NCBI GenBank assembly: GCA_021809645.1
Contig: JAJZKE010000005.1
Span: 1 to 32,115 of the forward strand
Direction of reading: 5' to 3'
DNA: 32,115 nucleotides
DNA from: a bacterium
GTDB lineage: Bacteria > Patescibacteriota > Saccharimonadia > Saccharimonadales > UBA4665
Part shown: positions 1 to 32,115 of the stretch, piece after piece
Layout of the letters: every line of letters starts with the position of its first letter
Numbering within the stretch: position 1 is the stretch's first letter
Notes under the pieces: model-generated
The model's database searches: none
The model's input: the letters and a program-made list of their open reading frames with translations, nothing else
What the model was told of the DNA's origin: nothing
Translations under genes and position numbers: made by a program

Positions 1-4
1 ACAG

Positions 5-1180
5 TTGAATATTGACATCGATTTTCATGTTGCTGCAGTAGATCTGCTTAAAAGTGCTCACGGATATTCCAAACGCATAAAAACAACTACGTTAACTATT
101 GTTCAATTACTTGGTGGTGAACTTCACTTTATAGATAATGGAACATTTGGAAACGAAAACTATGGAACAAAAACAAACTGGGAGAAAGCATCTATGAATG
201 CTGCCAAAATTATAAAAACGCTTGCAAATGAATATGCTCAAGTTTATGTCTATCTTATCGATACTCCTTTCTTGAATGTTCCGGCATATATGCCAACAGG
301 GACCAAAAATGTTATATACTTGCTTGTTCCACACAGTGATGTGTTTTCTCATTTTCCTGATGAAATTCCAAAGGAGAGACTTATTTGGGAGACAGAAGCA
401 TTTAAGGCTGTAAGAACATCCCCATACGTTTACCTGGCATCAACTAGTGAGTTTCTAACGAAAACTATTAAAAAACACCATGCTATTGAATCGAAAAAGA
501 TTATAGACCTGCAAACGGGTTTGATGATATCTGATAGTCACTTTAAAATGGCAAATAAGAATGAAGTTGAAGGAGTACTCAAGCGTAAGAAATTACCATT
601 AGATAAGCCATTGATTTTTAGTGTTGGCAGGGCAGTATCATATAAAGGCTTCGAGGATCTTATAGACTCTTTTAAGCTGTTATGTGATGACGGCTTCGAT
701 GCTCATTTAGTTTTTATAGCTTCTCCGTTTAGGAATTCACCGTCAAATATAGAAATTTTAAAGAATAAAATAAACATTCTTGGACTTTCGGGTAAATGCA
801 CACCAATATACGACTTAGATATGGACTTGCCGAAGTACATTTATCAATGGCCTAATACCAAAATCGTAGCTCAACTATCTAGCCGCGAACCTTTTGGCTT
901 AGTCCCTGAAGAAGTTAGGATGTGGGCTCGTGAGGAAGGGCCTTTGATTGTAGCCAGCAATTTAGATGGGTTCATAGAACAAATAGATGATAACCTAGAC
1001 GGTTTTTTAGTTGACCCTTCCAATCATGTAGAGGTCAAATCTGTATTTGAAAAGATCTTAGAAATGCCGACAGAGGAATATTCAAGAATCAAGACACAGG
1101 GCTATAGACGATGTTTAAAAAACTATGATTATACTAAGGCTGTACTTGAATCCCTGAAAAGGATTGTAAGGGTATTATGA
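5..1180 (+). CDS. Family 4-type glycosyltransferase (GT-B fold), possibly 5'-truncated by the window edge
   Basis: 391 aa ORF; C-terminal GT-B features 'IFSVGRAVSYKGFEDLIDSFKLL' and 'SREPFGLVPEEVRMWA...GPLIVASNLDGFIEQI'. First codon is TTG at the window edge, so the true start may lie upstream. Stop overlaps next ATG. Confidence 0.8.
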   Translation: MNIDIDFHVAAVDLLKSAHGYSKRIKTTTLTIVQLLGGELHFIDNGTFGNENYGTKTNWEKASMNAAKIIKTLANEYAQVYVYLIDTPFLNVPAYMPTGTKNVIYLLVPHSDVFSHFPDEIPKERLIWETEAFKAVRTSPYVYLASTSEFLTKTIKKHHAIESKKIIDLQTGLMISDSHFKMANKNEVEGVLKRKKLPLDKPLIFSVGRAVSYKGFEDLIDSFKLLCDDGFDAHLVFIASPFRNSPSNIEILKNKINILGLSGKCTPIYDLDMDLPKYIYQWPNTKIVAQLSSREPFGLVPEEVRMWAREEGPLIVASNLDGFIEQIDDNLDGFLVDPSNHVEVKSVFEKILEMPTEEYSRIKTQGYRRCLKNYDYTKAVLESLKRIVRVL

Positions 1181-1746
1181 TTATTGCTTTTGAAGGCTTG
1201 TCTTGTGCAGGCAAAACAGCAGTCAGTACAGAATTAAGCATAAAATACCCTAAACTTATTTTGTTGCCAGAGTTTTTTGTAAGTATAAAAGATAAAGTAT
1301 CAACGGATCTATGTATTGCAAATGACATAGCAAAGTACACTTACGCTCGCATTTTATCAAATAGAGGCAACCATGTTTTGATGGACAGGTCTTATTTATC
1401 CACTCTTGTTTATACATACGCAGAAGGTAAGGATAAATATAGACATGCCCAATCGTGGTATGAGGATGCACTAAATGCGAAAAGCGTTGGTGAACCAGAT
1501 CTATACATTTACTTACGTATTCAACCCGAGAAATCATTGGAAAGGGCCGCATCTGTTAATAGGCTTAATCTTAAATATGCATGGTACAACAACACAAAAG
1601 CAGCATATGATAAGTTTGAGGAATCGTTTGATAAAGATCAAACTAATTTAAAGAGTACTTATCGCAAAGTTGACGTAGATAACATTAACTTTAAGCAACT
1701 TGTGTTTGATGTAGAGAGCATTATCAATCAATTTATAGATTTATGA
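1177..1746 (+). CDS. P-loop nucleotide kinase-like protein (thymidylate/deoxynucleoside kinase superfamily)
   Basis: N-terminal Walker A 'FEGLSCAGKTAVS'; 'VLMDRSYLSTLVY' DRS motif; 'PDLYIYLRIQPEKSLERA'. ATGA overlap with upstream gene. Confidence 0.75.
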   Translation: MIIAFEGLSCAGKTAVSTELSIKYPKLILLPEFFVSIKDKVSTDLCIANDIAKYTYARILSNRGNHVLMDRSYLSTLVYTYAEGKDKYRHAQSWYEDALNAKSVGEPDLYIYLRIQPEKSLERAASVNRLNLKYAWYNNTKAAYDKFEESFDKDQTNLKSTYRKVDVDNINFKQLVFDVESIINQFIDL

Positions 1747-2684
1747 AAAAGATACTTTTTATTGGCGGAACTAAATTTATTGGGTCAATGCTTGTTAATA
1801 AATTTTTGGACGAAAAAATAAGTGTATATATCTTCTCGCATTCAGCACCAATAAATAATAAGGCTCATTATATTCCAGGAGACAGGAACAATAATGACGA
1901 TCTACGACAACTCAAAGAGTCCATTAAGGGCCAGGTTTTCGATCTGGTTTATGATATGTGTTGCTATACGCCATTGCAGGCAAGGCAAATGGCCGAGATG
2001 CTCATACCCCATACTAAACATTTAATTTTCTTTAGTTCGGCTGCAGTATACGCAAAAACTGAATATTTTCCACTTAATGAGAAAAGTGAGATTGGTGCCC
2101 ATCCATCATTTGGTGACTATGGGACCAATAAAGCAGCTGCAGAAGTAATCTACGACGAAGCTTGTAAAAAACATGACGTAGGACTAACTATATTTCGACC
2201 TCATTACATATTAGGTCCAGGCGATTACTTCATGAGACATCAATATTTTTATAGCAGACTGGAAAAAGGCATTCCGATTGATTTGCCAGGAAATGGAGAG
2301 TCATTGATTCAGTTTGCCTTTGCATCTGATGTAGCTTTGCTATTTTATGACATACCGAATAAGCAAACAGTACAGACTGATGTCATAAATATAGCTTCGC
2401 CAGAAATTATGAGCCTAGTTGGAACTGTGAATTTGTTTGCAAAATCGGCAAAACAAAAACCACTAATTAGGCACATCAACTATGAAGATTATGATCTAAA
2501 TGAGCAGTTTTTTTATGACGACTACTTCCCATTTCCTAATCTAAATCTAGTTTTGGACGTCACACATGCTGAGCAAGATTATGGCTTTCAGGGATTGCGA
2601 CTAGTGGACTATATAGACGACCTGTTCAATGAATGGACTCTTAACAAGCAAAATTATCAAATACTACCTACTCCCTTTCAATAA
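1743..2684 (+). CDS. NAD-dependent epimerase/dehydratase (extended SDR)
   Basis: 'ILFIGGTKFIGSMLV' Rossmann motif (GGTxFIG), 'HLIFFSSAAVYA', 'YGTNKAAAE' YxxxK, 'IFRPHYILGPGDYF'. ATGA overlap with upstream gene. Confidence 0.87.
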   Translation: MKKILFIGGTKFIGSMLVNKFLDEKISVYIFSHSAPINNKAHYIPGDRNNNDDLRQLKESIKGQVFDLVYDMCCYTPLQARQMAEMLIPHTKHLIFFSSAAVYAKTEYFPLNEKSEIGAHPSFGDYGTNKAAAEVIYDEACKKHDVGLTIFRPHYILGPGDYFMRHQYFYSRLEKGIPIDLPGNGESLIQFAFASDVALLFYDIPNKQTVQTDVINIASPEIMSLVGTVNLFAKSAKQKPLIRHINYEDYDLNEQFFYDDYFPFPNLNLVLDVTHAEQDYGFQGLRLVDYIDDLFNEWTLNKQNYQILPTPFQ

Positions 2685-2691
2685 TTAAACA

Positions 2692-3420
2692 TTAGGTAAT
2701 ATTTAACTTAGGGGTGGTTTTGCCTTGTTTGAGTTCATAAATAACATTTTTACGCTCAACTACTATAGTCCACCCTTCAATAACTGAGAGTTGTTGAAGT
2801 CTTTTTTCAGGATTAAATAAGATTGGGTTTTCGACTATATACATCATTGAAGCATCGGACATAGTATCGCCAAAAGCATAGCTATCTTTTGTTGTTAGAT
2901 TATTTTGCTTAATAGATTTTTGCAATAAGGTAGCTTTTGATCTGCCTGCTTCATATATAGTCCAGTCAATAATTCCTCTTCCTGACTTGTCTATAATTTC
3001 ATTATTGGCAATAACCTCATCAAAACCCAAAGCTTCTGCAAATGGTTTAGCTACCGCTCCCACAGAGTTGGTTATGGCGATAAGGTAACGATTTTGGGAT
3101 TTTAGTTTAACAAGAAAGTCACGAGTAAATCTATATAGCCTATTCTTGCTATCTTCAGCGACTTGATGTCCAATTGTCCGGTACTCTTCTAGGTTATCAA
3201 TGCTTTTCAAGCTATCGCAAAACATATCTATAAGACTCTTATCGTAATTACTGTATGCGTTGTCACTTATTCTGCTATCATGCGCAACGTAAAGCTGTTC
3301 GAGCTCACGCATACTGGATACCGGTATCAGGCGAGCTTGTATTAGAGCATTAAAAAAATCCCATGTTAGGTTTCCCCTATATAAAGTTCCATCAATATCA
3401 AATACAGCAAATTTCTTCAT
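2692..3420 (-). CDS. HAD-superfamily hydrolase (HAD-IB, SerB-like phosphatase)
   Basis: 'FAVFDIDGTLYRG' motif I (DxDGT), 'LIAITNS' motif II, 'YAFGDTMSDASMM' motif IV. Confidence 0.87.
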   Translation of the reverse strand: MKKFAVFDIDGTLYRGNLTWDFFNALIQARLIPVSSMRELEQLYVAHDSRISDNAYSNYDKSLIDMFCDSLKSIDNLEEYRTIGHQVAEDSKNRLYRFTRDFLVKLKSQNRYLIAITNSVGAVAKPFAEALGFDEVIANNEIIDKSGRGIIDWTIYEAGRSKATLLQKSIKQNNLTTKDSYAFGDTMSDASMMYIVENPILFNPEKRLQQLSVIEGWTIVVERKNVIYELKQGKTTPKLNIT

Positions 3421-3532
3421 TTATATTTTATTATATAATAAAATAACAGATTAAATTCCATTTCAAACATTGATTGCTTTACGGCCTATTTATATAACCT
3501 CGCTGATTCCATTAAGCAGACTGCAATTCATA

Positions 3533-3660
3533 CTTACCCGAAAAATACTACCCCTAGCATATCTCTAGCAATAACTAATTCTTTAGACAAATTAACTATA
3601 CTTTTATAGCACTCCATTCTAAACACGACCGATAAGGGGCACCATTACCATAAGCATAAT
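3533..3660 (+). repeat. Intergenic repeat R1, copy a
   Basis: Aligns by eye at roughly 90% with 9083-9209; core ...CTTTAGACAAATTAACTATACTTTTATAGCACTCCATTCTAAACACGACCGATA... Confidence 0.85.
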
Positions 3661-3667
3661 AAGATAT

Positions 3668-3689
3668 GAAGCCTCTTCGGCTTCTTTTT
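3668..3689 (+). terminator. Intrinsic-terminator-like hairpin with T5, directly upstream of the 3704 gene
   Basis: GAAGCC-TCTTC-GGCTTC-TTTTT. The neighbouring upstream CDS is on the opposite strand, so it ends no known + strand gene. Confidence 0.65.
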
Positions 3690-3703
3690 GTTATTATTGG
3701 GGT
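3689..3703 (+). promoter_or_regulatory. Extended -10 (TGT-TATTAT) ending 6 nt before ATG; predicted leaderless transcript
   Basis: TTTTTGTTATTAT-TGGGGT-ATG; same spacing recurs at 4293, 7233, 9260, 11253 and 23532. Confidence 0.6.
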
Positions 3704-4243
3704 ATGAAAATTGGAGTTGGATTACTAATAGACGATGATGCACATAATGAACTAAGGAATTTAGAGCTCATTGTCTCAAATAAGACAGGGAATGAACTAG
3801 GGCTATTTCAGCCTCCACACATTACAATAAAAAGACCCTTTGAGGCTGACCAAAATACATTTGTAGATGCCAAGAAAATCTTAAAAGAATTCTCTGGCTC
3901 AATAGAAGAATTTGAAATAAATTTAGGAATTTATAGAACTTTTGGGAATGAGGTCGTATACGCCTATACAGAAGACAGCAAAATTGTTTTTGCACAAAAA
4001 ATACTGTTAGAAAAGCTTGAGAAAATTAATGTTATACCTGATGAGTTAGATATAGATAAATACATTGCGCATAGCACTATTGCGCTTGGTTTATCCCCTG
4101 ATGAGTTCGAAACAGCTAAATCAAACTTACAGAATTACAAAAGAAAGACTATAACTACGCTGATTTATCGAGTTGGTTTGTTCTTAAATGTTGATGAAAA
4201 GCACTGGATTGTTGTTGCTACTGAAAAATTTAAGGCAGTATAG
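3704..4243 (+). CDS. 2'-5' RNA ligase-like 2H phosphoesterase superfamily protein
   Basis: Two HxT motifs: 'PPHITIKRPF' and 'IAHSTIALGL'; 179 aa. Confidence 0.75.
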   Translation: MKIGVGLLIDDDAHNELRNLELIVSNKTGNELGLFQPPHITIKRPFEADQNTFVDAKKILKEFSGSIEEFEINLGIYRTFGNEVVYAYTEDSKIVFAQKILLEKLEKINVIPDELDIDKYIAHSTIALGLSPDEFETAKSNLQNYKRKTITTLIYRVGLFLNVDEKHWIVVATEKFKAV

Positions 4244-4254
4244 TTTCAAACATT

Positions 4255-4278
4255 AGAGCCTCAACGAGGCTCTTTTTT
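4255..4278 (+). terminator. Intrinsic terminator
   Basis: 8-bp perfect stem AGAGCCTC-AAC-GAGGCTCT followed by T tract. Confidence 0.8.
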
Positions 4279-4292
4279 GTTAAGATTGAAGT

Positions 4293-5049
4293 ATGAACAA
4301 TAGCCCACAGCAGTTTTATGACGACCTAGCAGACAGCTATGCTTTTATTTTCCCTGACTGGCAAGCAGCAGTTGAGCGACAGGGCGACACAATTAGCAAG
4401 CTCATTGGCGAACCTCCTCTTGCCGTCTTAGATTGCTCGTGTGGCATCGGTACCCAGGCTATCGGCTTAGCGAAACTAGGCTATACAGTTCACGCAACAG
4501 ATATAAGTTCCAAAGAAGTTGAAAAAGCGAAAGAAACTGCGGATAAAATGGGCGTTGACCTTACTTTCGGTATCGCAGATTTTCGCAGCTTGGACGATGT
4601 TGTAGAAGGTGAATATGATGTAGTTATCTCATTCGATAATTCATTGCCGCACCTTTTGACCGATGAGGATATAACAAAAGCACTCAATGCTATGAAAACT
4701 AAGCTAATAGATGGCGGTAAACTATTCATAAGTATTCGAGATTACGCCCCCCCTGCTTGAAGAAAAACCGAAAGCTACAATGCCACAGGTCACAAAAACA
4801 GATGATGGTGAAAGAGTGTACTTCCAAACGTGGCAGTGGAGTGATAACTTGCCGACTTACCAGACGAACCTATTTATCCTTATACCTGAAAATGGTAGCT
4901 GGAAAGTAAATACTTCCTCAACCACGTACAGGGCATTGCGAAAAAACGAGCTTAGTGAGTTGCTGGAAAAGTCTGGTTATAAAAACATTGAGTGGCTTGA
5001 ACCACAGCAAAGCGGTTATTATCAGCCAATCGTAATTGCAGCAAAATAA
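4293..5049 (+). pseudogene. Class I SAM-dependent methyltransferase, reading frame split by +1 at a C7 homopolymer
   Basis: ORF 4293-4760 carries 'AVLDCSCGIGTQAIGLAKLGYTVHATDIS'. The continuation to 5049 is in another frame. With six rather than seven Cs at 4747-4753 it reads '..FISIRDYAPLLEEKPKATMPQVTKTDDGERVYFQTWQW..', typical of the family. Confidence 0.75.
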
Positions 5050-5117
5050 CTAAGATAGCAACTGGTCGGACAAATTAAATATACTTACAAGGTTTTTAAG
5101 TTTTTGATTATCCACGT

Positions 5118-5162
5118 CCTCAATAGCAGATGTTTGAAATGCGTCACATATGCCGCACCAAT
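5118..5162 (+). repeat. Intergenic repeat R3, copy a
   Basis: 45 bp aligning without gaps to 11038-11082, with a 24-bp identical core GATGTTTGAAATGCGTCACATATG. Confidence 0.85.
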
Positions 5163-5180
5163 TTTGAGTAACAGATACGA

Positions 5181-5201
5181 CACATCGAAGGATGTGTTTT
5201 T
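5181..5201 (+). terminator. Hairpin + T tract
   Basis: CACATC-GAAG-GATGTG-TTTTT. Confidence 0.6.
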
Positions 5202-5263
5202 GTTTTATGTAACCCTCGATAGCTGTATCTCACGGTTTGGTTAGAGTCTCGTTGCTATTTCCT

Positions 5264-5313
5264 TGTTATTTAGAAAAGACCGTGGTAATCTGAAGGCGCT
5301 AATGTAAGGAGGG
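5264..5313 (+). promoter_or_regulatory. Putative extended -10 (TGT-TATTTA) and strong Shine-Dalgarno for the precursor/ATP-grasp operon
   Basis: TTGTTATTTA at 5264-5272; AAGGAGGG at 5306-5313 upstream of ATG 5319; inverted repeat CACGGT (5231-5236)/ACCGTG (5279-5284) brackets the promoter. Confidence 0.5.
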
Positions 5314-5318
5314 TATTT

Positions 5319-5546
5319 ATGAAAGAGACGTTTCCTAGTTCGCAAGAGTTACCAAAAGTAATTAATCCTACACAGGTTGGCAAGACGGCACTTGAGCTCC
5401 TGGCTCAACCGGTAGAAGTAGTCTATGCCCCGGGGCCCCCACAAACACCTCCTGTTGACTTCCCTACAAGCCCTCACCCTACGCCTCCAGATCACACAGG
5501 CTATCCAGATGTGACCCCGCCAGATAGAGAACATCTTTTCGAGTAG
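5319..5546 (+). CDS. Putative graspetide (omega-ester/amide RiPP) precursor peptide, 75 aa
   Basis: Strong SD; stop codon directly abuts ATG of the ATP-grasp gene (GAG TAG ATG). Leader-like N-half 'MKETFPSSQELPKVINPTQVGKTALELLAQPVEVVY'. C-half rich in Pro, Thr and Asp/Glu with three TPP repeats: 'TPPVDFPTSPHP-TPPDHTGYPDV-TPPDREHLFE'. Confidence 0.6.
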   Translation: MKETFPSSQELPKVINPTQVGKTALELLAQPVEVVYAPGPPQTPPVDFPTSPHPTPPDHTGYPDVTPPDREHLFE

Positions 5547-6545
5547 ATGGCGGAGTTGTTATCTACTGTCAATAAATCTATCTTGATTGCATCCAGCTCA
5601 ATCGATCAGTACAACTGGGAGCCAGTAGCTGTAGCCTTGAATGATCGAGGCTATGACGTAACTGTTTACGAGGCGGATAAAGTCGCCCAGGGTATAATTC
5701 CGTTAGATGTTAGCGTAGATAATGATGCGGGTCTCAAGGTTGTTTACGATGGCAAGACTCTCGACTCAAGTAGTGTAGATGCTGCTTGGTATCGTCGCTC
5801 TACGTTAATCTCTATGGCTATAGAACGCGATAGGGCAAGACAAATTGGAATAGATGGTGAGCGAAAAATAATCCAGACGGCGATATGGGACGGTATACCT
5901 AACGAATCATGGCTCAACTCTCCCGACAATATTCGTAGAGCCGAACAGAAGATTACCCAACTAGCTTTAGCTCATGAGTTGGGCTTTTCTATTCCCAATA
6001 CGGTCGCATCCAATCGCTGGTCAACTATCCTTGATACATTGCAGGAAGACATCGTATTCAAGATATCGTACATATATGCATTATATTGTGAACCAGATGA
6101 CATCCGGACTGTCTATACGACACCTCTTAAAAATAATCCAGACGGGCTGCCTATTGAGGGGAACCCATTTCCTGGGTTATGGCAGGAAAACATACTAAAG
6201 GCGCGTGAGTGGCGTGTCACGATTGTTGGTGACGATACATTTGATGCGGCGATATACACTACGAAAGATGCTAAAGATGATTGGCGAAGGCATACGACCT
6301 CGTCTGGGCGAGTTGACTTTCGTGCTGAGTCTTTTCCTGATGATCAGAAAGAGAAATGTTTTCAATACCTTGGGCGGTTCGGCTTACGGTTCGGTGCTTT
6401 TGACTTTATTGAAGGTTCTGACGGTAAGATGACATTTTTAGAATGTAACGCGAACGGCCAATATAAATGGCTTGAGAATAATCTTGGCTTTCCAATCTCT
6501 GAAGCTATTGCCAATGAACTTGCGACTATTGCTGACAGGAACTAG
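5547..6545 (+). CDS. ATP-grasp RiPP maturase of the MvdC/MvdD graspetide-synthetase type
   Basis: 'DAAWYRRSTLISMA', 'WLNSPDNIRRAEQKITQLALAHELGFSIPNTVASN', 'EWRVTIVGDDTFDAAIYT...DDWRRH', 'RFGAFDFIEGSDGKMTFLECNANGQYKWLENNLGFPISEAIA': hallmark blocks of this family. Confidence 0.88.
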   Translation: MAELLSTVNKSILIASSSIDQYNWEPVAVALNDRGYDVTVYEADKVAQGIIPLDVSVDNDAGLKVVYDGKTLDSSSVDAAWYRRSTLISMAIERDRARQIGIDGERKIIQTAIWDGIPNESWLNSPDNIRRAEQKITQLALAHELGFSIPNTVASNRWSTILDTLQEDIVFKISYIYALYCEPDDIRTVYTTPLKNNPDGLPIEGNPFPGLWQENILKAREWRVTIVGDDTFDAAIYTTKDAKDDWRRHTTSSGRVDFRAESFPDDQKEKCFQYLGRFGLRFGAFDFIEGSDGKMTFLECNANGQYKWLENNLGFPISEAIANELATIADRN

Positions 6546-6547
6546 AT

Positions 6548-7126
6548 TTAACTATATGTTTTAAGCATAAGTTCCTTATACTCTGCTATCGTACTGAGAC
6601 CCATCGTTTTCCGACGTTCGTCAACATGCCTTTCATCTTTTATTGGCAATGGCTTCATATCAGGTCCCATGCTATCAAACTGTGTTCCGTATAATTGTAA
6701 CTTTTGTTCAGAGACAAGAATCCTGTCTTCAAGGTAGGCTATATTACTGGGTGATACGAGTCCGACTGGCAATTGTTTGAGTAGTACTAGGCATTCTTTT
6801 TGAAAACTCCGATCATGATCGGCGTGTTGAGCTATGAGCCATGCATCCATTGATGCCTCAACACCAACCATAGGAATAGTTGGCCAACCGTATTGTTTAA
6901 TAATTTTTTTGAGTGCAGTAGTGTGCTTCTTGTCCAATGTATAGTCCCATGATTCCCCATTGTGAATAGCATTATTACGCATATCCCGATCAGCCTTTGC
7001 CATAGCAAGAAGTCGTGAACGGAGTCTAGGTTGCGTTACATTAACCTGCATATATACAGTGTAACTCCCGGCACTTACATATTGAGCAAATATTCTTGAT
7101 ATGGTTGCTCTAATATCTTTCTCCAT
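6548..7126 (-). CDS. DUF6624-like protein
   Basis: 'IIKQYGWPTIPMVGVEASMDAWLIAQHADHDRSFQKECLVLL...' resembles the DUF6624 core. Convergent with ATP-grasp gene, 2-bp gap. Confidence 0.6.
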   Translation of the reverse strand: MEKDIRATISRIFAQYVSAGSYTVYMQVNVTQPRLRSRLLAMAKADRDMRNNAIHNGESWDYTLDKKHTTALKKIIKQYGWPTIPMVGVEASMDAWLIAQHADHDRSFQKECLVLLKQLPVGLVSPSNIAYLEDRILVSEQKLQLYGTQFDSMGPDMKPLPIKDERHVDERRKTMGLSTIAEYKELMLKTYS

Positions 7127-7193
7127 CTCACTATCTCATCAGAGATATGGTGTAAACTTTTACCTACTTGCTGCACCACGCTGAAACTAATAG

Positions 7194-7218
7194 AGACGCT
7201 CTAACTGAGCGTCTTTTT
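7194..7218 (+). terminator. Intrinsic-terminator-like hairpin directly upstream of the 7233 gene
   Basis: 8-bp stem AGACGCTC-TAACT-GAGCGTCT then TTTT. The upstream CDS is divergent, so there is no + strand gene to terminate. Confidence 0.7.
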
Positions 7219-7232
7219 GTTATGATAGGACT
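7218..7232 (+). promoter_or_regulatory. Extended -10 (TGT-TATGAT) ending 6 nt before ATG; predicted leaderless
   Basis: TTTTTGTTATGAT-AGGACT-ATG. Confidence 0.65.
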
Positions 7233-7934
7233 ATGCAACATTTAGTAATTTCCGCTATAGAAAATGTTCCTGTTATTTCTCCTAATGATAGCATTGGTCA
7301 GATTTTGATAGCAGCTATTAAAGAATCGCACGTACGTCTTCACGATAATGATATTTTGAGCGTAGCCTCAAAAGTAGTATCTATCGCGGAAAATCGGTAT
7401 ATAGACTTGAATACCGTCAAAGTAAGTCAAGAAGCTTTGCTCCTTCATAATAAATTTCGTCGTAAAAAACCTGAAGTGCTACAGCTAATACTGGAAGCTG
7501 CAGGTGGTGACTCAAGTAACCTTAGATTGAACGACGGTTGGATAGGCGCAAAGAATCATATTGGTAGGGTTCTAACAAGCGCAGGAATCGATAAGGCAAC
7601 TGAAGATTCTGTTTTATTGTTACCGTCTAATCCCGATGCGTCGGCTAGAAATATTGGGGATGCGATATTTAAAGAGTTTGGTTTACATGTTGGCGTTTTA
7701 ATAACTGACAGTGATGGCAGGGAAGGAATAGCAGGTGCTACGCAGCTATGTGTTGGCTTATATGGAGTACCTCCAATTCGAAAGCAATACGATTCAGAAG
7801 AAACTGTATGCGATATGTTGGCTGCAGCATGTGGACTTATTATGGGACAACGTGGGAATAATATTCCAACAGTAGTAGTCAGTGGTTTTCAATATATTTT
7901 TGATGTTAATGCCAAATTAGCAGATGCTTTTTAA
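7233..7934 (+). CDS. Coenzyme F420:L-glutamate ligase (CofE/FbiB N-terminal)-like protein
   Basis: 'DILSVASKVVSIAENR', 'LLLPSNPDASARNIGDAIFKEFGLHVGVLITDSDGREGIAGATQLCVGLYGV' match the CofE signature blocks. Confidence 0.78.
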   Translation: MQHLVISAIENVPVISPNDSIGQILIAAIKESHVRLHDNDILSVASKVVSIAENRYIDLNTVKVSQEALLLHNKFRRKKPEVLQLILEAAGGDSSNLRLNDGWIGAKNHIGRVLTSAGIDKATEDSVLLLPSNPDASARNIGDAIFKEFGLHVGVLITDSDGREGIAGATQLCVGLYGVPPIRKQYDSEETVCDMLAAACGLIMGQRGNNIPTVVVSGFQYIFDVNAKLADAF

Positions 7935-7963
7935 GATATAAAGCTAGAACCCATAGCTTGTGG

Positions 7964-8080
7964 CGCACCACATGTGTAGATATAGAGGTCGAAGATAGAC
8001 CCTTTTTTGTTTTTCGTAACATAACAGAGATATACTTAATAGAGTCTCGTAACTTTTTATTTTCAATTGTTATAAAAGTA
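7964..8080 (+). repeat. Intergenic repeat R2, copy a
   Basis: Aligns with 10007-10120: GCACC..ATGT..AGATA.AGAGGTC-N7-GACCC..TTTTTTG...ATATACTT.ATAGAGTCTCGTAACTTTT..CAATTGTTATAAAA. Confidence 0.85.
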
Positions 8081-8098
8081 GTTATAGGAAAACGTAAA

Positions 8099-8674
8099 AT
8101 GACCAAATTAATATATTTTGTAACAACTAATGATTACAAGTTTCATTTGGCAAAAACTGCATTTGATCATGTGGCTAAAGGTGAATACAAGCTCGTTCAG
8201 GCTAAGATCGAGACGCCGGAAATACAAAGTGTCGATTCTGCTGAAATAGCTCTATATTCCGCAAAATGGACAAGTGAGCGTCTTGGTAAAACTACGGTAG
8301 TGTCTGACGTTGCATTTGAAATTATGTCTCTTAATGGATTTCCTGGTCCGTTTGTAAAATATATCAATAGCTGGCTGCAACCAAATAATATCCTGTCTAT
8401 GTTAAGCAACGAGACTAACAGAGAAGCACGGTATATTGACACATTGGCTTGTGCTTCTCCTACGGGCGAGTCCCTTGCAGTAGCTGACGTTACGTCGGGA
8501 CATATTGTGAGTTCTTCTCATACCCCTGACTATAAATGGACAGTAGATGCACTATTTATACCAGAAGGCCATACCAAAACCCTGAGCGACATGAGCGATG
8601 AAGAGCGAGATAAGGTATGGCAATCCAATTCCTGGCTAAAGGTAGTGGAATTTATCAGAGAAATAGATGAATAA
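8099..8674 (+). CDS. Ham1/RdgB-family non-canonical purine NTP pyrophosphatase-like protein
   Basis: The ORF track starts at 7958, but ATG 8099 is preferred (family N-terminus 'LIYFVTTNDYKFHLAKTAF'); 'NGFPGPFVKYINSWL...ILSMLSN...ARYIDTLACA'. Confidence 0.7.
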   Translation: MTKLIYFVTTNDYKFHLAKTAFDHVAKGEYKLVQAKIETPEIQSVDSAEIALYSAKWTSERLGKTTVVSDVAFEIMSLNGFPGPFVKYINSWLQPNNILSMLSNETNREARYIDTLACASPTGESLAVADVTSGHIVSSSHTPDYKWTVDALFIPEGHTKTLSDMSDEERDKVWQSNSWLKVVEFIREIDE

Positions 8675-8729
8675 AAATAACTTTTAGCATTCCATTCTAA
8701 GTCGACGTTTATGCTAGTATATTATTACT

Positions 8730-9059
8730 ATGACGGAGCAAACTAACACTAATTATAATGATCGTTTTGATAAAATTGACAAACATTTTGAAGAAATGCG
8801 TGGTGAGTTTAGGTCAGTTTACGCTCAACTGAATAAACTGACGACGATAGTGATCAGAGGTTTTGATCGTATTGATAAAGAATTAGAAAAGAAAGCAGAT
8901 AAGGAAGATTTAAATCGTCTTTACGACCTAATGGATAAAATAGCCAAGCAGCAAGAGATAGACGATGAAGAGAGATTGGTTATGGGCCATCAACTGGATA
9001 GGCTTGATCGCTGGGTGCATGAAGTTGCTGATAAGATTGGCTATAAACTATCAATCTAA
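8730..9059 (+). CDS. Small coiled-coil protein of unknown function
   Basis: 109 aa with heptad-like charged/leucine pattern; TATATT -10 exactly 6 nt upstream of ATG. Confidence 0.6.
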   Translation: MTEQTNTNYNDRFDKIDKHFEEMRGEFRSVYAQLNKLTTIVIRGFDRIDKELEKKADKEDLNRLYDLMDKIAKQQEIDDEERLVMGHQLDRLDRWVHEVADKIGYKLSI

Positions 9060-9082
9060 ATCTACCTTGCGCCGATAATTAA

Positions 9083-9209
9083 CTTACCCAAAAAATACTC
9101 CTCCTAGCATATTTCTAGCAATAACTATTTCTTTAGACAAATTAACAATACTTTTATAGCACTCCATTCTAAACACGACCGATAGGAGGCACTCGAGTAT
9201 AAGCATAAT
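9083..9209 (+). repeat. Intergenic repeat R1, copy b
   Basis: Second long copy of 3533-3660. Confidence 0.85.
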
Positions 9210-9235
9210 GACCTCAGTAAAATGAGATCTTTTTT
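9210..9235 (+). terminator. Hairpin + T6
   Basis: GACCTCA-GTAAAA-TGAGATC-TTTTTT (one C/A mismatch in the stem). Confidence 0.55.
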
Positions 9236-9259
9236 GGTTATTTTTGTTACTATAAACTC

Positions 9260-9898
9260 ATGATTAACGATGTTCCATTCGTACCAAATAGCGAAGATGA
9301 TCTGCATTGCCTTCAAGCGGCATATATGATGATTGCTAAGTTCTATAAACCTGATTTTGAAATAGATTGGGATGAATGGTCTAAACTAACTGGATTTGAA
9401 GTAAATAAAGGAACATGGGCAAGTGCTGGAGTGCTTTGGTTTAGTAATAACGGATTCGATGTTAAACATTTCGAAGTTTTTGATTACGATGAGTTTTTCA
9501 GGATTGGTGAAGAATATCTAATTCAAAAAAGTGGACAATCTATAGGACAGTGGCAAATTGAACATAGCAATATTCCATTAGAACAAAAGAGAGCAAAACA
9601 GATGATCGATAAAGGACTTTTAGAAGATAGAGAACCAAAAATGAGTGATATTAAAGAATTCTTAGATAAGGGTTATCTACTACATGCTTTACTTAACTCC
9701 AGAAGACTTAATGGTAAGGAGGGATACTTCGGACATGCTGTTGTGGTTATAGGCTATGATGACAGGTCGCTTATAGTACATGACCCTGGTTCGCCTCCTT
9801 ATCCTAACGGGAGTATATTATTTGAAGATTTTGAAGCTGCTTGGGCTGACCCAAACAAAGATTCTAAAGAGTTAGATGCTGTTAAGCTAAAGGCGTAG
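9260..9898 (+). CDS. Papain-like peptidase C39-like family protein
   Basis: 'SEDDLHCLQAAYMMIAKFY' (Cys nucleophile context), 'GHAVVVIGYDDRSLIVHDPGSPPYPNGSILFEDFEAAW' (His/Asp context). Leaderless-type TGT-TACTAT-6 nt-ATG upstream. Confidence 0.7.
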   Translation: MINDVPFVPNSEDDLHCLQAAYMMIAKFYKPDFEIDWDEWSKLTGFEVNKGTWASAGVLWFSNNGFDVKHFEVFDYDEFFRIGEEYLIQKSGQSIGQWQIEHSNIPLEQKRAKQMIDKGLLEDREPKMSDIKEFLDKGYLLHALLNSRRLNGKEGYFGHAVVVIGYDDRSLIVHDPGSPPYPNGSILFEDFEAAWADPNKDSKELDAVKLKA

Positions 9899-10006
9899 CC
9901 CCCCTTACCTTATCTACTAAGTAGATAATCTTGATACGGAATATCTAAAATTTTCCTCAATCCGACAATCTTGTCCCTAATTAGGTGTAAAACTTTGCTA
10001 TCCAGC

Positions 10007-10120
10007 TGCACCTCATGTACAGATACAGAGGTCAAATATAGACCCCTTTTTGCTTAACTTAATATAACAAGAAATATACTTGATAGAGTCTCGTAACTTT
10101 TATTGGCAATTGTTATAAAA
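10007..10120 (+). repeat. Intergenic repeat R2, copy b
   Basis: See 7964-8080. Confidence 0.85.
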
Positions 10121-10155
10121 TTAAATATTAGACGCCTTTAACTACCAATTGATGG

Positions 10156-10215
10156 ACTGGGTGTTGTGGTACGACACAGTACGGTCTCACCCTACCCTGA
10201 AACTAAAAGCCCAGT
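10156..10215 (+). other. Possible structured RNA segment
   Basis: ACTGGG/CCCAGT outer stem, GGGTG/CACCC (shares Gs with the outer stem) and inner TGTG-GTACGA-CACA; noncoding. Confidence 0.3.
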
Positions 10216-10284
10216 GGAGGCATTAGTTGATACGCTACAATTAACCACAAGGCAGTCTAATATGTTAAGGATGGGTACACGGAC

Positions 10285-10320
10285 TTGACTTATTAGTTAA
10301 CTATTAGTAACGTTAAAGTT
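10285..10320 (+). promoter_or_regulatory. Sigma70-type promoter, near-leaderless start for TA operon
   Basis: TTGACT-N17-TAACGT-7 nt-ATG. Confidence 0.6.
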
Positions 10321-10605
10321 ATGGATAAAAATAGCACAATTAGTCTTCAGGAAGTGAGAAAAGATCCGCTAGGTTTTTTAAACCAAGTAAATAAGGGCAA
10401 AAGAATAACGGTTATATATCATTCCAAACCTCTAGTTACAGTAATGAGCGCAGATAGCAACGCTTACGGTCAGACGAAAAGCATAAAAAGGATGTTGCAA
10501 TACGCTGACCTTGCTAATAAAAGTGCAAAAAAGTCTATTGATAACAACAAGAGTTATAAAGAAATTTATGCTGAAGACATGGCTAAAAAGTATGGTGTTT
10601 CTTGA
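10321..10605 (+). CDS. Phd/YefM-type antitoxin
   Basis: 'ISLQEVRKDPLGFLNQVNKGKRITVIYHSKPLVTVMS' typical N-terminal antitoxin domain. Confidence 0.72.
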   Translation: MDKNSTISLQEVRKDPLGFLNQVNKGKRITVIYHSKPLVTVMSADSNAYGQTKSIKRMLQYADLANKSAKKSIDNNKSYKEIYAEDMAKKYGVS

Positions 10606-10978
10606 CTCAAGTATACTTTTAGAAGTTATTCTAAAGGGCAGAACAAAACGTTCTCAAGTCAAGGAGTACCTTGAGTCTATAAGTAAGTCCGACGACTTTT
10701 CATCAATTTCTATGTTAACTGTACATTTAATTATGCACTTCGGACGAAAAGAGCAGATAGATGACGGTTTGTTACAAGCTGTAATCAATGAAAATGAACT
10801 TCTTGCCCTATCTAACGAGGATTATGATTGGGCACTGGCTAATGAAAGAGACAAAGATTTTGAAGATGCACTACAATTAGCAGTAGCTATGAGGGCAGAA
10901 TGTGATATATTTGTGAGCTTAGATAAGAGACTAACCAGAGACTATTCTGATCTACCAATCAAAATACTTACCATTTAG
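10592..10978 (+). CDS. PIN-domain toxin
   Basis: From ATG 10592: 'MVFLDSSILLEVI...DFEDALQLAVAMRAECDIFVSLDKRLTR' with the PIN acidic residues. Overlaps antitoxin end by 14 nt. The track's 10511 start lies inside the antitoxin gene. Confidence 0.75.
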   Translation: MVFLDSSILLEVILKGRTKRSQVKEYLESISKSDDFSSISMLTVHLIMHFGRKEQIDDGLLQAVINENELLALSNEDYDWALANERDKDFEDALQLAVAMRAECDIFVSLDKRLTRDYSDLPIKILTI

Positions 10979-11037
10979 AAGATTACCAGATAAATTAAAT
11001 AACTGAGTCAAGTGCAATAGTTTAGGGTTATTATTCT

Positions 11038-11082
11038 CCTTGATCGCGGATGTTTGAAATGCGTCACATATGTCGTACCAAT
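11038..11082 (+). repeat. Intergenic repeat R3, copy b
   Basis: See 5118-5162. Confidence 0.85.
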
Positions 11083-11204
11083 CATAAGTACTTGATAGTA
11101 TTTTTGTGCTAGACCAAAAGATTGGCGATACTCAAATAGATCGTAGAACGATTAACAGAAGAATAATTTTCTATCATATTTTAAATTACTTATATCTCTT
11201 TAGA

Positions 11205-11237
11205 TAAACTAACAATACTTTTATAACATTCCATTCT
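11205..11237 (+). repeat. R1 core, partial copy c
   Basis: TCTCTTTAGATAAACTAACAATACTTTTATAACATTCCATTCT. Confidence 0.75.
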
Positions 11238-11252
11238 TGTTATTATTTAGTC

Positions 11253-11390
11253 GTGACTATTCTCGATAACCTACATATCATCGGTTTAAATTCAGATAAT
11301 TGTGTGGTAATAGGTTCAGGTATCCTGTCAGCTTTGGGACATGCTTTACTACAGCAAACTAGAGAGCTGAGTATCGGTCTATATTTGTAA
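11253..11390 (+). pseudogene. Truncated 45-aa remnant, possibly the N-terminus of a nucleotidyltransferase-like protein
   Basis: GTG start preceded by TGT-TATTAT-6 nt; peptide MTILDNLHIIGLNSDNCVVIGSGILSALGHALLQQTRELSIGLYL* has an 'xVVIGSGxLSALG' block, then loses the expected continuation. Confidence 0.35.
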
Positions 11391-11440
11391 AATATTAATT
11401 TTATTACAAATAAATATATGTAATATTAATGTAAAATATT

Positions 11441-12136
11441 ATGGTGACGAGAAATAATCAAATAAAAGAAACAAAGCATTTAAAAAACGTAATCATTTTA
11501 TTTATTGGCATTATTTTTATAGCAATTTTATGGGCATTTATTAATCACGCTAATTCCAATAAAGTAGCTAGTCCAATTTCTAAAACACATATTGCAAGTC
11601 AGCCAACAATTTCTCTGCCAACTGGTAGGATCACTAATATATCAAATGAAAAGACATATAATTACCCAGGAAATTATTTTAGCTTTAGCTACCCAAGTAA
11701 TTGGTCTTTAAAAATTCAACCATTATATAGCCAGGCGCCTTTTACCACTCAATTAAATATTTCCCCCCCTAATGCTCCTAAGTCATACGCCAGTGGTAAC
11801 AATGCTATTACCATAAGAGCATATCGTTCGTCAAGTTTAATCAATGCCGCAGATCAATTTGAAACAACTCTAACTCCTGCTCTTTCTCAATATCTTAAAA
11901 TTAATGGTAATCAAGCAATATTTCAACAATATTCTCAGGCACCTTCTTTAAATAAGGAAACATATACTGATGATGTTTACGCTATCAACAAAGGGAATAC
12001 AACGGTTGTTTTGTATTTTCGAGTCAATGAATCGGCAATGTCAGCAGGTAATGGTTTTTCAACTACGCCGTCTTTTAATGAGTCAAGCATGTTGCCAATT
12101 TTAAATAGTATAGTTATGTCAATAAAATTTGACTAA
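11441..12136 (+). CDS. Membrane-anchored extracytoplasmic protein, PsbP-like domain possible
   Basis: N-terminal TM 'VIILFIGIIFIAILWAFI'; 'YPGNYFSFSYPSNWSLKIQ' resembles PsbP/lipoprotein-like domain starts. Confidence 0.55.
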   Translation: MVTRNNQIKETKHLKNVIILFIGIIFIAILWAFINHANSNKVASPISKTHIASQPTISLPTGRITNISNEKTYNYPGNYFSFSYPSNWSLKIQPLYSQAPFTTQLNISPPNAPKSYASGNNAITIRAYRSSSLINAADQFETTLTPALSQYLKINGNQAIFQQYSQAPSLNKETYTDDVYAINKGNTTVVLYFRVNESAMSAGNGFSTTPSFNESSMLPILNSIVMSIKFD

Positions 12137-12186
12137 TAAGATTACTAAATTAAAACATAAGCAATATTTTGATATAATAAAAAGAC

Positions 12187-12555
12187 ATGAATGAAAAAAT
12201 AGATAACAAAATTGGTTCAGAATTACGAGAGCTTAATAATGATGATTTGATTGACCAATTTTATGCAAGCTGTTGCGAGGATTTAGAAGTTGGTCGAGAA
12301 TTAAGTAGAAGAATATTTCAACATGCCGAAATACCTGAAGACGTCATTGATCAAATTCCTCTTACCGGAAAAGACGGTCAACGGATAGAACTTGATGGTG
12401 TTCCATGCACATTAGTAGATTACGTTAACTATGCTGCGAAAAATCATCTTGATGCCCTTGAAGCGATTCTAGATTTCTTAAAAACAGATGTAGGCTCTGA
12501 CGAGTATAGGGCGTTTCTAGAGACTATGAGAAACAAAACAACATATAGGATATAA
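12187..12555 (+). CDS. Hypothetical protein
   Basis: 122 aa; TATAAT 8 nt upstream of ATG; followed closely by 12578. Confidence 0.6.
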   Translation: MNEKIDNKIGSELRELNNDDLIDQFYASCCEDLEVGRELSRRIFQHAEIPEDVIDQIPLTGKDGQRIELDGVPCTLVDYVNYAAKNHLDALEAILDFLKTDVGSDEYRAFLETMRNKTTYRI

Positions 12556-12577
12556 CTCTACAAGAGGGTGGAATTAA

Positions 12578-14218
12578 ATGCCAGAAAAATACCCAGAAGA
12601 GGTAGCAGTATTAGACCGTGATATAGAGATATCATATAGTCAGAAAACTGAGCCTGGCTTAACTAGTCTAGAGTGTATTGACGATAAAGTTTTAACTATT
12701 CCTGAGTCACACAATAAATATGATGTTGAATCGATAACGAAAGAATTATTAATCAGAAGATGTGATTTTTTTGCAGCAATTGCCAAAGAAAATAGAAACA
12801 AAGCAGATTTAATGGCCGAAAAGACAATTACTAGCATTAAGCAAGGCGACATAATGCGTCAAAATGGTCTATCTGAAAAAGAGATAAGAGAGCAAAAAAT
12901 TGCCGCTATGCGTAATAGACATAATGAAAATCGTAAACTTATAATCAGTGATAATAAAGATAAACAACTAACTCCAAAAAGTGAATCTGCTAATAAATTA
13001 CAAGAAGAACCATTGCTCGATAAACAAGTTCAATACTCCGAACAATCATCGGTAATTACAGTTGACGAGATAATGAGAAACTCTTTCGCTGAAGAACAAA
13101 TTGATATTCAACAGGTCATTCTAAAATTAAACAATCCAGGAGTTAATGTTGATCCACCAACCAGCAGTCCAATAAAAAAGAGGTATATTTATAATAACCA
13201 AGATCAAACGAAGAGTAATTCTGACGAAGTAGCTGATAATTCTAATATAGCTAACGAGATTACAGTAGAAGAGTTTAAAGAAAGTCAATTAGATATCTCA
13301 ATACCTGAAGTTGATGCCGAGTTGTGGGTAGATTTTCAAGAGCCAAATAGCGATTTAAGATCACATAATATATATCAAGATCAAGATCAAGATCAAGATC
13401 AAAATGATAGCCAACTCCAACTACGTTATGAGTCATTTGATTTAAATGAAGCTGTTCAGATAGAAGATTTTGATCAACAAACACCATTTATATCTATCGA
13501 GAACTTATTTGATGTCGAATATTTTGAAGATGAATCGGTTATTACCGAAGCAATTGAGGTATATAAAGAAATATTAATCTTAAATTTTACTGATCATTTA
13601 ATATCGGATCAAGAAAATAATAGTCCAGATAGCGAAATAGATTTTAGCTCTAACTATATAGAGATAGATATATCAGCCGATGAAGATGTTAAAGAGTTAT
13701 TAGCTAAAGATATTGATTTAGCAGAAGTTATGACTCTAACAAATATTAAGGATAAAGCTACAGATCAGCCGCTAGAAGATACATTAGCTCTGTTATCCAG
13801 TTTAATTCAAGAATATCCAGATAATATTACTGAACAAGAATTTATTCAGTTAGACAATATTTTTACTGAACTTGAGGCTACATTCCAAGCCCACTATATC
13901 GAACAGAATGAAAATGAATTGGTACTTGACATAACTCCTGAGTTAACTCAAAAGATATTACTATTTCTGCATTATTTAGGTTACGAGAAGCCTAAAGATA
14001 TCTTGATTGATATGATCCAGAAATATGGCTTAGTATCATTAATTCAAGCGTTACGATACATGTACCAATTGATTAGTAAAGGTGTTAGAAAAGAATTCAA
14101 TCAATTTACTTATTATTTTACTAATAATGATCTGAGCATATATATTGGTAGAATAATTTTTATATTGATTTCAGGTCTGAATTTCTTATTTGCTCAAACT
14201 TTAAAAATAGATGCTTAA
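12578..14218 (+). CDS. Large acidic low-complexity hypothetical protein with hydrophobic C-terminus
   Basis: 546 aa; GAGGGTGG SD-like motif; D/E/Q/N-rich middle including (QD)4QN; C-terminal hydrophobic 'IIFILISGLNFLFAQ'. Confidence 0.7.
   Translation: MPEKYPEEVAVLDRDIEISYSQKTEPGLTSLECIDDKVLTIPESHNKYDVESITKELLIRRCDFFAAIAKENRNKADLMAEKTITSIKQGDIMRQNGLSEKEIREQKIAAMRNRHNENRKLIISDNKDKQLTPKSESANKLQEEPLLDKQVQYSEQSSVITVDEIMRNSFAEEQIDIQQVILKLNNPGVNVDPPTSSPIKKRYIYNNQDQTKSNSDEVADNSNIANEITVEEFKESQLDISIPEVDAELWVDFQEPNSDLRSHNIYQDQDQDQDQNDSQLQLRYESFDLNEAVQIEDFDQQTPFISIENLFDVEYFEDESVITEAIEVYKEILILNFTDHLISDQENNSPDSEIDFSSNYIEIDISADEDVKELLAKDIDLAEVMTLTNIKDKATDQPLEDTLALLSSLIQEYPDNITEQEFIQLDNIFTELEATFQAHYIEQNENELVLDITPELTQKILLFLHYLGYEKPKDILIDMIQKYGLVSLIQALRYMYQLISKGVRKEFNQFTYYFTNNDLSIYIGRIIFILISGLNFLFAQTLKIDA
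13374..13403 (+). repeat. In-frame hexanucleotide microsatellite ATCAAG x4 + ATCAAA
   Basis: Encodes the YQDQDQDQDQND segment. Confidence 0.95.
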
Positions 14219-14439
14219 TCACTCTCTCACAAACAAAGACTCTATAAAAGAAGACGTAGATATATTATTTAAATTTTAGATACGAAACCATGTTAGCTTA
14301 TTTTTATTATTAATCTAACAACTTAATTACACACAGATCTTCAATATTAATTATAAAGTTAGCGATCGATAGTTAAAATATTTGAAATTATATTAAATAA
14401 AACTAGAAAAAATATCTAAAAGTAGTATAACTTATACAA

Positions 14440-14742
14440 ATGACTGACCAATATCCATGGTATAACGACGGTGGAGTGTATAACACCGAAGAAGGTTTAT
14501 GGGGCTATAGACTCGCTGAACAATTAGATGAGATCTTTACTAAAGGTAATGATGATCCTTTGAAGTATATGAACGAAGTATACGGACCACCCAATAAATA
14601 TGGTAGAGAAGCAATTGATACAATACCCGAAAAACTTAGGCTTAGAGACAAATTACTTATAGTTTCACTATGTGGTTCATTGGCAGTAAGTTGTTTTTTA
14701 GTTAGCTCGATGTATGCCGAAGCTGTCCAAAGATTACATTAA
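14440..14742 (+). CDS. Small hypothetical protein with C-terminal TM
   Basis: 100 aa; 'LLIVSLCGSLAVSCFLVSSMY' TM; TATAAC 8 nt before ATG. Confidence 0.55.
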   Translation: MTDQYPWYNDGGVYNTEEGLWGYRLAEQLDEIFTKGNDDPLKYMNEVYGPPNKYGREAIDTIPEKLRLRDKLLIVSLCGSLAVSCFLVSSMYAEAVQRLH

Positions 14743-14845
14743 AATAAGTTAAAAAGCCTGTTTTTAAAACTAGTTATGTACTGTATATCTAAAGATTGTA
14801 CTTTCAATAGATGGTGGTTTAATATATAGACATAGGGGCTAAAAG

Positions 14846-15445
14846 GTGTCAATTAATCACCCAGAAAAGTTACAAAAACGAAAAGTTCACCAATTGGAAA
14901 GAGCTAATAGTCTAGGTATATTTCCTATTAGAAGAAACATCTCTCCTGCTTGTCATGATGTATTCTATTCCATAATCGACGTCCTTGAACCTGAAATATT
15001 AGGATCAGGCTATTCTATTTTAAGGAACTTAGGTGTGACGATCATAGGTTTTTCGAGATTCGACCAACGACATAGGCATAATGGACCACCTACCAAATCT
15101 ATTATTGATAGAGTTACGTCAAGTAACAAGCCTATAGAAACTAATTTGGGAAGTTTAGCCATCTTTGGATCGGAAATAAAAAGTAAGTTGGCTGTCAGAC
15201 TAGATAGTCTTGAACTTAAGAAAGAACAAAAAGACTTTGAAGAAACATTTAATAGTATTGGCTATCCATTAAAGGATGGCTATAACGATAGAGGAATATA
15301 TAATCCACATTGCAGTGTTTACTCAATAGATAGTTGCCATGCTCCTCATTTTAAGGATCAAAGAATACTTGATAGGCTTACTAATTTAGTACACACTGAG
15401 CTTCGAGATTTGGTTGTAAGCTTGGATCCAGTACATATACCTTGA
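14846..15445 (+). CDS. Hypothetical protein, weak resemblance to 2H phosphoesterases
   Basis: GTG start with AGGGG upstream; 'LGSLAIFG...KLAVRLDSLELK' and 'YNPHCSVYSI'. Confidence 0.5.
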   Translation: MSINHPEKLQKRKVHQLERANSLGIFPIRRNISPACHDVFYSIIDVLEPEILGSGYSILRNLGVTIIGFSRFDQRHRHNGPPTKSIIDRVTSSNKPIETNLGSLAIFGSEIKSKLAVRLDSLELKKEQKDFEETFNSIGYPLKDGYNDRGIYNPHCSVYSIDSCHAPHFKDQRILDRLTNLVHTELRDLVVSLDPVHIP

Positions 15446-15457
15446 CGCAATCGATTA

Positions 15458-15883
15458 TTAGATATCTTTGCAGTTACTACAATATCCGTCTATTTCAAAC
15501 TGATGATTACGTAGTTGGAAATCAAAATCTTGGCATACATTTTGAATGAAATTATCAATGTGTTTTTCATCTCTAATATCGATAGTTTGTCCGCATCTCA
15601 AACAGTTTAAGTGATGATGGTGAGAAATAAAGTGATCGGAAAGTTCAAGTTTATATCGCCAACCAATATATGAGCGTTGAACAATACCAAGTTGCTCAAA
15701 TAAGTCAATATTTCGATAAATACTAACTCGGTCAATTTGTCCTTTAGATTTAGTAATCAACTCTTTGATTGTTTGAGGTTCTGAGCCGATTAGTAATTTA
15801 AAAGTATCTTCTCTGGCTTTGGTAATACGATATCCGTTATCAGTTAAAGTAGACTTAAAAATACTCATATTATTTAAGGGCAT
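15458..15883 (-). CDS. Fur-family metalloregulator
   Basis: 'YRITKAREDTFKLL', 'RVSIYRNIDLFEQLGIVQR' winged helix, 'HHHHLNCLRCGQTIDI' and 'YCSNC' CxxC pairs. Confidence 0.88.
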   Translation of the reverse strand: MPLNNMSIFKSTLTDNGYRITKAREDTFKLLIGSEPQTIKELITKSKGQIDRVSIYRNIDLFEQLGIVQRSYIGWRYKLELSDHFISHHHHLNCLRCGQTIDIRDEKHIDNFIQNVCQDFDFQLRNHQFEIDGYCSNCKDI

Positions 15884-15902
15884 GTTTCGATACTACTTTA
15901 TA

Positions 15903-15919
15903 ATGCAACAAAATTGCAA
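15903..15919. promoter_or_regulatory. Nur-box-like operator ATGCAA-N5-TTGCAA
   Basis: Inverted repeat in the 65-bp divergent intergenic region; adjoins the regulator's -10 on the minus strand. Confidence 0.55.
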
Positions 15920-15948
15920 TAACTTAATCTCTTATATAAAATATATTT

Positions 15949-16854
15949 ATGATTACTGACTTTGCTGCTATTAATCTGTGGGATCCTACTCATATATCTG
16001 GTTGGTTAATGATCATCATTGTTGCCCTGATATTGGGTATGATCCACGGCATTACTCCAGACGAACATACCTGGCCAATTACCTTTAGCTATGCAATTGG
16101 TAGCTATTCGACCAAGAAAGGATTAAAGGCTGGTATTATTTTTTCTTTAGCTTTTACATTACAACGAGCTATAGCAAGTGAATTGGCTTACTTAGGATTA
16201 TCTCGATTGTATACTTTTGCTTCTGTTAATGGTGTTATATATGTTATTGTAGGTATCTTAATGTTGGTTGCTGGTATTGTCATTATGCGCCGTAAAACTA
16301 TTTTTCATCTGGAATTGCCATTTATCAAAGCACACCATATAAATAATCATCAAGGTAATGAGGATTGGCTTCAGGACCCAAAGCCTTGGATGCCTGCTGT
16401 TCATGGTTTTATTGCTGGTTGGGGTTTCGGCGCCTTTGCAATTATTATTTATACAGTTCTTGCACCATCAACACATTCAGTAATTTGGGGTTGGGTACCA
16501 GGGGCAATTTTTGGTATAGGGACTATGATTATGCAGGCTTTAGCTGGTGCCGTATTCGGTTTGATAGCATCAAAAAGAGGATTGTCGTCAGAAGCTATTA
16601 GAAAAGTTGCCTTAAAGACTGCTTCAAATACCTTAACTTATGGAGGAATTGCCTTTATTTTTGCAGGTGCTTTAAGCCAGCTATTTCCCGATTTATCATC
16701 ATTTTCATTAAATACTGGATTACATATCCATAATCTTGACAATCTTGGGCTAGCGTTTATTCTGGTAATCATTTGTGTCTTAGGAGTTGGCTTAACAACT
16801 ATGATCAGGCAGACTCATGCAGAACTCGTTAAAGTTAGGGCAGACGGTAGGTAG
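15949..16854 (+). CDS. NicO/RcnA-type nickel/cobalt (metal) transporter-like membrane protein
   Basis: 'LGMIHGITPDEHTWPITFSYAIGSYSTKKGLKAG' (HxxxxDEH metal-site context), multi-TM; divergent from Fur-family gene. Confidence 0.68.
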   Translation: MITDFAAINLWDPTHISGWLMIIIVALILGMIHGITPDEHTWPITFSYAIGSYSTKKGLKAGIIFSLAFTLQRAIASELAYLGLSRLYTFASVNGVIYVIVGILMLVAGIVIMRRKTIFHLELPFIKAHHINNHQGNEDWLQDPKPWMPAVHGFIAGWGFGAFAIIIYTVLAPSTHSVIWGWVPGAIFGIGTMIMQALAGAVFGLIASKRGLSSEAIRKVALKTASNTLTYGGIAFIFAGALSQLFPDLSSFSLNTGLHIHNLDNLGLAFILVIICVLGVGLTTMIRQTHAELVKVRADGR

Positions 16855-16909
16855 GCCCAAACTTTAAAGTATTATTTAAGTTAAAAGATTAAGGCATAGA
16901 GAACTAATC

Positions 16910-17533
16910 GTGATAGAAGATCTGAATAATCCAAAAGCTAACGAATGGTATCCTTCTTCTGCCGAGCAGGAAACTATCGATCAACTAATGACTAGCGATA
17001 ATTTAGAGGATAGAGCTCTAGGTGTTGCTTTGCAGCGAGGTTTCTTTGTTGAAGAATATTATGATGAACTATCCGGACGTACTTTTAATGTAGTCGGCAG
17101 GATGTCGGCTTTAGAGAAAAGAAGACTAATAACTGGAAAAGAGTTAAAGCTCGGTGAACTTACCATGAGAGACTGTATATTATTAGATGCTCAATTAGGC
17201 GAAGGTAGAAACAAAATTGAACGAATAAATGATGGACTTAAAAAAGTTGAAGAATTTGAACGTCGTTTACGAGAACAAGGATCTAATAATCAATTAAAGC
17301 TATTTATCGAATATGAACAAAACGGATATTTAGTATCAATCTTCCAATCGCCGAATCAACGTTTGAAAAATTGGTATGTCCATATTAGCGAAATAGGAGA
17401 AACCGATAAATATGTCAGAAAATTAATATTTCCAGGTAGTCATAGTTTAACGGCTAACAGTAATACAGAAGATATTAGTTTAATATTATTTAAAATCGAC
17501 AAATTAATGGAAGATTTACCAAATTTATTTTAG
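16910..17533 (+). CDS. Hypothetical protein
   Basis: GTG start, 207 aa, no recognised motif. Confidence 0.5.
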   Translation: MIEDLNNPKANEWYPSSAEQETIDQLMTSDNLEDRALGVALQRGFFVEEYYDELSGRTFNVVGRMSALEKRRLITGKELKLGELTMRDCILLDAQLGEGRNKIERINDGLKKVEEFERRLREQGSNNQLKLFIEYEQNGYLVSIFQSPNQRLKNWYVHISEIGETDKYVRKLIFPGSHSLTANSNTEDISLILFKIDKLMEDLPNLF

Positions 17534-17562
17534 TTTTTAAAAAGATTATTTGGTAGCTAATT

Positions 17563-19338
17563 TTAAGTATTTTTACTTCTGTACCATTGCCGCCATATTA
17601 GTCTATGGATAGGTATTAATCTTGGAATATCACGTATACCAGGTATAAAAGGAACTAAGAGAAGTAACAAAGTTGCCGCTCCTGTCAGGTAAACTGCTAT
17701 TAGATCAACATTAATTGAAGAACTAAAAGCTGGTATCTGATACCATAACGTATATAGCCATAACCATGGCTGTCCCGGGTAAGAACCCGACTCATTCATC
17801 ACCCCCCATTGATTACTGGTTAGATGTTCAGATTTAGCTATATTAGAAAAATAGTTACCATCTTCAATGAACAGTAAAGGTTTAGTGTAGTTGGTTCCAT
17901 AAAAAGGTCTTTGGGCGAGTAAATCGGTGTCTATGGCTCCACTCTTTGCTAAGGCTAATTCATTATTAACCATAATGGGTACTGGTCCGTCATTGGCTTT
18001 AGGCACGATTGGCAATCCACCTTTAAAGCTCACTTTTTTAACAGCTTGAAGATAAGTTGTAGCCCAATATTTTTGTAGTCCCGGGTTTGCTCTAGTATAT
18101 TCTGATAAAGCCAACTGAAGTTTCGAGTTACCAGGAGATACTGATTTAAGAGGTGTCAGAACGAAAGTCTTTGCTGGGTCGATACCTTGATGGACGCCAG
18201 CTAGCATTTGCCATGATATACCGCCTAATTTTTGAACCTCGGCATGACCGTTATTATATGGTGGACCGTAATTAGCCGATTCACTCGTACCAGCTAATTC
18301 ACTGGCTGTTGTAGCCATAAAATCAGCTGGAGCCAGTTTAGCCCATGTAGCTACTGTTACTGGCGGCTGATCGGGCGATGATAGCAGCGTAGCAAACGAT
18401 AATACTAAAATAAGTACTATGATCGTGGCTATTATGCCTTCTTTTAGAATGTCGTATTTTTTTGTTGGCCCTCTCCATTCGGCTGCTTCAGCGGCCTTTA
18501 AGACTTTTTTAGCAGCTTTACTTTTTGCTTTTTGAATAGGGTGTGATACTCCCCTGACTCTAACTAAAATAATATGTAGAGCAACAACAGTTACTAATAA
18601 AAGAGGAATGATCACAATATGCCAAGTAATCATCTGACCAAAATTCATTAAATTAAAGAATGCTCCTAGACCGGTGGAGTTAATTGCATCTTTACCATTT
18701 GTTGCTATCCACTGTGAATCAAAATTTTGTTGTGATAAGTAGCCAGTAAAACATTCAAGTATTGATACAGCAAATGCTGCTACGCCAGTCATCCACGTTA
18801 GTGCTCTTTTACCACGCCAGGCAGCCATCCAAAATTTACCCCATAGATGGATCACCATAAATGCCATAAATAGCTCAACACCCCATAAGTGGATACTATT
18901 AAAAAAATGACCTAATGTGCTTTGATGCCACCAGCTAACACCACCTATAGCTAAAACCATACCAGAGACAATAACCATTCCTAGGGCAGCGATGGTTGCA
19001 ACACCAAAGACATAAATCCAAGAAGCTACATAAGAAGGTTGATTATCAGGCAGTAATTTGTTAGGGGGTAGCTTGCTTAAGAGAAAACTTCGAACTTTTT
19101 TAATTAACATATCATCAGGTTTACTCGAATATTTATTAAAATCTAATTGTGGTTCGTCGTTAATTTCGTTTTTCGAAGGTTTTGATTTTGGGAAAGGTAA
19201 TATTACGGCTAATCCAAAAATAACGACCATCAATAAAATGATGATCAGATTAGCGATAGAAATACTAAAAAAGGACCAATGGAAGTAATGTTGTGGATGG
19301 TTTAAATTAATCAACGATCCATATATATTTATTTTCAT
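17563..19338 (-). CDS. Cytochrome b/b6-family dihaem membrane protein
   Basis: HLWGVELFMAFMVIH (H-x13-H) and HIVIIPLLLVTVVALH (H-x14-H) haem-ligand pairs; 'SWWHQSTLGHFFNSIHLWGVELFM', 'CFTGYLSQ'. 591 aa with an extra extracytoplasmic segment and a C-terminal TM. Confidence 0.85.
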   Translation of the reverse strand: MKINIYGSLINLNHPQHYFHWSFFSISIANLIIILLMVVIFGLAVILPFPKSKPSKNEINDEPQLDFNKYSSKPDDMLIKKVRSFLLSKLPPNKLLPDNQPSYVASWIYVFGVATIAALGMVIVSGMVLAIGGVSWWHQSTLGHFFNSIHLWGVELFMAFMVIHLWGKFWMAAWRGKRALTWMTGVAAFAVSILECFTGYLSQQNFDSQWIATNGKDAINSTGLGAFFNLMNFGQMITWHIVIIPLLLVTVVALHIILVRVRGVSHPIQKAKSKAAKKVLKAAEAAEWRGPTKKYDILKEGIIATIIVLILVLSFATLLSSPDQPPVTVATWAKLAPADFMATTASELAGTSESANYGPPYNNGHAEVQKLGGISWQMLAGVHQGIDPAKTFVLTPLKSVSPGNSKLQLALSEYTRANPGLQKYWATTYLQAVKKVSFKGGLPIVPKANDGPVPIMVNNELALAKSGAIDTDLLAQRPFYGTNYTKPLLFIEDGNYFSNIAKSEHLTSNQWGVMNESGSYPGQPWLWLYTLWYQIPAFSSSINVDLIAVYLTGAATLLLLLVPFIPGIRDIPRLIPIHRLIWRQWYRSKNT

Positions 19339-19479
19339 TACAGCTATTTTAACATTAGCATTTTAATCACAATTTGATTTTTATCACACTAATCTAAAAA
19401 CGTTAAATTCATCTCTATTGACTTTATCTTATTATAGCCATAAGCTTAATATTATTAATAAAGATAGGATAAAAGAAAG

Positions 19480-20157
19480 ATGATTAGATATATACGCCGC
19501 TTAATAGTGACGGCTATTGTTATGTCTATTGCCCTTGTAGCTAGTTCAACAGCCCTAGCTTTACCGCCGCAAGCTAGCGCCCATGCTCAGGGAATTAGTA
19601 ATAGGCCGACAGTTACCGGCAGCTCGAATAGTCATGCGAACAATTCAAATCAATCGAGCCAAGCAGGATCACATGTTGCTAGTCAAGCTCAATCAAATAA
19701 CGGACAACAGACTGCCCAACAACACATGACCAATGGTCAGCTTAAGGCTTGTCAAAATCGACAAGCAGCAATAAGCAATATCATTAGTCGAATAGATACT
19801 CGATCACAAAATCAACTTAATCTTTTTACGACTATTGCTACTAGAGTTGAAAACTTCTATAGCACGAAAAGTAAAAATGTCAGTAACTACAGCCAATTAG
19901 TAAGTGCAATTAATAGTGCTAAAACTTTAGCACAAAACAATTTAAGTAGTCTTCAAACCAGTAGCAGTTTTACTTGCAGTAATCCAAACCCCAAAGGTAT
20001 GGTTATTGCTTTTCAAGGATACTTAAAAACTGAAATAAGTGATTTACAAAACTATCGAATGACAGTTAAGAACTTAATTGTTGCAATCGCTCAAGCTAAC
20101 AATGTAAAACTATCAAATACAAATGTCAGCCAAACTAGTACAGGAGGTAAGCAATAA
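19480..20157 (+). CDS. Secreted Ser/Asn/Gln-rich protein
   Basis: Signal peptide 'LIVTAIVMSIALVASSTALALPPQASAHA'. Confidence 0.65.
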   Translation: MIRYIRRLIVTAIVMSIALVASSTALALPPQASAHAQGISNRPTVTGSSNSHANNSNQSSQAGSHVASQAQSNNGQQTAQQHMTNGQLKACQNRQAAISNIISRIDTRSQNQLNLFTTIATRVENFYSTKSKNVSNYSQLVSAINSAKTLAQNNLSSLQTSSSFTCSNPNPKGMVIAFQGYLKTEISDLQNYRMTVKNLIVAIAQANNVKLSNTNVSQTSTGGKQ

Positions 20158-20465
20158 TGAAAAAACTATCTCAATCTGGCTTTACGATTGTTGAGACAAT
20201 GATTGTTGTCGTTCTACTGGTTGCTGCTGGTATTGTTGGTTACTATGTCTGGCAAAGCAATAAAACCAACCATACCAATAAACCAACCATTGCCTCAAAA
20301 ACTACTACATCGACCTATCAGTCTCCACCAGTTACTGTTCCGACAGCTCCTCAAATTAATAACTCTTCTGATTTAAATAATGCTATTCAGGTTCTTAATC
20401 AGACCAGTGTTAGCTCTAATAACACAGACAGTAATCAACTCAACACATATACTTCGTCATTTTAG
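20157..20465 (+). CDS. Type IV prepilin-like protein
   Basis: 'KKLSQSGFTIVETMIVVVLLVAAGIVGYYVW' (G/FTIVE class III signal); AGGAGGT SD; start overlaps upstream stop. Confidence 0.75.
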   Translation: MKKLSQSGFTIVETMIVVVLLVAAGIVGYYVWQSNKTNHTNKPTIASKTTTSTYQSPPVTVPTAPQINNSSDLNNAIQVLNQTSVSSNNTDSNQLNTYTSSF

Positions 20466-20567
20466 GTTTATTATTTAACCGTTTAAGAAATTTACATTCG
20501 GTAATTGATTTAATATTTTAATTGGCAGTTCAGATTAAGATCATCTCATAAAAAAGGTAAGAACTAG

Positions 20568-21092
20568 CTAATCATCCACGTTCTGACAAGTGCCGTTTAA
20601 AATAACTACTTCTGGATTGGTATTGAAATGCCACCCGTAATATAAGCTAGCAATTTGATAGACAATTTCTTCAATATGATTACTAATATTTGCTTTAACG
20701 TCAGAGCATAGGGCTGATTGCACTTGGTTGGCTGTAGCGTTATAGCCTAAAGCCAATACTGAAGGCTCTAGAGCTGCTAATGCTTGCCATTCGGTAGCGT
20801 TAAGATATCCATTGGAGCATTGGTATGGCTCTGGTACACCAATGCTTGAATAAGATATTGGTTGACTACATTCCGGCACCCGAGAAGGTACCGTTGCCGG
20901 GCTTAAAACTTTATTATTAGTTGACCTTGGATATTGGGATTGGCTAGTTATATTTTTCGAAAGCGATGTGGTTGAGCTTGAATGACTAGGATTATTCAAA
21001 ACTAGATAGCCAATAAATAACAGTATGGCAGCAACAACAATTGCTACGACAGCTTCTGTAATTGTATATCCGTTATTGGCCATATAAAACAT
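20568..21092 (-). CDS. Prepilin-like secreted protein
   Basis: 'MANNGYTITEAVVAIVVAAILLFIGYLVL' (G/YTITE) signal; 174 aa with C-terminal Cys. Confidence 0.65.
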   Translation of the reverse strand: MFYMANNGYTITEAVVAIVVAAILLFIGYLVLNNPSHSSSTTSLSKNITSQSQYPRSTNNKVLSPATVPSRVPECSQPISYSSIGVPEPYQCSNGYLNATEWQALAALEPSVLALGYNATANQVQSALCSDVKANISNHIEEIVYQIASLYYGWHFNTNPEVVILNGTCQNVDD

Positions 21093-21254
21093 GGTATCTT
21101 ATTGTTCAATTATTACAAATTCTTATGTATTTTATTGATCTAAATAGTGGACGAAGAAGTCAATTTCTAGTAAATTATATCTAAGAACAAAGTTTAATAA
21201 ACAATTTTAGAACTAGCATTTATGTTGCTAAGTTTTTTGTTTATAGGGGAAAGA

Positions 21255-22940
21255 ATGATCAATCTTAAGATTAAAGACAGAGCTGATTATAAATGGATTG
21301 CCCTAGCTAATACTACCTTGGGTGTAATTATGGCAACCATTGATTCTTCAATAATGTTGATTGCATTGCCTGATATTTTCAGAGGCATAAAACTTAACCC
21401 ACTGGCACCTGGTAATAGCTTTTATTTATTATGGATGATATTAAGCTTTTTGATTGTTAGCAGTGTTTTAGTTGTTAGTTTCGGACGTTTAGGTGACATG
21501 TTTGGAAGAGTTAAAATGTATAATCTAGGTTTTGTAATTTATACTATTACTTCTTTATTTTTAACGATAACCTGGATGCATGGTACATCAGCTGCTTTAT
21601 ATCTTGTTATTATGCGAGTTTTTCAAGGAGTTGGCGCTGCCTTTATTATGGCTAACTCGGCTGCAATTTTAACTGATGCATTTCCACATCATCAGAGAGG
21701 GTTAGCTCTAGGTATCAATAATGTTGCCGCGATTAGCGGTTCGTTTATTGGCTTAATATTAGGAGGTCTTCTAGGGCCAATAGATTGGCGTCTTATATTT
21801 TTAGTTTCAGTACCATTCGGTATAGCCGGTACTTTATGGGCTTATTTTATGTTAAAAGATACCAAGGATACAAAATCAGGTGGCAAGATAGACTGGCTCG
21901 GTAATGTTATTTTTGCCATTGGTCTGATTTTATTAATGATCGGCATTACTTATGGCATAGAACCTTATGGTAATCATACGATGGGTTGGACAAGCCCAGC
22001 GGTTCTTGTTGAATTAATTAGTGGGGCAGCTCTGATGATTACTTTTGTAATCATTGAAAATTATATTAAACAGCCAATGTTTAGAATGCATTTATTTAAG
22101 ATTCGTGCTTTTACTGCAGGCGTTCTATCTAGTTTCTTATCAGCTATTGCTAGAGGTGGTCTAATGTTTATGCTAATTATTTGGTTGCAGGGTATATGGT
22201 TGCCTGAGCACGGTTATAGTTTTTCCCAAACTCCATTATGGGCAGGAATATTTATGCTTCCTTTAACAGCTGGTATTTTATTAGCTGGTCCAGTGTCAGG
22301 AATTTTATCAGATAAATTTGGTTCTAGACCTTTTGCTACAGCTGGCATGATTGGTTCAGCTTTTTCTTTTATTTTGCTTGATTTTCTACCTATAAACTTT
22401 AACTATCTTGAATTTGCTCTAATACTGTTATTAATGGGTATATCAATGGGATTTTTTGCTTCACCGAATCGTGCTGGCGTCATGAATAGTTTACCTCCCG
22501 AAGATCGTGGCGCAGGCGGTGGTATGAATACTACTTTTCAAAATTCAGCTCAAGTACTCTCAATAGGTATATTCTTTTCTTTAATGATTGTTGGTCTTGC
22601 AGCTACTCTGCCAACTAATCTAAAGAATGGCTTATTACAACATGGGGTGCCAAAAACAGTTGCACTTGGTATTGCTCATCTACCACCAGTATCTGTTCTT
22701 TTTTCAGCCTTTCTAGGCTACAGCCCAATTAAACAACTAGTTAAGCCATCTGTTTTTAAGTCTTTATCGAAGCATAATCAAGCTATATTAACAGGACATA
22801 GTTTTTTCCCTAGTCTAATATCCAAACCTTTCTCTCATGGGCTGGGAGAAGCTTTTGCTTTTGCTATTATCGCTTGTTTGATAGCTGCCGCTGCCTCGTG
22901 GTTTAGAGGAAAAAAGTACATTCACGGCAAAACTGATTAA
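21255..22940 (+). CDS. MFS drug:H+ antiporter (DHA2/EmrB-QacA-like)
   Basis: 'LGVIMATIDSSIMLIALPDIFRG', 'GRLGDMFGRVKMY', 'MRVFQGVGAAFIMANSAAILTDAFP'; multiple TM. ATG 21255 has AGGGGA SD (track start 21222 is upstream). Confidence 0.88.
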   Translation: MINLKIKDRADYKWIALANTTLGVIMATIDSSIMLIALPDIFRGIKLNPLAPGNSFYLLWMILSFLIVSSVLVVSFGRLGDMFGRVKMYNLGFVIYTITSLFLTITWMHGTSAALYLVIMRVFQGVGAAFIMANSAAILTDAFPHHQRGLALGINNVAAISGSFIGLILGGLLGPIDWRLIFLVSVPFGIAGTLWAYFMLKDTKDTKSGGKIDWLGNVIFAIGLILLMIGITYGIEPYGNHTMGWTSPAVLVELISGAALMITFVIIENYIKQPMFRMHLFKIRAFTAGVLSSFLSAIARGGLMFMLIIWLQGIWLPEHGYSFSQTPLWAGIFMLPLTAGILLAGPVSGILSDKFGSRPFATAGMIGSAFSFILLDFLPINFNYLEFALILLLMGISMGFFASPNRAGVMNSLPPEDRGAGGGMNTTFQNSAQVLSIGIFFSLMIVGLAATLPTNLKNGLLQHGVPKTVALGIAHLPPVSVLFSAFLGYSPIKQLVKPSVFKSLSKHNQAILTGHSFFPSLISKPFSHGLGEAFAFAIIACLIAAAASWFRGKKYIHGKTD

Positions 22941-22988
22941 AAATTTTAGGTGTTTTAAGGTTAATCTTTTTGATAATATATTTTACAT

Positions 22989-23062
22989 GGCGCCTTGGCG
23001 GAGTGGTTACGCAGAGCTCTGCAAAAGCTTTTACACCAGTTCGATTCTGGTAGGCGCCTCCA
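22989..23062 (+). tRNA. tRNA-Cys (GCA), CCA encoded
   Basis: GGCGCCT/AGGCGCC acceptor, anticodon loop CTGCAAA, CACCAG-TTCGATT-CTGGT T-arm, terminal CCA. Confidence 0.95.
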
Positions 23063-23149
23063 ATGTACTTTAAAAATTTGACTTTACAATAAAGCATGAG
23101 ATTCTAAGCAGTTGTGTCTAGTGAACCTCAAGGTTACGTTTTGAAAAAA

Positions 23150-23325
23150 AGCTATTTTTAGAAGGCCTAAAAAACCATCGTGTGAGATATATGGTTGGCC
23201 TAAAAAGACTAGCTGTTGAACTTGACCATATAAACGGTAATCATTATGATAATAGAATTATAAATCTTAAGGATATTATGCCCTAATTGTCACGGCCTAA
23301 AAACCACTCATCGTGGTAAAAACAA
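23150..23325 (+). pseudogene. Degenerate HNH endonuclease remnant
   Basis: '..LAVELDHINGNHYDNRIINLKDI' followed, in another frame, by 'CPNCHGLKTTHRGKN': the classic HNH core split by a frameshift. Confidence 0.65.
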
Positions 23326-23336
23326 GGCAGATATAG

Positions 23337-23424
23337 GGGCGAGTGGCGGAACTGGTATACGCGACGGACTTAAAATCCGTTGGCCTAAAAAGCCTTGAGG
23401 GTTCGAGTCCCTCCTCGCCCACCA
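23337..23424 (+). tRNA. tRNA-Leu (TAA), CCA encoded
   Basis: GGGCGAG/CTCGCCC acceptor, anticodon stem-loop ACGGA-CTTAAAA-TCCGT, long variable arm, GTTCGAGTC T-loop, ACCA. Confidence 0.95.
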
Positions 23425-23496
23425 AATTAAGTACTAGCTTTGATTTATAGTCAAAGCTATATTTGTATAATATATACAAATTGCACAATTTATATC

Positions 23497-23531
23497 TTGA
23501 CATGATTATATCTTTTTGATATCTTTTTAGT
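23497..23531 (+). promoter_or_regulatory. Sigma70 promoter with predicted leaderless start
   Basis: TTGACA-N17 (ending TGA)-TATCTT-6 nt-ATG. Confidence 0.8.
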
Positions 23532-23813
23532 ATGAGCGATACGTCAACGATCCACGTTCCAGTGGATCCAACAACACGTAAACAATTCACGGCCAAAGCA
23601 AAGCAGCTTGGTTTTGATTCTGCACAGGCATACCTTAGGGTTGTAATTAAAGCCGTAGTCGACGGGCGACGTATAGATTTCAATCTGGACGATTGGGGCG
23701 AGCCTAGTGATGAGGCGGCAGAGCGCTTAAATAAAGCAGCTGAAAATGCTAAAAATGGGCGTAATTTATCCGGATCTTTCAAGACAGTCGATGAGTTTAT
23801 GACAGACTTGTAG
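23532..23813 (+). CDS. RelB/DinJ-like antitoxin
   Basis: 'IHVPVDPTTRKQFTAKAKQLGFDSAQAYLRVVIKAVV' ribbon-helix-helix pattern; 2 bp upstream of a RelE/YafQ-like gene. Confidence 0.72.
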   Translation: MSDTSTIHVPVDPTTRKQFTAKAKQLGFDSAQAYLRVVIKAVVDGRRIDFNLDDWGEPSDEAAERLNKAAENAKNGRNLSGSFKTVDEFMTDL

Positions 23814-23815
23814 AT

Positions 23816-24085
23816 ATGAAGCCTATCAAGCGCGATAAAACGTTTGAAAAACACTTTAAACAAAGAATTAGTCCAAATGAAAAGCTGGATAAGCAGTTTA
23901 GGCAAAGACTTGAGCTGTTTATAAAAGGTGAGCTTGGTTTTCCTCTCTACGACCATGCATTGGTTGGTAAGCTGAGTGGCAAGCGAGTTTTCTCTATAGC
24001 CGGTGATATTCGTGTTATCTATATCGAGCTCGAAGACCACATAGTCTTTCTTGATATCGGAAGTCATAACCAAGTTTATAGATAG
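23816..24085 (+). CDS. RelE/YafQ-like mRNase toxin
   Basis: 'LYDHALVGKLSGKRVFSIAGDIRVIYIELEDHIVFLDIGSHNQVY' typical YafQ/RelE C-terminus. Confidence 0.78.
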   Translation: MKPIKRDKTFEKHFKQRISPNEKLDKQFRQRLELFIKGELGFPLYDHALVGKLSGKRVFSIAGDIRVIYIELEDHIVFLDIGSHNQVYR

Positions 24086-24092
24086 AATTGGG

Positions 24093-24227
24093 TTAAACAT
24101 TACTGATACCTGTTGTCTCGATATAGCTAACTTTCCGGTCACTATATATAAGACCCAACTTCTCAAGCTTGACGGCTAAATCAGTTAAGCTACGGTATAA
24201 GGTGTTCCACCTGGGCGACACATCACC
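24093..24227 (-). pseudogene. Possible short coding remnant (winged-helix-like)
   Basis: Minus-strand peptide VGDVSPRWNTLYRSLTDLAVKLEKLGLIYSDRKVSYIETTGISNV* with an in-frame stop just upstream. Confidence 0.3.
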
Positions 24228-24233
24228 CACTAA

Positions 24234-25463
24234 TCAGAAGTGAATAAATGAACTTGGGTGCGTTAAGATCCATAATTTAGAAGGCGGATTTATCATTTGA
24301 CTTAATTCAACTCCTGTACTAGCTTTGTAATTTAATACTTTGTTGTAGTAATTAACATTACCTATCATCTGAGTTGAGTTATAGCTGTTAATAGGGTTTA
24401 GATCTATTGATTTAGTTAACGAACTGCCTCCCCATGCTTTCATATTGACAGTTTGAGTCGTAATTGCGGTGATTATTTTATTCTGCCATGGTACGTTATA
24501 TTCACCGACAACAGCTCCCTTATTTAGATTAAAGACACTATCAGCATTAATAAAGTTGGATTGAGCACTTATAACTAGCACTTTACTAGCTATCATAGCA
24601 TCGAATAAATTGGGAGCCTGCATTAATGCCGTAATTATCGTTACTGGATTGTTATTGACCAATATCTTAGATGCTGAAACAAAAACACCACCGGCTTGAT
24701 TGGTATTTCCGGTCTTTATACCGACTATATTATTCTGGCCCAACAGGAAATTAACATTTTTAATTGTCCCAACTACTGGAAAGCCACTAGCTGTGGGTTT
24801 TGCGGCAATACTAGATAATACCTGATTATTCATAACCATCTCGCCAATTTTAACAAGGTCATATGCAGTTGAAGTAGTTGTTGGGCTATAACCACTCGCA
24901 TCTATCCCAATATGCGTATCGTATAGTTTGTGATCCTTCAGTAGTTGACTGGCATACAGCTTATAGTTAGATAAAGAACCAAACGCCCAGATTGCTAGAC
25001 TATCGGCAATATTGTCGGCGGATGGCAACAGCATAGCTTCTAACATTTGATATTCGGTTAACTTTTCGCCATTAAAAACAAACATATCAGAACCATCGCC
25101 TGCTTGATACTTGTTATAAATTGCAACGTCACTAGGAGTAATTGTAATTATTGGACCGGTCTGACCGATCGTTAACGGATATTTTTTTAAAACACATAAA
25201 GCAGTAATAAGCTTGGCAGTTGAAGCTGTCGGCATGGGTATATTTATTCCGTGCGTGGCAACAACTCCAGAGTTATTTATGCCTATAGCTGCTTGACCGT
25301 AAGTCGGCCATTTAATATTGGTCATCAATACTTTATTGGAAACTGTATAATTTTTATTAAGGGGTACAATTATAGGTTTAGAATTTAGTCCCCAACTGAC
25401 ATAGATAATAGCTAAAACAACAACTAAGAATAATAACCAATATTTTTTACTCATGCATTTCAT
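24234..25463 (-). CDS. D-alanyl-D-alanine carboxypeptidase-like (S11/PBP5-type) protein
   Basis: SxxK 'STAK', SxN 'SADN', 'KTGNT' motifs; N-terminal TM. Confidence 0.85.
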   Translation of the reverse strand: MKCMSKKYWLLFLVVVLAIIYVSWGLNSKPIIVPLNKNYTVSNKVLMTNIKWPTYGQAAIGINNSGVVATHGINIPMPTASTAKLITALCVLKKYPLTIGQTGPIITITPSDVAIYNKYQAGDGSDMFVFNGEKLTEYQMLEAMLLPSADNIADSLAIWAFGSLSNYKLYASQLLKDHKLYDTHIGIDASGYSPTTTSTAYDLVKIGEMVMNNQVLSSIAAKPTASGFPVVGTIKNVNFLLGQNNIVGIKTGNTNQAGGVFVSASKILVNNNPVTIITALMQAPNLFDAMIASKVLVISAQSNFINADSVFNLNKGAVVGEYNVPWQNKIITAITTQTVNMKAWGGSSLTKSIDLNPINSYNSTQMIGNVNYYNKVLNYKASTGVELSQMINPPSKLWILTHPSSFIHF

Positions 25464-25570
25464 ATAATATCAATTAAAGCTTAAGCTCACTAGCATATAG
25501 AAGAGTTGTCGGTTGACAGTTGGACGGCTATAATATTAATCAATTAACATAAAGAAATTGGAGGTCTGAA

Positions 25571-26143
25571 GTGTCGGCTGTACTTATTATCATCATTGTA
25601 GTTATCGTTCTATTAATCATCATCGCAGTAATAATGTATAACGGATTAGTTACTCTAAATCAAAGGGTAGAAGAAGCTTGGAGCGATATCACGGTTCAAC
25701 TTAAAAGACGTTATGATCTAATACCTAATCTAGTGAGTACAGTTAAAGGTTATGCTGCTCACGAAAAAACTGTTTTTGAGGATGTCACTAAAGCACGAAC
25801 TCAGGCTATTAACGCGAACGGCGTTAAAGAAACTTCGCAAGCCGAAAACCAATTTCAACAAACTATGAAAAGTTTATTTGCCGTCGCTGAAAATTACCCA
25901 GACCTTAAGGCTAGTCAGAACTTTCAAGAGCTTCAAGACGAATTAACAGATACAGAAGATAAAATTCAAGCTTCAAGACGTTTCTATAACAATGAAGTTA
26001 AAGACTTTAATACTAAACGACAAACTTTTCCAACTCGCTTATTTGCTAAAATGCTTCATTTTGATAAGGATAAGGAATATTTCGAACTTGACGAGGCTTC
26101 TAGTCAAGCAGTTAGTGAGCCTGTTAATGTCAGCTTCAACTAG
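25571..26143 (+). CDS. lemA: LemA family protein
   Basis: '[43 protein letters not shown]'; GTG start with TTGGAGG SD. Confidence 0.92.
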
Positions 26144-26149
26144 TAGTAT

Positions 26150-27031
26150 ATGTATAAAGATATAGGCCAAAACAAGAGACGAACGATATATATAATGCTA
26201 TTTTTTGTTATTTTCGTAGTAGTTATTATTTGGTTATTCGTTAAATTTCTAAACGGCAATTTATCAATATTTTATGGTGGTATGGCTGGAGCGTTAATCT
26301 ATACAGGTTTAAGTTACTATTTTGGATCACGAATGGCTTTAGCTGTTAATCGTGCCAAAAAAATAACAAAAAAAGATAATCCAACTCTTTGGCAAACAGT
26401 CGAAAATCTATCAATTAGCGACGGCTTACCAATGCCAGCAGTATATATTATGCAAGACTCTGCACCCAATGCTTTCGCTACTGGTCGTGACCAGAACCAT
26501 TCAGCTGTATGCGTAACTACAGGCTTGTTAGAAATTATGAATAAGAATGAATTAGAAGGTGTTATATCTCATGAATTAAGTCACATTAAAAACTATGATA
26601 TGAGAGTTAATATGATAGCTTTTGCTTTAACTGCAGTTATATCATTACTGGCTGATATTATTATCCAGATTGTTTGGTTTGGTGGCGATGAGAGAGATAG
26701 CGCCAATAACCAGATATTTATGTTTATGGGTATCGTAGCAGCTATCTTAGCTCCAATTGTTGCTAGTTTTATTCAACTGGCAATATCTAGACAAAGAGAG
26801 TATTTAGCTGATGCTAGTGGTGCGATGACCACCAGATATCCTGAAGGTCTAATTAGTGCACTGCAAAAAATATCAAAAGTAGGCAGTGCGACAAAAGTTC
26901 AAAATAGTTCTACGGCCCATATGTTTTTTGCTAATCCCCTAAAAAAACATATTGTTTCAGGTTTATTCAGTACTCATCCACCAATCAAAGAAAGAATTAA
27001 AAGATTGCAGGAAATGGAAGGCAATGCCTAA
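26150..27031 (+). CDS. htpX: Protease HtpX (M48)
   Basis: 'GVISHELSHIKNYDMRVN' HExxH, 'AISRQREYLADASGA', 'STHPPIKERIKRL'. Confidence 0.93.
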   Translation: MYKDIGQNKRRTIYIMLFFVIFVVVIIWLFVKFLNGNLSIFYGGMAGALIYTGLSYYFGSRMALAVNRAKKITKKDNPTLWQTVENLSISDGLPMPAVYIMQDSAPNAFATGRDQNHSAVCVTTGLLEIMNKNELEGVISHELSHIKNYDMRVNMIAFALTAVISLLADIIIQIVWFGGDERDSANNQIFMFMGIVAAILAPIVASFIQLAISRQREYLADASGAMTTRYPEGLISALQKISKVGSATKVQNSSTAHMFFANPLKKHIVSGLFSTHPPIKERIKRLQEMEGNA

Positions 27032-27983
27032 AAAGAAAGTTCAAAATAAAAAAACCAAGAAGTCCAGGTCCCTACCCAAAGAGAAGCGGATAAAAGATAA
27101 TTATCTTGATGAACAAACTGAACAGTTAGTAAAATTGCCAAATGTTTTAAAAATAACTAAAGACAGTTGGTTAGTTATTTGGAATAATCGATTTATATTT
27201 TTGAAGATTGCTTTTGTTTATGAACTTACTTACTTAATTTTGGTTCTTGGTCTTAGTAGTCCAAGTAATGTCAGTTCTTTAAAAAAAGAATTTAGTGGTG
27301 TTTTTCATGGACAGCTAAGTTCTATTTATTCAGGATTAAGTATTTTTACATATTTGATTGGTTCTTCGACTAGTAGTGCAACTCCAGCTGGTAGCGCCTA
27401 TCAAGGATTTATCTTAATTATTGCCAGTTTAAGTATTATTTGGACACTTCGGCAGCTGTATATGAAAAGTAACATTAGAGCTCGGGATAGCTTTTATAAG
27501 GGTCTATATCCGTTAATTCAATATATTTTAGTTTTATTGTTTATCGGTCTAGAATTGTTGCCGCTAATCGGTGGCTTAGGACTTTATGGGCTATTAATAA
27601 ATGGCGGCATAGCAGTAACTGCCTTAGAAAAGATTATCTCGATTGCGTTAATTATTGCTTTGATTGTCGTTAGTCTCTATTTAATATCATCTTCTGTTAT
27701 TGCCCTATATATCGTGACACTGCCAGATATGACACCATTGAAGGCTCTTAGATCGGCAAAAAGGCTAGTTAAAAACCAAAGATGGACGATATTGCGTAAG
27801 ATTATTTTTTTACCAGTATTACTTCTTATAGCTATCGGTCTAGTTATGCTTTTCTTAATTCTGGCAATACCAGCCATAGCTGCTTGGGTTTTTGTCATCC
27901 TCAGTCTATCATCGTTAATATATGCTCATAGTTATCTATATAATCTATACCGAGGATTAATTAATGAACAAAGTTCAAGCTAA
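27024..27983 (+). CDS. Multi-TM membrane protein of unknown function
   Basis: ATG 27024 overlaps the htpX stop (track start 26952 lies inside htpX); several predicted TM helices. Confidence 0.65.
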   Translation: MPKKKVQNKKTKKSRSLPKEKRIKDNYLDEQTEQLVKLPNVLKITKDSWLVIWNNRFIFLKIAFVYELTYLILVLGLSSPSNVSSLKKEFSGVFHGQLSSIYSGLSIFTYLIGSSTSSATPAGSAYQGFILIIASLSIIWTLRQLYMKSNIRARDSFYKGLYPLIQYILVLLFIGLELLPLIGGLGLYGLLINGGIAVTALEKIISIALIIALIVVSLYLISSSVIALYIVTLPDMTPLKALRSAKRLVKNQRWTILRKIIFLPVLLLIAIGLVMLFLILAIPAIAAWVFVILSLSSLIYAHSYLYNLYRGLINEQSSS

Positions 27984-29976
27984 AGATAGGATAAAAAAAC
28001 TAAAAGCGTTAATTGAAGAATATCGTTATCATTATCATGTCCTTGACGAGTCAATAATGAGCGATGAAGCTGCTGATAGTCTAAAACATGAACTTAGTCA
28101 GCTTGAAAATCAATATCCTGATCTCATAACTCCAGATAGTCCAACCCAGAGAATAGCTGGCCAATCATTGCCCGGCTTTAAGTCAGTTTCTCATAAAGAA
28201 AGAATGATAAGTTTAAATGATGCTTTTAGCAACCAAGAAGTTAAATCTTGGCAAGAAAGAATCATTAAATTAATTGATAATACTAAACTTGAATACTTTG
28301 TTGATATTAAAATGGACGGCTTGGCCTGCGCCTTAGTTTACGAGGACGGTCAACTATTTCAAGGAATAACAAGAGGTGATGGTTTTGTCGGTGAGGACGT
28401 TACGGCCAACATTAGAACTATTGAATCAATACCACTTAAACTTAGAAAAAGTCAAAAATATCAATACATGCTTAAAGGACGAACTGAAATACGTGGCGAG
28501 ATAATTATGTATAAAAAAGATTTTGATGAATTAAATAAAAAGCGTAAAAAGCAAGGTCTAGCTGAATTTGCTAATCCGAGAAATACAGCAGCTGGTACGA
28601 TTAGGCAGCTTGATCCGTCTTTAGTTGCTAGCCGAAAGTTATACTTTAGAGCTTATGATTTAATCAAGGATGATCACCAAGTATCATCAAACAGTGAGGT
28701 ATATCAAATCCTTAAAGAACTCGGATTTTTAGTCAATGACATGAGTAAGGTCTGTCATTCGTTAGACGAAGTATTCAATTTTGCTAACGATTGGCAAGTT
28801 AAAAGACAAAGCCTACCTTTTAATACTGATGGTCTGGTAATCAAAATTAATGACAAAGAAATATATCAAAAACTAGGTGTCGTCGGTAAAGCACCGAGAG
28901 CCGCAATCGCCTATAAATACGCTGCTGAACAAGCAACAACTAAGCTATTAGATATTCTAGTATCAATTGGTCGAACCGGTACTGCTACTCCCGTAGCAAT
29001 GCTTCAGCCAGTTACTATTGCGGGGACAACAGTCCAAATGGCAACCTTGCATAATGAAGGAGAGATACATCGCAAAGACATTAGGATAGGCGATACGGTA
29101 ATCGTTCATAAAGCTGGTGATATTATTCCAGAAGTAATTGAACCAATTATTAAATTAAGAAGTGGTCAAGAAAAAGTCTTTAGAATGCCCAAAAATTGCC
29201 CAGACTGTGGCCAACCATTGGCAAAATATGCTAAGGATGATGCTGCCTGGAGATGTATGAATAAAGATTGTCAGTCTAGAATCTGGAAGAGAATAGAACA
29301 CTATGCTTCAAAAGAGTCCCTAGATATTGAAGGCTTAGGAGAAAAGAACGTTATTTCTCTTTTAGATGCTGGCTTAATAAAAGATCAAGCTGATATTTAT
29401 ATACTCAAAGAAGTACAAGTTGCTAAACTAGAACGTTTTGGCAAGTTATCAGCAAATAAATTAATCGAAGCTATTAGAGCAAAAAAGCGGCCAGACTTAA
29501 ATCGTTTTATATACGGATTAGGAATTAGACATGTTGGTGTTCAAACAGCCATTGATTTAGCAAACTATTTTAAAAATATCGAAGCTTTATCGCTGGCAAA
29601 TATTGATCAATTAAAAAAAGTTGAAGGAATTGGTGATGTAGTCGCTGAATCAATTGTTGAATGGTTTGCCGAACCTAGCAACAAGTCCTTATTAGATAAA
29701 TTCAAAAAACAAGGAGTTTGGCCAAAAACAGCTTATCAAATTAACGGGCCCTTAAAAGATACAAAAATAGTTATCACCGGTAGTCTGAAAAGTATGTTAA
29801 GAGAAGAAGCAGCTGAAGCGATACGTTTACTTGGGGGTACATTTCAAGGTAGTGTTGGCAAGGATACCGATATCCTAGTCGTCGCCGATAAAACCGGATC
29901 ATCTAAAATTAAAAAAGCAAATGAGTTAGGAATTAAACAAATAACGGAAGACGAATTTATTAAAATGATAAGCTAA
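27964..29976 (+). CDS. ligA: NAD-dependent DNA ligase
   Basis: 'YFVDIKMDGLACALVYEDGQL' KxDG active site, Zn finger 'CPDCGQPL...CMNKDCQ', HhH repeats, C-terminal BRCT. Confidence 0.96.
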   Translation: MNKVQAKDRIKKLKALIEEYRYHYHVLDESIMSDEAADSLKHELSQLENQYPDLITPDSPTQRIAGQSLPGFKSVSHKERMISLNDAFSNQEVKSWQERIIKLIDNTKLEYFVDIKMDGLACALVYEDGQLFQGITRGDGFVGEDVTANIRTIESIPLKLRKSQKYQYMLKGRTEIRGEIIMYKKDFDELNKKRKKQGLAEFANPRNTAAGTIRQLDPSLVASRKLYFRAYDLIKDDHQVSSNSEVYQILKELGFLVNDMSKVCHSLDEVFNFANDWQVKRQSLPFNTDGLVIKINDKEIYQKLGVVGKAPRAAIAYKYAAEQATTKLLDILVSIGRTGTATPVAMLQPVTIAGTTVQMATLHNEGEIHRKDIRIGDTVIVHKAGDIIPEVIEPIIKLRSGQEKVFRMPKNCPDCGQPLAKYAKDDAAWRCMNKDCQSRIWKRIEHYASKESLDIEGLGEKNVISLLDAGLIKDQADIYILKEVQVAKLERFGKLSANKLIEAIRAKKRPDLNRFIYGLGIRHVGVQTAIDLANYFKNIEALSLANIDQLKKVEGIGDVVAESIVEWFAEPSNKSLLDKFKKQGVWPKTAYQINGPLKDTKIVITGSLKSMLREEAAEAIRLLGGTFQGSVGKDTDILVVADKTGSSKIKKANELGIKQITEDEFIKMIS

Positions 29977-30017
29977 AAGCTAGTAATATTTCGTCATATA
30001 TATTAAAATAAATCAAT

Positions 30018-30920
30018 ATGACGAGATCAAATAATAGGATGAATAAAGTGCCGAGAAGGCCGAGATATAATCGAGATTCATTAAATTACGAAGATACTGT
30101 AAAAACCTATTTAGCAGGTAAAATTGAATTTCCAGTGGCGGTCGGTAATCTTAGGAAATTGGCGACAGCAGAATCAATTTTAGCAGCAGGTGAGTTAACG
30201 TTAGAAAAAGCCTTAAAGATAAAGGAACCAAATGATTCACATAATCATTTGGTAGAAGCGGAAAGATTATTTCGAGCTTCTGAAGCAGCTAATTTACCAG
30301 GTAAGACAACATATTTACCACGATTTCTAGCCAGAGCAATAATGTTAAAAAGTTATGTGCCGGCTTTTGCTTTAATGAGATTTGAATCAACTATGCCGAC
30401 TGACTTAATGACAGAAAAAATATATGAAGCTATATTAACTGGCGGTAAATTATTGACTGAGGCATATGATCAAGGACATCCAGATAGAAAAGGCATATCG
30501 GGCTCAATAGCTCAGTTTGCTGTCATGGCTTTATTAACAAGAAAAACATTAGAGGGTCAACAGATATTAGCCACTCCAGCAACTTTTAGTGAAAGAAGAC
30601 AAAATAGGCCAAATTCGATAGTTAATCATAATTGGGATATTGGTTTATATAGCCAAGCAGAAGGTTATCCATATTTAGAACATCGACTCAAAGTAGTAGC
30701 TAGTTATAACGGCAACCAGCTGGCTGATGGGCCGGGAGTTTCAACTATTTACGTTCATCCAGAACTTTCTTATCAGACAACTGAGAGATTTGTTGGGTAT
30801 AATATTATTAGAGCTTGTATAGCTGAAACACCAGATAATGATGCTCCATCAAATAGTTTAAATTTTAGGACTCAAGAATTATTTAGATTACTTGAAAGAC
30901 GAACAGCTGCGCCAAACTAA
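30018..30920 (+). CDS. Hypothetical protein
   Basis: 300 aa, no recognised motif. Confidence 0.6.
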   Translation: MTRSNNRMNKVPRRPRYNRDSLNYEDTVKTYLAGKIEFPVAVGNLRKLATAESILAAGELTLEKALKIKEPNDSHNHLVEAERLFRASEAANLPGKTTYLPRFLARAIMLKSYVPAFALMRFESTMPTDLMTEKIYEAILTGGKLLTEAYDQGHPDRKGISGSIAQFAVMALLTRKTLEGQQILATPATFSERRQNRPNSIVNHNWDIGLYSQAEGYPYLEHRLKVVASYNGNQLADGPGVSTIYVHPELSYQTTERFVGYNIIRACIAETPDNDAPSNSLNFRTQELFRLLERRTAAPN

Positions 30921-30971
30921 TCTAGATAGCTATATATTGATCATTTGTTTGTAAATTGTTATGCTTGTATC

Positions 30972-31085
30972 AGTCGTGCGTATCAAAAGCGGCGAAGGCC
31001 ATAAAACAAAAAATAAGACAAAATGCACCCGCCGCTAGGGTGGGCGCGCACGAAAATATAGGTCATCGTTGATGGCCTATATTTT
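30972..31085 (+). ncRNA. Candidate structured small RNA with own promoter and terminator
   Basis: TTGATC-N17-TATGCT with extended TGT upstream; P1 TCGTGCG/CGCACGA, P2 AGCGGCG/CGCCGCT, terminator ATAGGTCATC-GTT-GATGGCCTAT-ATTTT; noncoding GC-rich islet in AT-rich DNA. Confidence 0.65.
31058..31085 (+). terminator. Intrinsic terminator of the candidate ncRNA
   Basis: 10-bp stem with one mismatch/wobble, 3-nt loop, AT-rich tail. Confidence 0.75.
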
Positions 31086-31140
31086 ATATAAAGATCAATT
31101 GAAATGACCTAAAGACCTGATATTATTAGTCATATATTAT

Positions 31141-31217
31141 GGGGCTATAGCTCAGTTGATTAGAGCGCTACACTGGCAGTGTAGAGGTCGAGGGTTTGAG
31201 TCCCTCTAGCTCCACCA
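31141..31217 (+). tRNA. tRNA-Ala (GGC), CCA encoded
   Basis: GGGGCTA/TAGCTCC acceptor, CTACA-CTGGCAG-TGTAG anticodon arm, GGTTTGAGTCC T-arm, ACCA. Confidence 0.95.
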
Positions 31218-31222
31218 GTCAT

Positions 31223-31576
31223 TTATCTTGTTTTAACTTTGCGAATAGATGCTACTAAAGCAAGCGCGGTAGCTCCAGTAATAACTGCATACCTAAGTTT
31301 ATGTTCACCAATTTCTTCTTTAAACTTAATTGTTAAAGACCCTGGGTTTTCATTTTCTTCTACGCTATTTATTTTATCAATTGGAAATGGAATAACATTT
31401 ATCCCCTCATCTCCTTCAATCTTTAATTCTGCGGTCATGACGTGGTACGGATCTTTATTACCGAACGATCTTGCCTTTTCTATGGCATGGCTTACAAAAT
31501 TAACTATTACACCTCTTAAATCACCAGGGTGTTCACCTATTATGTTTGGTTCAGATTCCAAGGGCATATTTGTCAT
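31223..31576 (-). CDS. Hypothetical protein with C-terminal TM
   Basis: 117 aa; more protein-like than the antisense 31239-31583 ORF. Confidence 0.5.
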   Translation of the reverse strand: MTNMPLESEPNIIGEHPGDLRGVIVNFVSHAIEKARSFGNKDPYHVMTAELKIEGDEGINVIPFPIDKINSVEENENPGSLTIKFKEEIGEHKLRYAVITGATALALVASIRKVKTR

Positions 31577-31735
31577 AATATAAAATATATCAGTAAAGTT
31601 TATAGAACATTAAGTCTGATCCTGTATTCGTTGACAGTCAAGTAGTCTAGAGACTTACTTGTGAATATTTTAGAATCTAGTTGATTTATAAGATCAAATA
31701 TTTAGAAATGATCAGCAGGCTATATAATATATGTC

Positions 31736-32115
31736 ATGCAGCTAATTGTTGATGGCCTATATATCAATTATCAGAGACAAGGTAAAGGCAAGAAGGTTAT
31801 CCTATTACATGGTTGGGCTGATAGTTCCAAGGGTATGCAGCCAATTTTTAATAAATTATCTAAAAAATTTGATGTTTTAGCTATTGATTTACCTGGATTT
31901 GGCGCTAGTCAAAGGCCTAAAACTGATTGGGGCTTAAATGATTACGCCAATTTTGTTGCTGAACTAGTTAAAAAATTAAAAATCAATGGTATCTATTCTA
32001 TAGTTGGTCATAGCAATGGAGGAGCAATCGCTATCAAAGCTCTTGCTAATAGCTATATTTCTACTGAAAAGTTAATACTAATTTCAAGCTCAGGGATTAG
32101 AAATAAGCAAAAAGG
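31736..32115 (+). CDS. Alpha/beta hydrolase, truncated at window end
   Basis: 'KVILLHGWADSSKGMQPIFNKLSKKFDVLAIDLPGFGAS' and 'SIVGHSNGGAIAIKAL' (GxSxG); TATAAT 7 nt before ATG; absent from the ORF track because no stop is reached. Confidence 0.85.
   Translation, partial: MQLIVDGLYINYQRQGKGKKVILLHGWADSSKGMQPIFNKLSKKFDVLAIDLPGFGASQRPKTDWGLNDYANFVAELVKKLKINGIYSIVGHSNGGAIAIKALANSYISTEKLILISSSGIRNKQK

Follow-up and report, generated by a model that had tools for sequence, protein, structure and literature searches.

Does the pair of adjoining genes at 5319-6545 encode a graspetide precursor and the ATP-grasp ligase that cross-links it, as the initial annotation proposed, or an ATP-grasp ligase with another substrate beside an incidental small open reading frame? 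The window, by which we mean the whole 32,115-nucleotide stretch analysed here, is contig C7 of a 0.73-Mb genome of 41 contigs that is 91% complete. The guess that it came from a CPR bacterium was correct: judged by the kinship of its relatives the source is a Saccharibacterium, and the bacterium is tiny and probably parasitic. We consider it highly probable that the two genes at 5319-6545 form a graspetide operon of this Saccharibacterium, in which a ligase bound to a leader helix would link Asp/Glu to Thr/Ser of a proline-rich core by esters.

The precursor gene (75 aa, plus strand, 5319-5546) is preceded by the Shine-Dalgarno sequence AAGGAGGG at 5306-5313 (plus strand), and its TAG stop (5544-5546) abuts the ATG at 5547 of the gene for the graspetide synthetase (332 aa, plus strand, 5547-6545); the strong ribosome-binding site and the touching stop and start were thus both described accurately before. 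A gene for a 192-aa DUF6624 protein, a possible partner (PF20329, 72.6 bits), lies convergently on the minus strand at 6548-7126, its stop 2 bp from that of the ligase. Terminator-like hairpins were found by a hairpin search ahead of the unit (5179-5198, plus strand) and past it (7192-7216, given for the plus strand and suited to either), eight such hairpins being observed in the region compared with 1.7 expected.

The ligase matched the Pfam MvdD pre-ATP-grasp domain PF21068 with 30.6 bits (cut-off 27) and the NCBIfam models TIGR04187, TIGR04185 and TIGR04184 with E-values of 3.6e-46, 2.5e-44 and 6e-44, compared with 2.8e-7 for the RimK family; the curated NCBIfam cut-offs were not reached (158/350 bits and lower), and it is therefore not a microviridin ligase proper. 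A sequence search of the PDB returned MdnB and MdnC as the best matches, along with AMdnB, CdnC and PruB. Among the 46 ATP-grasp proteins of a tree, 17 Saccharibacteria ligases formed one clade (support 100/99), from which the RimK-like ATP-grasps of the same class separated at 100/100. The ligase part of the AlphaFold model was mostly at pLDDT >90, and in a fold search of the PDB with this model ranks 1-32 were all graspetide synthetases and RimK followed from rank 33; the first match was MdnC crystallised with MdnA (E 4.5e-24, TM 0.83 by target). On profiles, tree and fold alike the ligase is thus of the MvdC/MvdD type, as had been proposed, and groups with graspetide synthetases, apart from the RimK-like ATP-grasps. 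Most of the sequence blocks named for it earlier were also confirmed (WYRR, DWR as part of DWRR, and ECNxxGQ as ECNANGQ), and the one given as GL.IP.T actually reads LGFSIPNT, in KITQLALAHELGFSIPNT. The D-W-R motif (residues 245-247, plus strand, 6279-6287), the counterpart of the DFR motif of graspetide synthetases described in PMC13097080, is invariant in 13/13 ligases of the clade, and in an alignment of 40 rows W and R are invariant and D is nearly so. ECNANGQ (plus strand, 6441-6461) includes the E-x-N that presumably binds metal in the ATP-grasp site, and its E299, N301 and G304 are invariant both in the 13 clade ligases and in the 40-row alignment.

A motif search located VGKTALELLA, the presumed recognition motif of a leader helix, at residues 20-29 of the precursor (plus strand, 5376-5405). 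The pattern [VL]G-x(1,2)-T-[AV]-[LF]-E-x-[LF]-A is common to the window precursor and to small ORFs led by Shine-Dalgarno sequences beside related Saccharibacteria ligases; these ligase-adjacent ORFs are of about 54-90 aa and the wider form of the motif is G-x(1,2)-[TS]-[AVI]-[VLIF]-[EQ]-x-[LFI]-[AS]. Conservation of the small ORF beside homologues of the ligase, which had been suggested as a check, was therefore found in the form of this motif, and together with the adjacency it supports the 75-aa ORF as precursor of the ligase. The pattern had 16 matches among 6565 distinct small ORFs and all 16 were ligase-adjacent precursors. Given that it was written after several precursors had been seen, a fairer test was run in which profiles from one core type alone (the types are described below) were compared with 7228 small ORFs. 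The sole non-training matches of the ADDQ-only profile were seven TVPDER precursors (E 0.018-0.5), and outside its own kind the TVPDER profile matched L009 (4e-4), L016, L019, one unrelated ORF of the window and L011. As profile scores these E-values across core types are weak one by one, and their ranking is clean. The window precursor was not recovered at E <1 among the 7228 small ORFs by the ADDQ profile, the TVPDER profile or that of the other proline-rich precursors; it was tied to the family by a BLASTP match to the precursor of L003, its nearest relative (E 3e-6), by its own leader motif and by its position. The elements TPPVxFxT and DxEHL[FY]E are conserved between these two precursors, which argues that the 75-aa ORF is more than chance. 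When a family profile of 14 precursors was run against 148 related genomes, 15 strong matches were obtained, all of which (15/15) adjoined a ligase, and since most of the 15 were members of the profile, the absence of orphans is the informative part.

Among seven TVPDER sister precursors pN/pS was low in the leader helix (0.20) and the core (0.13) and higher in the N-terminus (0.60) and the linker (0.56). Two such islands of purifying selection are what a leader-core RiPP precursor would be expected to show. AlphaFold gave a short helix at residues 23-28 of the window precursor with low confidence, and in a model of the precursor fused to the ligase by read-through of the TAG the precursor was unstructured (pLDDT ~34-50), with no confident structure or leader docking. 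The published leader signature Phhx(1,2)h was present in 0/16 precursors tested; according to PMC8939145 it occurs in about half of precursors, and membership of the class does not strictly depend on it. Next to the ligases of other CPR bacteria, small ORFs carry leaders of the PF type (LPFILGYLE in L191, PFPVRF in L189), so that the Saccharibacteria leader looks like a departure from it. Further candidate precursors, with PF-type or other leaders, were observed beside more distant ligases (L153, 3060-3320; L189, L191, L194, L196 and L199).

The predicted core (residues 36-75, plus strand, 5424-5543, with an inferred boundary) contains 13 Pro, five Thr, one Ser, four Asp, two Glu and no Lys. 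The donors would be T43, T50, S51, T55, T60 and T66 and the acceptors D47, D58, D64, D69, E71 and E75. Of the chemistry proposed earlier, Thr/Ser donors and Asp/Glu acceptors stand and Lys donors fall away; given the lack of Lys in the core, only ester links and no lactams would be expected. The three TPP units, TPPVDFPTSPHP, TPPDHTGYPDV and TPPDREHLFE, are present exactly as reported before. Three TPP in a 40-residue core were equalled in 0.36% of shuffles, and the codons differ among the three copies (ACACCTCCT, ACGCCTCCA and ACCCCGCCA), indicating that the units are not a fresh DNA duplication. Three kinds of core track the ligase clades of the tree: the TVPDER core (...NS[VL]TRLxDGQTVPDER), the ADDQ core and its relatives (...SRSNxSS...ADxDDQ, including a second locus of the source genome, G000:C19), and proline-rich cores, found in the window (TPP units, DREHLFE) and in L003/L043 (TPPVPFQTN..., DSEHLYE). 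The YM_S32 ligase belongs to the proline-rich clade, and the ORF next to it reads FPTGDPGDPLPIPRPRPGP and has a less certain leader; L016/L041, with a proline-rich core ending GGQTVPDTDF, were left out of the tree because their ligase is broken. T-x-P-D recurs in several of these cores: in TVPDER, as TVPDA in L009/L050, in L016, and in the window, where TPPD appears twice and TPPVD once. We take it to be the likeliest ring unit. Rings of the Ser-to-acid i+3 type have a precedent in microviridins.

By analogy with MdnC-MdnA, the ligase would bind the VGKTALELLA helix of the precursor N-terminus and with ATP would activate side chains of Asp/Glu within its C-terminal, proline-rich half; these would then be joined to nearby Thr/Ser hydroxyls as omega-esters. 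All rings would be lactones. As many as six could form, although two to four are more likely, and the T-x-P-(V)D repeats are the likeliest sites. The locus has an adjoining gene pair, a ligase of this family, a conserved leader and a core rich in donors and acceptors; as predicted from sequence, its product is very likely a small peptide stapled by side-chain ester cross-links. The precursor lacks a GG site, neither a leader peptidase nor a transporter is encoded in the locus, and the 91%-complete genome contains no Peptidase_C39. A C39_2-like protein at 9260-9898 was considered as leader peptidase and set aside, since the match is weak and the gene is 2.7 kb away and without an equivalent in sister loci. 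Any role of the product towards a host or competitor is speculation.

The same genome contains a second graspetide operon (L002, G000:C19:18614-20458), consisting of an ADDQ-type precursor, a DUF6624 gene and a ligase that is 43% identical to the window ligase. In G001, a genome of the same genus, there was no match to the window ligase or to the downstream F420-ligase gene. The flanking LigT-like, methyltransferase and F420-ligase-like genes have a common start region, CTTTTTGTTAtgATtGnnnTATG, at 3684-3706, 4273-4295 and 7213-7235; these three matches compare with 0.01 expected and are the sole exact matches to the core pattern in the genome. The glycine/sarcosine N-methyltransferase-like gene at 4293-5049 lies in two frames, probably owing to a frameshift or an assembly error, and was rejected as a tailoring enzyme, being split in this way and not seen at other ligases. 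A toxin-antitoxin pair (Phd/YefM-like and PIN-domain) is located at 10321-10978, and toxin-antitoxin-like genes also occur close to the sister ligase loci L005, L011, L018 and L019. A protein with a cytochrome b N-terminal domain (17563-19338, minus strand; PF13631, 2e-14), with FUR and DsbD_2-like genes close by, is unexpected for a genome this small. With regard to carriage by phages or viruses, no related ligase and no related DUF6624 was found in IMG/VR, and PADLOC gave no match to known defence genes.

A DUF6624 or DUF6624-like gene sits between precursor and ligase in L002, L003, L011, L016 and L130 and upstream of the precursor in L019. Several of the operonic proteins match PF20329 only weakly, and that of L003 was detected just with our own profile; all of them group in a single clade (98/97). 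The window copy falls outside it, closest to stand-alone DUF6624, and canonical DUF6624 genes are common as stand-alone copies. In the window and in L135, which has a distant ligase, the gene is convergent directly past the ligase. Given this orientation and the other branch, the role of DUF6624 in the window is uncertain; given the operonic genes in several proline-rich and ADDQ sister loci, the ligase may need a DUF6624 partner. The model of the protein is all-helical (pLDDT 75, from an alignment of four sequences), its fold search gave no PDB match better than E 0.17 and sequence hits to AlkD were weak; there is therefore no support for a known protease fold and no function could be deduced from the fold. 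The TVPDER loci have no DUF6624 nearby. In L004-L008 and L055 a conserved gene of about 158 aa with a weak DUF6886 match was observed on the opposite strand, convergent directly past the TVPDER-type ligase.

Three other explanations were weighed. That the ligase is of the RimK/glutathione-synthetase type, acting on another substrate beside an incidental small ORF, is extremely unlikely: the ATP-grasp fold is common to both types and there is the weak RimK-family match, but the E-values of the MvdD/MvdC models are over 35 orders of magnitude lower, the tree and the fold search separate the ligase from RimK-like proteins, and precursors occur genome-wide only beside ligases. Concerning DUF6624, it is possible, if less likely than not, that an independent mobile gene, for example a cassette gene, adjoins the system by chance, in line with the resemblance of the window copy to the canonical stand-alone genes, of which one (L185, 3884-4429, Klebsiella plasmid NZ_CP009874.1) is an integron cassette between dfrA1 and aadA1. 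Against a chance neighbour, DUF6624 is rare, being present in 11/393 genomes of the class, yet 9/14 ligases of other CPR lineages have it within about 1.5 kb, several Saccharibacteria ligases adjoin it, and it is reported at high frequency in four graspetide groups (18, 20, 23 and 42; Carter et al. 2026, PMC13097080).

We regard it as unlikely that the locus is a weakened copy which lost its operonic DUF6624, leaving a ligase that is inefficient alone or reliant on the convergent DUF6624. The sister loci that keep the gene in or next to the operon, the position of the window copy outside the operonic clade and the requirement for a partner protein in another graspetide group (PMC13097080) are compatible with such a loss; both frames are open, however, the Shine-Dalgarno sequence is strong, the catalytic motifs are intact and the core and leader motifs are retained, and the TVPDER-type loci are under clear purifying selection in spite of having no DUF6624 nearby. 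The reading that we prefer is a graspetide operon. A broader proposal, rather improbable at present, is that CPR graspetide synthetases have in DUF6624 a dedicated partner or tailoring protein and that Saccharibacteria possess their own leader class (LGxT-V-F-E-x-LA), by which unrelated cores, among them a proline-rich, Lys-free core with several rings, are fed into these ligases to give peptides with effects on the host or on rival episymbionts.

In streamlined organisms such as Saccharibacteria, which live on other bacteria, the retention of two separate graspetide operons in a 0.73-Mb genome suggests that modified peptides are important to this way of life. Precursors missed by the published signature could be found with the leader motif, the linkage of DUF6624 to CPR ligases offers a clear and cheap test of an unassigned family, and a Lys-free proline-rich core would be an all-ester scaffold.

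The microviridin/chryseoviridin type (MdnB/MdnC/CdnC) resembles the window in its MvdC/MvdD-type ligase beside a small leader-core precursor, in fold and catalytic motifs, and in having Ser/Thr donors and Asp/Glu acceptors, whereas the PFFARFL leader and the TxKYPSDxx(D/E) core of microviridins are absent from the window precursor, which is Lys-free and proline-rich with TPP. CPR graspetides were reported in 2022 as branches 1 and 2 (Makarova et al., PMC8939145), which like the window have small precursors beside an ATP-grasp ligase in CPR bacteria; a "cluster 23" protein of these branches may be DUF6624, judged by the conserved His and Arg mentioned there. On inspection the window core, with no Thr pair at i,i+4, does not match the branch-1 core TxxxTx(6-10)Dx(1-4)D given in that paper, and the precursors described here also differ in lacking its leader signature; its main text does not name Saccharibacteria, and it describes precursors as unidentified in most branch-2 loci. 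Groups 27 and 42 of the RODEO survey are from candidate phyla, as is the window, and group 42 often has DUF6624, which the survey (Carter et al. 2026, PMC13097080) describes as perhaps a class of biosynthetic enzymes still to be discovered; the likeness is by description only, and the main text characterises no product of these groups. In the same paper, rosaritide MirB/MirC exemplifies a synthetase that depends on a partner encoded by a neighbouring gene, the partner there being SurA/PpiC-like and not DUF6624. A full-text literature search for graspetides together with Saccharibacteria found no paper, and supplements, which lie outside such a search, may hold these loci. Given that CPR graspetides are published, the finding is less surprising than the initial annotation held. 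The ligase enzyme and its chemistry are already known; the leader class and the proline-rich core clade are these loci's own. What this analysis adds is a leader family that fails Phhx(1,2)h, a proline-rich clade that has T-x-P-D units, a second graspetide operon in the same 0.73-Mb genome and, across CPR, a link between DUF6624 and these ligases.
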